A stretch of 64,000 nt of DNA from an uncultured Chitinophaga sp. (GTDB lineage Bacteria; Bacteroidota; Bacteroidia; Cytophagales; Cyclobacteriaceae): assembly GCA_902168205.1 (NCBI GenBank), contig CABHOK010000003.1:434001-498000 (forward strand). Reading direction: 5' to 3'. The translations under genes and the position numbers were made by a program. Shown here piece after piece: positions 1 through 64,000 of this stretch. Under the pieces are notes generated by a model that did no database searches, was not told the origin of the DNA, and saw nothing but the letters and a program-made list of their open reading frames with translations. Each line of letters opens with the position of its first letter. Positions within the stretch are counted from its first letter, which is position 1.

Positions 1-1394
1 ATACCATAGTGCAGCGATGCAAACCAGAAGTTACCTTCTGCATCTTCAATCATATCGTTGAAGAGATAGTCGTCTTCTTTAGCCGGATGCGGAAAAACAG
101 AAAAACGTAGGTGAGTAGAATCTGAAACAAATATATACCGGCTTGTTAATACCCAGAGCCTGTGGTTGGAATCTTCAAAGGTATAGGAACATTTCAGAAG
201 TGGTTTACCTCCAATGGATGCGATCTCCTGTATCGTGCCATTCCGTTTGTTAATAACCATGAGCCGATCGCGGGTATAGGAGCTGACATAATATTTATTG
301 TCTGCAGCGTGATCGAGTACGTGGTAGCAATTTCCGGCTGGCAAAGCGCTTGTATTGGTAAATACCGGGGTAAATGGAAAGAGATTGGTGTGCTGATCGT
401 AAATGCGTATACCCCGCGAAGTGCCGATCCAGATGATGCCATTGTGCTGGTATACACAGGTGGCTTTCTCGTGATGTATACTAAACGGATTGACGTCATC
501 CACCATGAGTGGAGATGCTTCTTCGGTTTGTGGATTCACCGTCCATACACCCTTTAGCGTTGGTACAATAAGCGGTTCTGATTGTGCTTTGATCAATGAC
601 GAAGATTTGCCCGGTATAATTTCTTTCAGCTCGCTGCTGTCTGTTCTGAAAGCATATAACCTTTCCTGTCCGAAGAAAACCTTGTGATTATTTTCTGCTG
701 AACGAATGTAAACGAAGTCTGAAGTATAGTCGCCACCGTAGTACAGGAAGGTGTGCGTTCGCGTATTAAAACTGAATAGCCCTGCTGTTGTGCCCAGCCA
801 GAGCTCATCCATCGACTTACGGGTAATTTTCTGTATAGCGGTGTAGGCACTGGCTGGTCGCCACGGTAAGGCTGTATGCACAAACTTGCGCCACGGAAAA
901 TGTGTGAATGTATTGGATATAAGATCGTAGTAGCAGAGGTCGCGAGCATCCGGAGCGATCCAGATACGATCGTATGCATCGGCATATATATCCCAGACGA
1001 GCGCGTTGCTTAACCTGTTTTTTTTCGGCTGCTGACTGTCAACACTCGCGGTGAAAGTATATAAGCTGTCTTTTTCGGTGTTCAATACGTTGAGACCATT
1101 CCAGGTGGCGACCCACAGCCGTCCTTTACGATCTTGTTCGATGTCGTTGACGTGCTCGTGCGAAATTTTAAAAGGTGTGTTGCCCGGCCGGTAAATTCTG
1201 AACTGAAAGCCATCGTAACGATTTAATCCGTTAGCCGTTCCGATCCACATAAACCCGGACCGGTCTTTTAAGAAACAAGTAACGCGGTTGTCAGACAATC
1301 CATTCTGCTCTGTGATCGTTTCAAAATGGTAGTACTGACCTTTCGCCAGTGAAGCGAAGAGAAAAAGAAATATAAAAGTCGCGTGGGGTCTCAC
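1..1394 (-). CDS. Two-component regulator propeller protein, N-terminal part (partial)
   Basis: The minus strand is open from a GTG at 1394 to the window edge, giving about 464 residues with no stop. It begins with a signal peptide (basic start, hydrophobic FIFLFLFASL, then AKGQ) and continues with propeller blades of the two-component regulator type: GLSDNRVTCFLKDRSGFMWI, then GTANGLNRYDG and DRKGRLWVATWNGLN. In this family a periplasmic propeller usually precedes a transmembrane segment and a histidine kinase or other signalling output, which would lie left of the window. GTG is chosen because an in-frame TAA lies 24 bases upstream and no ATG fits the signal peptide. The ligand cannot be told. 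The family call is firm; the output domain is unknown. Confidence 0.85.
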   Translation of the reverse strand, partial: MRPHATFIFLFLFASLAKGQYYHFETITEQNGLSDNRVTCFLKDRSGFMWIGTANGLNRYDGFQFRIYRPGNTPFKISHEHVNDIEQDRKGRLWVATWNGLNVLNTEKDSLYTFTASVDSQQPKKNRLSNALVWDIYADAYDRIWIAPDARDLCYYDLISNTFTHFPWRKFVHTALPWRPASAYTAIQKITRKSMDELWLGTTAGLFSFNTRTHTFLYYGGDYTSDFVYIRSAENNHKVFFGQERLYAFRTDSSELKEIIPGKSSSLIKAQSEPLIVPTLKGVWTVNPQTEEASPLMVDDVNPFSIHHEKATCVYQHNGIIWIGTSRGIRIYDQHTNLFPFTPVFTNTSALPAGNCYHVLDHAADNKYYVSSYTRDRLMVINKRNGTIQEIASIGGKPLLKCSYTFEDSNHRLWVLTSRYIFVSDSTHLRFSVFPHPAKEDDYLFNDMIEDAEGNFWFASLHYG

Positions 1395-1517
1395 AACTCG
1401 ATAAGTTAGTAATTTTTAGAACGATCAAATACGATACATGGCAAAGTAAGGTTTGAATGAACGGCAATTTCGCTTTTTGAACAACGTAATTCATACCTCA
1501 CTTTCAGGGTTTTTATT

Positions 1518-1525
1518 TAGTTTTG
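1518..1525 (+). promoter_or_regulatory. Candidate -7 box of ftsK promoter
   Basis: TAGTTTTG matches the Bacteroidota -7 consensus TAnnTTTG and ends 13 bases before the ftsK ATG. No clear TTG lies at the -33 distance, so this is a weak prediction. Confidence 0.35.
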
Positions 1526-1538
1526 CGGGAATCAGAGC

Positions 1539-4010
1539 ATGGCACAGAACACATATAAGTCAAATACATTTAAGAAGCCTGAGAAGGAGAAGAAGGGGAA
1601 GGCCTCTAAATCAAAATTTGATCTTTCATTTTTAAAAGATCCGCGCTTCAAACTTGCATCGGGATTCTTTTTGATGATTGCCGGTGTGTATTTATTCCTC
1701 GCGTTATTCTCTTTCCTGTTTACGTGGAAATCGGATTTTGATATTGTACATCCGCAGGAGAGTGAATCCATAATTGAATCAGGCAAAGAGATCCGGAACT
1801 GGCTCGGCTACTACGGTGCTGTTATCTCCGATTACTTTATCAACCGCTGGTTTGGTATCTCTGCGTTCTTTATTCCACCGTTTCTGTTTATTGTTGGCTT
1901 CAAGATCGTATTCAATAAAGAGCTGCTTCGTATTTTCTCGTACTCAGTGTTCTCCATTTTTGCCGGTGCTTGGCTTTGCCTGTTGCTCGGCTATATGATC
2001 TTCATCAACGAAGGGGTAAGTGAATGGAGCTTTTTAGGTGGCGGCTTCGGACTTCAGCTTGCTGAGTTAAGTGAAAGTATGTTTGGCTGGGGCACGTTCC
2101 TCATTCTTATACTATCGCTTTTTGTTTTCATTATCTTCTATTTCAATGTAACGGCTATACCATTGTTCCTTCCGAAAGATCCGAAGCCGATGGGCAACGA
2201 TGCTATTCTGGATGATGACGCTTTGGCGGCTGCAGTAGCGGGAGAGCCTTCGTTCAAAGAGTATACTGATGAAAAGGATAACTGGCCTGAGCAGAAGAAG
2301 GAAGAGAAAATTGCAGAGCCTGTTGTACTGGTAAAAGGTCCGGTGGAACCTGTGAAGCCGGTGAAAGAAGTGAAGCTCGAAGTAGAAATTACGGAACCAG
2401 TAAAAGAAGAAAAACAGGAACCGGAGTTTACAGTAGAGGAGACGTTGGATACGGATGAACTTGCTGAAAAGCTTGTAGCCGAACAAGGTGTTTACGACCC
2501 GACTCTCGACCTGAGTAATTTTAAATTCCCGACTCTCGATCTGCTTAACGAGTATGATATGGGCAAGGCCGGTGTAAGCCAGGAAGAGCTCAATCAGAAT
2601 AAAGATAAGATCGTTGCTACGCTGGTAAACTTTAAGATTGGTATCCAGAGTATAAAAGCTACGATCGGTCCTACCGTTACACTCTATGAGATTGTACCGG
2701 ATGCCGGTATAAAAATATCACGGATCAAAAACCTGGAAGATGATATCGCGCTGAGCCTGGCTGCTTTGGGTATTCGTATCATCGCGCCTATACCGGGTAA
2801 AGGAACTATTGGTATAGAAGTGCCGAACAAAAACCGCGAGATGGTAAGTATTCGCTCGGTGTTTGCTTCGCAGGCATTTTCTAAAACTGATAAAGAACTT
2901 CCGGTGGCTATGGGTAAGACTATATCCAACGAAGTGTTGGTGATGGATCTTGCCAAGATGCCGCACTTGCTGGTGGCAGGAGCAACTGGTCAGGGTAAAT
3001 CTGTAGGGTTGAATGTGATACTTGCTTCTCTATTATATAAGCGTCACCCGTCACAGCTCAAGTTTGTGCTGGTCGATCCGAAGAAAGTGGAGATGTCGCT
3101 CTTCAGTAAAATTGAACGACATTATCTAGCCAAACTTCCCAACAGCGAAGAGGCAATTATTACCGATACAAAGAAAGTCGTGCATACCCTAAACTCGCTT
3201 TGTATAGAAATGGAGAACCGCTACGAAATTCTGAAAGATGCCGGAGCGCGAAACCTGAAAGAATACAACGCGAAGTTCATAGCCCGCAAACTCAACCCGA
3301 AAGAAGGTCACCGTTTCCTTCCGTATATAGTGTTGGTAATTGATGAGTTGGCCGACTTGATGATGACAGCTGGTAAAGAAGTTGAAACACCGATTGCCCG
3401 TCTCGCGCAGCTTGCCCGTGCTATTGGTATTCACCTTGTGGTAGCCACGCAGCGTCCTTCGGTAAACGTTATTACGGGTGTGATCAAAGCGAACTTCCCA
3501 GCACGTTTGTCGTTCCGCGTTACTTCGAAAGTTGACTCACGCACAATTCTGGATGCAGGTGGTGCAGATCAACTGGTGGGTCAGGGTGATATGTTGTTGT
3601 CATCGGGCTCCGATGTAATTCGTATTCAGTGTCCTTTTGTCGATACACCGGAAATTGAACGTGTTGTTGAATTTATCGGATCACAACGTGGTTATGATTC
3701 TGCCTATATGCTTCCGGAGTATGAAGGCGATGATGAAGGTGGCGTTGCTGATGTGGATCTTTCAGATCGCGATGCTCTCTTTGAAGATGCTGCCCGTCTG
3801 ATTGTTATGCACCAGCAAGGGAGTACATCACTCATCCAGCGAAAGCTGAAGCTCGGATATAACCGTGCCGGACGCCTGATCGATCAACTCGAAGCTGCCG
3901 GTATCGTGGGGGCGTTCGAAGGAAGCAAGGCGCGTGAAGTTTTAATAAAGGATGAGCTTAGTTTGGAACAATTATTGACCGCATTGAAAGAAAGACACAA
4001 TCAATTTTAA
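1539..4010 (+). CDS. ftsK: DNA translocase FtsK/SpoIIIE
   Basis: Septum-located DNA pump that clears and aligns chromosome ends during division. The 823-residue product has a short basic N-terminus, four membrane segments (about residues 40-200), an acidic and Pro/Val/Lys-rich linker (about 220-320), and the alpha/beta motor domain with Walker A GATGQGKSVG near residue 480 and Walker B VLVIDELADLM. The C-terminal winged-helix gamma domain (about 740-805) contains SLIQRKLKLGYNRAGRLID. Length is normal for Bacteroidota. It appears to be transcribed from its own promoter. The promoter for the next gene overlaps its stop codon. Confidence 0.97.
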   Translation: MAQNTYKSNTFKKPEKEKKGKASKSKFDLSFLKDPRFKLASGFFLMIAGVYLFLALFSFLFTWKSDFDIVHPQESESIIESGKEIRNWLGYYGAVISDYFINRWFGISAFFIPPFLFIVGFKIVFNKELLRIFSYSVFSIFAGAWLCLLLGYMIFINEGVSEWSFLGGGFGLQLAELSESMFGWGTFLILILSLFVFIIFYFNVTAIPLFLPKDPKPMGNDAILDDDALAAAVAGEPSFKEYTDEKDNWPEQKKEEKIAEPVVLVKGPVEPVKPVKEVKLEVEITEPVKEEKQEPEFTVEETLDTDELAEKLVAEQGVYDPTLDLSNFKFPTLDLLNEYDMGKAGVSQEELNQNKDKIVATLVNFKIGIQSIKATIGPTVTLYEIVPDAGIKISRIKNLEDDIALSLAALGIRIIAPIPGKGTIGIEVPNKNREMVSIRSVFASQAFSKTDKELPVAMGKTISNEVLVMDLAKMPHLLVAGATGQGKSVGLNVILASLLYKRHPSQLKFVLVDPKKVEMSLFSKIERHYLAKLPNSEEAIITDTKKVVHTLNSLCIEMENRYEILKDAGARNLKEYNAKFIARKLNPKEGHRFLPYIVLVIDELADLMMTAGKEVETPIARLAQLARAIGIHLVVATQRPSVNVITGVIKANFPARLSFRVTSKVDSRTILDAGGADQLVGQGDMLLSSGSDVIRIQCPFVDTPEIERVVEFIGSQRGYDSAYMLPEYEGDDEGGVADVDLSDRDALFEDAARLIVMHQQGSTSLIQRKLKLGYNRAGRLIDQLEAAGIVGAFEGSKAREVLIKDELSLEQLLTALKERHNQF

Positions 4011-4015
4011 CTTTG
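3984..4015 (+). promoter_or_regulatory. Promoter of the lolA-like gene
   Basis: TTG at 3984-3986 and TAACTTTG at 4008-4015 are separated by 21 bases, matching the Bacteroidota -33/-7 layout. The -7 box overlaps the ftsK stop codon, and the gene starts 25 bases further on. This suggests transcription independent of ftsK. Confidence 0.55.
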
Positions 4016-4039
4016 CGGACATTTTTAAGTTATTAAGGA

Positions 4040-4681
4040 ATGAAAAACTCGATTTTAGCCCTCTGCGCGATGATTTTAGTGATCACAGCATCTGCGCAAT
4101 ACGATCCTAAGGCCCTTCAGTCTCTGGATGCCATGAGTAAAAAGTACAAGGCAATACCTGCATTTGAAGCCAACATATCGTACGTGCTGACCAATGATGT
4201 TGAAAAAGTGAATGAGGAATTTAAAGGAAAGATCACGGTGAAAGGCGACAAATTCCGCCTGGCTCTTCCGGAGCAGGAGGTAATAAACAACGGCTCTACC
4301 GTTTGGACCTATTTACCGGAAGCGAAAGAAGTAAACATCGACAACTACGATCCTAACTCCGAAGATGTTAACCCTTCCAAGATCTACGACATCTACAAAA
4401 AAGGATTTAAGTATCTATACCTGCAGGATAAAACAGAAGGTGGAGTATTGTGCGAAGAGATAGACCTGGTGCCTGAGAAAAAAGATGCTCAGTTCTTCAA
4501 GATCAAAATGTTCATCAGCAAAAAAGATAAAAGCATTCAGAGCTGGGTAATGTTTGATAAAGGTGGCAACCGTTATAAATATACCATCAGCAAATTCAAC
4601 CCGAACATTAAAGTGGAAGACAGTTTCTTCGCGTTCGACCTGAAGAAATACCCGGGTGTTGAAGTAGTTGATCTGCGATAA
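4040..4681 (+). CDS. LolA-like outer-membrane lipoprotein carrier protein
   Basis: A 213-residue secreted protein. Its signal peptide [16 protein letters not shown] would be cut after residue 19 or so. The mature part has the LolA-type fold pattern seen in Bacteroidota: an early ISYVLTND strand, [14 protein letters not shown], a [13 protein letters not shown] segment and a C-terminal [13 protein letters not shown]. LolA shuttles lipoproteins across the periplasm from LolCDE to the outer membrane. No LolB is expected in this phylum. The gene follows ftsK by 29 bases and ends in a good terminator hairpin. Family assignment rests on overall pattern, so the exact cargo role is inferred. Confidence 0.8.
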
Positions 4682-4708
4682 TGATCAAAGCAAAAATGAA
4701 ATTAAAAG

Positions 4709-4740
4709 AGAAGCAGCCTCGCAAGGGTTGCTTCTTTTGT
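4709..4740 (+). terminator. Rho-independent terminator after the lolA-like gene
   Basis: AGAAGCAGCC (4709-4718) pairs with GGTTGCTTCT (4726-4735), with one G-T wobble and a 7-base loop, and is followed by TTTTGTTTG. It also argues against any start of pyrF upstream of it. Confidence 0.8.
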
Positions 4741-4799
4741 TTGCAGGCTTTTTTACATTTGCCTCTGCTTTAAAAAGACCACGCTTAACAAAAAGCTCC

Positions 4800-5615
4800 A
4801 TGAATCGATCACAGCTCTTTGAACAAATCAAAAAGAAGAAATCATACCTCTGCGTAGGGCTCGACACTGACTTGCAGAAAATACCCAAACACCTGCTGTC
4901 TTCGGCTGATCCGATTTTCGAGTTCAACAAACAGATCATTGATGCGACTCATGAATACACCGTTGCCTACAAACCAAATATAGCGTTCTACGAAGCACTA
5001 GGCCCCAAAGGATGGGAGAGTCTGCAACGCACCCTGGAATATATACCGAAAGATATTTTTACCATAGCCGATGCCAAACGCGGAGATATAGGCAATACAT
5101 CATCGCTCTATGCGCGAGCGTTTTTTGAACAGATGAACTTTGATTCCATCACGGTTGCCCCCTACATGGGCGAAGATTCCGTGAAGCCATTTCTTGAATT
5201 CAAAAACAAGTGGGTAATTCTGCTGGCGCATACATCAAACCCAGGCGCAAGTGATTTTCAATTACTCGAATCCAATGGCCGAAAGCTATACGAAGAAGTG
5301 ATACGCAAATCACAGGAGTGGTCTACACCCGATCAACTCATGTATGTAGTTGGCGCTACCCAAGCCGACAAGATGCAAAGTATACGTGCATTGGCACCAG
5401 ATCATTTCTTTCTCGTACCCGGTATAGGAGCACAGGGAGGCGACCTTGAAATGGTATCCAAATACGGCATGAACAAACAATGCGGCCTCTTAGTAAACTC
5501 AGCACGCGCGATCATCTATGCGTCATCTGAAACTGACTTTAACAAACGAGCGGGCGAAGAAGCGAAGAAAGTACAACAAGAAATGGAAGAACAACTGCTA
5601 GCTGCCAGCCTCTAG
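4800..5615 (+). CDS. pyrF: Orotidine 5'-phosphate decarboxylase
   Basis: Catalyses the last step of UMP synthesis, OMP to UMP, in the cytoplasm. The 271-residue product begins [20 protein letters not shown] and has the type-2 PyrF layout with the catalytic signature [15 protein letters not shown] (Asp-x-Lys-x-x-Asp) and the phosphate-binding [12 protein letters not shown] near the C-terminus. The frame is open further upstream, but that stretch covers the lolA terminator and encodes no family sequence, so the ATG at 4800 is preferred. It is monocistronic as far as can be seen. Confidence 0.96.
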
Positions 5616-5925
5616 CTGCTATTAGTTTGCGTTAGGTTAAACGTCTTTCTTCTTGTAGGCAAAATCATTGCTATAGTATAGTAAAGCAAAAGTTAATTTT
5701 ATTCAAATCGCTGTTTTAGAGGTGATTCGATGCCTCACAAGTATCAGTCTGGCATCCAGCAGCTATCGCGGTTGATTTACTTCAAATCATTGTGCTTAAA
5801 GCCGTTCGCCACCTCCCGACCGTCAGTCTAGCAGCTTGTAGCTGGCAACTTTTTCCAATTGGGTGATTGACTGCACGCGTGCAAAATTGTAACTCGGCAT
5901 CTGTTAGCTAAACTATATATACCCG
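5616..5925. other. 310-base intergenic region
   Basis: No ORF or RNA gene recognised. It contains degenerate TAGCTGC/GCAGCTTGTAGCTGG words near both ends and a 12-bp perfect palindrome TGCACGCGTGCA at 5872-5883, 43 bases before the next ATG. No convincing TAnnTTTG box is present. Confidence 0.4.
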
Positions 5926-7215
5926 ATGTCTGAATCTTTTATTCACTACCTGTGGCAGTATCAATATTTTAATAAGCATGATTTGGTAACAAGCGATGGC
6001 GAACCGGTGAGTATATTTCATCCGGGCTATCGTAACACACATGCTGGTCCTGATTTTCTGGATGTGCGTGTACGCATTGGCGATATGGAGTGGATCGGTA
6101 GTGTCGAAATACATATTGATGCATCAGGATGGATTCATCACCGGCACGGTCACGATGCCGCCTATGACAATGTTGTGCTGCATGTAGTATGGAACAATGA
6201 TAAAGCCGTAACTCGAACCGATGGTTCCGTTCTTCCGGCACTCGAACTCAAGCAACGCGTAGAGCCAGACTTGTTGCAGCGCTATAAAAAGCTGGCTGGC
6301 AATCCGGAAGAGATTCCCTGTACACCATCATTCCGAAACGTTACGCGGCTTACCGTTTTCTCAACCCTTGATCGTGCCTTGACGGAACGCCTCGAACGCA
6401 AATCGAAAAATGTATTCGATCTCTTAAAACGTAATCAGAACAATTGGGAAGAAACGTGCTATCAATTACTGGCGCGAAACTTTGGCTTTAAAGTAAATGC
6501 AGATCCGTTTCTGCAGCTAGCACAGTCGTTGCCCTACAAATTTATACTCAGGCACCTGGACAAACCAGCATCGGTGGAGGCACTGGTATTTGGACAATCC
6601 GGATTTTTAGAAGAGAATGATACTACCGATGACTATATCCGCGTACTGCGAAGGGAGCATGCTTTGTTGAGTCATAAATATTCATTGCATGAGCGTCAGC
6701 TAAACCGGGCACAATGGAAATTTCTTCGGTTGCGTCCTGCCAATTTTCCTACCATTCGTCTGGCGCAATTCGCGAGTCTTTTACAAAAGCAGAAAAATAT
6801 AGTAAGTAAAATACTGGAAACTGAAACGTACGAAGACCTGAGAATACTCTTTACAGTTCGTCAATCAGATTACTGGCAGAATCATTATCAGGCTGGTAAA
6901 ATTTCGCGTGATGAAATTGCGACACTTGGCGACATGAGCATCGATAACATCATCGTAAATACAATAGTGCCGATGCTGGCTGCATACGGAAAGTTGAAAG
7001 ACGATGGCGCATACCTGGAGCGGGCCGTAACTATATTACAACATGTACCGGCAGAGTGGAACTTCATTACCAGGCGATGGGCAACTGTAGGTATAAAGCC
7101 GGTCTCTGCATTTGATTCGCAAGCGTTAATTGAACTCTATACCAATTTTTGTTCTAAGCACAGATGTTTAGATTGCAACATCGGAGCATCTTTGCTTAAA
7201 CCGGTCTGTAAATGA
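5926..7215 (+). CDS. DUF2851 family protein
   Basis: A 429-residue cytoplasmic protein of a family almost confined to Bacteroidota. The conserved N-terminus is easy to recognise: LWQYQYFNKHDLVTSDGEPV, PGYRNTHAGPDF, then a strand-rich WIGSVEIHIDASGW followed by HHRHGHDAAYDNVVLHVVW. The C-terminus carries CLDCNIGASLL, a CxxC pair with a third cysteine nearby (CSKHRCLDC) that could bind a metal. The biochemical role is unknown. Its stop overlaps the start of the next gene (ATGA), so the two are probably translated together. Confidence 0.9.
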   Translation: MSESFIHYLWQYQYFNKHDLVTSDGEPVSIFHPGYRNTHAGPDFLDVRVRIGDMEWIGSVEIHIDASGWIHHRHGHDAAYDNVVLHVVWNNDKAVTRTDGSVLPALELKQRVEPDLLQRYKKLAGNPEEIPCTPSFRNVTRLTVFSTLDRALTERLERKSKNVFDLLKRNQNNWEETCYQLLARNFGFKVNADPFLQLAQSLPYKFILRHLDKPASVEALVFGQSGFLEENDTTDDYIRVLRREHALLSHKYSLHERQLNRAQWKFLRLRPANFPTIRLAQFASLLQKQKNIVSKILETETYEDLRILFTVRQSDYWQNHYQAGKISRDEIATLGDMSIDNIIVNTIVPMLAAYGKLKDDGAYLERAVTILQHVPAEWNFITRRWATVGIKPVSAFDSQALIELYTNFCSKHRCLDCNIGASLLKPVCK

Positions 7216-8480
7216 CGATCATCGCTGTTGCCAATGGTATAGTGTTATTCTCCATCGCGTATCTGTTATGGAAACGTGAAGATGCTTTTCTGAAGAAAGT
7301 ATATTGGCCTGCACTTGGCTTCAAGCTGCTCTGCGGTATAGGGCTGGGATTGTTATACCGATATTACTATACAGTAGGCGATACCTATGGCTATTATAAT
7401 GATGGCGTGCGACTTGCCAAACTGGCGCATTCGGATTTTTCCCTATACGTTGAATTTTTATGGGGAGGCTCCAAGAAGTATGCTATATGGCACGAGCTGG
7501 GCTTCCAGCGGCCGCGTGCTATGTTTATGAGTAAAATAGCAAGTGTACTGTGCCTGCTTACCTCAGGTAATTATTGGATAATGTCGCTTTACCTGTCGTT
7601 TATTTCTTTTGTAGCGAGCTGGTACCTGGTAAAACAAATTGTCCGAATTAATGCTTCACTGTTGTTGCCTGCTGTTGCCGGCTTTCTGTTTTTGCCATCG
7701 GCAGTGTTCTGGTCATCAGGACTTATTAAGGAAAGTGTTGCTATGGCGGCACTATATTCTCTCATCACTATATTTTTAAAGCTATGGCTTCGGGAGCGAA
7801 CGACTATATATCATGGCTTTTTGGTGCTGCTCACGTTGTGGATTTTGTGGAATCTGAAATATTACTACCTCGCTGTGTTGTTACCCATACTGGTCACGGC
7901 GTTGGTTATGAAATATTTGGTGATGCCACGGCTGAAATATAGGCAGTGGTATATATTGTTACCCGTATGGGGAATTGTTTTTACCCTGCCGTTGTGGATG
8001 GCCAGCAAGGTACATCCTAACTTTTACCCGGAGCGTTTTATGAATGTAATTGTAGAAAACTATCGGCAATTTACGCTCGTCTCTTCTCCGGGAGATTTCA
8101 TTGTATACCCGTCACTAAGGCCCGAAGCGGAAAGTATACTTTCGTATGCACCTAAAGCATTGCTCTCGGGTTTGTTCCGCCCCTTTGTCTGGGAAGCTCA
8201 CACCGGGTTTCAGTTTCTGGTAGCAATGGAGAATCTTATGTTGATCGTGTTGCTGATAACCTCACTCGCCAGGCTGAAAGAACTTTTTGACTCCGGCCAG
8301 CGACTGCTATTCTTTTCCGCGACCGTGTATAGTATACTGTTGTGTATATTTCTGGCCTTGTCGACACCTAATTATGGAACGCTATCGCGTTACAAAACCG
8401 GGTTCGTGTCATTCTTCTTTGTCCTGGTGGCCTGCAACAATCCGTTGTTAAATCGCCTGAAACGTTTCGTGCAAAGTTGA
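7212..8480 (+). CDS. Multi-pass membrane protein, possibly GT-C-like
   Basis: A 422-residue integral membrane protein with roughly nine to eleven hydrophobic helices and no recognisable soluble domain. After the first helices, an extracytoplasmic loop reads YTVGDTYGYYNDGVRLAKL. An acidic residue near aromatic residues in loop 1 recalls GT-C glycosyltransferases, but this is weak evidence. It overlaps the DUF2851 gene by four bases and is followed by a NeuD-type acetyltransferase with its own promoter, so a surface-glycan link is possible but unproven. Confidence 0.7.
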   Translation: MTIIAVANGIVLFSIAYLLWKREDAFLKKVYWPALGFKLLCGIGLGLLYRYYYTVGDTYGYYNDGVRLAKLAHSDFSLYVEFLWGGSKKYAIWHELGFQRPRAMFMSKIASVLCLLTSGNYWIMSLYLSFISFVASWYLVKQIVRINASLLLPAVAGFLFLPSAVFWSSGLIKESVAMAALYSLITIFLKLWLRERTTIYHGFLVLLTLWILWNLKYYYLAVLLPILVTALVMKYLVMPRLKYRQWYILLPVWGIVFTLPLWMASKVHPNFYPERFMNVIVENYRQFTLVSSPGDFIVYPSLRPEAESILSYAPKALLSGLFRPFVWEAHTGFQFLVAMENLMLIVLLITSLARLKELFDSGQRLLFFSATVYSILLCIFLALSTPNYGTLSRYKTGFVSFFFVLVACNNPLLNRLKRFVQS

Positions 8481-8486
8481 TAATTG

Positions 8487-8518
8487 TTTGTTCGGTAGAT
8501 ACCTGAAATTTATTTTTG
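8487..8518 (+). promoter_or_regulatory. Promoter of the NeuD-like acetyltransferase gene
   Basis: TTTG at 8487-8490 and TATTTTTG at 8511-8518 are 20 bases apart, a near-ideal Bacteroidota promoter. Transcription should begin near 8524, which rules out the upstream in-frame start at 8488 and supports the ATG at 8539. Confidence 0.65.
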
Positions 8519-8520
8519 CT

Positions 8521-8536
8521 ACACTTTATAAAGTGT
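8521..8536. promoter_or_regulatory. 16-bp perfect palindrome at the transcription start
   Basis: ACACTTTATAAAGTGT is perfectly self-complementary. It lies between the -7 box and the ATG of the acetyltransferase gene, right over the expected transcript start. The position suits a repressor operator. No regulator is identified. Confidence 0.5.
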
Positions 8537-8538
8537 CT

Positions 8539-9177
8539 ATGGAGAATCCAGTAATCATTTTCGGGGCGAACCATCTGGGGCGTGCAGCGAAAGAAGTATT
8601 TGAAGCAAATGGTAATGTGGTGTATTGTTTTCTCGATGATGACAAGAAGCTTCACAACACCGAAATTGATAACATAACCGTGATGGGAAGCACCGATGAC
8701 GATGGTTTCCTGAAACTCATCGGTAAAAAATGTGAGGCCTTTGTAGCCGAAGATGATAACAAGGTACGCAAGAGTCTTGTTAAGATGCTTCAGGACGTAC
8801 GCCACGTGCAGCCGGTAAACGGTATACATCCGTCAGCGATCATTGCATCGTCTTCGGATATGGGCCATGGTAACTTTATTGACCAGGGGGTAAAGATCGG
8901 GGCCGGAGCAAGTGTAGGCAATCACTGTCTGCTACAGGCAGGTGCCATCATTGGTGCCGAAGGTAAACTGGGCGACCTGGTGCAGATTGGTGCAGGCAGT
9001 GTTATTGGTGCCGGTGTTGAACTGGAAGACGAAGCGTTTGTTGGTTCAGGAGTAACCATCGTAGCAGGTATAACCATAGGTAAAGGTGCACGGGTGGGAG
9101 CAGGCTCGGTAGTAATTGCTCCTGTTAAAGCTGGAGAAACTGTGTTTGGCAATCCGGCTCAAAAAGTAAATAGTTAA
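8539..9177 (+). CDS. NeuD-type sugar O-acyltransferase (left-handed beta helix)
   Basis: A 212-residue acetyltransferase of the sialic-acid O-acetyltransferase NeuD / PglD type. An N-terminal Rossmann-like half begins VIIFGANHLGRAAKEVFEAN. From about residue 100 on there are hexapeptide repeats of the left-handed beta helix (IDQGVKIGAGASVGNHC, VQIGAGSVIGAG, ARVGAGSVV), ending with the usual FGNPAQKV. These enzymes move acetyl from acetyl-CoA to a nucleotide sugar or glycan. The substrate is not deducible. Start 8539 is chosen from the promoter placement and family alignment. Confidence 0.88.
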   Translation: MENPVIIFGANHLGRAAKEVFEANGNVVYCFLDDDKKLHNTEIDNITVMGSTDDDGFLKLIGKKCEAFVAEDDNKVRKSLVKMLQDVRHVQPVNGIHPSAIIASSSDMGHGNFIDQGVKIGAGASVGNHCLLQAGAIIGAEGKLGDLVQIGAGSVIGAGVELEDEAFVGSGVTIVAGITIGKGARVGAGSVVIAPVKAGETVFGNPAQKVNS

Positions 9178-9220
9178 TCGGTATAAATATTTTTAACAAC
9201 GGGTGAAAGTCACCGGCAAT

Positions 9221-10084
9221 ATGCCAAAGATCTCAGAAACTGATTTGATCCTGAATAAGGATGGTAGTGTCTATCATCTTAACTTATTACCCAAACATTT
9301 ATCTGACATTATTATTACCGTTGGCGACCCCGGCAGGGTATATCGCGTAAGCGAGCACTTTGATGATATAGAATTTGAAATGAACAAGCGTGAATTTATC
9401 ACGCACGTTGGCACCTATAAAGACAAACGCATTACCGTGATCAGTACCGGAATGGGTACTGATAATATAGAGATACTGTTAACCGAACTCGATGCCCTGG
9501 TTAACATCGATCTGAAAACAAGAGAAGTTAAAAGCAAGAGGAAAAAGCTCAAGATCATTCGCATCGGAACTTCGGGGGCATTGCAAGACGATGTGCCGCT
9601 GGATTCTCACCTTGTAACCGATTATGCTGTAGGTCTTGATAACCTGATGACATTCTATAATCTCGAGATGAATGCGTTCGAACAGGAGATCGCTACTGAT
9701 ATTCTGCAGAAAACAAAATTACCATCGCAGCCTTATGTTATCCAGGGATCGGAAGCGTTGCGCGAGCAGTTTGGTGAGGGTATGATCGTTGGTAACACGG
9801 TAACAACGCCCGGCTTCTATGCGCCACAAGGTCGTACGTTACGAGCACCGATAAAGTATAAAACGCTGCTAGAAGATCTCAACTACTATCACAACAAGAA
9901 CAGCGATTTCTGGCTAACGAATTTTGAAATGGAAACGGCTGGCTATTACGCGATGGGCCGTTTACTGGGCCACGAGGTGTTGAGTGTTAATGCGATTATC
10001 GCCAATCGTATTAAGAATAAATTCTCGAAAGATCCTAATAAAGTGATTGATGCGCTGATCAAGCGCGTGCTTGACCGGATTTAG
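9221..10084 (+). CDS. Nucleoside phosphorylase (uridine phosphorylase-like)
   Basis: A 287-residue phosphorylase that would split uridine or a related nucleoside with phosphate to base and ribose 1-phosphate. Family marks are the phosphate loop ITVGDPGRVYRVSEHF, STGMGTDNIEILLTEL, and RIGTSGALQDDVPLDS. The nucleoside-binding FEMETAGYYAMGRLLGHE carries the catalytic-site Glu-Met-Glu. A GTG 18 bases upstream is in frame, but the ATG at 9221 gives the usual MPKISETDLILN start. The gene is followed by a convergent gene with a long inverted repeat in between. Confidence 0.9.
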   Translation: MPKISETDLILNKDGSVYHLNLLPKHLSDIIITVGDPGRVYRVSEHFDDIEFEMNKREFITHVGTYKDKRITVISTGMGTDNIEILLTELDALVNIDLKTREVKSKRKKLKIIRIGTSGALQDDVPLDSHLVTDYAVGLDNLMTFYNLEMNAFEQEIATDILQKTKLPSQPYVIQGSEALREQFGEGMIVGNTVTTPGFYAPQGRTLRAPIKYKTLLEDLNYYHNKNSDFWLTNFEMETAGYYAMGRLLGHEVLSVNAIIANRIKNKFSKDPNKVIDALIKRVLDRI

Positions 10085-10185
10085 AATTCACAAGAGTAAA
10101 TATATACCAGCCACAATTGCAGTATACATGTGATAAGATTCTCTACAATCACCGGCTGCTATACTTTCCGGATTCCGTTAATCAC

Positions 10186-10253
10186 TTATTTGTTAATCGT
10201 AAAAAGAATTGGCCTCTAACCCAGTGCTGCTTTCCTATACGATTAACAAATAA
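10186..10253. repeat. 16-bp inverted repeat between convergent genes
   Basis: TTATTTGTTAATCGTA (10186-10201) and its exact complement TACGATTAACAAATAA (10238-10253) flank a 36-base loop. It lies between the stops of the phosphorylase (+) and the 83-residue gene (-). There is no U tract. The GATTAACGA-like word recurs upstream of cobO and the AAA ATPase gene near 57 kb, so it may belong to a dispersed repeat family. Confidence 0.65.
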
Positions 10254-10273
10254 CCGATAACGATTTCTTCGAA

Positions 10274-10525
10274 TTACATAAAGGCTGTGCTGTCCATGCG
10301 CATAATCTGTCTGCCGGCTGTCAACGGATCATCGTTGTAGAAGCCCGACAGAATCCGGTGTGCGATCTGTTCAATGATCAGCTCATCGTCTGTTTTCCCT
10401 TCTTTTCCTCTCCAGAAGATGCGGTCCGGGTGGCGCTTCATATCTTCTACATAGTACTTGGCACGGGTATATTGTTCATCCGTGAAGGTAATTGTAAAGC
10501 AGGTTCTTACTTTATGTGTTTCCAT
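10274..10525 (-). CDS. Small hypothetical protein, 83 residues
   Basis: Not recognised. The product begins METHKVRTCFTITFTDEQYT, is charged (ten Asp/Glu and Arg/Lys-rich middle) and has no membrane segment, signal peptide or known motif. TDDELIIEQIAHRILSGFY looks like an amphipathic helix, so it is probably a small soluble cytoplasmic protein. It is convergent with the phosphorylase gene and has 336 bases of upstream non-coding sequence. Amino-acid composition is protein-like, which supports it over the overlapping frames. Confidence 0.55.
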   Translation of the reverse strand: METHKVRTCFTITFTDEQYTRAKYYVEDMKRHPDRIFWRGKEGKTDDELIIEQIAHRILSGFYNDDPLTAGRQIMRMDSTAFM

Positions 10526-10861
10526 AATAATGTGCGGAGGGCAATCGATATGCCAGTTAAATTCCTCTTAATTTTCAAAAAAAGACCGTTGGTCGGCACG
10601 GTCGCGCCCGCAGACGAGCGAAATTGTCCGCAGGTGGGACGAATCCCCGGTAAGGTAAAAATGGCATGAAGTGCAGGTGTTCGAAATAGAGAGCTGTCTG
10701 AAATTTGGGCGCATGGCACTTCTGAAAGGCCTTTCTTTAAAAGTTCCGTCATGTTGGCATATCCGGAGATTTCGCAGTGAAATTTGCGTTATAATCTCAG
10801 AAAACAGTGAAATCATCAGGACAAACCCTGATGTAAAGACTTAACTTCGCAGACAAGAATT
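10526..10861. other. 336-base divergent intergenic region
   Basis: Separates the 83-residue gene (-) from the M16 peptidase (+). Frames open here on both strands give compositions unlike real proteins. No tRNA or known RNA was recognised. GAAGTGC and GCACTTC words face each other about 45 bases apart. TAACTTCG, one base off the -7 consensus, ends 13 bases before the peptidase ATG and may be its promoter. Confidence 0.35.
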
Positions 10862-12118
10862 ATGAGAGATTGTACAATTTTTACGTTGACAAATGGCTTG
10901 AGAGTAGTGCACCAGCGAATCACAACTTCCGCGATCGTGCACTGCGGGTTGGTGTTGGATATTGGTAGCAGAGACGAATCAATCTTGAACCAGGGCATAG
11001 CACACTTCTGGGAACACATGGCCTTTAAAGGTACCCGGAAAAGAAAGACACTCGATATTATTAACAGCCTCGACTCTGTAGGTGGCGAACTGAATGCCTA
11101 TACCGATAAAGAAAAGATAGCCTTCTATGCTTCAGCACGCAAGGAATACTTTGAGCGAGCAGTAGACTTGTTGAGTGACATCACATTTCATTCGGTGTTT
11201 CCTGAAAAGGAATTGGAAAAGGAACGCGGTGTTATACTCGAAGAGATGGCCATGTACCTGGATAGTCCGGATGAATCGCTGCAGGACGAATTCGAATCGG
11301 TAGTTTATAAGAACCATCCGATGGGAATGAATATCCTCGGCCGCGCAGAGACCATCAATGCTTTTCAGAAGAAAGATTTTGTTTCCTTTTTTAAAGGACA
11401 TATCAATACAAAAAAAGTAGTCTTCTCTTGTGTAGGAGATATAGCACTGGATGAAGTGGAGCGTCTTGCTAAAAAGTATCTTGAGAATTTCAAGACGCAT
11501 CAACTCAACGGCAGACGCAAGAAGTTCTCATCTTACAAACCAGCGTACCAGGTATTGGAGCGCACTGTGAAGCAGGCGAAATGTGCTATTGGTGGTGAAG
11601 CCTACCCGGTTCACAATGGTAATCGCGTACCGCTATATCTGTTGGTAAATATACTGGGAGGTCCGGGTATGAACTCACGCCTCAACCTGTCACTTCGTGA
11701 AAAATATGGATTGGTATATTCGGTCGATGCACACTATATACCCTATTCCGATACGGGTATGTTTGCTGTATTCTTCGGAACAGAACCTAAGCAGTTGGAC
11801 AAGTGTATAAACCTGGTAAAAAAAGAACTGCTGAAGTTCTGTGATAAACCTTTATCAAGACCACAACTCGCAGCTGCCAAAGAGCAGATTAAAGGACAAC
11901 TCGCCATGTCGGAAGAGAATAATCTGAGTTTGATGCTGATGATGGCACGAAGCGTGCTGCTATATAACCGCGTACCTCGACTGGAAGAAATTTTCCATAC
12001 GATAGATAATACCAATGCGCAGAAACTGCAGGATGTAGCACAGGATATATTTGATGAAAAGAAACTCAGCTTGCTGACGATGGTGCCAGAGAATGGGAAG
12101 CCGAAGGAGGCGCATTGA
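10862..12118 (+). CDS. M16 family zinc peptidase (pitrilysin-like)
   Basis: A 418-residue peptidase with the inverted zinc motif HxxEH: GIAHFWEHMAFKGT, where His48, Glu51 and His52 would bind zinc and catalyse. The downstream zinc-binding glutamate falls in ERGVILEEMAMYLD. The inactive C-terminal half is also present (GGPGMNSRLNLSLREKYGLV, the substrate-binding R-x8-Y type segment). There is no signal peptide, so it is probably cytoplasmic, as in the single-chain processing-peptidase-like group. Length is normal for this class. Confidence 0.93.
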   Translation: MRDCTIFTLTNGLRVVHQRITTSAIVHCGLVLDIGSRDESILNQGIAHFWEHMAFKGTRKRKTLDIINSLDSVGGELNAYTDKEKIAFYASARKEYFERAVDLLSDITFHSVFPEKELEKERGVILEEMAMYLDSPDESLQDEFESVVYKNHPMGMNILGRAETINAFQKKDFVSFFKGHINTKKVVFSCVGDIALDEVERLAKKYLENFKTHQLNGRRKKFSSYKPAYQVLERTVKQAKCAIGGEAYPVHNGNRVPLYLLVNILGGPGMNSRLNLSLREKYGLVYSVDAHYIPYSDTGMFAVFFGTEPKQLDKCINLVKKELLKFCDKPLSRPQLAAAKEQIKGQLAMSEENNLSLMLMMARSVLLYNRVPRLEEIFHTIDNTNAQKLQDVAQDIFDEKKLSLLTMVPENGKPKEAH

Positions 12119-12432
12119 GAAGTCGGGAAGTCCGAAAATCCGAAAGTCGGGAAGACCGGAAGTTGAAATGTAGGGATACTGAAGATAAAGACTGAGATTG
12201 GAAAATAGAGTTGTAGATATAGGAAGACGGTTAAAGATATATAGTGTGTAACGCTAAATTTAGTGTGATCTTAAAATGATATTACTCACGAAAGAGATAG
12301 CATGTAATCCAAAGGGTGCCCGTTGAACGCATAAACTTTTTCAGACGTATTGCCTCTTAAAACTTTGAGACTTTCCTAACTTTCAGACTTTCTGTCTTCC
12401 GGATTTTCGGTCTTCCCGTCTTCCGGACTTTT
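12119..12432. repeat. Imperfect inverted repeat of GAAGTCCG-type words filling the intergenic region
   Basis: The left arm (12119-12162) is built from degenerate GGGAAGTCCGAAA words directly after the peptidase stop. The right arm (12380-12432) is made of the complementary CTTCCGGACTTTC words. In the core, 12124-12142 and 12400-12418 are complementary at 18 of 19 positions. Some 220 bases of unremarkable A+T-rich DNA lie between. It looks like a dispersed intergenic repeat rather than a simple terminator, because the loop is too long. No ORF lies in the 341-base gap. Confidence 0.7.
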
Positions 12433-12459
12433 TTACTTTCCCACTTTAACAACGAACCG

Positions 12460-13101
12460 ATGGATCTCATAAACGAGTCGATACAACACTACGCAGAGCA
12501 ACATACTTCTTCAGAGGCTGATCTGCTCAAGAAGATAGATCGCGATACACACGCCAAGGTAATGATGCCGCGGATGCTATCCGGACACTTGCAGGGCAGA
12601 GTGCTGTCGATGATAAGTCACATGATCCGGCCGCAGCGCATCCTGGAGATCGGAACCTATACCGGCTACTCGGCTGTTTGTCTGGCAGAGGGTTTGCAGG
12701 AAGGTGGTAAGTTGATTACGATTGATATCAATGAAGAACTCGAAGACCGCGTTCGCGATTACTTTGCAGCTTCTTCCTATAATAACAACATCGAGTATAA
12801 GATTGGTAACGCGGTGGAGGTAATACCAGCGCTGAACGAGACATTCGATCTTGTTTTTATCGATGCAGACAAGGAGCGCTATAGTGTTTATTTCGACCTG
12901 GTAATTGACAAAGTACGAAACGGAGGTTTTATACTGGCGGACAATGTTCTGTGGAGCGGCAAGGTGCTTGACGCGAAGCCGGACAAGGACACGCGGGCTA
13001 TTCTGGAGTTCAATAAAAAAATTCAGGATGACCCACGGGTGGAAAATGTACTTCTGCCGATAAGAGATGGTATTATGTTGATGAGAAAAGTATCTTTGTA
13101 A
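12460..13101 (+). CDS. Class I SAM-dependent O-methyltransferase (COMT-like)
   Basis: A 213-residue cytoplasmic methyltransferase of the small caffeoyl-CoA / catechol O-methyltransferase family. SAM-binding motif I is ILEIGTYTGYSAVCLAEGL, with acidic TIDINEE at the end of strand 2. FDLVFIDADKERYSVYFD carries the metal-binding Asp of the family, and GGFILADNVLWSGKV supplies the next metal ligands. Its substrate in bacteria of this group is not known. It starts after the inverted-repeat region and is followed 32 bases later by the LysM transglycosylase gene. Confidence 0.93.
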   Translation: MDLINESIQHYAEQHTSSEADLLKKIDRDTHAKVMMPRMLSGHLQGRVLSMISHMIRPQRILEIGTYTGYSAVCLAEGLQEGGKLITIDINEELEDRVRDYFAASSYNNNIEYKIGNAVEVIPALNETFDLVFIDADKERYSVYFDLVIDKVRNGGFILADNVLWSGKVLDAKPDKDTRAILEFNKKIQDDPRVENVLLPIRDGIMLMRKVSL

Positions 13102-13133
13102 AACTTTTTAAGTCCCTCTTAAAATATCAATAC

Positions 13134-15053
13134 ATGATGAGATCAATCTTCGCGCTATTTTTTGCGGTCCAGTTTACCGTAGCAGCGCAGACACCTCAGG
13201 TTCCGCACAAGATGCAGTTTGCGGACATGACGCTCACGATCCGCGATGATGCCCGCCGGGAAATCCAGAAAGATGTAGACGCGTTAACCGCTTCACCACG
13301 TCATCACAACATCAAGGTTGAACGCGCCAAAACCTACTTCCCCATCATCGAGAAAATCTTCAAAGAAGAAAATGTACCTGACGATTTCAAGTATCTCGTG
13401 TTGCAGGAGAGTGCGTTGATTCCGGATGCTGTATCGGTTTCAAAAGCTGTTGGATTCTGGCAGTTCAAAGATTTTACGGCACTTGAAATGGGACTGCGGG
13501 TTGATAAGGAGATTGATGAACGTATGAACATCGTTTCTTCTTCGCGTGCAGCCGCCCGCTATATCAAGAAAAACAATGTATACTTCAACAACTGGATCTA
13601 TGCACTGCAGGCTTACCAGATGGGAGCCGGTGCTGTACTCCGCAGCGAAAAAGACAGTAAGAGCGGTGAGAAAAATATAGAGATCACCAGTAAGACATAT
13701 TGGTATGTAAAGAAATACCTCGCCCACAAAGTAGCGTTCGAAGAAATGGTGAATGGCGAAGGACAGATTCGCGTGTTATCCTATCAGAATCAAAACAAGA
13801 AAACACTCACCGACCTAGCAAAAGAGGTTTCCGTAGATGAAGCTGAATTAGTAGCCTATAATAAATGGGTGCGCTCTGGTACTATACCAGATGACCGGGT
13901 ATATGCAGTAATTATACCAGTGAAAGGCAACGGTGCTGATATAAAATTACCGGAAGATGCCGTGCTTGCAAAGGCAGGCGATGCCAGTGCCAAGAAGAAT
14001 GGAGAGTCAACATTAGCGTCTGCTAAGAAGGACAATCGTAAAAAAATAAATGGTATCACTGCGATACAAGTTCATGGAGGCGAGAGTGCATCACAAGTGG
14101 CAACGCGTGCTGGTGTTGATCTGTCGTCATTTTTAAAATGGAATGATATATCTGTTTCAGATCAGATGCGCGATGGTCAATACTACTTACTTGGTAAGAA
14201 ACGTGCGCGGGCAGCAACAGCCTATCACACTGTAGCGACTGGTGATAACTTGTGGAGTATAAGTCAGCAGTATGGTGTGCAGGTAAAGAAGTTGAAACGC
14301 TATAACCGACTTGATTCGGATCAGGATCTTAAACCTGGCATGACGCTATGGTTATCGGCACGCAAGCCTAAAAATTCTGAAAGCACAGCACCTCCATCCA
14401 ACGTTATACAAGTGGACAACGCACAAACTTTTGCGTGGGATGTAAACCCTTCCGAAACACAGGCCACCACCACAACAACACCGGTTGTAAAAACACCACC
14501 GGCTACACAAGAGACTATAAAAGTTACACCACCACCCGCGAAAACAGAGCCAGTCGTAAGCATCGATACAACAACAGTTGTTGAAGAACTGATTAAACCT
14601 GTAAAAATTCAGGAAGCTGTAGATTCCTCTAAAACCTTACAAGCTCAGGTAACGGTACCGCAACCTGTGGACACAATGGTGCAACGCGTGCCCGAAGTAA
14701 TAGTGCCGGAACGTCCTGCTACGCATACTGTACAGCAGGGGGAGACACTTTATTCGATCGCGCGCCAATATAATTTAGGTGTAATGGACCTCGTGAATGC
14801 GAATAATCTCAACCTGCAGGAAAGTATCAAGCCGGGACAGGTGTTAAAGCTTTCTGAAAGTCAATCGATTGAAAATAGTGTTGTAACGCCTGATAAACTT
14901 TCAGAAGTTGAGCACCAAGTAAAGCCTACGGATACACTCTACAGCATTGCCCGCCAATACGGTGTTACGATCAAAGAACTGATGGAATGGAATAATAAGA
15001 AAGATTTTGCTTTATCAGTGGGTGAGCGCCTCAAGGTGAAGCAAAGCAAGTAG
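13134..15053 (+). CDS. MltD-like membrane-bound/periplasmic lytic transglycosylase with LysM repeats
   Basis: A 639-residue exported enzyme that would cut peptidoglycan between MurNAc and GlcNAc with 1,6-anhydro ring formation. A signal peptide (SIFALFFAVQFTVAAQ) is followed by an SLT domain, where the catalytic Glu is in FKYLVLQESALIPDAVS and AVGFWQF is the usual next motif. Three clear LysM domains sit in the C-terminal half (HTVATGDNLWSISQQYGV, HTVQQGETLYSIARQYNL, HQVKPTDTLYSIARQYGV). Two more degenerate LysM-like segments lie near residues 220 and 315, with a Thr/Pro-rich linker at about 440-500. The start could equally be the second Met. Confidence 0.93.
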   Translation: MMRSIFALFFAVQFTVAAQTPQVPHKMQFADMTLTIRDDARREIQKDVDALTASPRHHNIKVERAKTYFPIIEKIFKEENVPDDFKYLVLQESALIPDAVSVSKAVGFWQFKDFTALEMGLRVDKEIDERMNIVSSSRAAARYIKKNNVYFNNWIYALQAYQMGAGAVLRSEKDSKSGEKNIEITSKTYWYVKKYLAHKVAFEEMVNGEGQIRVLSYQNQNKKTLTDLAKEVSVDEAELVAYNKWVRSGTIPDDRVYAVIIPVKGNGADIKLPEDAVLAKAGDASAKKNGESTLASAKKDNRKKINGITAIQVHGGESASQVATRAGVDLSSFLKWNDISVSDQMRDGQYYLLGKKRARAATAYHTVATGDNLWSISQQYGVQVKKLKRYNRLDSDQDLKPGMTLWLSARKPKNSESTAPPSNVIQVDNAQTFAWDVNPSETQATTTTTPVVKTPPATQETIKVTPPPAKTEPVVSIDTTTVVEELIKPVKIQEAVDSSKTLQAQVTVPQPVDTMVQRVPEVIVPERPATHTVQQGETLYSIARQYNLGVMDLVNANNLNLQESIKPGQVLKLSESQSIENSVVTPDKLSEVEHQVKPTDTLYSIARQYGVTIKELMEWNNKKDFALSVGERLKVKQSK

Positions 15054-15137
15054 TAACGTTTTTTATATTTTTCGTTCTATTTTATTACTTCCTGTTCGGA
15101 AATTGTTAAGCTCGTTCCCAAATATTCTAAAAAAGAA

Positions 15138-15145
15138 TATTTTTG
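15138..15145 (+). promoter_or_regulatory. Candidate -7 box of the response-regulator gene
   Basis: TATTTTTG matches TAnnTTTG and lies 44 bases before the ATG. No TTG sits at the proper -33 spacing, so confidence is low. Confidence 0.35.
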
Positions 15146-15189
15146 TGTTTCGTGAAATCGGATGTGTGGACTGAATTACTGATTATTGA

Positions 15190-15603
15190 ATGCAAACAGA
15201 CACTAAAGCTATCGACCTTGTAATGCTCGTAGATGATAACGACACTGATAATTTTATCAGTAAGCGTATCATTGAAATCACAAGGTTTGCCAAACGCGTA
15301 GAAGTGAAAGGTTCCGGAAAGGCGGCATTGGATTATCTGCGCGAAAACCAAAATGTTCCTGAGAATCTACCGAGTCTCATCTTCCTCGACATTAACATGC
15401 CGATCGTAGATGGTTTTGTTTTTTTATATGAGTTCGAAAAATTCAACGAGCTCGTTCGTAATAAATGCAAGGTTATTATCCTTTCAAGTTCTGATAACAA
15501 ACGCGACATCGATAAAATCGTAAACAACAATCACGTTATAAAATTCATTACGAAACCTCTTACTGAAGTAGCGCTTGACGAGATAAAACTCAACAACATC
15601 TAA
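15190..15603 (+). CDS. Single-domain response regulator (CheY/Rcp1-like)
   Basis: A 137-residue stand-alone receiver domain with no output domain. The acidic pair is Asp15-Asp16 (MLVDDNDTDN), the phospho-acceptor is Asp67 in FLDINMP, the switch residue is in VIILSSS, and the invariant Lys is in FITKPL. DDN(D)xxDN after the acidic pair is typical of the Rcp1 group, which receives phosphate from phytochrome-like or other hybrid kinases. No partner kinase is adjacent; the nearest histidine kinase gene is at 28.4 kb. Probably monocistronic, ending in a hairpin. Confidence 0.93.
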   Translation: MQTDTKAIDLVMLVDDNDTDNFISKRIIEITRFAKRVEVKGSGKAALDYLRENQNVPENLPSLIFLDINMPIVDGFVFLYEFEKFNELVRNKCKVIILSSSDNKRDIDKIVNNNHVIKFITKPLTEVALDEIKLNNI

Positions 15604-15613
15604 GATTTTATAC

Positions 15614-15651
15614 TTTGGGTTTTAAGTCCTAATTTCGGCTTAAACCCCAAA
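15614..15651 (+). terminator. Hairpin after the response-regulator gene
   Basis: TTTGGGTTTTAAGTCC (15614-15629) pairs imperfectly with GGCTTAAACCCCAAA (15637-15651). It ends five bases before the next ATG, so it could act as terminator of the upstream gene or as a leader structure of the DUF3078 gene. Confidence 0.5.
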
Positions 15652-15656
15652 AACGT

Positions 15657-16583
15657 ATGAATGAGAAGAAGATCAAGGTTGTAACTGTTTTAGTTGTTTT
15701 AATTTTATTCGCGCACACGCACTTGCAGGCTCAGATCGTAAAGCCTGATACACTTTCGAACTGGCACAAGAAATTTACTTTTACGCTGAATTTTAATCAG
15801 GCCTCTTTTTCTTCCAACTGGAAGGCAGGGGGCGTAAATTCCGTTGGCTTTAATTCAGGTTTGAATTACAAGGCAGGTTATGAAAAGGGACATTCGAAGT
15901 GGGATAATGAAATAGATCTTCTCTACGGATTTGTAAATAACTCCGGACAAGGTTTTCGTAAAACGTTGGACCGACTATATCTGGATACAAAGTATGGCTA
16001 TAAGCTGAATGATAAGTGGGATATTTTTACATCACTGAATTTCTTATCACAATTTTCGAAAGGCTATAAATACGAAGACGATGCTACCGGAAACGAGCAG
16101 GCATTAATCATCTCGGATTTTTTAGCACCGGCATTCATTACTTCAGCATGGGGTGCTGAATATCATCCTACTACATATTTCAAACTACGCTTGTCTCCCT
16201 TTGCTCCGCGACTTACTATTGTGCAAGACCCAACGCGCTTTACAAAAACCGTAGGGACTGAACCGTATGGTGTAGATTCTACCAAGACAACACGATTTGA
16301 ATGGCTCGCCTTTCAGATGACGGCAGAGTTTGATAAAGAGATCTTCACCAATGTAAATCTCAAATGGCGTTACCTCATGTTTGCGAATTATGAAACACTT
16401 GAACTCAAAACAATCGACCACCGTGTTGACCTCATGATCACTGCGAAAGTAAATCGGTTTATCAACGTAAGCCTTGGCGGTATTCTGCTCTACGACTATG
16501 ACCAGGACAGCGGTGCACAGTATAACCAGTTATTCAACTTCGGGTTCATGTATTCATTCCAGAATTTTGAAGACAAGAAGTAA
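15657..16583 (+). CDS. DUF3078 domain-containing protein
   Basis: A 308-residue exported protein. Its signal peptide VVTVLVVLILFAHTHLQA ends near residue 24. The mature part is strand-rich with alternating aromatics (FTFTLNFNQASFSSNWKAGG, IDLLYGFVNNSGQGFRKTLD), as expected for a small outer-membrane beta barrel. This family is widespread in Bacteroidota and has no known activity. The final residues (FGFMYSFQNFEDKK) resemble a terminal barrel strand plus a short tail. A strong terminator follows directly. Confidence 0.9.
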   Translation: MNEKKIKVVTVLVVLILFAHTHLQAQIVKPDTLSNWHKKFTFTLNFNQASFSSNWKAGGVNSVGFNSGLNYKAGYEKGHSKWDNEIDLLYGFVNNSGQGFRKTLDRLYLDTKYGYKLNDKWDIFTSLNFLSQFSKGYKYEDDATGNEQALIISDFLAPAFITSAWGAEYHPTTYFKLRLSPFAPRLTIVQDPTRFTKTVGTEPYGVDSTKTTRFEWLAFQMTAEFDKEIFTNVNLKWRYLMFANYETLELKTIDHRVDLMITAKVNRFINVSLGGILLYDYDQDSGAQYNQLFNFGFMYSFQNFEDKK

Positions 16584-16602
16584 TCTTTGAGTAAAGAAAG
16601 AG

Positions 16603-16632
16603 AAAGGCTCGAAAACATTCGGGCCTTTTTTA
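16603..16632 (+). terminator. Rho-independent terminator after DUF3078 gene
   Basis: AAAGGCTCGAA (16603-16613) pairs with TTCGGGCCTTT (16618-16628) with one G-T wobble and an AACA loop, followed by TTTTTAT. Confidence 0.88.
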
Positions 16633-16712
16633 TTTCCATTCAGCTATAATTTTAAATTGCATACGCGAAGCGATCGGAAGATTGCGTTTCGTGTTTATAA
16701 CCCAATCGAAAT

Positions 16713-18278
16713 ATGTCAGTAGTAAAATTTACAGAGGCCATTCAGAAATCCTATACCACACATCTTCCCGCTATACACCTGGGAGCTGGTATATATCAAA
16801 ATGAAATTATAGCCGATGCAAAGGTATATCTGCCCATGCGTATGATGAACCGTCATGGTTTGGTAACAGGGGCGACTGGTTCCGGTAAAACACGCACGCT
16901 GCAGTTGCTGGCCGAACAACTCTCGGCAGCCGGTGTGCCTGTATTTATGCCGGATATGAAAGGCGATTTATCGGGTATGGCCAAAGAAGGTGTTGCAAAC
17001 GAGAAGATACAGGAACGTGCCAAGGCATTGGGTGTTGAATATATACCTGCCGCACTTCCGGTTGAAATATACTCCCTGAGTGGTAAACTGGGCGCACAGA
17101 TGCGGGCAACCGTTACCGAGTTTGGTCCGGTGCTGCTTACAAAAATTCTTGAACTTAACGATACGCAAGCCGGTGTACTGAATATACTCTTCAAGTATGC
17201 CGATGATAAAAATTTACCGATTGTAGATTTCAGCGACCTGAAAAAAGTATTAAACTATCTCACCGAAGGACCGGGTGCAGCAGAGATTAAAAGTGACTAC
17301 GGAAAAATATCCTCTTCTACCGCCAGTACCATTTTGAGGAAGATTGTATCGCTGGAACAACAAGGTGTTGATCAGTTATTCGGTGAGACATCCTTTGACG
17401 TTGATGATCTCTTCGAGAAAGTAGATGGCCGTGGCGTTGTCAGTTTACTGAACGTAGCAGATATGCAATCGCAGCCTGCAGTGTTCTCAACGTTTATGCT
17501 GGCATTGCTGGCGGAAATATACCAGCGCCTGCCCGAAGCCGGTGATCTTGATAAACCAAAGTTGATCTTCTTCCTCGATGAAGCACATTTACTTTTCAAA
17601 GATGCTCCGAAAGCTTTTCTGGATCAGATCGACCAGGTTATTCGCCTGATACGCTCGAAAGGTGTAGGTATATTTTTCTGTACACAGCTTACACAAGATG
17701 TACCGCCTTCGGTATTGGCGCAGTTAGGTAATCGTGTTCATCATGTGATCCGCGCGTTTACGCCAAATGATGTAAAGGCACTCAAAGAGACGATCAAAAC
17801 ATTTCCGAAGTCTGAGTTCTATGAAATGGAGCAGCAGTTTACTCAACTCGGCACCGGCCAGGCATTCATCACCGTGTTGAATGAAAAAGGTATACCTACC
17901 GAAACGGTTGTCACGCACTTGCTGCCACCTGCTTCGTATATGGGACCGCTATCTGAACAAGAGTATAGCACGTTGCTGAATAACTCTGACTTCTATAAAA
18001 AATATAAAGATGCGGTAGATCCACAAAGCGCTTTCGAGCTATTGAATGAACGCATGCAGCAAATCGAAGCGGAAAAAGAAGAAAAGCAGGAAGAAAAGAA
18101 AGCATCATCTTCATCGCGCACAACATCGCGCAAGCAGGAAAAATCTACATTGGAGGAAGTAATGGGATCACCACTTGCCAAGCAGGTAGGACGTGAGCTC
18201 GTTCGTGGTGTATTCGGCATGCTCTTCGGCAGCAGCGCACCGCGCAGAAGTTCACGCAAACGCAGCAGTATATTTTAG
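16713..18278 (+). CDS. HerA-like helicase domain protein (DUF853, YjgR-like)
   Basis: A 521-residue ATPase of the HerA/FtsK superfamily, YjgR branch. Walker A is VTGATGSGKTRTLQLLAEQL near residue 53, followed by the family segment FMPDMKGDLSGMAKEG. Walker B is LIFFLDEAHLLFKDAP, and an arginine-rich FCTQLTQDVPPSVLAQLGNR region lies after it. The C-terminus is a charged coiled coil of Glu/Lys (about 440-475) followed by a basic tail with RRSSRKRS. The function in bacteria is not established; the family is predicted to translocate on DNA. It is followed by an A+T-rich repeat. Confidence 0.92.
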   Translation: MSVVKFTEAIQKSYTTHLPAIHLGAGIYQNEIIADAKVYLPMRMMNRHGLVTGATGSGKTRTLQLLAEQLSAAGVPVFMPDMKGDLSGMAKEGVANEKIQERAKALGVEYIPAALPVEIYSLSGKLGAQMRATVTEFGPVLLTKILELNDTQAGVLNILFKYADDKNLPIVDFSDLKKVLNYLTEGPGAAEIKSDYGKISSSTASTILRKIVSLEQQGVDQLFGETSFDVDDLFEKVDGRGVVSLLNVADMQSQPAVFSTFMLALLAEIYQRLPEAGDLDKPKLIFFLDEAHLLFKDAPKAFLDQIDQVIRLIRSKGVGIFFCTQLTQDVPPSVLAQLGNRVHHVIRAFTPNDVKALKETIKTFPKSEFYEMEQQFTQLGTGQAFITVLNEKGIPTETVVTHLLPPASYMGPLSEQEYSTLLNNSDFYKKYKDAVDPQSAFELLNERMQQIEAEKEEKQEEKKASSSSRTTSRKQEKSTLEEVMGSPLAKQVGRELVRGVFGMLFGSSAPRRSSRKRSSIF

Positions 18279-18283
18279 GTAAG

Positions 18284-18370
18284 GATTGAAAAATTGTAAG
18301 ATTGGAATGCACCTATATCGATACCATAATCTTTCAATTTTATAATCTTCCAATCTCTCAATCTCTCAAT
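18284..18370. repeat. A+T-rich inverted repeat with a tandem 8-mer
   Basis: The stretch 18284-18305 (GATTGAAAAATTGTAAGATT...) and 18327-18347 are complementary at about 17 of 21 positions. A tandem CAATCTCT repeat (two copies plus CAAT) fills 18351-18370. It resembles the repeat at 12.1-12.4 kb in plan but differs in word, and sits between the HerA-like gene and the next gene. Confidence 0.6.
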
Positions 18371-18380
18371 TCAACAAGTT

Positions 18381-18842
18381 ATGTGGGAAGACAACGATGA
18401 CGATGCGGACGATGATTACGATCCGGAACAAGAGCGGAAGCGCATGGAAGCACTTCCTATTTTTCAGAAGGCAGAAGAGATCCGTGAATTGACAAGACGT
18501 ATTATCGATTCGATTGATGACGAAGAGGTACGCATGATTCACAGCAATATCATGCTGGAAGATTCCATTATCCTTTCAGCCAAAATAGCAGGAGCGGAGG
18601 CCATGGATGATTTCATTATGAAAATGGAGAATGCCACCATTATAAAAATTCATGCACGCAGTCTGCTAACACAAACGGCATCACTACTCTTTGAGGAAGT
18701 ACTTCCAGAAGAATACCTGCGTTTGCTTCGCAAAGAGATCGAAGCGTTTCGACTCTTGTTTCGCGATTGGATCAAAACCTTTCACAAGTCTCCGAAGGAA
18801 GGCGATGGATGGGGACTTTTTGTGGAGGATGACGATATATAG
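18381..18842 (+). CDS. Acidic hypothetical protein, 153 residues
   Basis: Not recognised. The N-terminus is strongly acidic (MWEDNDDDADDDYDPEQERK), followed by what looks like an all-helical domain (FQKAEEIRELTRRIIDSIDD, EEYLRLLRKEIEAFRLLFRD). No membrane segment or catalytic motif. It starts after the A+T-rich repeat downstream of the HerA-like gene. Composition and a clean single frame support it as a real cytoplasmic protein. Its stop codon lies in a paired palindrome shared with the convergent OsmC gene. Confidence 0.75.
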   Translation: MWEDNDDDADDDYDPEQERKRMEALPIFQKAEEIRELTRRIIDSIDDEEVRMIHSNIMLEDSIILSAKIAGAEAMDDFIMKMENATIIKIHARSLLTQTASLLFEEVLPEEYLRLLRKEIEAFRLLFRDWIKTFHKSPKEGDGWGLFVEDDDI

Positions 18843-18877
18843 ATATAGTGCCGGTTAAGCACTATATCTTAACCGGC
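18842..18877. terminator. Interlocked palindromes between convergent genes
   Basis: Two perfect inverted repeats interleave: GATATAGTGC (18842-18851) with GCACTATATC (18859-18868), and GCCGGTTAA (18850-18858) with TTAACCGGC (18869-18877). The order A-B-A'-B' allows either of two hairpins or an H-type pseudoknot on both strands. It overlaps both stop codons. It is probably a bidirectional termination or 3'-end structure, though neither side has a U tract. Confidence 0.6.
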
Positions 18878-19329
18878 TCTGCAACCACCGTTGCCTGCAT
18901 AATAACTTTTGTTTTGATGGAGTTTGAGATCAGACAACTAGCTTCAGACTTCTGAAGCACCTTGTTTGCCTTCTCTGTATCTTTTTCGTCTGCTATAATT
19001 ACCTCTGGGTATAGCCTCACTTCCGTCATCATAAATTTGCCATCTGCTTTCTCGAGCTTTCCTTGCGAGTTACAACGAAAGGAAATGAAATCCAGTTTGG
19101 AGTTTTCGGCAATAGCAAGAAATGTTGTCATGAAGCAACTGCTTACGGAAGCTGTGAATAAATGTTCAGGCGACCATATACCCGGTATACCTTTGGGAAA
19201 TTCCGGTGGTGTTGCCACTTCGATACATCCGCCTGTCAGTGCATCGTTTTGCGTTAACTCCGGAGAGCACATCATGCCCCTGCGATCTTTGCTCCAGGCT
19301 ATATTAACCGTATATATATATGATTCCAT
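18862..19329 (-). CDS. OsmC family protein
   Basis: A 155-residue OsmC/Ohr-fold protein. These are thiol peroxidases that reduce organic hydroperoxides, and some act on persulfides. Two cysteines occupy the family positions: SVSSCFMTTFLAIAENSKLD and KSEASCLISNSIKTK. The motif GIWSPEHLFTASVSSC is typical. It is the last gene of the minus-strand run: its ATG directly follows the TAA of the rhodanese gene (TAAATG), so translation is almost certainly coupled. Context suggests a role in sulfur or thiol stress. Confidence 0.93.
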   Translation of the reverse strand: MESYIYTVNIAWSKDRRGMMCSPELTQNDALTGGCIEVATPPEFPKGIPGIWSPEHLFTASVSSCFMTTFLAIAENSKLDFISFRCNSQGKLEKADGKFMMTEVRLYPEVIIADEKDTEKANKVLQKSEASCLISNSIKTKVIMQATVVAEPVKI

Positions 19330-19644
19330 TTATAATTTGTTTTGCAGTTGATTCCAGCCCCCTCCGTTATGAACATTTGTGTATCCATGTGTTTTTAATA
19401 TACCGGCTGCCTTGCCGCTTCGCATACCCGAGGCGCAGCAAGTAATGATACAGACATCCTTACCGGGAAGTCTGTGAAGATTATCGGCAAGTTCATTTAC
19501 AGGTATATTAATAGCATGAGCGATGTGTCCTGAAGTATATTCCTGCTTTGTGCGCACGTCTATAATAACAGCACCTTGCTTTAGCTGTTGTTTGTAATCA
19601 AATGCAGGTTCCATTGAGAATATCCGTTTTATGAGTTTTATCAT
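19330..19644 (-). CDS. Rhodanese-like sulfurtransferase
   Basis: A 104-residue single-domain rhodanese. DVRTKQEYTSGHIAHAINIP is the CDC25-type conserved part, and the active loop CASGMRS sits at the C-terminal end of ITCCASGMRSGKAA, with an extra Cys directly before the catalytic one. It would carry sulfane sulfur as a persulfide. No signal peptide, so it is cytoplasmic. It is coupled to osmC downstream and lies 132 bases after the DUF2892 gene, in the classical rhodanese/YgaP pairing split over two genes. Confidence 0.93.
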   Translation of the reverse strand: MIKLIKRIFSMEPAFDYKQQLKQGAVIIDVRTKQEYTSGHIAHAINIPVNELADNLHRLPGKDVCIITCCASGMRSGKAAGILKTHGYTNVHNGGGWNQLQNKL

Positions 19645-19776
19645 ATTCGAAATTATTTAAAGACTTGGTGTATACTTAATTCTTTGTTTGGTAAAGGTAG
19701 ATGTGCCAAGAGTGCTTCTTCCTGATAATCGTCAGTGACAGCATTGATGTTTTTCAATGCGAGACCCGGTTAGGGT

Positions 19777-19974
19777 TTATTTTTTTTTCGATTGACCAAC
19801 ACCAGCCTGGTCTAGTATTTTCTCCAGTGGACAAAAGCGCGTAAACGATGACTGAAGCAGGTTAAACCCTACAAATATAGCCAGTGCTATCCAGTACGGA
19901 TGTATCCAGTACGCCAGTGCTACACTGGCCAGTACCATGCTGCCGGCGAAGGCGCGTATTATTCTTTCTTTCAT
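19777..19974 (-). CDS. DUF2892 (YgaP transmembrane-like) inner-membrane protein
   Basis: A 65-residue protein with two close membrane helices (AGSMVLASVALAYW and WIALAIFVGFNLLQSSF) and the family signature FTRFCPLEKILDQAGV. This domain is fused to rhodanese in E. coli YgaP and stands alone here. Its exact role is unknown; proposals concern sulfur-compound export. It follows the RND pump gene by 39 bases, so it is probably in the same transcript. Confidence 0.92.
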   Translation of the reverse strand: MKERIIRAFAGSMVLASVALAYWIHPYWIALAIFVGFNLLQSSFTRFCPLEKILDQAGVGQSKKK

Positions 19975-20013
19975 AAATATAAAGTGTTTATTAGGTGATA
20001 TATAGTTGTTGAT

Positions 20014-23000
20014 TTATGGATGGCTCGATCGTTTCATTCTATAGTACAGCAACGGTACAACCAGCAAGGTTAGAAATGTGGAGGTAATCGTTCCACCCAT
20101 CAGCGAAATAGCTAGTCCCTGAAAGATGGGATCGAACAAGATGATCACCGCCCCTAGCACCACCGCGCCTGCCGTCAGTAATATTGGCGTAGTGCGCACA
20201 GCTCCAGCTTCGAGAATGGCCCGCTGTAACGGTATGCCTTCTGCGAGACGTATATTAATGAAGTCAATTAGCAAAACAGAATTGCGAACCATAACCCCGG
20301 CCAGCGCAATAAATCCGATCATGGACGTGGCTGTAAAGTAGGCATCCAACATCCAATGGCCGAGTACGATACCGATCAGTGACAACGGAATGGCTACCAG
20401 CATAACAATCGGTACCCTGAAATCCTGGAACCACCCAACGATGAGCATATATATAATAATGATAACTGCTGCAAACGCTATACCCAGATCGCGAAATACT
20501 TCGTAGGTAATTTGCCATTCTCCATCCCACTTCAAAGTATAGTTATCTTCCAGCGCAGGTTGTGCGTTGTAGGCTTCGGATAGAGTATATCCTTTTTTCA
20601 ACGGAATTGATTTCAGTTTGTCAGATATTTCCAGCATGGCATAGAAGGGACTCTCCAGGTCGCCTGCAAGATCTGCCAGTACATATACTACGCGCTTCTG
20701 ATTCTTCCGGTAAATGCTTTTAGGACGAATCGTTTCCTGTACCGAGACGAGGTCGCCAACAGGAACGGCATTGCCTTTCGCGTTGATTATTTTTAAATTC
20801 ATCACATCAGCAATAGAGGCCTTATCGGTATCATGTAATTGCAGTACTATATTTACCGGTTCAAATGCGGCAGCGTTATGAATCATACCGGCTGTGATAT
20901 CGGATAACGAAGCTTGCATAGTAGCCGTGACTTGCGCAGGCGCTATACCGTGGTGCATGGCTTTCTCACGGTCCACGACAAAGCTATATTCGCGTTGATT
21001 ATCCTCAGACATCCAGTCGGTATCAACCACTCCGTTTGTGGTTTTGATCTGTTCTTTTAACCGTGAGGCAATGCGTATCTGTTCAGTATAGTCAGGACCA
21101 TAGATTTCGGCAACAATGGTAGAAAGCACAGGCGGTCCCGGTGGTACTTCCACCAGTTTAACATTGGCATGATAGCGCTCTGCTATTTTTTGTATAGCAG
21201 GTCTGTATTGTTTAACCAGGTCATGGCTCTGTATACTTCTGTCTTTTTTGTCGGCCAGGTTCACCTGTATATCAGCTACGTTATCACCTCTTCGCAAATC
21301 GTAATGGCGAACCAATCCATTAAAGCTGATCGGTCCCGCAGAGCCGATATAGGCCTGGTAATTTGTTACCAGATTTTGCTGGGCTATATATTGCGATATC
21401 TCGCGCGTAACTGCGGCTGTTCGTTCCAGCGTGGTGCCTTCCGGCATATCAATGATTATCTGAAATTCATTCTTGTTATCGAACGGCAACATTTTTACGG
21501 CCACCCAACGTGTATAGAAAAATGAAACCGAAAGAAGAAGTATTCCCACTATACTCATAACAAATGTCCATCGCATCCAACGTTTTTGAAGCATTGGCTG
21601 TAGCAACATAGCGTATAGTTTATAGATGGTAGATTGTTCCAGTGGCTGGGGCTCTCTCTCGGTATGTGTTTCTTTTTCTTTCAGAAAATAATATCCGAGA
21701 TACGGTGTCAGTGTTAGCGCCACAACCAGCGAGAGCAGCATGGCTATGGAAGCTCCGATCGGCATCGGACTCATATAGGGCCCCATCATACCCGATACAA
21801 ATGCCATTGGCAGAACAGCCGCTATAACGGTGAATGTTGCCAGTATAGTAGGGTTTCCAACTTCATTTATAGCGAATATAGCAGCTTGCAAAAACGGCAA
21901 ACGTTTCATCTTGAAATGCCGATGCATATTTTCAGCGATAATGATGGAGTCGTCAACTACGATACCCGTAATAAAGACAAGTGCAAAGAGCGTGATGCGG
22001 TTCAATGTATAGTCGAGAAAATAATAGCTGAACAGCGTCAGAGCAAAAGTTACCGGCACCGACAGGAATACTACCAGGCCACCGCGCCATCCCATAGCGA
22101 GCATTACAAAAACGGTAACCGCGATGATGGCCACCAGGAGGTGAAGCAGCAACTCGGACACTTTTTCAGACGCTGTCTCTCCGTAATTTCTGGTTTGTGT
22201 GATATAGACTTCATCCGGTATAAGTTCTTTCTTAAGATGCTCAACTTTCGAAACAATCTGATCGGCCAGCTTCATAGCGTCAGCGCCTTTTTTCTTGGCG
22301 ATGGAAAGTGTTACAGCCGGATACTCGGATGAAAATTTATTGGCCTCGTCAACATTATACCGGCCGTTCCCATAGTAAACATACTGCGATGGCTTGGCCG
22401 GACCTTCCTGTATCGTGGCAACCTGCTTCAGGTATACGGGCTGTCCGTTATGGGTACCTACAATCAAGTCTCCCACTTCAGCGGCTGAGCGTAGAAAGTT
22501 TCCGGTATTTACAGAGAAGACTGTGTCCCGTCTTATCAGGTTTCCACTCTGCAACTGCGTATTGTTACCCTGTATATAGTTACTGATAGTCAGTATATCG
22601 ACATGGCTATACGCCATTTTATCGTTGTCCAGTGTAACGTTTACCTGGCGGTTTCTGCCCCCGGTAATCTGAACGGTAGCTACATCTGTAATTTTTTTGA
22701 TTTCACCGGAGAGTGTTTGTGCCAGTTGCCTGAGTTCGTAGTCGCTATAGGTCTCGCTCCATAAGGTTAGTCCGAGTACAGGCACATCATCGATGGCCCT
22801 GCTTTTTACCAGTGGCATGGTTACACCCGCCGGCATCTGGTCCATATTTTTCAGCAGTTCATTGTATAGTTTTACAAGCGAACGCTCTATGTCTTCGCCA
22901 ACGTAAAATTGTACAATGAGCATTGCCTGTCCCTGCATGGAAGTTGAGTATACATGTTCAACTCCCTTAACGTTAGAGATGATTTTTTCAAGAGGTTGTG

Positions 23001-23211
23001 ATACCCGCGATTCTGTCTCGGCTGGCGATGCGCCCGGGTAACGCACAAATATATCAGCCATCGGTACATCGATCTGCGGCTCCTCTTCCCGCGGAATAAG
23101 GAGAGTACTATAGCCGCCAATCAATAGAAAGGCTACCATCAATAAGATCGTCAGCTTCGATTGTATAAATGCCTTGGCAATGCTGCCCGATAAACCTTCT
23201 TTCATGTTCAT
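20014..23211 (-). CDS. RND efflux pump, inner-membrane permease
   Basis: A 1065-residue proton-driven RND pump of the AcrB-like (HAE) superfamily. Twelve membrane segments and two large periplasmic loops are visible, with the proton-relay aspartates in TM4 (GIVVDDSIIIAENM). The N-terminal helix reads SKLTILLMVAFLLIGGYSTL, and the PRYPGA-like FVRYPGASPAETESRVSQPL is present. It lies between the adaptor gene (28-base gap) and DUF2892. The substrate is not obvious. Linkage to rhodanese, DUF2892 and OsmC suggests a thiol- or sulfur-related or oxidant-related cargo, as inference only. Confidence 0.95.
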   Translation of the reverse strand: MNMKEGLSGSIAKAFIQSKLTILLMVAFLLIGGYSTLLIPREEEPQIDVPMADIFVRYPGASPAETESRVSQPLEKIISNVKGVEHVYSTSMQGQAMLIVQFYVGEDIERSLVKLYNELLKNMDQMPAGVTMPLVKSRAIDDVPVLGLTLWSETYSDYELRQLAQTLSGEIKKITDVATVQITGGRNRQVNVTLDNDKMAYSHVDILTISNYIQGNNTQLQSGNLIRRDTVFSVNTGNFLRSAAEVGDLIVGTHNGQPVYLKQVATIQEGPAKPSQYVYYGNGRYNVDEANKFSSEYPAVTLSIAKKKGADAMKLADQIVSKVEHLKKELIPDEVYITQTRNYGETASEKVSELLLHLLVAIIAVTVFVMLAMGWRGGLVVFLSVPVTFALTLFSYYFLDYTLNRITLFALVFITGIVVDDSIIIAENMHRHFKMKRLPFLQAAIFAINEVGNPTILATFTVIAAVLPMAFVSGMMGPYMSPMPIGASIAMLLSLVVALTLTPYLGYYFLKEKETHTEREPQPLEQSTIYKLYAMLLQPMLQKRWMRWTFVMSIVGILLLSVSFFYTRWVAVKMLPFDNKNEFQIIIDMPEGTTLERTAAVTREISQYIAQQNLVTNYQAYIGSAGPISFNGLVRHYDLRRGDNVADIQVNLADKKDRSIQSHDLVKQYRPAIQKIAERYHANVKLVEVPPGPPVLSTIVAEIYGPDYTEQIRIASRLKEQIKTTNGVVDTDWMSEDNQREYSFVVDREKAMHHGIAPAQVTATMQASLSDITAGMIHNAAAFEPVNIVLQLHDTDKASIADVMNLKIINAKGNAVPVGDLVSVQETIRPKSIYRKNQKRVVYVLADLAGDLESPFYAMLEISDKLKSIPLKKGYTLSEAYNAQPALEDNYTLKWDGEWQITYEVFRDLGIAFAAVIIIIYMLIVGWFQDFRVPIVMLVAIPLSLIGIVLGHWMLDAYFTATSMIGFIALAGVMVRNSVLLIDFINIRLAEGIPLQRAILEAGAVRTTPILLTAGAVVLGAVIILFDPIFQGLAISLMGGTITSTFLTLLVVPLLYYRMKRSSHP

Positions 23212-23239
23212 TGAATTATATATAGATACTCACAGCTGG

Positions 23240-24334
23240 TTATTGTATGGCAACCGGCACACCATTATACAAGCGTTCATCGCCGGCAAGAATAAATTTT
23301 TCTCCGGCTGTTATGCCTGCAAGAATTTCAACACGGTTACCGATTGTTCTGCCAACACGTACCCATCGTAGCAAGGCTGTGTTTTCCGAACCAAGGGTAT
23401 ATATACCGGTGAGTTGGTCTTTCGAGAAAATAGCGGCAGCAGGAACCGTAACGATGTGCTCATGGGTAGCAAGGTGTTCGTCTGTAGCAATTACTACGTT
23501 CACATTCATGCCTGAATACAAAGTATAATGTGTACTGTTGGGTATATCAATTTTTAACAGATACTGTCCGCCACTGAATCGCGAAGAAGGACTTACTTCT
23601 GAAATTGTACCCTGTATGCTTTGTCCGGTTGATTTAACGATCACATCCACGGGCATTCCTTTTCGGACACGCGGTATATATACTTCCGGTACCGAAGCAC
23701 TTACCCGGTGAAGAGCCGATTGTTCCAGTATCAGGATAGGCTGCCCGGGGTGTGCCATCGTTCCGGCATCCATGTTTTTCTGCACAACAACGCCATGAAA
23801 GGGAGCCTTGAGATTGGTATAGTCCAGCATGGCTTCAGCCTCGTATTGCATTTGTTGTGCGGCTTCGGCTTTCGCTTTCACCGAAGTATAGCGCAGGGTG
23901 GCATTTTCAAATTCCCGGGTTGATACACTTTGCAGTTGATGTAATTCAGTATAGCGTTCGTAGTCTTTCTGTGCATCATTCAATGCAGCCTCGGCTTCTG
24001 TTACCATGGCCTTAGCCTGCGCACGCCTGGCCTGTATATCCTGGTTGCTGATGGTGGCAAGAAGTTGTCCTTGCTTCACAATATCACCGGGTTTAACATG
24101 TATTCCGGTAATGAAGCCCATTACGCGGGTACTGATCTCGGCTGTTTCGCCAGCTTCAATATAGCCGCTTACATGAATGTTGCTATCAACGGTTGTCTCA
24201 GCGATGCCAATGGTTACAGGAACCGGGTTCGCTTTCTTTACTTCGGTGCCGGCATGATCACTACTGCATGCGCCTGTGAATATACTTACGGGCACGAGCA
24301 CGGTGATGCTTAGACTATATATATACTTTTTCAT
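23240..24334 (-). CDS. RND efflux periplasmic adaptor (MFP) lipoprotein
   Basis: A 364-residue membrane-fusion protein linking the RND pump to TolC. A lipobox FTGAC predicts lipid attachment near residue 23. Then come a barrel-sandwich half (VSGYIEAGETAEISTRVMGF and IHVKPGDIVKQGQLLATI), a helical hairpin (about residues 110-170), the second sandwich half (LKAPFHGVVVQKNMDAGTMA) and the beta-barrel/membrane-proximal part. It follows tolC by 10 bases and precedes the pump gene by 28, a tight operon. Confidence 0.95.
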   Translation of the reverse strand: MKKYIYSLSITVLVPVSIFTGACSSDHAGTEVKKANPVPVTIGIAETTVDSNIHVSGYIEAGETAEISTRVMGFITGIHVKPGDIVKQGQLLATISNQDIQARRAQAKAMVTEAEAALNDAQKDYERYTELHQLQSVSTREFENATLRYTSVKAKAEAAQQMQYEAEAMLDYTNLKAPFHGVVVQKNMDAGTMAHPGQPILILEQSALHRVSASVPEVYIPRVRKGMPVDVIVKSTGQSIQGTISEVSPSSRFSGGQYLLKIDIPNSTHYTLYSGMNVNVVIATDEHLATHEHIVTVPAAAIFSKDQLTGIYTLGSENTALLRWVRVGRTIGNRVEILAGITAGEKFILAGDERLYNGVPVAIQ

Positions 24335-24344
24335 ACTTCTTGTT

Positions 24345-25661
24345 TTATTTGTCAGAGGTTTCTGTTAAAAAATACAGGTATAGTTGTGTTGTGGTTAGCT
24401 GAAATACAGCTTGTGCATAGTGGAGTTTTTGCTGTGATAATAGTGTTTGCGCCTGGAGGATGTCATTGGTAGTAACTAACCCTTGCGCATAGCGATTTTG
24501 CAGGATCCGCAAAGCTTCGGTTGCCTGTGCTACGGCAGTACGTTGTTGCTGTAGTAAAAACTGCGCATCCAGTAATTGGCGTTGGGTTTTACTGATCTCC
24601 AGTTTGCCTTGTTCTTTCTGATGGCGGAGTTGCTCCGCTATTTTATTTTTCAGAATACGTTGTTCATTCACTTTATGGCGTGTAGCCATACCGTTAAATA
24701 TATTCCAGGATAGCTGCAGTCCGGCCAGGTAGGAGCCTGAGCCGAATCCCACGGCATCGTCATCGTTAAACATATACTCAGCAAAAGCATTGACGCGGGG
24801 CAGGTACGACATCCGCGTTGCGTGGATCATACGATCCTGTGCATCGACCGATAATTGCATCGCCTTGAAGTCGGCCCGGTTATCCGGAAGTATAGGCGTA
24901 ATTTCCGCAGGCATGGTAACAAGCGTAGTGTCGGTCTGGTAGAGTATACCGGTTGGTTTTCCCATCCACAAACTCAGGTAATCTGAAATGTTATACAGTG
25001 CACTGGTTGCTTCAGCCAGTTGGCTTTCCGTAGCGGCTATCTGTACTTGTACATGCAATACATCCGAGGGTTGTAAAAGGCCTTTTGCAAGACGGTTAAC
25101 AGTAGCAGTATGAATCGATTTTACAGTGCGCAGTGCTTCTTCCAGCGTATGCTTCACGCTATAGGACAATTGTAACTGCGCGTAAGTTTTCTGTACTTCA
25201 AAAGCTGCGTACGATTGTGTTCGCCTGGTTTGCCAGGTATATGCTTCCGTTTGCAGGTAGGCTGCCTGGCGCTGCTGAAGCTGATCGAGATTCAGAATTG
25301 GCTGACGCCATTCAGCTTTCGTAGTATAATTCTGAATGGACGAAGGATGATTCAGTATCTCCGGATTGAAATCAGACTGGGTAACATTCTGTTGCTGGAG
25401 TTTAGTGCCAAACGCGTTGAGCGGATTGTTCGTGCTGATGGCTGTATAGCTTACCGCGAGTTGCGGAAGAAATATGGAATTGGTTTGTTTGAATGCCGCT
25501 ACGGCACGTGCTTCGTCCAGTTGCGCCTGCACAACGTCCGGGTTGTTTTTTAGAGCGGCATCTAACGCATCAGCAAGCCGCAGAAAGGTATATTCCTGCG
25601 CTTCTGATAAGGTTGACGAGCATAGCGAAATAATCAATAGAACCGATAATACCTTGTTCAT
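24345..25661 (-). CDS. TolC family outer-membrane channel
   Basis: A 438-residue outer-membrane efflux protein, first gene of the operon. Signal peptide KVLSVLLIISLCSSTLSEAQ; two repeats of OEP helices, with the first containing LDAALKNNPDVVQAQLDEAR and the second LQNRYAQGLVTTNDILQAQT. It provides the exit duct of the tripartite pump. A TAnnTTTG box and a Crp/Fnr-type palindrome lie immediately upstream, so expression is probably activated by a Crp/Fnr protein. Confidence 0.94.
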   Translation of the reverse strand: MNKVLSVLLIISLCSSTLSEAQEYTFLRLADALDAALKNNPDVVQAQLDEARAVAAFKQTNSIFLPQLAVSYTAISTNNPLNAFGTKLQQQNVTQSDFNPEILNHPSSIQNYTTKAEWRQPILNLDQLQQRQAAYLQTEAYTWQTRRTQSYAAFEVQKTYAQLQLSYSVKHTLEEALRTVKSIHTATVNRLAKGLLQPSDVLHVQVQIAATESQLAEATSALYNISDYLSLWMGKPTGILYQTDTTLVTMPAEITPILPDNRADFKAMQLSVDAQDRMIHATRMSYLPRVNAFAEYMFNDDDAVGFGSGSYLAGLQLSWNIFNGMATRHKVNEQRILKNKIAEQLRHQKEQGKLEISKTQRQLLDAQFLLQQQRTAVAQATEALRILQNRYAQGLVTTNDILQAQTLLSQQKLHYAQAVFQLTTTQLYLYFLTETSDK

Positions 25662-25674
25662 TATCTTTTTTATG

Positions 25675-25682
25675 CAAAGTTA
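25675..25682 (-). promoter_or_regulatory. -7 box of the tolC-RND-sulfur operon
   Basis: On the minus strand TAACTTTG matches TAnnTTTG and ends 13 bases before the tolC ATG. There is no TTG at -33; that position lies beside the Crp/Fnr palindrome, consistent with an activator-dependent promoter. Confidence 0.6.
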
Positions 25683-25703
25683 CCGGAGCCGTTACCGCTG
25701 CAC

Positions 25704-25719
25704 TGTGACCTGGGTCACG
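25704..25719. promoter_or_regulatory. Crp/Fnr-type operator upstream of the RND operon
   Basis: TGTGACCTGGGTCACG fits TGTGA-N6-TCACR with a perfect GTGACC/GGTCAC core. Its centre (about 25711.5) is some 42 bases upstream of the transcription start expected from the -7 box, the class II activator position known for CRP/FNR proteins. The nearest candidate regulator is the two-cysteine Crp/Fnr protein encoded at 26836-27459. Confidence 0.7.
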
Positions 25720-25855
25720 TTCAGATTTCTTTATAAAATCTTCCGGATTGGTTCATTGAAAAGTGATCTGCCTGAAGGTGAGGACATAAAAAAATGATTC
25801 AGAACGGATTAAACCTTCACGCTGCAGCGTTGTCTAACAAACCAAATATTTCTTT

Positions 25856-26758
25856 ATGAAAGCAATACAATTTGTTTTGGGGTGTGTGATGGTCTGTGCA
25901 ATAATGAATTCATCTTTTGCAACAACTTCTGTACCACGCGACAGCACCGGGGTGCCGGGCGATAATTTCAGCCTGGAGGGCGCCCTCGAAATGTTCAGGA
26001 AAGCGGAGTCGCCGGAAGAGTTTGAAAAGATGATCAACACCGAAGATAACAAGGTAAACAACCTTGATCTTAATGGCGATGGTGATACGGACTATATCAA
26101 AGTAATAGACAAAGGCGAAGGCGATGCGCATGCATTTATACTGCAAGCCGCTGTTTCTGATAATGAGAGCCAGGATATAGCGGTAATCGAACTTGAAAAG
26201 ACTGGAGGCAGCGATGCTGTTGTACAGATTGTAGGCGATGAAGATATATATGGCGAGCAGGTTATTGTAGAGCCTGCGGATGAGAACAGGGCAGCAACAC
26301 AATCTGCGCAGGCACGCACACGATCAACCACAACGACCAATGTTGTTGTAAATGTCTGGACATGGCCGGTAGTGCGTCATGTATATGCCCCGGGCTACGT
26401 GGTATGGATTTCTCCCTGGGGATGGCGCGCCCGTCCCGTATGGTGGCGTCCATGGAGACCGGTGCATTACCGTGTTTTCTATCCGTATAGAGCGCCGTAT
26501 CATCGGCGCTATGTGGTGGTGCATCACCACCGTGTAGTACATGCACATCGTATATATACTCCGGTGCGAACAACTTCAGTAACCGTGCATACGCGCAATC
26601 GTGCCTCGGTTGATCACTACCGCACCACACGCACATCACGCAGCACTACCGTTACAAGAGACAACAAGCAAACCAAAGTAACCCGCAGAACAACAACGGT
26701 GCAGGGGAAGAATGGTAAAGCAACGAAGCGTACAACCCGCGTACGAAGAAAAGACTGA
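25856..26758 (+). CDS. Secreted His/Arg/Trp/Tyr-rich protein with EF-hand-like loop
   Basis: Not recognised by function. The 300-residue product has a signal peptide (FVLGCVMVCAIMNSSFA), an acidic N-terminal domain with a calcium-loop-like DLNGDGDTDYIKV (about residue 63), and a segment TTNVVVNVWTWPVVRHVYAP. From about residue 180 the C-terminal half is highly basic and aromatic (WWRPWRPVHYRVFYPYRAP, VVHHHRVVHAHR), and it ends with Thr/Arg/Lys. The His-rich tail could bind metals or polyanions at the cell surface. It is divergent from the RND operon and ends in a strong terminator. Confidence 0.8.
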   Translation: MKAIQFVLGCVMVCAIMNSSFATTSVPRDSTGVPGDNFSLEGALEMFRKAESPEEFEKMINTEDNKVNNLDLNGDGDTDYIKVIDKGEGDAHAFILQAAVSDNESQDIAVIELEKTGGSDAVVQIVGDEDIYGEQVIVEPADENRAATQSAQARTRSTTTTNVVVNVWTWPVVRHVYAPGYVVWISPWGWRARPVWWRPWRPVHYRVFYPYRAPYHRRYVVVHHHRVVHAHRIYTPVRTTSVTVHTRNRASVDHYRTTRTSRSTTVTRDNKQTKVTRRTTTVQGKNGKATKRTTRVRRKD

Positions 26759-26780
26759 GGCTGATTCAGGGGCGGTTCAG

Positions 26781-26825
26781 ACGGTATAGTATAGGTCGAA
26801 CGGATATATACTATACCGTTTTTTA
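26781..26825 (+). terminator. Rho-independent terminator between convergent genes
   Basis: ACGGTATAGTATA (26781-26793) pairs perfectly with TATACTATACCGT (26807-26819), followed by six T. It serves the secreted His/Arg-rich protein gene, and may also act in reverse on the Crp/Fnr gene. Confidence 0.88.
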
Positions 26826-26835
26826 TTCTGCTGCT

Positions 26836-27459
26836 TTAGAAATCGAGACGTGTTATTTCGTTTCGCGAAACTGAAATTCGTTTTTGAGACTCCATCTTTT
26901 TAAGCAACCGCGAAATTACTTCACGCGATGAGTTGAGATCATCTGCGATTTCCTGGTGCGTCATCGTAATCTTGTTGCTCTTGAAAGATTCAAACTGCCG
27001 TTTTAAATAAAATTCAAGTTTCTGGTCCATGGAATGAAACGCAACCTGGTCGATCACTTCCAGCAGTTCTTCAAACCGGCTGCGATACGTTTCCAAAACA
27101 AAATAGTACCATTGCCGGTGGTCGCGCATCAGTCCATCCATATACTGAATCGGAATCGCCAATGCTTTTACGGGCGACATGGCTTTTGCTTTGATAGCAC
27201 TTGTCTCATTCTTGGCGGCACAGATCATGGAAAGCGCACAGGCACTGCCTTGTTCGAGGTAGTATAAAAAGAATTCTTCGCCATCATCTCCTTCGCGGTA
27301 TAACTTTACCCGGCCATCCAGTATCAACAGCGAGTTTTTGAAATACTGTCCCGGCCGCATCAGCATGGTTCCTTCCTCGAAGTTTGTTACCTGTCCTATA
27401 GCTTCCAGGTGTGCTAACAGCTCTTCATCAAACTGCGGAAAAATGGTTTGTAGCTGCAT
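26836..27459 (-). CDS. Crp/Fnr family regulator with C-x5-C in the sensor domain
   Basis: A 207-residue transcription factor. The cyclic-nucleotide-binding-type beta roll (about residues 5-115) contains SLLILDGRVKLYREGDDGEE, but no clear cAMP-binding RxA signature. Instead GSACALSMICAAK holds Cys74 and Cys80, which fits a thiol- or sulfane-sulfur-sensing subgroup often seen near rhodanese/DUF2892 genes in Bacteroidota. The C-terminal winged helix contains TMTHQEIADDLNSSREVISR. It follows the DUF2911 gene by 7 bases. It is the obvious candidate for the palindrome at 25704-25719. Confidence 0.92.
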   Translation of the reverse strand: MQLQTIFPQFDEELLAHLEAIGQVTNFEEGTMLMRPGQYFKNSLLILDGRVKLYREGDDGEEFFLYYLEQGSACALSMICAAKNETSAIKAKAMSPVKALAIPIQYMDGLMRDHRQWYYFVLETYRSRFEELLEVIDQVAFHSMDQKLEFYLKRQFESFKSNKITMTHQEIADDLNSSREVISRLLKKMESQKRISVSRNEITRLDF

Positions 27460-27466
27460 AACCCGT

Positions 27467-28015
27467 TTATTGTTTGATGGTGAACGGAAGCGATACCAGG
27501 ATTTTTTCCCAGCGTATGGTAAGTATACCCTGCTGGTCTGATGGAGCTTTGATACCGTATACCAGTCGTTCCTGCAAGGTTGCTATATTTTGAGGAGTAA
27601 CATTTACGCGCACTACATCTTCCTTTGCATTATAGTCATCCGCAAGATGCTGATTCCAGTTGCGATTGATAATGACTGTCCACTGATCTTTACCTGGAAT
27701 GGTGAAGATGGCATATTTACCCGCGACAATGGTAGTACCGTTAATAACTATATCCCGGTTAAACTCCCACGCGGTAGCCTGATGTGCGCCCGTTACCCAG
27801 ACTTCTCCGTAAGGAACAAGACCTCCCCAGATCATACGGCCACGCACAGCTGGTGCATGGTAATGCAGCATCAGATGAGCTTGCCCTATCTGAGCATGTA
27901 CTTCTTTGGGAATACTTTTCTTCAACGTATCTGCCGGAGCGGAAGCATGGTCGTGTTGCGCCATCACTACATAGGCAAGCATACAGGCCAGCATTGTCAT
28001 CACTATTCTCATCAC
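27467..28015 (-). CDS. DUF2911 domain-containing exported protein
   Basis: A 182-residue protein with a signal peptide (VMTMLACMLAYVVMAQ) followed by a His-rich stretch (HDHASA). The DUF2911 core shows MIWGGLVPYGEVWVTGAHQA, FTIPGKDQWTVIINRNWNQH and LTIRWEKILVSLPF. The family is common in Bacteroidota and has no known activity; it is a compact beta-rich periplasmic domain. It is in a likely operon with the Crp/Fnr gene 7 bases downstream. Confidence 0.9.
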   Translation of the reverse strand: MMRIVMTMLACMLAYVVMAQHDHASAPADTLKKSIPKEVHAQIGQAHLMLHYHAPAVRGRMIWGGLVPYGEVWVTGAHQATAWEFNRDIVINGTTIVAGKYAIFTIPGKDQWTVIINRNWNQHLADDYNAKEDVVRVNVTPQNIATLQERLVYGIKAPSDQQGILTIRWEKILVSLPFTIKQ

Positions 28016-28372
28016 TTTATATTTTTAATCATTAGGACTTGTTCCGAAAGATAATACTCAAATGCAAAGAGATTTTCATTTCAATACGCCTTTTCCGTAA
28101 TTTTTATACTGCTTCAGGTATAGGACAGGAAAATAAAATCACGGTTATTGCACGTGCAAACTTGCTGTGCAACACCCCCCGTTAAAGCATGGCTGAAGAG
28201 TTTACCGGTACGATGCTAAATCTTATAGCAGGCATAAGTTTTTTAGTATATTACCTGATGTAAACTTGGTTTGCCAAAGCGGAATGAATCCACCGTCAGC
28301 TATAGCCTAACCTGTAACCTGCTGCCGGGGATGATTGACCGAAGCATAAGGTTTTACCCTCAAACCAGATGT
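28016..28372. other. 357-base divergent intergenic region
   Basis: Lies between DUF2911 (-) and the histidine kinase (+). It carries a 12-bp palindrome TTGCACGTGCAA at 28148-28159, about 130 bases from the DUF2911 start, and no clear -7 box. The kinase frame is open back to 28271, but that 34-codon extension is rich in Cys/Arg/Ser and unlike a kinase N-terminus. Confidence 0.4.
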
Positions 28373-29656
28373 ATGGTAAAGAAAATCGAATTTTTACTCG
28401 TTGGTAACCGCGGTGAGAAATCATTGTCAGATTACCGCCGGGCAGTACTTACGGGATATTGTATTCTTGTTTCGTTCACAACGGCCTTATACTATATTAT
28501 TGTTAACTGGCTCTATAATTTTAACCCGGCCGTTTATTTTTACTATATACTTATTGTTATACTGCCCATTGCCTTGTGGCTGAACAGAATGGGCAGACAC
28601 TGGTTTGCCAAAAGTGTCATCCTGTTAATCGTGAACTTTGTTGTATTTGCTTTTTCATCGCGCGAACCACCCGTGCCCTCTGCATTTTTATTTTTTATTA
28701 TGTGCAGCCTCATGGCACTTGTACTTTTCGATGCCAGGGAGAAAAAGAGTACAGCGCTGTTTCTGTCCCTGTCGGCAGGTTTGTACCTTTTGGCAAGGTT
28801 TACAGAATTCAGCCTGGTACCGCCACGCCCTATAGATTCTGAGTATCTGGTGAAAGCCTATAACAACAACCTGGTAATTGTATATTCCTTTTCGGTGCTG
28901 GCGGTATATTTTCTGGTAAAGATCAATTATACCGTAGAGGCATCGCTCGAACATCGTGAAAAACAAATACTGGAAAAGAACAAGATCCTGACAAAGACAA
29001 ACGAAGAACTGGATCGATTCATCTACAGTACATCACACGACCTGCGGGCTCCGCTCAATTCCATCGAAGGACTCCTCAACCTGAGTGAGAAGACAAACGA
29101 AGCGTACGATTTGAAAATGTACCACCAGATGATGCGTGAGCGCATACGCAAGCTCGAAAGCGTACTGGGTAATATTAGTCAATACTCTAAAAATGCCAAA
29201 CTCGAAATCGAGAAGAAACACATCAATCTGAAAGAGTATGTTAACCGGGCATTGTTTGATGTACGCTATATGGAAGCAGCCGATCGTGTTCGGGTAGATG
29301 TCGATATTCCAGATTCGGTTGTGGTTGAGACAGACCCGATGCGTCTTTCGATCATTCTCAATAATCTTATCTCGAATGCTTTTAAATATAGCGATCAAGC
29401 CAAAGAAGATCCCTATATCATCATTCGCGGGTTCCTGGCTTCATCGCGTATAACCATTATCATTTCCGATAACGGTGAAGGTATAGATGAAGATCAGCAA
29501 CCCAAAATATTCTCGATGTTCTATCGCGGAACAACACGCTCCACCGGGTCCGGTCTCGGATTATACCTGGTAAAAGAAACAGTAGAGAAACTTGGCGGCT
29601 CCATTACCTTATCGTCTATGCGGGGTCGTGGTACTACATTTACTGTGGTGCTATAG
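28373..29656 (+). CDS. Membrane-bound sensor histidine kinase
   Basis: A 427-residue kinase with about six membrane segments (residues 25-190) and no recognisable extracellular sensor, then a short coiled coil (REKQILEKNKILTKTNEELD). The dimerisation/phospho-acceptor helix reads STSHDLRAPLNSIEGLLNLS, with His as the autophosphorylation site. The ATP domain has N box NLISNAFKYSD, G1 DNGEGID and G2 GSGLGLYLVKE. No response regulator is adjacent. The in-frame extension to 28271 is rejected because ATG 28373 begins directly with MVKKIEFLLVGNRGEKS. Confidence 0.9.
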   Translation: MVKKIEFLLVGNRGEKSLSDYRRAVLTGYCILVSFTTALYYIIVNWLYNFNPAVYFYYILIVILPIALWLNRMGRHWFAKSVILLIVNFVVFAFSSREPPVPSAFLFFIMCSLMALVLFDAREKKSTALFLSLSAGLYLLARFTEFSLVPPRPIDSEYLVKAYNNNLVIVYSFSVLAVYFLVKINYTVEASLEHREKQILEKNKILTKTNEELDRFIYSTSHDLRAPLNSIEGLLNLSEKTNEAYDLKMYHQMMRERIRKLESVLGNISQYSKNAKLEIEKKHINLKEYVNRALFDVRYMEAADRVRVDVDIPDSVVVETDPMRLSIILNNLISNAFKYSDQAKEDPYIIIRGFLASSRITIIISDNGEGIDEDQQPKIFSMFYRGTTRSTGSGLGLYLVKETVEKLGGSITLSSMRGRGTTFTVVL

Positions 29657-29723
29657 CTGTGTAGCAGGTGACCATTATCGCACATTATTATTACAGATGA
29701 GTACATGATAGTCATAAGATTCG

Positions 29724-29744
29724 GTCATTCAGCTGCTGAATGAC
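29724..29744. promoter_or_regulatory. 21-bp palindrome upstream of the ABC permease gene
   Basis: GTCATTCAGC and GCTGAATGAC are perfect complements around a single T. It lies 54 bases before the permease ATG and 67 bases after the kinase stop. Length and position suit a repressor or activator operator. The regulator is not known. Confidence 0.5.
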
Positions 29745-29798
29745 ATTGGCATATTATTGGAAAGTCTGCCTGCTCATAACTATAACTCCAATTGACGT

Positions 29799-32186
29799 AT
29801 GATTCGTAACTATCTGAAAATAGCGATCCGAAATTTGACACGGAACATTGGTTATTCAATCATTAACATTGGTGGACTTGCCGTAGGTATGTCGGTAGCT
29901 ATGTTCATTGGTTTATGGGTATACGATGAGCTTACCTATAATCGTTACCACTCGCAATACAGTCGCGTGGCGCAGGTAATGCAAAGTCAGACCTTCAACA
30001 ATCATGTCTATACACAATATGCGATACCCTATCCGTTGGGAATTGAACTTGAGAAGTCGTACGGAAGTGATTTCAAATATATAGTCATGAGCTCGTGGAC
30101 GGGCGATCATATACTCAGTCATGAAGATCATAGTATTTCCAGCGTTGGTAACTATATGGATGTGGAGGCGCCACGGTTAATGGATTTGAAAATGATCAAA
30201 GGTTCACCCGATGGTCTTCGCGATCCGGCTTCCATTTTACTTTCGCAATCGGCTGCCAAAGCTGTGTTTGGGGATCAGGACCCCATCAACAAAATGATGA
30301 AGATCGATAACAGTCTCGATGTAAAAGTTACCGGTATATATGAAGACATTCCTCACAATTCTGATTGGAACGAGATCATGTTCATTGCTCCCTGGAAACT
30401 ATATTCTACTGCCGAAAACTGGGTAAAGAACGCGGAGAATGAATGGGACAATAACTCGTTTCAGCTATTTGTACAGATTGCTGATCGTGCTGATATGAAA
30501 ACAGTCAGCGATAAAATTATCAAGGCCAAGTATAACCGTGTACCTGATAGCGAGAAAATATTCAATGCTGAAACATTTCTGCACCCGATGGACAACTGGC
30601 ATTTAAAATCGAACTGGGAAAATGGTGCACAGACCGGAGGGCTTATCGAGTATGTGTGGCTCTTCGGTTGTATAGGTATTTTTGTTTTGCTGTTGGCATG
30701 TATAAATTTTATGAACCTGAGCACCGCACGTTCTGAACAGCGCGCCAAAGAGGTAGGTATTCGTAAATCGATAGGTTCGGTAAGGAAGCAACTGGTTACG
30801 CAGTTTCTGAGTGAGTCGCTGATGGTGGTTATACTCGCATTCTGCCTGACTATAATTATTGTTTCGGTATCTCTTCCGATGTTCAATAACCTCGCTGATA
30901 AAAAAATATCGCTGCCGCTCGGTAATGCAATGTTCTGGTTAATAAGTATTGCGTTTATACTGATCACCGGATTTCTCTCAGGAAGTTATCCCGCCCTATA
31001 CCTGTCATCTTTCCAACCGGTAAAAGTATTGAAAGGTACATTCCGTGCCGGACGTTATGCATCGCTTCCGCGCAAAGTATTGGTAGTAGTACAATTTACA
31101 GTATCAATAACATTGATCATCGGGACACTGGTAGTATACAGGCAAGTACAATTTACTAAAGACAGACCTGTAGGCTACGATCGCAGTGGTATCATTATGA
31201 TACAAAAGAAGTCACCGGATTTCTTTGGAAAGTTTGATGTACTTCGAAATGAATTGAAGAACAAACGCATTGTTGAAGAAATGGCAGAATCATCAAGTCC
31301 GCTTACCGGGGTATGGTCTAATAGTGGTGGTTTTGATTGGGAAGGAAAAGATCCTGAACTGCAAACTAATTTTTCTGTAATCAGAGTTACGCGCGAGTAT
31401 GGAAAAACGATAGACTGGCAGGTAAAGGAAGGACGTGATTTTTCGAGAGAGTTCTCAACGGATTCTTCTTCGATTATCGTAAATGAAGCGGCTGTGAAAT
31501 TCATGGGTATAGATGACCCGATCGGAAAAACGGTGCGCTGGGGAAGTACGCGTGAGTATAAAATTATAGGCATAGTAAAAGATATGCTGATGGAATCGCC
31601 CTTTGAACCGGTGAATCAGGCTATATATTTCAATGAAGAGAAGTATACCAACTGGATTGTGTTACGACTCAATCCGGACAGGAGCCTTCATGAGTCGCTG
31701 GCAGGTGTTGAGCAGGTATTAAAAAAATATCTGCCGCTCGTGCCTTTTGATTATAAATTTGTAGATGTTGAACATGCCAACAAGTTTGCTGATGTTGAAC
31801 GCATCGGTGCACTCTCGGGTATATTTGCTGTACTGGCTATATTTATCAGTTGCCTGGGACTGCTCGGTCTCGCATCTTTCGTAGCAGAGCAACGTACCAA
31901 AGAGATTGGCATTCGTAAGGTGTTGGGAGCTTCTGTAGCCAGCCTCTGGAGAATGCTGTCCAAAGATTTTGTTATACTTGTATCGATCTCTTGTCTCATG
32001 GCTGTGCCACTGTCCTATTACTTCACAGCCGACTGGATCGATGACTATCAATATCGGGCAGATATAGCCTGGTGGATATTTGGAGCTGCCTGTGTAGGAG
32101 CCCTGGTCATCACATTGCTCATGGTTAGCTTTCAGGCAATACGCGCGGCACTGGTAAACCCGGTTCAGTCGCTCCGGGCTGAATAA
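29799..32186 (+). CDS. MacB/FtsX-like ABC transporter permease
   Basis: A 795-residue inner-membrane protein with two FtsX-type permease domains, as is usual for the Bacteroidota long form. The N-terminus NYLKIAIRNLTRNIGYSIIN and AVGMSVAMFIGLWV form TM1, followed by a large periplasmic MacB-like domain. Three TMs at about 285-440 carry STARSEQRAKEVGIRKSIGS, and a second periplasmic domain and final TMs follow, with SFVAEQRTKEIGIRKVLGAS. No ATPase gene is adjacent, so it must pair with one elsewhere. Cargo is unknown. Confidence 0.93.
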   Translation: MIRNYLKIAIRNLTRNIGYSIINIGGLAVGMSVAMFIGLWVYDELTYNRYHSQYSRVAQVMQSQTFNNHVYTQYAIPYPLGIELEKSYGSDFKYIVMSSWTGDHILSHEDHSISSVGNYMDVEAPRLMDLKMIKGSPDGLRDPASILLSQSAAKAVFGDQDPINKMMKIDNSLDVKVTGIYEDIPHNSDWNEIMFIAPWKLYSTAENWVKNAENEWDNNSFQLFVQIADRADMKTVSDKIIKAKYNRVPDSEKIFNAETFLHPMDNWHLKSNWENGAQTGGLIEYVWLFGCIGIFVLLLACINFMNLSTARSEQRAKEVGIRKSIGSVRKQLVTQFLSESLMVVILAFCLTIIIVSVSLPMFNNLADKKISLPLGNAMFWLISIAFILITGFLSGSYPALYLSSFQPVKVLKGTFRAGRYASLPRKVLVVVQFTVSITLIIGTLVVYRQVQFTKDRPVGYDRSGIIMIQKKSPDFFGKFDVLRNELKNKRIVEEMAESSSPLTGVWSNSGGFDWEGKDPELQTNFSVIRVTREYGKTIDWQVKEGRDFSREFSTDSSSIIVNEAAVKFMGIDDPIGKTVRWGSTREYKIIGIVKDMLMESPFEPVNQAIYFNEEKYTNWIVLRLNPDRSLHESLAGVEQVLKKYLPLVPFDYKFVDVEHANKFADVERIGALSGIFAVLAIFISCLGLLGLASFVAEQRTKEIGIRKVLGASVASLWRMLSKDFVILVSISCLMAVPLSYYFTADWIDDYQYRADIAWWIFGAACVGALVITLLMVSFQAIRAALVNPVQSLRAE

Positions 32187-32200
32187 ATATATTGTGCAAC

Positions 32201-32229
32201 GCTGCGAGCTGTAACCAGCAGTTCGCAGC
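32201..32229. terminator. Hairpin between convergent genes
   Basis: GCTGCGAGCTG (32201-32211) pairs with CAGTTCGCAGC (32219-32229), with one wobble and a 7-base loop, exactly up to the stop codon of the serine hydrolase gene. No U tract on either strand, so function as a terminator is uncertain. Confidence 0.5.
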
Positions 32230-33630
32230 TTAACTTACTGCAGCCAGTATTTCTTCAACGATATCAACCATTTGTTTTTCCGGGTCAGTTCCCCAATGAC
32301 TCCCCGACATAACTATACTCAATTGTAGTTCGGGTATAATGATGATATACTGGCCGCCATATCCCCACGCAAAAAATGACGATACTGTCTTTTCTTTCCA
32401 CTGGAAATTACGAGTCCACCAGAAATAGCCATAGCCAAGCGTTGGTGTAGGGTATAAATGTGCGGTGGTGGATTCTTTTATCCAGAGAGCGGGCACAAGT
32501 TGTTGCCCGTTCCATTGCCCGTTGTTCAGGTATAGCAATCCGAATTTCATCATGTCGCGCGGACGTAAATCTATATCGCCAATAACACCCATCGGGTTGG
32601 TTTCTCCCAGGTAATATTTTTCGATACCCAACGGTTTGAGTATACGCTTCGTGAGTTCACTTTTATTGTTGAGTTTGGTTGCATGCTTCAGTACAGCATT
32701 CATCAAAGTATGATTCAGCGAATTATAGGCAAACACCGCTGCGTTTGATGTATGACGTGGCAAAGACAAGAGGTATGTGAACTGGTCTTTTTCGTTGGAT
32801 GCTATTACCAAACTGTTACGATCGTCAATATAGTCGTATGTCTGTTCATCCCACGGTATACCCGTGTTCATGGTAAGCAATTGCTCCAGGGTAATGGTTT
32901 TATTCTGCTCGTTGCACGCGAGCGATTTATAGGCGGGCAGATAGGCGCACAAGGGATCCTGTATACTCCTGATCTCCTTTCGCGCCATTGCTATACCGGT
33001 TAGCGCTGAAATTATACTCTTGGTGGCCGACTGTATATTATATATAGAGTTTTGATGGAAGCGGTAAAAATATTCTTCTGCAATCAGGTGGTTGTTGCGC
33101 GCGATCAGTACACTGTGAATATCCTTGTAGGTACCATTCGCGATATGTAGCATCAGGTTATTAATTGTATTGACGTCTACATGTTGATGAGAGGCTGAGT
33201 CAGTAAGCAATCCATCACGCATTGCCTGCGGACGCATATAGCGATAGGGCATAGTTCGAGGATGCAGCCCGGATACCGTGTCGGGATTTACAGGTATAAA
33301 TTCCAACGGATATCGCTTGTGTTTCTCGCCCGTCCAATAGCCGGTAATACGACCTGTCTCATGGTGATAAAGACCATGGTATTCGGAGAAATATTCTGCC
33401 AGCCGGAAGTATAGCGAATCGTGCCGGAAGTAAATGGTGTCTAATGGAAATTTATTAGCCTTGAAGGTTACATTGATAACTTCAGGCTGAGTGCCCTCCA
33501 TGGTAAGGTAAATATGGTAGGTGATATCCGGGAAGCGGAGCAGACCCAGGTAATGATTGACAGGAGGAACAGAGGGGCGGGCGGAACATGCTGTTACCGC
33601 CAGTAGCATACATATAAAAATGCGCTTCAT
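32230..33630 (-). CDS. Serine hydrolase (class C beta-lactamase fold) lipoprotein
   Basis: A 466-residue lipoprotein with lipobox TAC at residue 15 (FICMLLAVTACSARP). An N-terminal strand-rich region (about 25-120) has no recognised domain. The beta-lactamase-like domain follows, with nucleophile motif SxxK in YNIQSATKSIISALTG, a Tyr-type second motif in FAYNSLNHTLM, and the last motif in WGYGGQYIIIIPE. Members are esterases, peptidases or DD-carboxypeptidase-like enzymes. The substrate is unknown. Confidence 0.9.
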   Translation of the reverse strand: MKRIFICMLLAVTACSARPSVPPVNHYLGLLRFPDITYHIYLTMEGTQPEVINVTFKANKFPLDTIYFRHDSLYFRLAEYFSEYHGLYHHETGRITGYWTGEKHKRYPLEFIPVNPDTVSGLHPRTMPYRYMRPQAMRDGLLTDSASHQHVDVNTINNLMLHIANGTYKDIHSVLIARNNHLIAEEYFYRFHQNSIYNIQSATKSIISALTGIAMARKEIRSIQDPLCAYLPAYKSLACNEQNKTITLEQLLTMNTGIPWDEQTYDYIDDRNSLVIASNEKDQFTYLLSLPRHTSNAAVFAYNSLNHTLMNAVLKHATKLNNKSELTKRILKPLGIEKYYLGETNPMGVIGDIDLRPRDMMKFGLLYLNNGQWNGQQLVPALWIKESTTAHLYPTPTLGYGYFWWTRNFQWKEKTVSSFFAWGYGGQYIIIIPELQLSIVMSGSHWGTDPEKQMVDIVEEILAAVS

Positions 33631-33769
33631 ACACCAGTAAGATAGTTAATTTATGAATTGTCTCAATTTTCCTGGTTCGGGTAAAAATCAACAGCTTGAT
33701 AAATGAATCTGCGCTTGTAGCCGGCAAAGGCGACAACGCATGCTTTTTTTCTGCGATACTTAATATATA

Positions 33770-34366
33770 CTATGCACAATAAGCCTTTATCTTCGAGGGA
33801 AGCTCTTTGATTCTAGCGCTATGTAAATCTCTGACGTGTTCGATCTGCAAGGTTCCTCCGAGGATCAGCATTTCTTTATATTCAAAACGCTTTCCAAGGC
33901 GATCGTCAAGCATAACATTTTGCATACTTTGGGCTATACCGATCTCAGTTAGGAAATCGTTGGGATGGCCGGCTGTGCAAACTACAACGCCATACTTGAT
34001 AGACTTCATCTTTTGCGTGCTGTTGTTATGTCCATAGGCATATCCTATTGAATAAACTCTGTCGAACCAGCCTTTCAGTTTAGCAGGACAATCGCTCCAC
34101 CAGACCGGGTATATAAAAATGATACAATCTGACTTTTCAATTTTTTTATGCTCCGAAAGAATATCGTGAGCGATCGGCAATTCAGTTCTGGCAAATCCTT
34201 CACGTTCATACTCCTGTTCAGTCATATCAGCCTGAAAGTCCATCGCATATAGGTCTGATATATCTACATTCCAGCTCTGCGCAACGAGTTCGTTTTTCAA
34301 TTGCTCTAAAATCTGGAAGGTATAAGATTTCTTACTGGGATGGGAGTATATGATCAGGATGTTCAT
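33770..34366 (-). CDS. NAD(P)H-dependent oxidoreductase, flavodoxin-like fold
   Basis: A 198-residue quinone-reductase-like flavoprotein (NQO1/MdaB/KefF group). FMN/FAD phosphate loop MNILIIYSHPSKKSYTFQIL, then DLYAMDFQADMTEQEYE and IFIYPVWWSDCPAKLKGWFD followed by RVYSIGYAYG, the ring-binding part. It would reduce quinones by two electrons and protect against oxidative stress. Monocistronic, convergent in orientation with nothing on its left except the hydrolase gene. Confidence 0.93.
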   Translation of the reverse strand: MNILIIYSHPSKKSYTFQILEQLKNELVAQSWNVDISDLYAMDFQADMTEQEYEREGFARTELPIAHDILSEHKKIEKSDCIIFIYPVWWSDCPAKLKGWFDRVYSIGYAYGHNNSTQKMKSIKYGVVVCTAGHPNDFLTEIGIAQSMQNVMLDDRLGKRFEYKEMLILGGTLQIEHVRDLHSARIKELPSKIKAYCA

Positions 34367-34497
34367 GAAGTATTTTTGTCGCGGAGATGCCTTTGTAAAT
34401 CTATAGTATTCGGATATTTTTCGAAATTGATTTCTGAGATAAAATTTGAAGATAGATTATTTGTTGGCACCTTGTAGTTATAAAGTAGCTCATATAA

Positions 34498-35127
34498 ATG
34501 ACAAGTAGGGTAGGACTAGTTGAGCGTAATGGCCATTTGCACACAGATGGATTGAAAAATTTTATAGGACACGAAGTAAAAGTGTTGATTAAAGAATGGC
34601 CGGTTCAAAGTTACTCGGATGTACTCATTTACCTGATTGACTACATTGTACATTCCGGAGCAATTATAAGAAATGAGCAAACTATAGCGTATCATTCCTG
34701 GCTGCTCAAGTTTGTTCTTGACTCAGAATCAGAAATTCATTTATACGAGGTTAGAGGTGATGGCGAAGGATTTGTGGAAGGTGTAGACTACGCCCTGAAA
34801 GTAGTATATGAACAGATCAAGGTTTGTGAAAAATTTAATGCGACTCCACGCTTCCCAACTTTTTCTCAAATGATCGCTATATCAGATGGTGTATACGAGG
34901 GGATGCCAATAGAAGGAGTGCGCTATCCTTCACCAGAGCATATGACCGGATGGTGGTTAAGTACAGATTTATATGATGTGGATCGATCTGTAAAGCCTGT
35001 GCACTATTTTCATATTGCTTTTAAACGACCAGATTTACTAAAATACCTCGCGCTACCTTTTGGCTATAGATTTAGAGAAAATCAAAAACAGGCGATGGGT
35101 GTCTGGTTTGATAGTACGATCGAGTAA
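34498..35127 (+). CDS. Imm33-like (DUF2185-like) putative immunity protein
   Basis: A 209-residue soluble protein. Its C-terminal half has a pattern resembling the Imm33/DUF2185 immunity domain: MIAISDGVYEGMPIEGVRYP followed by GWWLSTDLYDVDRSVKPVHY and PDLLKYLALPFGYRF. The N-terminal half is unrecognised. Such proteins neutralise polymorphic toxins or sit in toxin-immunity arrays, but no toxin gene is present here. It is A+T-richer than its neighbours and next to another unknown small gene. Family call is from memory of the motif and tentative. Confidence 0.6.
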   Translation: MTSRVGLVERNGHLHTDGLKNFIGHEVKVLIKEWPVQSYSDVLIYLIDYIVHSGAIIRNEQTIAYHSWLLKFVLDSESEIHLYEVRGDGEGFVEGVDYALKVVYEQIKVCEKFNATPRFPTFSQMIAISDGVYEGMPIEGVRYPSPEHMTGWWLSTDLYDVDRSVKPVHYFHIAFKRPDLLKYLALPFGYRFRENQKQAMGVWFDSTIE

Positions 35128-35141
35128 ATGATAATGACATA

Positions 35142-35543
35142 GTGAAATTAATTTTCGACAACAGCGGCAAGGTTAAGAATCAGGAGTCAGTGTCTGAAAA
35201 AGAAATTACTGACATGATTGAGAAACTACACCCTTCTGATTTTCCTTATTTGATATTAGAAGACACGGAGAGTAATTATATCCAGTGTATGGCAGGTGAT
35301 AAAGATTTTGTTGTTGAGATCAGGATATATGATGAAAATGATTCATTCAAACACTTTGTAATTGGTAGTAAGGAAACAAGCCAGGTTTGGTATAGTATAA
35401 ATGGAGCGGTTGGTCCGGTCATGGTGTTAGGTCACGAACTTTTGAGAATTCGGGATGTGAAGAACTTATTTGTTTCTTTTTTTCTGAATAACGATGTGCC
35501 AGAAAGCTATGCGAAGAGAAACGTTACAAAGATGTTCAGGTAA
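35142..35543 (+). CDS. Hypothetical protein, 133 residues
   Basis: Not recognised. It starts with GTG 14 bases after the upstream stop (KLIFDNSGKVKNQESVSEKE), is acidic and has no signal or membrane segment. SDFPYLILEDTESNYIQCMA and VEIRIYDENDSFKHFVIGSK suggest an alpha/beta sheet protein. Its size, tight linkage with the Imm33-like gene and local A+T richness suggest it may be a second immunity-type protein. This is inference from context only. Confidence 0.65.
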   Translation: MKLIFDNSGKVKNQESVSEKEITDMIEKLHPSDFPYLILEDTESNYIQCMAGDKDFVVEIRIYDENDSFKHFVIGSKETSQVWYSINGAVGPVMVLGHELLRIRDVKNLFVSFFLNNDVPESYAKRNVTKMFR

Positions 35544-35678
35544 TTTAACCAACAGCCGGTATAACTGATTTTGTATTTGCAAAAATGCTGAGGCCTCGGT
35601 AAAAACTACGGATAAGCCATACTAAGCTTTATTATAAACTGGCGGTTCAATACGATTCCTAAAAATTAAAGAGCGCCT

Positions 35679-36066
35679 ATGAAAACCTGTTTCGAATCAG
35701 AGTTGGTTCATGTTAAATATGATCCTGACAAAAATATAATTATAGGTATATGGTTAACATCTCCTACATCCGAAGAATATAGAGAAGGATTGAACGCGGT
35801 ACTTCAGGTTTGTAAAAGATTCAGGAGCAGGAAAGGTGGTGTAGGATTGCACAGGGCTGGGAGTTATTAGTCCGGTTGACCAGGAGTGGACCATTCAGAA
35901 TTTTCACAATCCGGCACTTCAGTACGGTTACTCACAGGCTGCCATTGTTTTGCCGGCAGATATATTTACGCAGATGTCGGTAGAGTCTATGGTTGGTGAG
36001 GTTAATAATTTCAAAATCAGATATTTTGACAACATTCAAGATGCAACCGCGTGGGTGCTTCAATAA
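35679..36066 (+). pseudogene. Frameshifted STAS/SpoIIAA-like protein
   Basis: The first part (35679-about 35840) encodes MKTCFESELVHVKYDPDKN and continues to VCKRFRSRK, then the frame is lost and ends at a TAG at 35868. The next frame resumes with DCTGLGVISPVDQEWTIQNF and ends VLQ at 36066. Joined, they match a Cytophagales family of about 130 residues that resembles SpoIIAA/STAS proteins (usual run W-x-x-D followed by VISPxDQEW). The break falls in 35834-35849, where two missing bases would restore a normal KGWC(S)DC run. Either a real pseudogene or a sequencing error. Confidence 0.7.
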
Positions 36067-36153
36067 GTGTTGAAATATATTTCTAAGTGAAGACAGATAT
36101 ATACCTGAATCTGGAATATCAGCGTCCGGATAAAGGAAGGGGTCTAAAATACA

Positions 36154-36182
36154 AAAGCCCCGATCAGCAAGATCGGGGCTTT
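36154..36182 (-). terminator. ssrA terminator
   Basis: AAAGCCCCGATC (36154-36165) and GATCGGGGCTTT (36171-36182) form a perfect 12-bp stem with a 5-base loop. Read on the minus strand it follows the ssrA 3' end by 26 bases and is trailed by TTTTGTATTTT. Confidence 0.88.
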
Positions 36183-36208
36183 ATATTTCCCTTTCGTGAG
36201 ATATTTTG

Positions 36209-36597
36209 TGGAGCCGCAGAGAATCGAACTCTGGTCCAGAGAAGATGAACTCGTACCTTCTACATGCTTAGTTGACTTTAATTGTCGAGTGCAGCAAGGC
36301 AGGCAACAGCCAAACTACACCTTAGTTACTAAGTCTTAGCCGCGCTTAGCAACATCGCGCGGAGCAGTTCTGCATTACGACACCGCTAACCAGCACCTGC
36401 AAAACGACAATGCTGAGCGATGATGGCTTTCCCGATCTTATCGGGACGAGGCGTAACTTAGCGAATCGCTAAATTAAGCAGCCATGGCGTAGTTAGACTC
36501 GCCAAGTATGATTCAGGACTATCTTTCAAGGCTCTCATCCTATGAGCCTGCATGCTTACATACGACCTCAAACATCCTGTCAAAACCGGTCGGCCCC
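36209..36597 (-). ncRNA. ssrA: tmRNA (transfer-messenger RNA)
   Basis: A 389-base tmRNA that rescues stalled ribosomes with SmpB. The 5' GGGGCCG (36597 downwards) pairs with 3' CGGCTCC ahead of the CCA end (36211-36209). The T arm GGACCAGAGTTCGATTCTCT is in place. The tag reading frame on the minus strand lies at 36503-36474 (GGC GAG TCT AAC TAC GCC ATG GCT GCT TAA), adding G-E-S-N-Y-A-M-A-A after the charged alanine, ending in the usual protease-recognised Ala-Ala. Pseudoknot-forming GC stems fill the rest. Confidence 0.97.
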
Positions 36598-36696
36598 GGA
36601 TTTTTTGTAAACAGGAAAACATTCAGGTGTTGTGTAACGCTAAAATGTATCTCTTGTTTCAATGAACACTCCGGAAATGTTCCGGCAAAAGGGAGA

Positions 36697-36704
36697 CAAA
36701 TATA
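36697..36704 (-). promoter_or_regulatory. Candidate -7 box upstream of ssrA
   Basis: On the minus strand TATATTTG matches TAnnTTTG, about 100 bases before the mature 5' end. The precursor leader would be removed by RNase P. A CCGGAA-ATG-TTCCGG hairpin lies between (36671-36685). No -33 TTG is seen. Confidence 0.35.
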
Positions 36705-36844
36705 AAACGAAAAAAGTTTCACGCACGAGTCACAGATAAATTCATGTTTCTGTCAACGTAAACACGTGCAGACGTAAACACTTAAACACGTTTCTCCATT
36801 TGTTCATTGCTAATTGTTATTTCAATTTTATCTTGCGCCCTCGC

Positions 36845-37966
36845 ATGGAAAACTTTGTTGTATCGGCACGTAAATATCGCCCTACGGGGTTTGACGAAGT
36901 GGTTGGACAAGAACACATTACCACTACGCTCAAAAATGCTATCGATAACAATAAGCTTGCTCAGGCTCTCTTATTCTGCGGACCTCGCGGTGTGGGTAAA
37001 ACTACCTGCGCACGTATCGTGGCACGCCTGATCAATGGTTTTGAAGAAAGAACAGAAAATAATTCACTCAATATTTTCGAGCTCGATGCTGCTTCCAACA
37101 ACTCTGTGGAAGACATTCGTAACCTGATCGACCAGGTTCGCTACCCGCCTCAGTTCGGAAAATTCAAAGTGTATATTATAGACGAGGTGCACATGCTCTC
37201 GAACGCGGCCTTCAACGCATTTCTGAAGACGCTCGAAGAACCACCTTCGTACGCAATTTTTATTCTGGCGACAACTGAAAAACACAAGGTAATTCCTACC
37301 ATTCTTTCGCGTTGCCAGATCTTTGATTTCAACCGGATACAGATCAGTGATATAGCCAATCACCTTAAAAAGATTGCGCAGCACGAAGGTATACCAACGG
37401 AAGACGAAGCACTTCACCTGATCAGTCAGAAAGCAGACGGTGCATTACGCGATGCACTCTCCATTTTTGACTTGATGGTAACATACTCCTCCGGTAAGGG
37501 AGTAATGTTCAAGAATGTGTTGAGCAACCTGCACATCCTGGATTATGATTATTATTTCCAGGTGATCGATGCATTGCTGTCGCAGAATCATACACAGCCT
37601 TTGCTGTTACTCGATGAAATTTTACGCAAAGGTTTTGACGGTCATAATTTTATTGTTGGCTTGAGCGAACATCTTCGTAACCTGCTGGTATCACAAGATG
37701 CCCGCACGGTACAATTGATGGAAGTGCCCGACAGCGTTAAAAAGAAATATGTACAGCAAGCACAGGCTTGTCCGCCTTCGTTGTTACTAACGTGGCTCAA
37801 CATTGCCAACCAGTGTGATATCAATTACAAGGGAAGCAAGAATCAACGCCTTTCCGTAGAATTGGCGTTGATGAAGATGGCACATGTGGGTAGTCTATTG
37901 AAGGCCGATCAACTTGCCCTGAACGGACTTGCTGAACAGGCAGGCTTAAAAAAAAAATTAGTGTAG
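36845..37966 (+). CDS. dnaX: DNA polymerase III gamma/tau, zero-frame (gamma-like) product
   Basis: Clamp-loader ATPase. The ATG at 36845 gives MENFVVSARKYRPTGFDEVV, and 373 residues follow before a TAG. Walker A is GPRGVGKTTCAR, the DEAD-box-type Walker B is IIDEVHMLSNAAFNAFLKTL, and sensor 1 LATTEKHKVIPTILSR carries the SRC arginine finger. The four-Cys zinc module that normally follows Walker A is absent (ARLINGFEERTENNSLNIFE). The frame closes at LKKKLV right after a run of ten A (37948-37957), while the tau tail continues in the -1 frame. The short protein would therefore be gamma-like. Confidence 0.9.
   Translation: MENFVVSARKYRPTGFDEVVGQEHITTTLKNAIDNNKLAQALLFCGPRGVGKTTCARIVARLINGFEERTENNSLNIFELDAASNNSVEDIRNLIDQVRYPPQFGKFKVYIIDEVHMLSNAAFNAFLKTLEEPPSYAIFILATTEKHKVIPTILSRCQIFDFNRIQISDIANHLKKIAQHEGIPTEDEALHLISQKADGALRDALSIFDLMVTYSSGKGVMFKNVLSNLHILDYDYYFQVIDALLSQNHTQPLLLLDEILRKGFDGHNFIVGLSEHLRNLLVSQDARTVQLMEVPDSVKKKYVQQAQACPPSLLLTWLNIANQCDINYKGSKNQRLSVELALMKMAHVGSLLKADQLALNGLAEQAGLKKKLV
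37948..37957 (+). promoter_or_regulatory. Candidate programmed frameshift / transcriptional slippage site in dnaX
   Basis: Ten consecutive A inside TTA AAA AAA AAA TTA. The zero frame ends three codons later (TTA GTG TAG), and the -1 frame reads straight into the tau tail. Thermus dnaX makes gamma and tau by RNA-polymerase slippage on a similar A run, and E. coli by -1 ribosomal shift on A AAA AAG. No clear stimulatory hairpin or Shine-Dalgarno-like sequence flanks it here, which favours slippage. Confidence 0.7.
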
Positions 37967-38661
37967 AGTCTGAAGATGAAGTAGAGCAGGTGGAAGAAAC
38001 AACGCCTGTAGGGTCTACGTCATCTCCTGCATCAGCGCCAGCGGCTACAGCTACTCCAACCGTTGTATCAACACCAACGGCTGCTCCGTCAACAACTTCC
38101 TCAACTCTACCGACAAAACCTGTAGCGGAAGCTCCTTCAGAAAATATACAAGAAACTCCTGCGGGCCTCTCGATGAAGCCAAACTTTGCAGAGAAATCAA
38201 AATTCAAGGATGCTCCTAAAACAACGGTTAAGCTAACAGATCTTTTAAAAGTTGAACCGAAAAAAGAGCAGACTGCGACACAGGTAAAAGTTGAACAGGA
38301 CGAACCGTTTACCCCGGAGCAACTGCGTGCTGTGTGGGAAGAATTTGCCGAGTCGCGCAAAAAATTTCAGGCGGAGTATCACTTGCTCACACAACCGTAT
38401 GATCTGAAAGAAAACGTAGTAACGGTGCATCTTCATAATACCGTGCAGGAGATGATGCTAAACGGTTTGCGTATCGAGCTATCTACATTCGTTCGTGATA
38501 AACTGAAAAATAATTCCATCCAGATTTTTGGTGAGATGCGCATTATCGAAGATACGCGGAAAGTAATGTATACTCCACGCGAAAAATTCGAATACCTGAT
38601 GGAGAAAAATCCGGCTCTCAAAGAATTGAAAGACCGCCTCGGCCTCGATACGGATTATTAA
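37957..38661 (+). CDS. dnaX: dnaX tau C-terminal region in the -1 frame (234 residues)
   Basis: This frame opens directly at the A10 run with ISVESEDEVEQVEETTPVG and has no start codon of its own that would make sense. It begins with a Ser/Pro/Thr/Ala-rich linker (about residues 15-70), then a folded tau tail (FTPEQLRAVWEEFAESRKKF, ENVVTVHLHNTVQEMMLN, YLMEKNPALKELKDRLGLD) typical of Bacteroidota DnaX, which binds the polymerase and helicase. Joined by a -1 shift or by one extra A in the transcript, it gives a 605-residue tau from 36845 to 38661, the normal length. A homopolymer sequencing error is the alternative. Confidence 0.85.
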   Translation: MSVESEDEVEQVEETTPVGSTSSPASAPAATATPTVVSTPTAAPSTTSSTLPTKPVAEAPSENIQETPAGLSMKPNFAEKSKFKDAPKTTVKLTDLLKVEPKKEQTATQVKVEQDEPFTPEQLRAVWEEFAESRKKFQAEYHLLTQPYDLKENVVTVHLHNTVQEMMLNGLRIELSTFVRDKLKNNSIQIFGEMRIIEDTRKVMYTPREKFEYLMEKNPALKELKDRLGLDTDY

Positions 38662-38688
38662 TCCCGCTGAGAATCAATCGCTATATAT

Positions 38689-39945
38689 CTATTTGCTGTT
38701 CTTCTGGAAGAAATCTTCATAGGTCAGTACATCTCTGCTCTGAAGTTTACTCTTGAGTATACCCAGGTGGAACAATAATGCCAATGCCGTTAGCAGAAAG
38801 ATCACCAGGTAGCCTGTGCTCAGAAATATATAGTTATAGTTGAAAGTCGTGTTGTAGGCCAGTATATCATATCCGAAAATAACAACACCGGTAAGTATAC
38901 TGCCCATCAGGAACCACGACCCGACATGCTCCGCGAGCAATGCACGAATAATAAGATAGCCGCCATATAAAATAACAACCCCCGCCACGGCCAGGTATAG
39001 CGACAGCCATTGCGAGAACATAACAACAGGTGTGAGCAAGGTATAGATTACAAACAGAGCGTTCAATGTTACAATGATATAGGTGAGCGCTGCATGACTT
39101 AACCGATCAAGCAGGTGGTGTAGGAAAAGTATAGCCCACATCACTGCGAAATATAGGGTCAGGTATTCTGTCTTGACAAGAAACTGCCAGTCTATATCTG
39201 GGAAGAATACCACCACCGGGTATAGGTTTGAGAATAAACATCGTACAGCCCACGTGAGACTAAGCAACGCGAAGTATAGAATTACTCTTTTCTTTTTTAC
39301 GAAGAATATAGTCAGGAATGTTATACCGGCCAGGAAGAGGATGATCGCTTCAATAACGTTGATCGTTACCGACCGTGAAAGATGTTTTGTTATACCTTCC
39401 GCAGAGCCCAGCAGGATTGGAGTTTTGCTTCCACCTTTGTGATGATGAAAGTTTGCAATCTGTAGTACTATTACTAATGTATCTCCCGCGTGCGGGAACG
39501 TAACGGTTTGATGGACCCATTTCGGTTCCGTTGTCTCAATCGTACTACCAACAACACCAGATGATGCCACCTTCAATCCATTTATCCAAAGTATATAGCT
39601 GTTATAGAGTTGCGGAATTTCGAGTCCTAATTTTTGAACGGAATCCGGTAATAAAACTTTCAGCACATACGTGCCATACTCAACGCGTTGTTTGTCTTCA
39701 GAACCTTCATTCCAGATGGCGGGAAAGAATTGCGTTATACCGCGAAGCGTATCAACCTGCTCCGGTTGCAACAGTTGTGCTTCATGAAAAGTCCAATACC
39801 CTGAAAGCGGTAAACGTTTTTGAAAATTCCAGTGGCGTGCGTCCAGTGTACCAGACTCAGCACGAAAAGAAGATTGTGATACACCGACCTTTACAAGACC
39901 GATAACGAGTACCAACGCAAAGACAACACGATTAGCCCACACCAT
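38689..39945 (-). CDS. 7TMR-DISM sensor membrane protein without output domain
   Basis: A 418-residue membrane receptor of the 7TM-DISM class. A signal peptide (VFALVLVIGLVKVGVSQ) precedes an extracellular sugar-binding-like beta domain of the DISM type (LSGYWTFHEAQLLQPEQ, YGTYVLKVLLPDSVQKLGL, SYILWINGLKVASSGVVG). Seven helices follow (about residues 200-400). The chain ends shortly after the last one (LHLGILKSKLQSRDVLTYED), whereas family members usually continue with a histidine kinase, guanylate cyclase or LytTR domain. A partner output protein may be encoded elsewhere. Convergent with dnaX. Confidence 0.88.
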   Translation of the reverse strand: MVWANRVVFALVLVIGLVKVGVSQSSFRAESGTLDARHWNFQKRLPLSGYWTFHEAQLLQPEQVDTLRGITQFFPAIWNEGSEDKQRVEYGTYVLKVLLPDSVQKLGLEIPQLYNSYILWINGLKVASSGVVGSTIETTEPKWVHQTVTFPHAGDTLVIVLQIANFHHHKGGSKTPILLGSAEGITKHLSRSVTINVIEAIILFLAGITFLTIFFVKKKRVILYFALLSLTWAVRCLFSNLYPVVVFFPDIDWQFLVKTEYLTLYFAVMWAILFLHHLLDRLSHAALTYIIVTLNALFVIYTLLTPVVMFSQWLSLYLAVAGVVILYGGYLIIRALLAEHVGSWFLMGSILTGVVIFGYDILAYNTTFNYNYIFLSTGYLVIFLLTALALLFHLGILKSKLQSRDVLTYEDFFQKNSK

Positions 39946-40047
39946 ATATTGTGTCCAGACAGATTTAGTAAATAATAAATAAAGTGGAGCGACAAAAGAC
40001 TGGAATTAGTCCTTTGCATACGTTGGTTTAATCAAAGCAAATGTATC

Positions 40048-40125
40048 TAAAGAATCTCTACGATTCTTTAAAATGGATATAAATAATTACCACGCAGTGT
40101 AGTGAGGTTCTGCCTTGGTAATTAT
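40048..40125 (-). terminator. Two hairpins downstream of the DUF3037/HipA-like operon
   Basis: ATAATTACC (40083-40091) pairs with GGTAATTAT (40117-40125), and TAAAGAATC (40048-40056) pairs with GATTCTTTA (40062-40070) around a 5-base loop. They lie 70-150 bases beyond the DUF3037 stop on the minus strand. The second has the tighter loop and is the better terminator candidate, although the T tract is short. Confidence 0.45.
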
Positions 40126-40196
40126 ACGTTTAAACGCGCAACATGAGCGAAAAATTTCAACGTGCTGATTAAAAAGTTTATATTCTGCTTTTCTGC

Positions 40197-40580
40197 CTAT
40201 AAAACGAGTTCTGTATACAAGCGCGTTAACATTTCAGAAGCATCATGACACAAGCCTGGATGTACTTTTGAAGTTTGCACAATCGTGCTGCGCGTTGCGG
40301 TAAGCCATCGGAAACGTTCGGCCATCCCTAATTTACCAATAGGCCCCCCCTGCGGACCACCCGCACAGATGCGTTCAAACGAACGGATATATTCCTTCAA
40401 TTCATCAAGATCAAGTGTGTTACAAAAAGCCTGGATGCGTTCTTCGTTCAGTGTTATAGCGGTCTGCAAAAACTTTTGTTTTGAACAAAACAGAATAACA
40501 CCCACGTTGAGAAACTCTTCGCGCTCAACCCTGGGCACTACCCGGATAACAGCATATTCAAATAAGTGATTCTCTTGCAT
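40197..40580 (-). CDS. DUF3037 domain-containing protein
   Basis: A 127-residue protein starting MQENHLFEYAVIRVVPRVER. EEFLNVGVILFCSKQKFL and ERICAGGPQGGPIGKLGMAE match the DUF3037 family, found across bacteria beside a HipA-like kinase. The frame is open upstream to 40697, but ATG 40580 gives the family start and a 23-base overlap with the kinase gene, which is normal for this pair. Function unknown; probably forms a complex with, or is a substrate of, the kinase. Confidence 0.9.
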   Translation of the reverse strand: MQENHLFEYAVIRVVPRVEREEFLNVGVILFCSKQKFLQTAITLNEERIQAFCNTLDLDELKEYIRSFERICAGGPQGGPIGKLGMAERFRWLTATRSTIVQTSKVHPGLCHDASEMLTRLYTELVL

Positions 40581-41352
40581 ACTGTGCTTCTTTAACAAAA
40601 AAATCAGAGTTGGTAATTCTTCTCTCCAGGAATTTAATATAGGCTTCGCGATGTTGACCGATACTTTCAAAAGCAGGTTCATCCGTAAGCCATTCATCCG
40701 GTATCAATGAGACAATCGCGCGGATGCGTTCGGATGTAAGTATAGCACGAAATGCTTCGTCAACATTTGTAAGTTCTGAAGCCTGTGCCAGCAGTACATG
40801 GTCTTTAATGTTTGGGAAAGATCGCTGTGGTTTGTCCCAATCATTCCAGGAGTGATGGAAATATAGTGCAGCACCATGATCGATCAGCCACAATTCTTTA
40901 TGCCACCAAAGCATGTTGGTGTTGCGGGCTGTGCGATCTACATTCAGTAAAAAACTATCAAGCCACACGATCTGTGAAGCGAGTTGAGCATCAACTTTTG
41001 TTACCAGCGGATCAAATGAAATAGAGCCCGACAAATAATGCAGTCCGAGATTGAGTCCAACGCTGGCCTTTAGTAGATCCTGTATCTCTTCATCACCTTC
41101 AATCCGTCCGAAGGCGCTGTCGAGATGAGCAAATACAATTTCAGGAACTTTCAGTCCGAGTGCGCGTGCTACTTCGCCACCAATCAATTCAGCGATCAAC
41201 GCCTTGCGGCCTTGTCCTGCGCCACGAAACTTCAGTACATATAAAAACTGATCGTCCGCCTCAGCAATGGCCGGCATCGATCCTCCTTCACGCAGCGGTG
41301 TAACGTAACGCGTTACGTTAACAGATCGGAGTTGAGGAATACTGTGCGTCAT
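40558..41352 (-). CDS. HipA-like family kinase paired with DUF3037
   Basis: A 264-residue protein related to the kinase fold of HipA. The conserved start is TRYVTPLREGGSMPAIAEAD followed by FLYVLKFRGAGQGRKALIAE, the glycine-rich ATP segment and a Lys. The catalytic region SFLLNVDRTARNTNMLWWH carries the Asp and Asn pair, and LWLIDHGAAL the metal-binding Asp. It lacks the N-subdomain 1 of real HipA and has no HipB antitoxin next to it, so calling it a toxin would be unsafe. ATG 41352 is chosen over an in-frame start 72 bases upstream from family alignment. Confidence 0.88.
   Translation of the reverse strand: MTHSIPQLRSVNVTRYVTPLREGGSMPAIAEADDQFLYVLKFRGAGQGRKALIAELIGGEVARALGLKVPEIVFAHLDSAFGRIEGDEEIQDLLKASVGLNLGLHYLSGSISFDPLVTKVDAQLASQIVWLDSFLLNVDRTARNTNMLWWHKELWLIDHGAALYFHHSWNDWDKPQRSFPNIKDHVLLAQASELTNVDEAFRAILTSERIRAIVSLIPDEWLTDEPAFESIGQHREAYIKFLERRITNSDFFVKEAQYARESLI
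41301..41320. promoter_or_regulatory. 20-bp perfect palindrome inside the start of the HipA-like gene
   Basis: TAACGTAACGCGTTACGTTA is perfectly self-complementary and begins about 32 bases downstream of the kinase ATG, where it encodes Val-Asn-Val-Thr-Arg-Tyr-Val. The codons fit the conserved TRYVTP sequence, so it may be partly chance, but such length is unusual in coding DNA and could be an autoregulatory operator. Confidence 0.5.
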
Positions 41353-41451
41353 ATAAAAAGTGAGGTTCGAAAATAAATATAAATTATGACCGCTGATAAT
41401 TTTCGTCTCTAAATGTATAGTCATCTGGCCTGACTATATATAGATCAGTAA

Positions 41452-42582
41452 TTAGCCAATGGCTTCAAACAGCCGCTCCACATCCTGTTCGTCATTATAC
41501 AGGTGCGGGGCCACGCGTATCTTTTCTCCGCGGAAGCTTACATATACTTTATGATCAGCCATGCGCTTGCTTAATGCCGGTATCTGTTCGAATGGAAAAG
41601 ATATACCGATCAGATGATTTGCGCGCATCGAAGCAGGCGGAACTCTCAATCCTTTTTGCAGCGCTTTGCTTTCTATTTTTTTGGTTAATACGGTTAGTGT
41701 TTCCTGTATATTCTCAACACCCCAATCCAGAATTTGGGTAAGGGCAGCAATGGCCATGGCTATATTGTTGAAGTTAGGGAACTCGCCGGCATCAAATCTT
41801 CGTGCACCGGTTTTGTATTCGTCCTGGTAATCGACCAGTCTCGTAAAGTTCTCGCTGTCTTTTTTGTTGAGCCACGAATGTTCCAACGGTTTGCCCGATC
41901 GACAATACTCCGGTGCAGCGTATAGATATCCTAATCCATAAGGTCCCATCAGCCATTTATATCCAACGGTAACGAGGAAGTCGGGTTGTATCTTTTGAAT
42001 GTTCAGCGGATATGCGCCTAATGACTGACTCGCATCGATAACCAGTTTTGCATTCACTGCCTTGGTGCGTTTGCCGATAACTTCAAGATCGATGAGACTG
42101 CCATCGGTCCAATGGCAATTAGGTATAGCAACGAGCCCGGTATCAACGGTAATGTGTTTAAGAATAGCGTCTGTCCACGATTCGTCATCACGTTTTGTTA
42201 CGGTAATGATTTTTGATTTCGTTTCATGCGCCAGTTCACGCCATGCATATACATTGGATGGATATTGCTGATCGAGTAACACAATATTCTGATCAGCACG
42301 CAACGCTATATTTTTTGCGGCTACAGCAATACCATAACTCACAGAGGGTATCAGCGCAATACTATCTTTATCAGCTTGTATAATCCGGGCGAAAAGACTT
42401 CGCAGTGTTTCACCGGGAGTAAACCAGTCGTCAGTAACAATCTCCCAGGGGTGCGAACGTTTTTGCAGGGCTTCAATACCCGCTTCATTGGCACGCTTCA
42501 ACAACGGTGACATATTTGCACAGTTTAGAAACGTGATATCGGGTGGTATGCTGAATAATGATTTCTGATTCTGTAGGATCAT
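41452..42582 (-). CDS. Class V aminotransferase family PLP enzyme
   Basis: A 376-residue PLP-dependent enzyme of the class V fold (NifS, selenocysteine lyase and kynureninase-like group). The start is ILQNQKSLFSIPPDITFLNC. VIDASQSLGAYPLNIQKIQP holds the Asp that contacts the PLP ring, and LVTVGYKWLMGPYGLGYLYA the Schiff-base Lys. FNNIAMAIAALTQILDWG is the usual later helix. It lacks the cysteine loop of desulfurases, so its substrate is unclear. A TTG start 30 bases upstream would overlap the -7 box, so ATG 42582 is preferred. Confidence 0.9.
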   Translation of the reverse strand: MILQNQKSLFSIPPDITFLNCANMSPLLKRANEAGIEALQKRSHPWEIVTDDWFTPGETLRSLFARIIQADKDSIALIPSVSYGIAVAAKNIALRADQNIVLLDQQYPSNVYAWRELAHETKSKIITVTKRDDESWTDAILKHITVDTGLVAIPNCHWTDGSLIDLEVIGKRTKAVNAKLVIDASQSLGAYPLNIQKIQPDFLVTVGYKWLMGPYGLGYLYAAPEYCRSGKPLEHSWLNKKDSENFTRLVDYQDEYKTGARRFDAGEFPNFNNIAMAIAALTQILDWGVENIQETLTVLTKKIESKALQKGLRVPPASMRANHLIGISFPFEQIPALSKRMADHKVYVSFRGEKIRVAPHLYNDEQDVERLFEAIG

Positions 42583-42609
42583 AGTGATATGAAAGCTTGG
42601 GCTATCCAC

Positions 42610-42617
42610 CAAAGCTA
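42610..42617 (-). promoter_or_regulatory. -7 box of the class V aminotransferase gene
   Basis: On the minus strand TAGCTTTG matches TAnnTTTG and ends 27 bases before the chosen ATG (42582), giving a short leader. It conflicts with the longer TTG-started reading frame. Confidence 0.5.
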
Positions 42618-42740
42618 ATCATAGTTGATAACGAATCATAACCACCGTTGTAAAGTGTAGGTGATTAATGCAAGATGTGTTACGGCAGGATTTTTCTGCT
42701 GATCTATATATACTACTGAAAGCTTACAGCATATTTTTTG

Positions 42741-42926
42741 TTAAGAATGGCGTGCGCTGATCCAGTTAAACTTTGCGAACAGTCTTTGCAGGAAAATGGA
42801 GAAGCTGTTGGTTGTTGTCTTTTGTTTCTCTGCTGCGTTGAACGCTTCGCCTGTTAAGCGCGGATCGCTTAATCCGGCCATGGTATACAGAGACGTTTTT
42901 CGTATAAGATTATCGCGAGTTGTCAT
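42741..42926 (-). CDS. Small hypothetical protein, 61 residues
   Basis: Not recognised. The frame starts TTRDNLIRKTSLYTMAGLSD and ends NWISARHS, basic, with no signal or membrane segment. An A-rich stretch (ACACGAACAACA) precedes the ATG, as common for translated Bacteroidota genes. It is short and isolated, so it may be spurious. No -7 box was found. Confidence 0.35.
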   Translation of the reverse strand: MTTRDNLIRKTSLYTMAGLSDPRLTGEAFNAAEKQKTTTNSFSIFLQRLFAKFNWISARHS

Positions 42927-43148
42927 TGTTGTTCGTGTTAAATTAAGAAGCGTATAACAGCGTTACACTCCGTTTGATCTTGAATTCTGCCGCAAGTTTA
43001 CGCGAACAAACAACAACAGGACGGTTTATGTAATGAATACTGCATTTGAGACTTCTGCAATCCGTTTAAAGGAGACATGACTGCAAACGTATGTGTAGCT
43101 TTGACTATAACAAATGCAGGTTTACAACGTATGGTGTAGGTAACAACA

Positions 43149-43649
43149 CTATTGCCGTGTAAGCGTGTCAAGTGTTTTCAGTAAAGTTGGTATTCTATAG
43201 GCACCGTGCATGGAACGTATATAGGTACAGGCTGTCTCAAGCGGTATACCAAGCGTTGTTATATAGAGCGGTCGTTGACTATCGCCACGGTATACTTCAC
43301 CCTTATGAAGAGTATTATTCGCGAAGTTAGTTTTGGCAACACCTATTACGGGAATCTCTCTGTCCAAAGCTTCATATAGATATCCGCCCAATCCATGCTT
43401 GCCGGTATCATCTAGCAGAACATAGCCGTCAATGATGATTGCCTCTGTATTTTGCAGGGTGGTCTTCTTCAGAATACTAAGAATGCACGGAAGCTCGCGT
43501 TTGTAAAACGCACCGGGTTGATACTCTTCTACACGATCAAGCTCCTCCGTTAGTACATTTGCGGGGTGCTCGTCTGTCCAGTTGGGGAAGCGGATACAGA
43601 CTGTTTTAGCTTTATTGTTTTGATAGTACGTATCGAGTGCCAATATCAT
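43149..43649 (-). CDS. Endonuclease V-like protein
   Basis: A 166-residue protein resembling the compact Bacteroidota version of endonuclease V, which nicks DNA 3' to deaminated bases (inosine). The catalytic acidic residues fit: Asp in ILALDTYYQNNKAK, Glu in YKRELPCILSILKK, and Asp in IIIDGYVLLDDTGKHGLGGY. It is shorter than E. coli Nfi (223 residues). It is divergent from the ChlI-ChlD gene and monocistronic. Confidence 0.85.
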   Translation of the reverse strand: MILALDTYYQNNKAKTVCIRFPNWTDEHPANVLTEELDRVEEYQPGAFYKRELPCILSILKKTTLQNTEAIIIDGYVLLDDTGKHGLGGYLYEALDREIPVIGVAKTNFANNTLHKGEVYRGDSQRPLYITTLGIPLETACTYIRSMHGAYRIPTLLKTLDTLTRQ

Positions 43650-43772
43650 GTTTACCTGCTGATCTTTCGGAAAGTATATATGCGGAAGTGGTATCGTTTA
43701 TTGATGCGATTTTCATTTTTTACAAAATTACTTCACATTTGTTCTCTGTCGGTAACAAACATAACGAATCCT

Positions 43773-45455
43773 ATGCAAGTAAATCCTGTTTTTCCATATG
43801 CAGCCATCGCAGGTCAGTCTGAGTTTAAACTGGCTATAGAATTACTGATGGTGGATGCAAGCATAGGAGGTATACTGGTGCTGGGCGATAAAGGTACAGG
43901 GAAAACAACCACAGTGCGTTCACTCAGTCAGTTGATGCACGCGATCGATCCGGATTTTAATTTTGTAAATCTTCCTGTAGGTGCATCCGAAGACCGCGTG
44001 CTCGGTTCGGTTGACCTTGAGATACTCATCAACGAAAAACGACAGGTGTTGAGGAAAGGACTGCTGGCGCAGGCACACCGCGGTATACTATATATAGACG
44101 AAGTAAATTTACTGAACGACTATCTTACCGATATATTACTGGATGCAGCAGCATCGGGTGGCTATCACCTGGAACGCGAAGGACTATCGATGTGGCAGGA
44201 CAGCAGGTTCTGCCTGATCGGAACCATGAACCCGGAAGAAGGCGAACTTCGTCCGCAGTTGCTCGATCGCTTTGGCTTATGCGTAGAAGTTAAAACGCCA
44301 CAGGATATAGCCATCCGAAAAACAATAACACAACGCAGAATTGATTTTGATCTCAATGCACAAGCTATGCCAGGTAAGTGGGCAAACGAGCAGCAGGCAA
44401 TACAGCAACGCTTGCTTCATGCACGTAATCTGCTTAATAAGATTGAGCTTCCCGAAGCTGTGATCGGGTATGCATCGGGTATCAGCATGCAACATCACAC
44501 CGAAGGACTTCGCGCAGATATACTCCTGGTAAAAGCAGCCCGCGCCTATGCCGCCTTGTGTGGAGACATTACCGTAACGACTGCGCATGTCGATACCGTT
44601 GCGCCCTTCGTATTAAAGCATCGTTCGAAGAAAGCATCCTCAGGCAATACACCCGGCGGTAATAATTCAAATAGCAACAATGGCGGAGGAGCCGGTAAAT
44701 CCAATCATACTTCAGAGACAGAGAAAACATTTGATCCGATTTCTGCAAGTGATACATTAAGGTTTCTGAAAACGGAGCGTCAATCTGCGGGCATGGGAAA
44801 AGCTATAGCTTCCATTACTGCACAACGCAATACCAGTTCGAATAAAAGCGCTGATCGAAAAATAGATGTATTTAATACTGTAAAGAATTATACACTTACC
44901 GGTAATTTTTTAATCTCCTATATACCCGATCGTTCCAAAGGAAAACTGGAAGTGTATTTTCTGATTGATTCCTCGGGGTCGATGGCACAAGACGACCAGA
45001 TACGTTATGCAAAAGGTGTCGTTCAACAAACCCTGCAAAAGCACAGGGGCCAACAGATAACATTTGCTGGTATAGGTTTACGCAACGGGCAAGCTGAAAT
45101 TTTTCATCACACTACGACACATGCCGATCAGTTTGTAAATGCTTTGCAACAACTCAAGACAGGTGGTAAGACAAACCTTACGGCTGGTTTCGAGAAAGTA
45201 TATCAATTGTCACATCGTTCGGCACAATCCCGTCACGTGCAACATCATCTCTATGTTTTTACCGATGGTCGTATTAATGCTGCAATAGGACAGACTCATG
45301 ATCCTATGGCTGAAGCTGTCAGTTATTACAAGCGGTATCTGAAGTCATTGTCCTATACACAAGTGTTGAACACCGAGCACGGATTTGTAAAACTGGACAA
45401 CGCCCGTTTGCTGGCCGAGAAGCTTCAGGTTCGTTTCAGCGAGATTCATCGCTAA
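43773..45455 (+). CDS. ChlI-ChlD fusion (cobalt/magnesium chelatase ATPase plus VWA subunit)
   Basis: A 560-residue protein combining an AAA+ ATPase (BchI/ChlI-like; Walker A LGDKGTGKTTTVRSL, Walker B GILYIDEVNLLNDYLTD, sensor FCLIGTMNPEEG and RPQLLDRFGL) with a C-terminal von Willebrand A domain (VYFLIDSSGSMAQDDQ is the MIDAS Asp-x-Ser-x-Ser). A Ser/Asn/Gly-rich linker joins them (about 295-335). With CobN encoded at 52.6 kb it most likely forms the cobaltochelatase that inserts Co(II) into hydrogenobyrinate diamide, in place of CobS-CobT. The upstream open stretch back to 43566 is not part of the family. Confidence 0.93.
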   Translation: MQVNPVFPYAAIAGQSEFKLAIELLMVDASIGGILVLGDKGTGKTTTVRSLSQLMHAIDPDFNFVNLPVGASEDRVLGSVDLEILINEKRQVLRKGLLAQAHRGILYIDEVNLLNDYLTDILLDAAASGGYHLEREGLSMWQDSRFCLIGTMNPEEGELRPQLLDRFGLCVEVKTPQDIAIRKTITQRRIDFDLNAQAMPGKWANEQQAIQQRLLHARNLLNKIELPEAVIGYASGISMQHHTEGLRADILLVKAARAYAALCGDITVTTAHVDTVAPFVLKHRSKKASSGNTPGGNNSNSNNGGGAGKSNHTSETEKTFDPISASDTLRFLKTERQSAGMGKAIASITAQRNTSSNKSADRKIDVFNTVKNYTLTGNFLISYIPDRSKGKLEVYFLIDSSGSMAQDDQIRYAKGVVQQTLQKHRGQQITFAGIGLRNGQAEIFHHTTTHADQFVNALQQLKTGGKTNLTAGFEKVYQLSHRSAQSRHVQHHLYVFTDGRINAAIGQTHDPMAEAVSYYKRYLKSLSYTQVLNTEHGFVKLDNARLLAEKLQVRFSEIHR

Positions 45456-45536
45456 TGATCATACATAGTTATAGTAGTCTTATTTCCTTTTTTTAAAGGA
45501 TAAACATCGCTCATTATTATTTATCGGAATTTATTA

Positions 45537-45544
45537 TACATTTG
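45537..45544 (+). promoter_or_regulatory. -7 box of the cobalamin riboswitch transcript
   Basis: TACATTTG matches TAnnTTTG and lies about ten bases before the first paired element of the riboswitch, as expected if transcription begins near 45551. Confidence 0.5.
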
Positions 45545-45554
45545 TCGCAGTTAC

Positions 45555-45755
45555 GGTTGCAGTTATTGATACTGAATAACTGCATTAAAAGGGAATCCGG
45601 TGTAAGTCCGGAACAGTACCCGCTGCTGTAATCCTGCTGTTAAGTTTCTTAACGGCTGTGTTCAGGTAACAAGGCCACTGTCGCCAGGTTGATGTACAAG
45701 CATCATTCGGACGGGAAGGCACCTGAACCGGGAAAGTCAGAAGACCTGCCATAGC
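45555..45755 (+). ncRNA. Cobalamin (AdoCbl) riboswitch
   Basis: A B12-sensing leader RNA. Conserved segments are in the right order: AAAAGGGAATCCGGTG followed by TAAGTCCGG, then CAGTACCCGCTGCTGTAATC, AAGGCCACTG (the core B12-box helix partner) and GACGGGAAGGCACCTGAACC, ending GTCAGAAGACCTGCC. A GCAGTTATT...AATAACTGC stem opens it. It should switch off the downstream corrinoid-uptake and cobalamin genes when cobalamin is high. The expression platform is not separable by eye. Confidence 0.95.
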
Positions 45756-45797
45756 TATATAACAACTTAACGCTTTCGGGTAAAAAGCCACAGTAGC

Positions 45798-45974
45798 ATG
45801 GAAAAACTATATCAGCACATCATTCCTGTATGGGCAGTATGCCACCCTGTGGATATACTGTTACCGGTTACATCATCTGACGATTACAGTCACGTCTCGC
45901 ATCTGGCGTATAGCCATATCGTTACCCCTGTAACAGAACATATACCGGCTCGCTTCCTTTACCATTCGATATAA
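45798..45974 (+). CDS. 58-residue His-rich ORF between riboswitch and btuC-like gene
   Basis: ATG to TAA encodes MEKLYQHIIPVWAVCHPVDI, then LLPVTSSDDYSHVSHLAYSH and IVTPVTEHIPARFLYHSI. It has seven histidines and one cysteine, no signal peptide and no membrane helix. It starts 43 bases after the riboswitch and stops five bases before the permease ATG, which argues for coupled translation. It could be a small metal- or corrinoid-related protein or a leader ORF. It is not recognised. Low-similarity families cannot be excluded. Confidence 0.5.
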   Translation: MEKLYQHIIPVWAVCHPVDILLPVTSSDDYSHVSHLAYSHIVTPVTEHIPARFLYHSI

Positions 45975-45979
45975 TCGAT

Positions 45980-47071
45980 ATGGCAGAGCATACGCAAGGT
46001 ATAGCGCAGCAAGAACTGCGGCTACCCGCATTGGCTTCGCGGGTGGTGTGGATTGCCTGGATGGGACTGGCCGTACTGGTGTTATTGCTGCTCGATCTTG
46101 TACTGGGTTCGGTACATATACCACTGGCGGCAATAATAAAGATATTAACCGGGCAAGGTTCTGAAAATATAGCATGGCTCAAGATCATTCAGAATATACG
46201 TGTCCCCAAAGCGTTTACCGCTATATTGGCAGGAGCAGCACTTTCGGTAAGTGGTCTGCAAATGCAAACACTTTTCAGAAATCCACTCGCGGGTCCTTCG
46301 GTGTTGGGCATTACCTCCGGCGCAAGTTTAGGTGTAGCGATCCTGATGCTGGGCAGTGGCCATGTAACGACCAGCTTTGCTATACGACAGCTCGGTATAG
46401 GTGGAAGCTGGCTTATTGTTGTCGCATCATCAACGGGCTCTGCTGTGGTTATGCTGGCGGTAATCGGACTCTCATTGCGCATTCGTGATAATGTTATTCT
46501 GCTCATCATGGGGTTGATGCTTTCCAACCTCATCCTCGCGATAATCAGTGTGTGGCAATACTTCAGCGAGCCCGAGCAGATACAGGAATATCTCATGTGG
46601 ACCTTTGGAAGTTTAGGAGGTGTATCGCGTGAACAGTTAACCGTATTGTCGCTGACGATCGCGGTTGGTATAGCGCTGACCTTTGTATCATCAAAATTTT
46701 TGAACCTGTTGTTACTGGGCGAAGGTTATGCAGGCAGCATGGGTATAAATCTCCGGCAAGTAAAATTACTCATCATTATTTCTACAAGTCTGCTGGCCGG
46801 TGCCATTACCGGCTTCTGCGGTCCCATTGCATTTATAGGTATAGCCGTGCCGCATCTCTGTCGCGCGGGGCTAAATACGGCTGATCATCGCGTACTCATT
46901 CCATCCTGTTGTCTGCTCGGTGCAGCCGTGATGTTACTATGCGATATAGTAGCACAGCTGCCAGGACACCAGGGCGTGTTGCCGGTAAATGCCGTTACGG
47001 CCATGGTGGGATCGCCTGTGGTGATGTGGGTAATTCTAAAACGAAAGAATATAAAATCATCCTTCAGTTAA
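45980..47071 (+). CDS. btuC: BtuC/FecD-like ABC permease (vitamin B12/iron-siderophore family)
   Basis: A 363-residue permease of the FecCD family, about ten membrane helices. The start IAQQELRLPALASRVVWIAW is followed by LLLLDLVLGSVHIPLAAIIK, RVPKAFTAILAGAALSVSGL and QMQTLFRNPLAGPSVLGITS, and the C-terminal GPIAFIGIAVPHLCRAGLNT is the coupling-helix region. Behind a cobalamin riboswitch and before an ABC ATPase, with a BtuF-like gene downstream, it most likely imports cobalamin or cobinamide. It is 2 bases from the ATPase gene. Confidence 0.9.
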   Translation: MAEHTQGIAQQELRLPALASRVVWIAWMGLAVLVLLLLDLVLGSVHIPLAAIIKILTGQGSENIAWLKIIQNIRVPKAFTAILAGAALSVSGLQMQTLFRNPLAGPSVLGITSGASLGVAILMLGSGHVTTSFAIRQLGIGGSWLIVVASSTGSAVVMLAVIGLSLRIRDNVILLIMGLMLSNLILAIISVWQYFSEPEQIQEYLMWTFGSLGGVSREQLTVLSLTIAVGIALTFVSSKFLNLLLLGEGYAGSMGINLRQVKLLIIISTSLLAGAITGFCGPIAFIGIAVPHLCRAGLNTADHRVLIPSCCLLGAAVMLLCDIVAQLPGHQGVLPVNAVTAMVGSPVVMWVILKRKNIKSSFS

Positions 47072-47072
47072 G

Positions 47073-48173
47073 ATGCGCACAACAACTTATTCATCCAACG
47101 CAGTAGTTACACCGAAGGTACAAATCGGTAGCGAACGTGTTTTGCATACCGAGAAACTTACCATTGGCTACAAGAATAAAAATATAGTACGTACAGTAGG
47201 CCATGCGTTGGACCTGACGTTGCGCCCGGGACAATTTGTTTGTCTCCTGGGACCGAACGGTGCTGGTAAAAGTACGCTGATAAAAACGCTGGCCGGTATA
47301 CAGCTTCCGCTGGAAGGAAAAGTTTTTATAGCGCAGGAGGATATATATACCATTCCCAAGAATGCACTCGCCCGAAAACTTAGCCTCGTGCTCACCGATG
47401 TTGTACAGACTGGTAATCTGGATGTATATACAGTGCTGACATTAGGTCGCTACCCGTATGCAAACTGGTTTGGTACACTTTGCGAAGCGGATACAAAAAT
47501 TATTATCGAAGCAGCACGTGCTACAGGCATAGAGAAATACCTGGACAAGCAGCTTGATCAACTCAGCGATGGTGAACGGCAAAAAGTAATGATCACACGG
47601 GCACTCGTGCAGGATACACCGCTTATCATTCTCGATGAGCCTACAGCACATCTTGACCTGCCGAGCAGGGTAGAAGTAATGCGGCTCTTGCGAATCATGG
47701 CACGCCAGACAAATAAAGCAATTATACTCTCCACCCATGAACTTGATCTGGCACTGCAGGCTGCTGATACTATATGGTTAATGATGCCGAATCAATCGCT
47801 GATAAGCGGTGCTCCCGAAGATTTGATCATTAACGGAACTTTTGAGAAGGCCTTCAGTAAAACTGGTTTTGATTTTTGTCGTGATACCGGAACGTTTCGC
47901 GTGAACAGCCCGGTGGAAGACAAGATTATTCAATTGACCGGTGAAGGCTATACATACTTCTGGACAAAGCGCGCATTGGAACGCGAAGGTTATCGTATTA
48001 CGGATGAGGCCGAAGATATGGTGTCGGTGCAACAAAGTATACATATCTGTCAGTGGACATTAAACCGATCCGGTGTGGTTCATCATTTTAATGCTGTTGA
48101 AATGCTGCTGACATTTCTGCGTACTGAAATTTCTGCAGTCATCAATAATTCTGTGCAAAGTATAATCAGTTAG
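47073..48173 (+). CDS. btuD: BtuD-like ABC ATPase with C-terminal extension
   Basis: A 366-residue ATPase for the BtuC-like permease. Walker A GPNGAGKSTLIKTLAG, Q-loop region KLSLVLTDVVQTGN, signature LSDGERQKVMITRALVQD, Walker B PLIILDEPTAHLD and H loop STHELDLAL occupy the first 240 residues. About 110 further residues (FDFCRDTGTFRVNSPVEDKI and YFWTKRALEREGYRITDEAED, then a helical end) are absent from E. coli BtuD. The extension may be regulatory; function unknown. The start is set by the 1-base gap after the permease. Confidence 0.9.
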   Translation: MRTTTYSSNAVVTPKVQIGSERVLHTEKLTIGYKNKNIVRTVGHALDLTLRPGQFVCLLGPNGAGKSTLIKTLAGIQLPLEGKVFIAQEDIYTIPKNALARKLSLVLTDVVQTGNLDVYTVLTLGRYPYANWFGTLCEADTKIIIEAARATGIEKYLDKQLDQLSDGERQKVMITRALVQDTPLIILDEPTAHLDLPSRVEVMRLLRIMARQTNKAIILSTHELDLALQAADTIWLMMPNQSLISGAPEDLIINGTFEKAFSKTGFDFCRDTGTFRVNSPVEDKIIQLTGEGYTYFWTKRALEREGYRITDEAEDMVSVQQSIHICQWTLNRSGVVHHFNAVEMLLTFLRTEISAVINNSVQSIIS

Positions 48174-48184
48174 TGTAGCGCAAT

Positions 48185-48961
48185 ATGGGTAAAGATCTGA
48201 CAAAAGTTACCAACACGGTTTTTATATGCAACGGAGGTACCTGCAAGAAAAGTGGTGCTGAAGAGAATACACGTGAACTGCGTTGTGCGATAAAAATGGC
48301 GGGACTTCACGAGATAACACATACCATTAAGACCCTTTGCCAGGGGCAATGTGAAAATGCACCGGTGTTGTTTCTGAATCCGGAAGGTATATGGTATAAG
48401 CGAATGACGGCCGAAACCATTGACGAATTTGTAAAGCAAAAATTAGCGAGTAGTGCCGGGTTCGATGACCATACACTTTTTAAAGATGGCTGGAATACGA
48501 TGTTCCCGGTAAAGACCATTGATCCGAAAACACATGATGATCTTTCGCATCACGATGACGATCACATTGGCTATGTTTATGGGGCCCTGATCTATCCGTG
48601 GGAGCACAATGTATACCCGCTGCTGAAAGAAATATTTCAGATATACCGGCAAAGCGTTGTAATATATCATCTCAATAAGAGTCTTAATTCATCTGATTTT
48701 CAGGTTGACTATAAAGATGGCAAGGCGCTGATCAATGGAAATATAGCAGGTGAGAATCTTGAAGTAGTCATGTCAGCTACACGGGAGTCTGAATATTTTC
48801 TGTATAAAGTAAGCAAGATCAAGCTATACCGGACGCCCGATGGGCTTCAGGGAATCTATGTTGTCAATGCCAGGCAGGGAATCTTCCTGCGGGTTGAATG
48901 GAGAACCGATAATAATTTCTGGAATCACCTGGTGGACAACTATGTCATGATCAGTGGATGA
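48185..48961 (+). CDS. 2Fe-2S thioredoxin-fold protein with unknown C-terminal domain
   Basis: A 258-residue protein. Residues 10-90 are a thioredoxin-like [2Fe-2S] ferredoxin domain with the cysteines in VFICNGGTCKKSGAEEN and TLCQGQCENAPVLFLNPEG (C-x4-C ... C-x3-C). Residues 95-258 are unrecognised: an acidic His patch (DDLSHHDDDHIG), then strand-rich sequence. Within the cobalamin operon, a redox protein could supply electrons for Co(II) to Co(I) reduction before adenosylation; this is inference. It lies 11 bases after the ABC ATPase gene. Confidence 0.85.
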   Translation: MGKDLTKVTNTVFICNGGTCKKSGAEENTRELRCAIKMAGLHEITHTIKTLCQGQCENAPVLFLNPEGIWYKRMTAETIDEFVKQKLASSAGFDDHTLFKDGWNTMFPVKTIDPKTHDDLSHHDDDHIGYVYGALIYPWEHNVYPLLKEIFQIYRQSVVIYHLNKSLNSSDFQVDYKDGKALINGNIAGENLEVVMSATRESEYFLYKVSKIKLYRTPDGLQGIYVVNARQGIFLRVEWRTDNNFWNHLVDNYVMISG

Positions 48962-49002
48962 TCATACAGGTATAAAATAAAACTGAATACATTAAATTAT
49001 AT

Positions 49003-51456
49003 ATGCGATTACTCTACCAATTTTTAAGTCTTTCATTTTTACTGACCATCGGATTCTCCCACGAAATATTTTCTCAAACCACGATAACTGTGCAGGGAAC
49101 CGTGCATGATGAAACAGAACAGCCTATACCTGCGGTAAATATTGTGCCGCATGGTACAACCATGGGAACAACTACGGATGCATCCGGTAAATATATACTT
49201 GAAGCACCTCTGAATGCCGTGCTGATATTTTCGCATCAGGGCTATAAATCACAGGAGATAGCGGTTGGTCAGTCTGGTGAACTGAATATCGTTATGGCTG
49301 TTGGTGTCTCTCATTTAAGCGAAGTGGTTGTTACAGCCACACGATCGGAGCGAGCGGTGGAAAGTATTCCGCAAAATGTAAATGTCATCGGGCGGGAAGA
49401 GATTGACAGGACTGCCGCTACTGATCTTACTGATCTTGTGAAGAAGACAGCCGGAGTTGATGTTATTCAATATCCCGGGTTGCTGTCAGGTATAGGTATA
49501 CGTGGTTTTCGGCCGCAGTTCTCAGGCATCAATCAACGTACCTTGGTGTTGATTGATGGCCGCCCGGCAGGAACAACAAACCTTGCTACCATTGATATGA
49601 ATAATGTTGAGCGTGTCGAGGTACAGAAAGGTCCGGCTTCAGCGCTCTATGGATCGCAGGCCATGGGCGGGGTGGTGAACATCATTACTAAAAAGACAAA
49701 CGGTGGAGTGAAAGGTCGTGCCTTTGCTGGTATAGGAAGTTTCGGTATTACACAGGGCGGTTTTTCATTGGGAGGTGATATTACCAGAAGGCTAGACTTT
49801 GATGCAAGCTTCAATAGCTATAGTCAGTCGAAAGATTTTAAGATTGGTAAGAATAATATATTCCGGGATGCTTTTGGTTGGGATAAGGCTGATCGCATCC
49901 TGTGGACCGAGAAAGGCAAAGAAGATATTTCTGTCGATGATGTACGCGGTGATGGTGATACACGCGCCAATACAAACTATAGTAACTATACAGCGTCTGC
50001 GCGTTTGGGATACACTATAAATTCAAATTGGCGGATTGATGCGAAAGGTGATCGTTTCTATGCGAAAGGTGTGAATACTCCGGGCGACATTGAGGACGGT
50101 AACCTGAGTCCCGGGTTAAAAGATATGGATCGGTATAGCAGTGATGTTATTGCAAAAGGAAAGATCACGTCTGCTACGGAAGTAACAGGTAAATTTTTCA
50201 CAGCGCGCGAACAAGTTACTAACTATACTGTATCTGTAAACGACACCACTACGGTTCGTTCACAATATGTAAATGCAAACAACCACCTTGCCTGGCTGGG
50301 CGGACAAGCGATGGTGCGGCAGCAGATCGGTAATCATTTTGTAACTGCGGGTGTTGACTATACGCGGATTGAACAGGACAATCTCTCTTATACTGATCGC
50401 GGTGTAGCACGAAACGTTTCAGTGCGAAGTCCTAATTTCGATCAGGCTAACACAGGTATATACCTGCAAACGGAATTGAGTTTCCTGGACGATCGACTGA
50501 ATGCAACGGCTGGCGTACGCTACGAAAATATCAAGTACGATATTACCGGCACAAAACAGTTCCCGTCACGTTCCAGAACAAGTGATGTGGTCAATCCAAG
50601 TGTTGGAATAAACTATAGTATTCTTTCTGATCTTTATTTGCACACCACATTCGGCACCGGCTTTACAACGGTAGGGGTATTCGAAATTGCCGGCTATACA
50701 GAAACGAAAGTTGACAAGGTTAAGAACGATGGCGTTGATACTGTAGATGTATGGATTGGTAATGCGAATCTTAAAAATCAACAGAGTGCTACGATTGATG
50801 CCGGTATACGCTATGCTAACAATACATCTGGTATTTCTGCAGATGTTACGTGGTTCCGCACCCGGTTCGAAAATAATGTAGTTTCCAGTATAACGCAATA
50901 CCCGATGGAACGTGCAGAGTCCGGGGCTGCGATCAGAAACCGGAACAGCTATGCGAATTCAAAAGGCACGACACTGAGCGGTATCGAGTTTGATCTTTCG
51001 TATGACCTGGGTATTGGATTAGGCAAGTCTTATTCGCTCCGTGTATTTGCCGGAGGAGTATATATACTCAAAGCTGAAGAGATTCGGGAGATATACCTGC
51101 AGCCAGCTCCGCTTATGCTCGCGATGCACAACGTGGCAAACTTCACAGCAAATTATGGAGTTGGTTTTGATAACCTGAAATGGTTCTCAGTACAACTCTC
51201 CGGCAGGTATGTAGGTAGAAGATACGATACCGACTGGTCGTACTACCTCAGTGCAGATAATGCGTATGGTGCCGGTAACTATGCTGATATACGCTATCCG
51301 TCTTTCATGGTGCTCGATTGGACAGCGACTTTCAAACGGAAAAATCATGCAATTGTATTGACCCTCGCCAACGTAACGGATGAAAACTATTACGAGAAAC
51401 GCGGCTATAACATGATGGGACGAAACTATATGCTGAAATATATACTCAACTTCTGA
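49003..51456 (+). CDS. TonB-dependent outer-membrane receptor (BtuB-like)
   Basis: An 817-residue receptor. Signal peptide LSLSFLLTIGFSHEIFSQ; a carboxypeptidase-regulatory-like domain (VQGTVHDETEQPIPAVNIVP, ATDASGKYILEA); the plug (VTATRSERAVESIPQNVNVI, LIDGRPAGTTNLATIDMNNV, VQKGPASALYGSQAMGGVVN) and a 22-strand barrel ending YMLKYILNF, with the terminal Phe expected for Bam insertion. Position in a riboswitch-led operon with BtuCD implies uptake of cobalamin, cobinamide or another corrinoid. Confidence 0.93.
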   Translation: MRLLYQFLSLSFLLTIGFSHEIFSQTTITVQGTVHDETEQPIPAVNIVPHGTTMGTTTDASGKYILEAPLNAVLIFSHQGYKSQEIAVGQSGELNIVMAVGVSHLSEVVVTATRSERAVESIPQNVNVIGREEIDRTAATDLTDLVKKTAGVDVIQYPGLLSGIGIRGFRPQFSGINQRTLVLIDGRPAGTTNLATIDMNNVERVEVQKGPASALYGSQAMGGVVNIITKKTNGGVKGRAFAGIGSFGITQGGFSLGGDITRRLDFDASFNSYSQSKDFKIGKNNIFRDAFGWDKADRILWTEKGKEDISVDDVRGDGDTRANTNYSNYTASARLGYTINSNWRIDAKGDRFYAKGVNTPGDIEDGNLSPGLKDMDRYSSDVIAKGKITSATEVTGKFFTAREQVTNYTVSVNDTTTVRSQYVNANNHLAWLGGQAMVRQQIGNHFVTAGVDYTRIEQDNLSYTDRGVARNVSVRSPNFDQANTGIYLQTELSFLDDRLNATAGVRYENIKYDITGTKQFPSRSRTSDVVNPSVGINYSILSDLYLHTTFGTGFTTVGVFEIAGYTETKVDKVKNDGVDTVDVWIGNANLKNQQSATIDAGIRYANNTSGISADVTWFRTRFENNVVSSITQYPMERAESGAAIRNRNSYANSKGTTLSGIEFDLSYDLGIGLGKSYSLRVFAGGVYILKAEEIREIYLQPAPLMLAMHNVANFTANYGVGFDNLKWFSVQLSGRYVGRRYDTDWSYYLSADNAYGAGNYADIRYPSFMVLDWTATFKRKNHAIVLTLANVTDENYYEKRGYNMMGRNYMLKYILNF

Positions 51457-51471
51457 TAACCACATGACACT

Positions 51472-52536
51472 ATGAATAAGAAATTACCGATAACCATTAT
51501 TACCGGTTTTCTGGGAGCCGGGAAAACTACGCTGTTGCATCACATTCTTAAAAATCCCGGGGGAAAACGAATCGCTGTGATCGTAAATGAATTTGGCGAA
51601 GTGGGAGTGGATGGAGAATTACTGAAGTCAGCAGACTGCGGCTGCGAAGAAGAAGATATCGTTGAACTTAACAACGGCTGCTTGTGCTGCACGGTACAGG
51701 AAGAATTTTTACCCGTGATGCTGCAGTTGATGGAGCGCAAACACGAGCTCGATCATATTGTAATTGAGACATCCGGATTAGCATTGCCTAAACCACTGAT
51801 TCGTGCTGTGAACTGGCCTGATCTGAAACCGCATGTTACCGTAGATGCAGTAATTACAGTAGTGGATGCCGTAGGACAGGCAACCGGGGAAATATGCGAT
51901 CGCGACAAAGTACAGGCACAACGCGAAGCTGATGATTCACTCGATCACGAGACTCCAATCGAAGAGTTATTTGAAGACCAGCTCAATTGCGCAGACCTGG
52001 TAATTATATCCAAACGCGATTTGGTAGATGATACTACATATACCGAGATACAGCAGGTAATTCGGAAGGAACTGCGAAACGAGAATATAAAGATAATCGC
52101 TGCCCGGAGAGGCGTAGTGGATACAACGGTACTGCTAGGCGTAAACGCAGCTGCAGAAGACGACCTGGACGCACGTTACTCACATCACGAAGCCGAGCAT
52201 GAAGCTGGTATAGATCACGAGCATGACGATGGATTTACATCGGTAATAACAAAAGTAACTGTGCCGCATACTCCGGAACAATTGGAAAAGGCATTGTTGC
52301 AGCTTATTAAGAAATTCGAAATATACCGTATCAAAGGTTTTATCAACGTGCCAGGTAAACCGATGCGTATGGTTATACAAGGTGTAGGCGATCGATTTGA
52401 AAAACATTTTGACAGAGCATGGAAAGCGAACGAAGCGCGTGCTACACGCCTGGTGATTATTGGGCATGAGCTGGAAGAAACGCGTATAGCAGAGATACTT
52501 CAGAACCTGGTAGGACAAGCAGTGTCAGCACTGTAA
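51472..52536 (+). CDS. cobW: CobW-family GTPase
   Basis: A 354-residue G3E GTPase acting as a metallochaperone. Walker A GFLGAGKTTLLHHIL, the metal-binding CxCC in NNGCLCCTVQEEFLPVM, and a guanine-specificity segment (VIISKRDLVDDTTY). A His/Asp/Glu-rich insert (HHEAEHEAGIDHEHDD, about 228-245) is a further metal-binding stretch. The C-terminal CobW_C domain contains FEIYRIKGFINVPGKP. In the aerobic pathway it is proposed to deliver cobalt to CobN, whose gene follows 26 bases later. Confidence 0.93.
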   Translation: MNKKLPITIITGFLGAGKTTLLHHILKNPGGKRIAVIVNEFGEVGVDGELLKSADCGCEEEDIVELNNGCLCCTVQEEFLPVMLQLMERKHELDHIVIETSGLALPKPLIRAVNWPDLKPHVTVDAVITVVDAVGQATGEICDRDKVQAQREADDSLDHETPIEELFEDQLNCADLVIISKRDLVDDTTYTEIQQVIRKELRNENIKIIAARRGVVDTTVLLGVNAAAEDDLDARYSHHEAEHEAGIDHEHDDGFTSVITKVTVPHTPEQLEKALLQLIKKFEIYRIKGFINVPGKPMRMVIQGVGDRFEKHFDRAWKANEARATRLVIIGHELEETRIAEILQNLVGQAVSAL

Positions 52537-52562
52537 ACAAAATATAGGTATACCGTAAAAGA

Positions 52563-55500
52563 ATGCACCTCATTGCTGCGATACCTGGTGGATGGAGTCC
52601 TGATCAACAAGGCGTGGTCTATATTGATCAGGCTCCCGGTGATATCGTGTTCTTATCCGCGAGTGATACGGAACTGGCTGTATTTGCTGCAGCATTTCAG
52701 AAATTGAACCATGAGCATGCCCTACTTCCCTCCTTGCGGTTGTCCAATCTTGCCAGTCTGAAGCAAGAGCTTACCGTAGATACCTATAGTGAAGAAGTAT
52801 TGGCAAAGGCAAAGCTGATTGTGGTGCGCATCCTCGGAGGGCGCAGTTACTTTGGCTACCTCGTGGAGCAGATCATTACGTTGAATCGCGAATACAGTAT
52901 ACCAGTTATTTTTCTGCCTGGACATGATTCCGTGGATCATGAGCTGATGCAATGCTCCTCTGTCGACACGGTTTTGTTTAATCGCCTCTGGAAATATTTT
53001 CAGGCCGTAAGTATACCCAATAGTGGTGCTGCATTAACATTATTACTGAACACCTTCTTCCGGTTTGATTTTACAGTAGACGAACCGTTGGCCGTACCCG
53101 ATATATTTTTGTACCATCCCGCGCATGGCATTATTCAGAAGGAACATGATGTTGCACGAACTGCTGCTGTTGTTATAATAGCCTATCGCGCGCACTATCT
53201 TTCCGACAACCTGGAACCTCATCGGTTTATGGGATCGGACCTGGAACATCATAATACTTCGTCCGTTATGCTCTTTGTAACCAGTCTCCGCGAAGTACAC
53301 CAGGTAAATGAACTCCATGCATTACTCGATACGCTGAAGAAAAATAATCTTCGTGTCATCGTTAATACTACGGGCTTCTCGATCCGGCAGTTTCAGGAAG
53401 AAGATATAGGAGATTTTGTATATACGCGTATTGCCATTCCGGTAATACAGGCTATTCACGCATCCTCTACATACGAAGCCTGGAAGGAAGGAAGTTTCGG
53501 ACTGTCGCCTACCGATATAGCAATGAACGTTGCTTTGCCGGAACTGGATGGTCGTATCATTACGAGACCTGTCTCATTTAAGAAGGCCCGGGACAGAGAT
53601 GAACTCACCGATTCCAGTGCGGTATACTACAGCGTGTATCCACCGGGTTGTAAGTTTGTTACGCAGTTTGCACGCAACTGGATCGCCTTGCAGCAAAAGA
53701 AGAACAGTGATAAACGTATCGCACTCATTCTTCCAAACTATCCGAATAAAGACAGCAGGCTGGCAAACGGTGTTGGACTTGATACGCCACAAAGTACTGT
53801 TGAAATTATTCGCGCGCTGCAACAACAAGGATATACCGTGGGCAATGCGATTCCGCAGCACGGTGATGAGTTGATGCTGTGGATATCATCCAGAATTACC
53901 AATGAGACAGCATCGCGACATACGCGTCCATACCAGGTACGCATTTCGCTGGAGTCTTTTTACAGTGTGTATAATGCTTTATCACCTGTATTAAAGGATA
54001 AAGTATATGCACAGTGGGGCGACATAACAAACGACCCATACTTCGATGGTGATGGGTTTGCTATACCGGGGATATATTCGGGAAACCTGTTCATTAGTAT
54101 ACAACCTTCGCGCGGGTATCACCTCGATGTTCATAAGTCTTACCATTCTCCCGATCTGCCGCCACCGTATTATTACTTTGCATTCTATACCTGGATACAG
54201 CAGGAGTTTCAGGCGGATGCGATTGTCCACATTGGTAAACATGGAAACCTTGAATGGCTGCCGGGCAAGAGTATAGCACCAGATGAGACAAGCTGTTTTC
54301 CGGCTGCTATACTCGGTCCTATACCACAGTTTTATCCGTTTATCATAAACGATCCGGGAGAGGGCTCGCAGGCGAAGAGACGAACGCAGGCGGTGATCAT
54401 CGATCACCTCATTCCGCCAATGACACGCGCGGAAACGTATGGTGTACTGTTGCAGCTTGAAAATCTCATTGATGAATATTACGAGGCTTTTCATGCAGAC
54501 GCAAAAAGGGCGCGTATACTGCGCGGTAATATTGAACGACTCGTGAATGAACATCAGCTTCGGAAAGACCTGGATGTACAGTCGGATGATGTTGATGAGT
54601 TGCTGGTTAAGTTGGATGGTTATCTGTGCGAGATAAAGGAATCGCAGATACGTGATGGTCTTCATATTTTCGGGCGCATGCCGGAAGGTGAACAGCTTGT
54701 TGATCTACTGCTCGCGTTGCACCGGTTACCGTCTGCGGGAGTGCAGGGTATAACGCAGGCGCTCGCTGCAGATATAGGTATAGCGTTCGATCCGTTGCAG
54801 GCAAAATTTGAAACACCTTTTGATCAGAATGTATTAGGCGTTCATTGTCGTACCCAGGGCGATGTGGTGGAAGTGCTGGAGTTAAAGGCACGTGAGTTAA
54901 TTATCAATGTTATACATGCCGGAGGTAATGGCTATATACCGTTTTTGAATACGGTTGTTGTGATAAACTATATTCTTAACACGACACTTCCCAAGCTGAA
55001 GGATACCCGCCTTGAGATTGAGCATCTGCTGAAAGGACTTTCCGGAAAATATATACCTGCTGGTGGTTCCGGTGCTCCCACTCGTGGCCGACTAGATATA
55101 CTGCCAACCGGTAAAAATTTTTATTCGATCGATGTGCGTACCGTTCCCACGGAGGCAGCTTACCAGGTTGGATACAAAAGCGCAGAAGCGTTGCTGCAAC
55201 GGTATATACAGGAGCACGGTGAATACCCGGAAAGTATAGCGATATCCGTTTGGGGAACCGCCACGATGCGCACCGGTGGTGATGATATAACACAGGCACT
55301 GGCATTGATGGGCGTGCGACCGATATGGCAAAATGTTAATCGCAGGGTAAGTGATTTTGAAATCATACCGGTGTTTCAATTAGGACGCCCGCGCATCGAT
55401 GTAACGATACGGATATCCGGATTTTTCAGAGATGCATTTCCAGATATAATTTCTTTATATAATTCCGTAGTCGAAAAAGTAGCTTCGCTGGATGAGACTG

Positions 55501-56300
55501 ATGAAGAAAATTTTGTTCGTAAGCGTATTCACAAAGATACCGACCAGTGGACAGCGCAAGGCTACAATGCTGAACAATCACGACAGATGGCGATGTATAG
55601 GGTGTTTGGCTCCAAGCCGGGTGCGTATGGCGCGGGGCTTCAGGCGTTGATTGATGAACAGGCCTGGAATACATCCGAGGATCTGGCCGAGGCTTATATA
55701 ACGTGGAGCAGCTATGCTTATGATAAACAGGCACGCGGTATATCAGCCGTTAAATCTTTTCGTAACCGCCTGGCACATATTCAGGCCGTTGTACAGAATC
55801 AGGACAATCGCGAACATGATATTCTCGACTCCGATGATTATTATCAGTTTCAGGGGGGGCTCGCCAATGCTGTACAGACGGAACGCGGTGAGCAGCCGGA
55901 TATATACTTCGGTGATCATGCCCGGCCAGACAATCCGAAAGTAAAAACACTGAAACAGGAGTTGCTGAAAGTTTTTCGTTCACGCGTGGTAAATCCCAAA
56001 TGGATTGAAGGTGTGAAACGACACGGCTATAAAGGTGCATTCGAAATGGCCGCCACCCTTGACTATATGTTTGCCTACGATGCCACCACCAACCTGGTGG
56101 AAGATTTTATGTACGAAGAACTTGCGCGATCGTACCTGTTCGATACCGATACGCGTGCTTTTATTGAGAAAGCAAATCCATGGGCATTGCGTGATATGAG
56201 CGAGCGACTGCTGGAAGCGGTGCAGCGCGGTCTTTGGCAAAATCCTTCCGGTGAAACGGTGGAGCAACTAAAGGCTATATATATCGGGTCGGAAGAATGA
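52563..56300 (+). CDS. cobN: Cobaltochelatase large subunit CobN
   Basis: A 1245-residue chelatase subunit that binds the corrin ring and cobalt. Conserved elements are numerous: MHLIAAIPGGWSPDQQGVVY at the N-terminus, ALILPNYPNKDSRLANGVGL, HIGKHGNLEWLPGKSIAPDE, GGSGAPTRGRLDILPTGKNF, AISVWGTATMRTGGDDITQA and RRVSDFEIIPVFQLGRPRID. Length is normal for CobN. With the ChlI-ChlD fusion it should form a complete ATP-dependent cobaltochelatase. Confidence 0.96.
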   Translation: MHLIAAIPGGWSPDQQGVVYIDQAPGDIVFLSASDTELAVFAAAFQKLNHEHALLPSLRLSNLASLKQELTVDTYSEEVLAKAKLIVVRILGGRSYFGYLVEQIITLNREYSIPVIFLPGHDSVDHELMQCSSVDTVLFNRLWKYFQAVSIPNSGAALTLLLNTFFRFDFTVDEPLAVPDIFLYHPAHGIIQKEHDVARTAAVVIIAYRAHYLSDNLEPHRFMGSDLEHHNTSSVMLFVTSLREVHQVNELHALLDTLKKNNLRVIVNTTGFSIRQFQEEDIGDFVYTRIAIPVIQAIHASSTYEAWKEGSFGLSPTDIAMNVALPELDGRIITRPVSFKKARDRDELTDSSAVYYSVYPPGCKFVTQFARNWIALQQKKNSDKRIALILPNYPNKDSRLANGVGLDTPQSTVEIIRALQQQGYTVGNAIPQHGDELMLWISSRITNETASRHTRPYQVRISLESFYSVYNALSPVLKDKVYAQWGDITNDPYFDGDGFAIPGIYSGNLFISIQPSRGYHLDVHKSYHSPDLPPPYYYFAFYTWIQQEFQADAIVHIGKHGNLEWLPGKSIAPDETSCFPAAILGPIPQFYPFIINDPGEGSQAKRRTQAVIIDHLIPPMTRAETYGVLLQLENLIDEYYEAFHADAKRARILRGNIERLVNEHQLRKDLDVQSDDVDELLVKLDGYLCEIKESQIRDGLHIFGRMPEGEQLVDLLLALHRLPSAGVQGITQALAADIGIAFDPLQAKFETPFDQNVLGVHCRTQGDVVEVLELKARELIINVIHAGGNGYIPFLNTVVVINYILNTTLPKLKDTRLEIEHLLKGLSGKYIPAGGSGAPTRGRLDILPTGKNFYSIDVRTVPTEAAYQVGYKSAEALLQRYIQEHGEYPESIAISVWGTATMRTGGDDITQALALMGVRPIWQNVNRRVSDFEIIPVFQLGRPRIDVTIRISGFFRDAFPDIISLYNSVVEKVASLDETDEENFVRKRIHKDTDQWTAQGYNAEQSRQMAMYRVFGSKPGAYGAGLQALIDEQAWNTSEDLAEAYITWSSYAYDKQARGISAVKSFRNRLAHIQAVVQNQDNREHDILDSDDYYQFQGGLANAVQTERGEQPDIYFGDHARPDNPKVKTLKQELLKVFRSRVVNPKWIEGVKRHGYKGAFEMAATLDYMFAYDATTNLVEDFMYEELARSYLFDTDTRAFIEKANPWALRDMSERLLEAVQRGLWQNPSGETVEQLKAIYIGSEE

Positions 56301-56340
56301 AAAGATAGAATGTAAATAGAGAAGATAGAATGTAAATAAG
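56301..56340 (+). repeat. 20-bp tandem duplication between cobN and the metal permease gene
   Basis: Two adjacent 20-base units share AAGATAGAATGTAAATA and differ at a few positions. They begin directly after the cobN stop. Probably a replication-slippage duplication without function. Confidence 0.6.
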
Positions 56341-56347
56341 TATATAT

Positions 56348-56983
56348 ATGATAAACTACCTGCTTATTGATTCATTGCTATTGGGTGTACAGCATTCGTT
56401 CGAGCCTGATCACATGGCGGCTGTTTCGGTGCTTGCCAGTGACGATAGAAAAATACCCGTGCAACGATGGAAACTGATCTGGCGATCGTCTCACTGGGCA
56501 TTAGGACATTCCTTTAGTCTCATTCTGTTTGCCGTACTGGTAATTATACTGAAGTCCAACCTGTCATTGGAAGTCGCCAGTAAAGTTGAACTGCTGGTAG
56601 GGCCGTTGATGATCTGGCTGGGCGTGTTGGCTATTCGAAGAAACTATGTGTCCGCTGTTACTCGCGTTGAAGCTAAACCTGTCACTCAGAAATTCAGTCG
56701 GTCGTTCTGGGTAGGGATGATACATGGATTGGCGGGAACTGGTGGTGCGTGTACTGTCGCATTGACGCTTGCGGCTAAAGATTCTCTCACGGCTGTATGG
56801 ATAATTGTTTTGCAAAGTGCAGGTATCATTTTATCCATGTCAGCGTATGGGTACTTCTTTACATTCTCTATAAACAGATTCGCATCCCGAAAGGAGTATG
56901 TCCTGAAGATTATCAATTTTCTGGTGGGTACATTCTCCATTTGTATTGGTATTCTTACTATATATAGCTCTCTGGATATATAA
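56348..56983 (+). CDS. Cobalt/nickel permease-like membrane protein
   Basis: A 211-residue protein with six membrane helices. The first helix contains LLGVQHSFEPDHMAAVSVLA, an H-x5-DH-type metal site resembling NiCoT/RcnA/UreH permeases. A second conserved segment is GMIHGLAGTGGACTVALTLA. Location in the cobalamin operon directly after cobN suggests cobalt uptake. It is shorter than NiCoT carriers (about 350 residues) and closer to the UreH/NicO-like group. Confidence 0.8.
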   Translation: MINYLLIDSLLLGVQHSFEPDHMAAVSVLASDDRKIPVQRWKLIWRSSHWALGHSFSLILFAVLVIILKSNLSLEVASKVELLVGPLMIWLGVLAIRRNYVSAVTRVEAKPVTQKFSRSFWVGMIHGLAGTGGACTVALTLAAKDSLTAVWIIVLQSAGIILSMSAYGYFFTFSINRFASRKEYVLKIINFLVGTFSICIGILTIYSSLDI

Positions 56984-57047
56984 AAAATCCATTACACAAG
57001 AAATAACGAAGAAGACACAAAGGTCCACAAAGGTTTTTTACGGATAA

Positions 57048-57060
57048 CGATTAACGAACA
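57048..57060 (+). repeat. CGATTAACGAACA repeat, copy 1
   Basis: 13-base word located five bases before the adenosyltransferase ATG. An identical copy lies before the next gene (57664-57676), and related words occur at 10.2 kb. Confidence 0.55.
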
Positions 57061-57065
57061 ACAAA

Positions 57066-57656
57066 ATGAAAATATACACCCGCAAAGGCGATCACGGACA
57101 AACCGGAGTATTCGGAGGAAAACGTGAATATAAAGATAGTGCTCGCATAGAATGTAACGGAGCAATTGATGAAGCAAATTCAACGCTGGGTTTACTGCGT
57201 TCAAAGCTTGAACCGGGTCATGCGTGGCAGCCCAACCTGCATCGAATTCAGAAAGACCTGATGGATATGATGTCTCATCTCGCACGGCCTTCTGATTCGA
57301 GCAAGGTAAACCCCAACCCGAAACCAATAGACGGTGCTATATTTTGTGAAGCCTGGATCGATGAACTGGAAGCCGCCATGACAGAGCCTTCGGATTATTT
57401 CCTGTTGCCCGGAGGTAACGAGATATCGGCCTTGTGTCACGTGGTACGCACACAGATCAGGCGTGCCGAACGCAGACTGGTAACACTGAGCAAAGAAGAT
57501 CCTGCTTCGGTTGAAGAATATATAGCCTCCTATATAAACAGGTTGTCTGATCTTTTCTTCACCCTGGCCCGAGCCGAAATGGTCTCTAAAGCAATAGCCG
57601 AAGAACGCTGGCAACTCTTTCTCTACAAGCGCAAAAAGGTTGTCAATAACGATTAA
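57066..57656 (+). CDS. Cob(I)alamin adenosyltransferase, PduO type
   Basis: A 196-residue enzyme moving the 5'-deoxyadenosyl group of ATP to Co(I) corrinoid. PduO-type marks are IYTRKGDHGQTGVFGGKREY (ATP loop), ECNGAIDEANSTLGLLRSKL, and RTQIRRAERRLVTLSKED followed by YINRLSDLFFTLARAEM near the C-terminus. It is preceded by A-rich repeat-like sequence (CACAAAGGTCCACAAAGG) and by the 13-bp repeat CGATTAACGAACA. It belongs to the final part of the cobalamin run. Confidence 0.94.
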   Translation: MKIYTRKGDHGQTGVFGGKREYKDSARIECNGAIDEANSTLGLLRSKLEPGHAWQPNLHRIQKDLMDMMSHLARPSDSSKVNPNPKPIDGAIFCEAWIDELEAAMTEPSDYFLLPGGNEISALCHVVRTQIRRAERRLVTLSKEDPASVEEYIASYINRLSDLFFTLARAEMVSKAIAEERWQLFLYKRKKVVNND

Positions 57657-57663
57657 TTATTAG

Positions 57664-57676
57664 CGATTAACGAACA
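57664..57676 (+). repeat. CGATTAACGAACA repeat, copy 2
   Basis: Exact copy of 57048-57060, seven bases before the TTG start of the AAA ATPase gene. Confidence 0.55.
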
Positions 57677-57683
57677 GCGCCCC

Positions 57684-58232
57684 TTGAAATACATCATCAC
57701 CGGTGGCCCAGGAAGCGGAAAGACAAGTATCATCGATATCTTATCACGGCAGGGCTATGCTACATTTCCGGAAGTTTCGCGTACGCTCATCCGGCAGCAA
57801 ATGCAACTGGAGCGTGGTGTGTTGCCCTGGAAGAATATGAAAGATTTTGCAATACTTGCGCTGGGAGCAATGAGACAGCAATATCATGAAGCTTCAGTTG
57901 TGAATGAGACTTGCTTTTTTGATCGCGGCATTCCGGATATTATAGGATATCTATATTTCTCGGAGCTTGTTCTTTCATCTGAAATTTCAGAAGCAGCGGC
58001 CGCGCATCTGTATGCTCCGGTAGTATTCATTTGTCCTCCGTGGCCGGAGATTTATGTGAATGATCCGGAAAGACCGCAGACATTCGAGGATGCAAGGAAG
58101 TTATACCGTCATATAAAGAACGCCTATGAAATGTTGCGATATACGGTTATTGAAGTCCCGAAAGATATAGTATCAATACGCACGGAGTTTATACTCGATG
58201 CCGTGCATAACCATCAACCTTTTGTTATATAG
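57684..58232 (+). CDS. AAA-type P-loop ATPase of the AAA_28/NadR-like group
   Basis: A 182-residue nucleotide-binding protein. TTG start (TTG AAA TAC ATC ATC) gives KYIITGGPGSGKTSIIDILS with a full Walker A, FPEVSRTLIRQQMQLERG, FFDRGIPDIIGYLYFS, VFICPPWPEIYVNDPERPQT and FEDARKLYRHIKNAYEMLRY. It resembles small kinases such as the NadR ribosylnicotinamide-kinase domain. Gene order between the adenosyltransferase and BtuF-like genes suggests a job in cobalamin assembly, possibly as a kinase, but this is not established. Confidence 0.85.
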   Translation: MKYIITGGPGSGKTSIIDILSRQGYATFPEVSRTLIRQQMQLERGVLPWKNMKDFAILALGAMRQQYHEASVVNETCFFDRGIPDIIGYLYFSELVLSSEISEAAAAHLYAPVVFICPPWPEIYVNDPERPQTFEDARKLYRHIKNAYEMLRYTVIEVPKDIVSIRTEFILDAVHNHQPFVI

Positions 58233-58238
58233 ATTAGT

Positions 58239-59384
58239 ATGAGTCTTAGAAATTTATTTTACATGGTGGTCTATACAGTTGCCATGCTGCTGTTGGTGAT
58301 CGGCTGTAGCAAGCCGTCTGGACTGGAAACACAATCGTCATTTATATCGCCCGTCATTCGTTATGCGAAAGGATTTGAGGTCAATGATAAAGGCAGCGAA
58401 CTTGCCGTAACGGTAACATCACCGGATGGCTATGTACAACATTACACCCTTCGGAATAAAAGTAATGTGAGGACTTTACAGGCCGAAAGGAATGTTATTG
58501 AAGTGCCGCTAACGAATGTAGTGTGCCTTGCTTCCACGCATGTAGCGTTAATTAGCAGCTTGCAACAAACGGATAAGATCATTGGTCTTGAAGACAGGAA
58601 GAGTGTATACAATGCTGATATTATTGAATCTATTGAGGCCGGTAAAATTCACGAGGTTGGTAATTACGATGAACTGAACCTGGAGCTGTTGATAAATATA
58701 CATCCCGATGTTGTGTTTCAGTCTGTGAGCGGAATGCCGACTTCGAACGCAGCGCAATTGGAAAATCTCTCATTGCATGCTGTTGGTATACCGGCACATT
58801 ATGAAACGCATCCGTTGGGGCGCCTGGAGTGGATCAAGTTCTTTGCACTGTTCTTTGATAAGCAAGCATATGCAGATTCGCTTTTTGATCAAATTGAACA
58901 ATCTTATAACGCTACCATGCAGTTAGTGCATGAGCCTGCGCACAGACCTACCGTTGTAGCGGGCTATTTCAGTAAAGGTGTCTGGGTAGCTCCGGGTGGC
59001 AAAAGTTATTTTGCACAGTTGCTGAAAGATGCCGGTGCGGACTATGTCTGGAAAGATGACTCTACATCGGGTAATCTGAAACTGAGCTATGAGGAGTTGG
59101 TCGATAAGGGAATTAATGCTGATTACTTTATAAACATTCAAATGGTTTACAAAGATCGTGAACAGGTTTTGTCAGATATAGCAGAAGCCAAATCTTTCAA
59201 GAGTGTACTCGCCAATAATTTCTATATGAACAATGCTACTACCAACGCCCATGGAAAGAATAATTACTGGGAGCAGGGATTCACAGAGCCACACGTAGTA
59301 CTCAAAGACCTGGTAAAGATATTGCACCCTGTTTTGCTGCCGGAGTACACACCGGTATATTTTACCGACCAGCGGCCGAAGTAA
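58239..59384 (+). CDS. BtuF-like corrinoid-binding lipoprotein (ABC substrate-binding protein)
   Basis: A 381-residue lipoprotein with lipobox VIGC (VAMLLLVIGCSKPSG). The TroA/BtuF-type fold follows an N-terminal segment of about 60 residues: VVCLASTHVALISSLQQTDK, IHEVGNYDELNLELLINIHP and VFQSVSGMPTSNAAQLENLS. Later APGGKSYFAQLLKDAGADYV is typical of periplasmic iron/B12-binding proteins. It should deliver corrinoid to the BtuC/BtuD-like proteins encoded at 46-48 kb, and lies 6 bases after the ATPase gene. Confidence 0.92.
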   Translation: MSLRNLFYMVVYTVAMLLLVIGCSKPSGLETQSSFISPVIRYAKGFEVNDKGSELAVTVTSPDGYVQHYTLRNKSNVRTLQAERNVIEVPLTNVVCLASTHVALISSLQQTDKIIGLEDRKSVYNADIIESIEAGKIHEVGNYDELNLELLINIHPDVVFQSVSGMPTSNAAQLENLSLHAVGIPAHYETHPLGRLEWIKFFALFFDKQAYADSLFDQIEQSYNATMQLVHEPAHRPTVVAGYFSKGVWVAPGGKSYFAQLLKDAGADYVWKDDSTSGNLKLSYEELVDKGINADYFINIQMVYKDREQVLSDIAEAKSFKSVLANNFYMNNATTNAHGKNNYWEQGFTEPHVVLKDLVKILHPVLLPEYTPVYFTDQRPK

Positions 59385-59430
59385 TTTTTACCTGTAAGAA
59401 GCACTGGTTTCAGGCATGATTGATCATTTT

Positions 59431-59438
59431 TATATTTG
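59431..59438 (+). promoter_or_regulatory. -7 box immediately before cobB
   Basis: TATATTTG matches TAnnTTTG and ends only six bases before the ATG at 59445, so a transcript from it would have almost no leader. No good -33 element. Confidence 0.4.
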
Positions 59439-59444
59439 TATAGT

Positions 59445-60749
59445 ATGAAGTACCAGTTTTTAATATCGGCTCCATCCAGTAACGCTGGTAAGACTACGGT
59501 TACACTGGGACTGATCCGATTGTTGATGAAGCAGGGATTGCGTGTACAGGTTTTTAAATGTGGTCCCGATTATATCGATACTAAATTTTTAGGACAGGCA
59601 GCGCAACGTCCAGCGATCAATCTCGATATTTTCATGATGGGTAAAGATCATGTGCGGGAATTATATCATCACTACAGTGCAACCGCGGATGTCTCGATCA
59701 TCGAAGGTGTTATGGGACTTTTTGATGGCGCTAACCGGATGGAGGGTAGTAGTGCGGAGATCGCTATACTGTTAAATGTTCCGGTTATAATGGTGCTGCC
59801 GGCCAAAGCCAGTGCCTACTCTGTGGCGCCCGTATTGTATGGATTTAAGAATTTTAATCCGAGTGTTACCATTGCCGGGGTTATATTCAATCACGTCAAC
59901 ACCCTTTCGCACTATAATTTTCTAAGCGATGCTGCACATGATGTTGGTGTAGCTCCGCTGGGATATATACCCGTCCAGGAGACGATAAAAATTCCCTCAC
60001 GACATTTGGGTCTGCAACTGGAACGTAATGATGAAGAACTTGTCTCTGCGATAGCAACACATCTGGAAAAGACTGTTTCGGTGGAGAACTTGTTGCGCGC
60101 TACCGGTCAGAACAATTCAAAAGAAAATGTTTCTATGCAACGGTATAACCAAGTGCAGGATGCCCGTTTAACAATAGCGGTAGCGCATGATGAAGCGTTT
60201 ACGTTTACGTATCACCATAACATAGAGACGTTGTGTACGAAGTATAACGTAGTATTTTTTAGTCCGCTGCGCGATGCCGTTCTGCCGCAGGCAGATATAG
60301 TATATCTGGCTGGTGGCTATCCTGAGCTTTTTCTCAGGAAGCTTTCAGATAATGTATTGATGCGCGAGTCGTTGGGTCGTTATTGTCAGGAAGGAGGTAA
60401 GTTGTTGGCAGAGTGTGGCGGACTGATGTATCTCGGCAAATCGATCATGGATGCAGCAGGAGAGGAGTATACTACCGTAGGCTTTCTTGATCTGAAGACA
60501 TCCCTGGCGGATCGCGCATTAACGCTTGGTTACAGAATGTTGCATTACAACGATAAAGTATACTGCGGCCATGAGTTTCACTACTCGACTGTTAAAGAGG
60601 AAACTATACCTGATTCGATTGGTCATATACGGAACGCGAAAGGTGAAGACGTTCGCATGAAGCTATACCGCAAGAAGAATGTGGTTGCTTCCTATATGCA
60701 TTTCTATTGGGGCAATGGGAATGATTTACTGGAGACACTCTTCTCCTGA
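59445..60749 (+). CDS. cobB: Cobyrinate a,c-diamide synthase
   Basis: A 434-residue glutamine-dependent enzyme that amidates carboxylates a and c of (hydrogeno)cobyrinic acid. An N-terminal ATP domain (FLISAPSSNAGKTTVTLGLI; KCGPDYIDTKFLGQAAQRPA; VSIIEGVMGLFDGANRMEGS) and a C-terminal class I amidotransferase domain with the active Cys in KLLAECGGLMYLGK and the later His in CGHEFHYSTV. The TTG three codons upstream is in frame but overlaps the -7 box. Convergent with cbiB, four bases apart. Confidence 0.95.
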   Translation: MKYQFLISAPSSNAGKTTVTLGLIRLLMKQGLRVQVFKCGPDYIDTKFLGQAAQRPAINLDIFMMGKDHVRELYHHYSATADVSIIEGVMGLFDGANRMEGSSAEIAILLNVPVIMVLPAKASAYSVAPVLYGFKNFNPSVTIAGVIFNHVNTLSHYNFLSDAAHDVGVAPLGYIPVQETIKIPSRHLGLQLERNDEELVSAIATHLEKTVSVENLLRATGQNNSKENVSMQRYNQVQDARLTIAVAHDEAFTFTYHHNIETLCTKYNVVFFSPLRDAVLPQADIVYLAGGYPELFLRKLSDNVLMRESLGRYCQEGGKLLAECGGLMYLGKSIMDAAGEEYTTVGFLDLKTSLADRALTLGYRMLHYNDKVYCGHEFHYSTVKEETIPDSIGHIRNAKGEDVRMKLYRKKNVVASYMHFYWGNGNDLLETLFS

Positions 60750-60753
60750 GGAT

Positions 60754-61689
60754 TTACCGGAATACGATATTTACAATCAGAATAATCAATACGCATGAAA
60801 AGGTGACTGCGTGGTTTATATATATTACACGATTAATTTCACGGTCTTCAATATCACGTGCGTTGGAGCCAATGTAGGGCTTCTCAACCAGGGCACCGTG
60901 GTAATAATTACTCCCGCCAAAGCGGCAGTCCAATACCCCTGCGAGTGCAGCCTCCGGATAACCGGCATTGGGGCTTTTATGCAAATGCCCATACCTGAAA
61001 ATAAATTGTATGGCGCGACCACTCACCGATACAAGTGCAATGAGTAAAGCCGTGATTCGGGCTGGTATATAGTTAGCGATATCATCTACACGTGCTGTAA
61101 ATTTGCCGAACTGCTCATAACGTGGACTGCGATATGCGATCATCGAATCGAGCGTGTTAATCATTTTGTAGGTCATCATTGCCGGTATACCACCAATCGC
61201 ATAATAGAAGAGAGGCGCCACCACGCCATCGGAAAGATTCTCAGACATGGTTTCGAATACAGCCACTTTTATCTGTTGCTCCTGAAGTGTATTGGTCTCG
61301 CGACCTACAATCCGCGATAGTTGTACGCGCGCCTCGGGTAAACCTATGCCAAGCTTTTTGAATACATTTCTACCTTCATCAATCAGACAACGATTGGCAA
61401 TGCCAAAGTATACAAATAGGGTGTTGAAGATCGTCAGTGCGTAGACATGCCGTTGTAACAGCAGCGTTGCGAAGTGAAGGCATAGAAATGTACCAGCGAT
61501 TAGTAGTATACTGAGTATCGTGCCTTTCAGAAAACGATGATTGCCCATGTTCCATTTTTTCTCACCGGTAGAGATGAGATTGCCAAATACTTTTACGGGG
61601 TGTGGTATTTTTTCCGGATCACCCAGCAGCAAGTCCAGCAGATAACCGGCAATCAGTGGGACTATATAGCTATAGAGGACGCTTTCCAT
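60754..61689 (-). CDS. cbiB: Adenosylcobinamide-phosphate synthase CbiB/CobD
   Basis: A 311-residue inner-membrane enzyme joining aminopropanol phosphate to adenosylcobyric acid. Family marks are LLLGDPEKIPHPVKVFGNLI, SRIVGRETNTLQEQQIKVAV followed by ETMSENLSDGVVAPLFYYAI, KMINTLDSMIAYRSPRYEQF and the Pro-rich PNAGYPEAALAGVLDCRFGG. About five membrane helices. The ATG lies 28 bases inside the CobC-like gene, so the three minus-strand genes form an operon (cobQ - cobC-like - cbiB). Confidence 0.95.
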   Translation of the reverse strand: MESVLYSYIVPLIAGYLLDLLLGDPEKIPHPVKVFGNLISTGEKKWNMGNHRFLKGTILSILLIAGTFLCLHFATLLLQRHVYALTIFNTLFVYFGIANRCLIDEGRNVFKKLGIGLPEARVQLSRIVGRETNTLQEQQIKVAVFETMSENLSDGVVAPLFYYAIGGIPAMMTYKMINTLDSMIAYRSPRYEQFGKFTARVDDIANYIPARITALLIALVSVSGRAIQFIFRYGHLHKSPNAGYPEAALAGVLDCRFGGSNYYHGALVEKPYIGSNARDIEDREINRVIYINHAVTFSCVLIILIVNIVFR

Positions 61690-62696
61690 GCACGGAGGCC
61701 TTTTAGGAATAGTATATTCTTTTCGCGACTCTGTGTGGCGATTCGGAAATAACGTTCGTCCAGTCCGCGGAAGTTGGCGGCATCGCGAATCAGGCAGCCA
61801 ACTTCTTTTGCAAGATATAGCTTGAGTGCGGAAGCAGTTCCGAAGGTTGTCTTAACGAGGAAGTAGGAAGAGTTCGAAGGTATAACTTCATAACCTTCTA
61901 TAGCCGCGATGGCGTCCTTCAGCCAGTCGCACTCATCGAGCAATGAACCAATGTTGGGGAATAGAGAATCGTAATGATCAAGAATAAATGTTGTGGTGTG
62001 CAGGGCTATGACGTTAACAGACCATGGAGCTTTATAGCGCGTTATTTTTTTGACGATATCATCGGGTGCTGCTATAAATCCCGTGCGCACGCCCGGTATA
62101 GCAAATGTTTTGGTGAAGGAGTGAACAACAACCAGGTTGCTGAGTTTGCCAAAACTGCGGAGCAGACTTTCCGGTGTGCGCGTAAAGTCAGCGTATGCTT
62201 CATCAACTATAAATACTGTTTCCGGGTTATTGTTTATCAGTTGAAGTAACGTGTCGCTACGCAACTGTTGTCCGGTTGGGTTGTTGGGATTACAAATGAA
62301 AGCAAGTGTGGTGTCAATCTTTGTACCGATGTGTATACCTGTGTATGATCGATAGTTGCAATGAATGTCGTTGGCGAAAGCAGCGTCTTCGTATTCCGAA
62401 AATGTAGGTGTAAAAATGGTAGCCGTTGCTTGACGGAAGGCTTGTGCAATGAGGTAAAAAGCTTCCGCTGCACCGTTGGTGATAAGAAAGTTTCCGGGAG
62501 ACAGGCTATATCGTTCGGCCAGTTTCTGGCGTATAGAGTCTGCGTTGGGTTCCGGGTAATTTTTAACCTGTGCGATGGAACGCTGCATGGCTTCGATCAC
62601 GCGCGGATCCGGTCCACCCGGCCACACGTTCGAGCTGAAGTTCGCACCGATGCTGCTCCCGAAGTTATAGAGATCGTCTCCGTGACCGTAGATCAT
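61662..62696 (-). CDS. CobC/CobD-like threonine-phosphate decarboxylase / aminotransferase
   Basis: A 344-residue PLP enzyme of the class I/II fold, histidinol-phosphate aminotransferase-like, as in CobC or L-threonine-O-3-phosphate decarboxylase. Visible marks are MIYGHGDDLYNFGSSIGANF, the PLP segment NPNNPTGQQLRSDTLLQLI, VFIVDEAYADFTRTP and the Schiff-base Lys in VVHSFTKTFAIPGVRTGF. It supplies (R)-1-amino-2-propanol phosphate or a related arm. It overlaps cobQ by four bases upstream and cbiB by 28 downstream. Confidence 0.9.
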   Translation of the reverse strand: MIYGHGDDLYNFGSSIGANFSSNVWPGGPDPRVIEAMQRSIAQVKNYPEPNADSIRQKLAERYSLSPGNFLITNGAAEAFYLIAQAFRQATATIFTPTFSEYEDAAFANDIHCNYRSYTGIHIGTKIDTTLAFICNPNNPTGQQLRSDTLLQLINNNPETVFIVDEAYADFTRTPESLLRSFGKLSNLVVVHSFTKTFAIPGVRTGFIAAPDDIVKKITRYKAPWSVNVIALHTTTFILDHYDSLFPNIGSLLDECDWLKDAIAAIEGYEVIPSNSSYFLVKTTFGTASALKLYLAKEVGCLIRDAANFRGLDERYFRIATQSREKNILFLKGLRAWKASSIAI

Positions 62697-64000
62697 TTTT
62701 GCATGATGTTATATACTTTGTCAATATCCACTGATTGACGAACCCAATCGGCCAGTGCATCGTATTGCGCGTCCTTGTAGGTGTCGTGTAAAGTATCGGG
62801 TATCGTCACGTTGTGCTCTTTGAAGAGATCTTTTAATATAATCGGGTTGTCAAATATACCATGCATATAGGTTCCCCAGCAATGTTCATGGAGAAAGTAA
62901 CCGTCTGTGTTGCCATCTTTTGTATAATTGACAGGCTGATTGTCGCCTATGGGTTCCGTTGTGCCCATATGAATTTCATAGCCGTTACAGACTTCAGTAT
63001 CGTTGCTTCTGTAGCGAAACTTCTTCTGGTACGTTTGCTTATTCTGTGCCAGGATTGTTTTTACCGGCAGAAGTCCGAGACCTTTGATGGAACCCTTGTC
63101 AGATTCTACCCGGAACGGATCATGGATTTCTTCTCCGAGCATCTGGTAGCCACCGCATATACCAATTACCTTCTTGCCTGCGCGGTATGCCTGATGTATA
63201 GTGGCAGCCAATCCGCTGTCGTATAGCACCTGCATATCGGTAATGGTATTTTTACTTCCGGGAAGAATAATAATATCAGCCTGTTCAACCTGAGAAGGAT
63301 CGTTGGTATAGTAAACCTGTACGCCTTCCAGTTTCTCCATAATTTTAAAATCCGTGAAATTGGACAATTGCGGATGACGTATAACGCATACGTTGGTTTT
63401 GTTAGTAGCTGCGTGTTCGTGGCGTGTTTCAAGTCCTACAGAGTCTTCTTCGTCAATATCAATGTCGCGAAAGTGCGGTACTACACCCAGCACGGGCACC
63501 TCTGTAATTTCTTCCAGGATTTTTATACCGCTTTCAAACAGTCGGGCATCGCCTCTGAACTTGTTCACGATAATGCCTTTGATCAGTTTGCGTTCATGCT
63601 CAGGAAGTAATTTTACAGAGCCGTATACACTGGCAAATACGCCACCGCGATCTATATCGGCTACCAGTATAACAGCAGCATTGGCAAACTGGGCCATGCG
63701 CATATTTACTATATCTTTATCTTTCAGGTTGAGCTCGGCTACACTTCCGGCTCCTTCCATTACGATGGGATTGTACTGTGAGGAGAGCCTCGTAAACGAT
63801 TTTTTTACTTCTTCGAACAACGCATCTTTACCTTCCTTCTTAAAGTAATCATAGGCCGACTGATTGCCGATTGGTTTACCATGGAGAATTACTTGTGATG
63901 AAAGGTTACCGTTGGGTTTAAGCAGTACAGGGTTCATGTCCGTATGGCATGGTATACCAGCCGCTTCGGCCTGCGTGGCTTGTGCCCGGCCGATCTCGTA
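62693..64000 (-). CDS. cobQ: Cobyric acid synthase (partial, 5' end outside window)
   Basis: Glutamine-dependent amidase that adds four amides to adenosylcobyrinate a,c-diamide. The visible 435 residues begin inside the ATP domain (YEIGRAQATQAEAAGIPCHT then DMNPVLLKPNG) and include VMEGAGSVAELNLKDKDIVN, ADIDRGGVFASVYGSVKLLP and NKFRGDARLFESGIKILEEI. The C-terminal amidotransferase domain has the active Cys in KVIGICGGYQMLG and His in CWGTYMHGIFDN. About 45 N-terminal residues are expected to the right of the window. A Met 21 codons into the visible part is not the start, because the sequence before it is conserved family sequence. Confidence 0.95.
   Translation of the reverse strand, partial: YEIGRAQATQAEAAGIPCHTDMNPVLLKPNGNLSSQVILHGKPIGNQSAYDYFKKEGKDALFEEVKKSFTRLSSQYNPIVMEGAGSVAELNLKDKDIVNMRMAQFANAAVILVADIDRGGVFASVYGSVKLLPEHERKLIKGIIVNKFRGDARLFESGIKILEEITEVPVLGVVPHFRDIDIDEEDSVGLETRHEHAATNKTNVCVIRHPQLSNFTDFKIMEKLEGVQVYYTNDPSQVEQADIIILPGSKNTITDMQVLYDSGLAATIHQAYRAGKKVIGICGGYQMLGEEIHDPFRVESDKGSIKGLGLLPVKTILAQNKQTYQKKFRYRSNDTEVCNGYEIHMGTTEPIGDNQPVNYTKDGNTDGYFLHEHCWGTYMHGIFDNPIILKDLFKEHNVTIPDTLHDTYKDAQYDALADWVRQSVDIDKVYNIMQK

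Follow-up and report, generated by a model that had tools for sequence, protein, structure and literature searches.

Comparison of sequences across the Bacteroidota indicates, with a probability that we put at about 0.8, that the dnaX gene in the window (the whole stretch of 64,000 nucleotides that was analysed) carries a conserved site of programmed transcriptional slippage that yields both the gamma and the tau forms of DnaX. The length of the adenine run at this site is conserved and its reading frame is not. Such conservation supports the earlier note on this DNA, which had proposed programmed slippage from the sequence of the window.

The dnaX locus

In this gene (36845-38661) the reading frame is broken at ten successive adenines (A10) with TT on either side (Table 1). 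Both the split, with its 373-residue zero frame, and the -1 frame that is open to a TAA ending at 38661 were confirmed from the sequence. The zero frame, read from its ATG, finishes with the residues GLKKKLV (codons TTA AAA AAA AAA TTA GTG TAG). Its product contains the ATPase, lid and domain III regions, and matches the profiles NF011531 (PRK14971; E 2.6e-192) and TIGR02397 (E 2.7e-114). The tail was described in the earlier note as a normal tau tail, and indeed its match in the full-length model NF011531 is to the C-terminal end (profile positions 394-613 of 614, E 4.6e-24). By arithmetic, one added A gives 1815 coding bases and the joined product of 605 residues that the note had named. The note also stated that the tail lacks its own start; the tail frame does contain a GTG at 37990, which carries no mark of a real start. 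The dnaX gene is the single match to TIGR02397 above the cut-off in the whole genome. Only eight exact A10 runs, counting both strands together, exist in this 7.3 Mb genome, so the run in dnaX is beyond chance. The run contains the heptamer A AAA AAA and is followed by TT; the E. coli-type heptamer A AAA AAG is absent.

Table 1. Features of the dnaX locus (positions in the window) and of companion A10 sites elsewhere in the source genome and in relatives
Feature	Coordinates	Strand	Remarks
dnaX zero-frame orf, predicted gamma	36845..37966	+	373 aa, with the ATPase and clamp-loader domains (I-III)
Short spacer with one Cys	37004..37078	+	25 aa; 79 of 138 loci are longer here and have four or more Cys (zinc module)
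A10 slippery run	37948..37957	+	zero-frame codons TTA AAA AAA AAA
tau tail in the -1 frame (linker plus C-terminal domain)	37948..38661	+	open from the run to TAA
TAG ending the +1 frame	37959..37961	+	directly past the run
TAG ending the zero frame	37964..37966	+	two sense codons past the run
Predicted hairpin	37963..38018	+	5 nt downstream of A10; not kept in the genus and probably dispensable
parC-like run and two overlapping tails	G000:C7:61518-61529 (source genome, outside the window)		L155-L164, L185-L190
Glycosyltransferase-DUF2062	L148 (G000:C3:885907-885918), L242-L251		A10 split

Conservation in the genus, family and order

The same A10 split of dnaX was found in all seven genomes of the genus that were examined, the source genome included, in assemblies that range from 6 to 280 contigs. 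The earlier note had asked that a homopolymer read error be excluded, and since the split is shared by all seven genomes such an error appears very unlikely. Homopolymers are prone to sequencing error in general, but a sequencing or assembly mistake in a true run of eleven (A11), or a deletion there that recently inactivated the gene, would have to account for the same split in the whole genus and in many other genera, and is extremely improbable; the arrangement is conserved in relatives and is no lone disruption.

The genome search covered 59 genomes, the source among them, from which 58 dnaX loci (L009-L066) were read; no dnaX was found in one (G014). Twenty-nine other genomes of the family possess dnaX, with a short zero frame in 23 and an open one in six (G010, G016, G018, G022, G031 and G035), so that the comparison with close relatives suggested in the earlier note comes out in favor of a conserved split. 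One split member of the family (L035) has a run of only seven adenines (A7). In a sample of the order (291 genomes, 279 with a match), the zero frame is short in 41 of 41 other family genomes among the matches listed. These short zero frames are 368-479 aa from stop to stop and open ones about 550-730 aa, figures that cover the matches listed and that, for genomes whose sequence was not fetched, give the length of the frame and not the run. Relatives that lack the A run and have a continuous frame, which the earlier note would have counted against its proposal, do exist (L046 in the same order, among 11 runless loci of 138), but only further away than the genus.

Run length and reading frame across the Bacteroidota

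For a wider view, 138 dnaX loci were assembled from the 58 genome loci (window included) and 80 named loci, the best among at least 594. The longest A run was scored in a stretch that reaches from 60 nt upstream to 330 nt downstream of the point where the domain III match ends. The longest run is A10 in 107 loci, A11 in seven, A9 in seven, A12 in two, A8 in one and A7 in three, and there is none in 11; in L063 (A12 at +307) and L086 (A10 at +283) the run is so far downstream that it may be another run. Outside the site, 219 kb of the same genes contain no A run longer than nine, a length reached six times. The 11 loci with no run of at least seven adenines are L046, L066, L094, L104, L114, L125, L131, L136, L137, L138 and L143, eight of them named as Bacteroidales or as families of that order; the slippage device is thus dispensable in some lineages. 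In four of the runless loci (L104, L114, L136 and L137) the zero frame is nevertheless short, at 366-388 aa.

The 138 loci comprise 125 distinct sequence contexts, of which the 122 with at least eight adenines were used for frame counts. The tau tail is in the zero frame at 63 of these sites, in the -1 frame at 56 and in the +1 frame at three, two of which have A9 (the -1 arrangement minus one A) and could be errors. The A10 runs begin at each of the three codon positions. Whichever frame leads into the tail, both off frames are shut within ten codons at 113 of the 122 sites, compared with 29-30% at random control points of the same genes. In the two large classes the +1 frame closes early relative to the next stop interval, with medians of 4 versus 17 codons (Wilcoxon p 2.1e-8) and 2 versus 9 codons (p 5.6e-7). 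Among lysine codons upstream of the run 33% are AAG, and 4 of 29 other Lys-Lys-Lys triplets are AAAAAAAAA.

On a tree of 135 DnaX N-terminal parts (FastTree only, with the long-branch loci L063, L064 and L066 omitted), the frame arrangement of the 122 labelled rows changed at least 22 times by parsimony, versus 36-48 times in 50 shuffles of the labels. When in-frame rows are set against all other rows, runless ones included, the supported branches force 15 changes. Two members of one genus illustrate the drift: Aquimarina mytili (L105) has the tail in frame and Aquimarina sp. RZ0 (L122) has it split, both at A10. Named loci of Rufibacter, Hymenobacter, Dyadobacter, Cesiribacteraceae and an uncultured Cytophagales stand on this tree among genomes from the order of the window, which makes Cytophagales the probable order.

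A separate feature of DnaX also varies in this set. The zinc module of domain I, recognized by its four cysteines, is missing from 57 of the 138 loci, the window included; at least four cysteines are present in 79 and two could not be scored by the motif. The module changed at least four times on the tree.

Hairpin and Shine-Dalgarno-like signals

The earlier note had based its preference for slippage on a clear lack of a flanking hairpin and of a Shine-Dalgarno-like motif. In dnaX of the E. coli type a stem-loop stands shortly downstream of the slippery site. Contrary to the first part of the statement in the note, the window itself folds a hairpin that starts 5 nt past the run (-17.4 kcal/mol, z -3.7). 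This structure was rejected as a general stimulator, being present in the window and not kept in the genus: the closest sister (L010) forms only a weak inner stem at the corresponding place (z -0.63), and four other genus members (L011, L013, L014 and L015) fold differently there (z -0.5 to -1.9). When sequences after the run were folded for all 122 sites, 12 had z below -2, compared with 4 to 12 of 122 for controls. The mean z was slightly lower after the run (-0.48 versus -0.29 to 0.05 for controls), and in a separate comparison it was -0.49 after the run versus -0.29 and -0.21 at controls.

Upstream of the run in the window, the longest Shine-Dalgarno-like match is 3 nt, short of a stimulator of the E. 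coli type. Over the set of sites, matches of at least 5 nt occur in 9.8% versus 2.8% of controls and matches of at least 4 nt in 32% versus 14%, an excess of which a linker rich in glutamate and glycine is perhaps the cause. A Shine-Dalgarno stimulator was likewise rejected: the element is enriched, yet it is found in a minority of sites.

Mechanism and alternatives

The fixed length of the run, the drift of its frame, the closure of both wrong frames and the lack of a conserved hairpin all favor slippage by RNA polymerase. The preference of the earlier note for the polymerase over the ribosome is supported accordingly by fixed length, varying phase and frame, and closed off frames rather than by the evidence that it had offered. 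RNA polymerase copying the A10 run would add adenines and probably, less often, drop them. Transcripts with ten adenines would be read in the zero frame to the stop two codons further on, giving gamma of 373 aa; those with eleven would join the zero frame to the tail frame, giving tau of 605 aa; and those of other lengths would enter the +1 frame, meet a stop immediately and give a gamma-like protein. Our inferences are that slippage lies with the polymerase rather than the ribosome, that insertions outnumber losses and that both proteins are made, and they extend to the ratio of the two.

The same two proteins could be made by a faithful polymerase if the ribosome underwent a programmed -1 frameshift on A AAA AAA to produce tau. 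Because this heptamer lies within A10 in every phase, such a frameshift has to be reckoned with, and several observations suit it: the direction of the split class (56 sites in -1 versus three in +1); the rarity of +1 tails (3 of 122), which it predicts as well as insertion-biased slippage does; the window's hairpin 5 nt downstream (z -3.7); the excess of Shine-Dalgarno-like matches upstream over the site set; and the split relative L035 with only A7. However, the hairpin is not conserved in the genus, and the length of the run is independent of codon phase. A pure -1 ribosomal shift needs only seven bases and no closed +1 frame, but ten adenines are kept and the +1 frame too is shut early, which again favors slippage by the polymerase and leaves the ribosomal frameshift an unlikely explanation.

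Two further alternatives were considered. If gamma alone were made from the zero frame, the tail might be a separate small protein translated from an internal start, for which the GTG at 37990 is a candidate; but at 63 of 122 sites the tail simply continues the zero frame, it corresponds to the end of the full-length DnaX model and its frame is open back through the run, all of which make a separate tail protein highly improbable. Alternatively, the length of the run might differ between cells as a form of phase variation in the DNA. The length of homopolymers can vary in replication, but the run is A10 in 107 of 138 loci, and dnaX, which is essential in other bacteria, is no surface gene; a phase-variable dnaX can hardly be credited. 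Phase variation at poly-A/T tracts is discussed in Antonov et al. 2013 (PMC3711429). Transcriptional slippage is the reading that accounts for the split gene best in our estimation, and it can be compared with the dnaX genes already described.

Comparison with known dnaX genes

The dnaX section of Antonov et al. 2013 (PMC3711429) lists 17 dnaX genes composed of two orfs in 12 genera, with ten adenines in nine of them, for which a -1 transition at the DNA level makes recoding necessary for tau and slippage was proposed. The dnaX gene of the window has the same two overlapping orfs, with the tail in the -1 frame and ten adenines at the transition, and belongs to this class; its kind is therefore already known, and the suggestion of the earlier note that dual output evolved here is too narrow for a site that occurs across the Bacteroidota and a class published in 2013. 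The dnaX section of that paper treats the split arrangement, whereas in the relatives studied here in-frame, -1 and +1 runs occur side by side.

In Thermus thermophilus, transcripts with extra adenines arise by slippage at nine adenines of dnaX, according to the passages on this gene in Atkins et al. 2016 (PMC5009743) and in PMC1088944. The site of the window resembles it in having at least nine adenines at the border of gamma and tau, near stops in both off frames and two products, which for the window are predicted. The polarity is different: Thermus has A9 with tau in the zero frame and gamma from slipped transcripts, whereas the window has A10 with gamma in the zero frame, which ends at 373 aa instead of continuing into tau, and tau is proposed to come from slipped transcripts. 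A tau that is in frame as in Thermus is found at 63 of the 122 sites of relatives, and reversed polarity in a few bacteria is mentioned by Atkins et al. 2016 (PMC5009743). The likeness to E. coli dnaX extends to one gene, two DnaX forms and an A-rich site; in E. coli, as outlined in the dnaX parts of PMC5009743 and PMC3711429, tau is in the zero frame and the other form results from a -1 ribosomal frameshift at A AAA AAG, helped by an upstream Shine-Dalgarno-like element and a downstream stem-loop, stimulators that are not conserved in the dnaX of the window and its relatives. A literature search, mostly outside subscription papers, found none that describes an A10 of fixed length whose frame drifts across the Bacteroidota.

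A companion site in parC

Scanning the seven genomes of the genus for exact A10 yielded 64 runs. When these were grouped by blastn of their flanks, a method by which diverged homologues can be missed, two groups were common to all seven genomes (dnaX and parC), one to six and two to a pair, and the rest were single. The second gene common to all, which we take to be parC (topoisomerase IV subunit A) from family features in its sequence, encodes a protein (P0001) for which the search found no Pfam match. Its A10 (A11 in L189) occupies one position in all of the 16 genomes among the matches listed whose DnaX shares at least 84% identity with that of the window; the tails of parC loci outside this group (L165-L171, L173 and L191-L193) have no run of nine or more. 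A search of the literature by title for parC with slippage or clamp motifs found no such site.

After the run, two frames are open in all 16 genes: one encodes a tail that is acidic and has one or two QxxLF motifs, which resemble sliding-clamp-binding motifs, and the other, always +1 of the acidic frame, encodes a lysine-rich basic tail of 55-103 codons with a net charge of +17 to +35. The zero frame of parC leads into the basic tail in five genomes and the acidic tail in 11.

Overlapping tails of this kind appear to be dual-coded, as the divergence of third positions suggests. In 12 of the 16 genomes, taken as six disjoint pairs, third positions of the acidic frame differ in 85 of 414 codons within the overlap, 545 of 1498 upstream (Fisher 4.6e-10) and 58 of 144 after the stop of the basic frame (7.4e-6), although alignment of low-complexity sequence could distort these counts; divergence falls to roughly half within the overlap and only there, as dual coding predicts. 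A comparison of seven pairs includes one, L155-L159, without reduction (0.468 versus 0.487). The openness of the basic frame by itself was not significant when synonymous codons were shuffled in 10 of the 16 genes (P 0.06-1.0), and the third frame is also open for 47-96 codons in eight of the 16, so that T-poor composition explains part of the openness. Dual coding thus has its support from the test of third positions only.

Other A10 sites

Six of the seven genomes of the genus share an A10 that splits a gene for a family 2 glycosyltransferase (PF00535), and the -1 frame past this run encodes DUF2062 (PF09835, E 5.4e-16). The same A10 split is present in G030, an A11 split in G021 and no run in G006; in G052 the A10 is in frame and both off frames are shut (5 and 2 codons). 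Another A10 splits an esterase-like gene of the source genome (L154, G000:C12:149606-149617), for which blastn of the flanks found no partner among the A10 sites of the seven genus genomes; on that account the split is perhaps a private disruption.

Implications

Conservation makes the split dnaX gene credible, and what was a short list in the literature becomes a natural experiment, in which the length of the run is kept and the frame drifts among three arrangements. With such a pattern, sequences by themselves help to distinguish slippage of the polymerase from shifting of the ribosome. We give even odds to the broader proposition that A10 serves this clade as an established slippage device in replication genes beyond dnaX, a device that would set both the ratio of tau to gamma and the share of topoisomerase IV that docks on the clamp versus that which holds DNA with a basic tail. 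The parC site, if confirmed, would be a dual-coded alternative C-terminus, controlled by slippage, of an essential topoisomerase.
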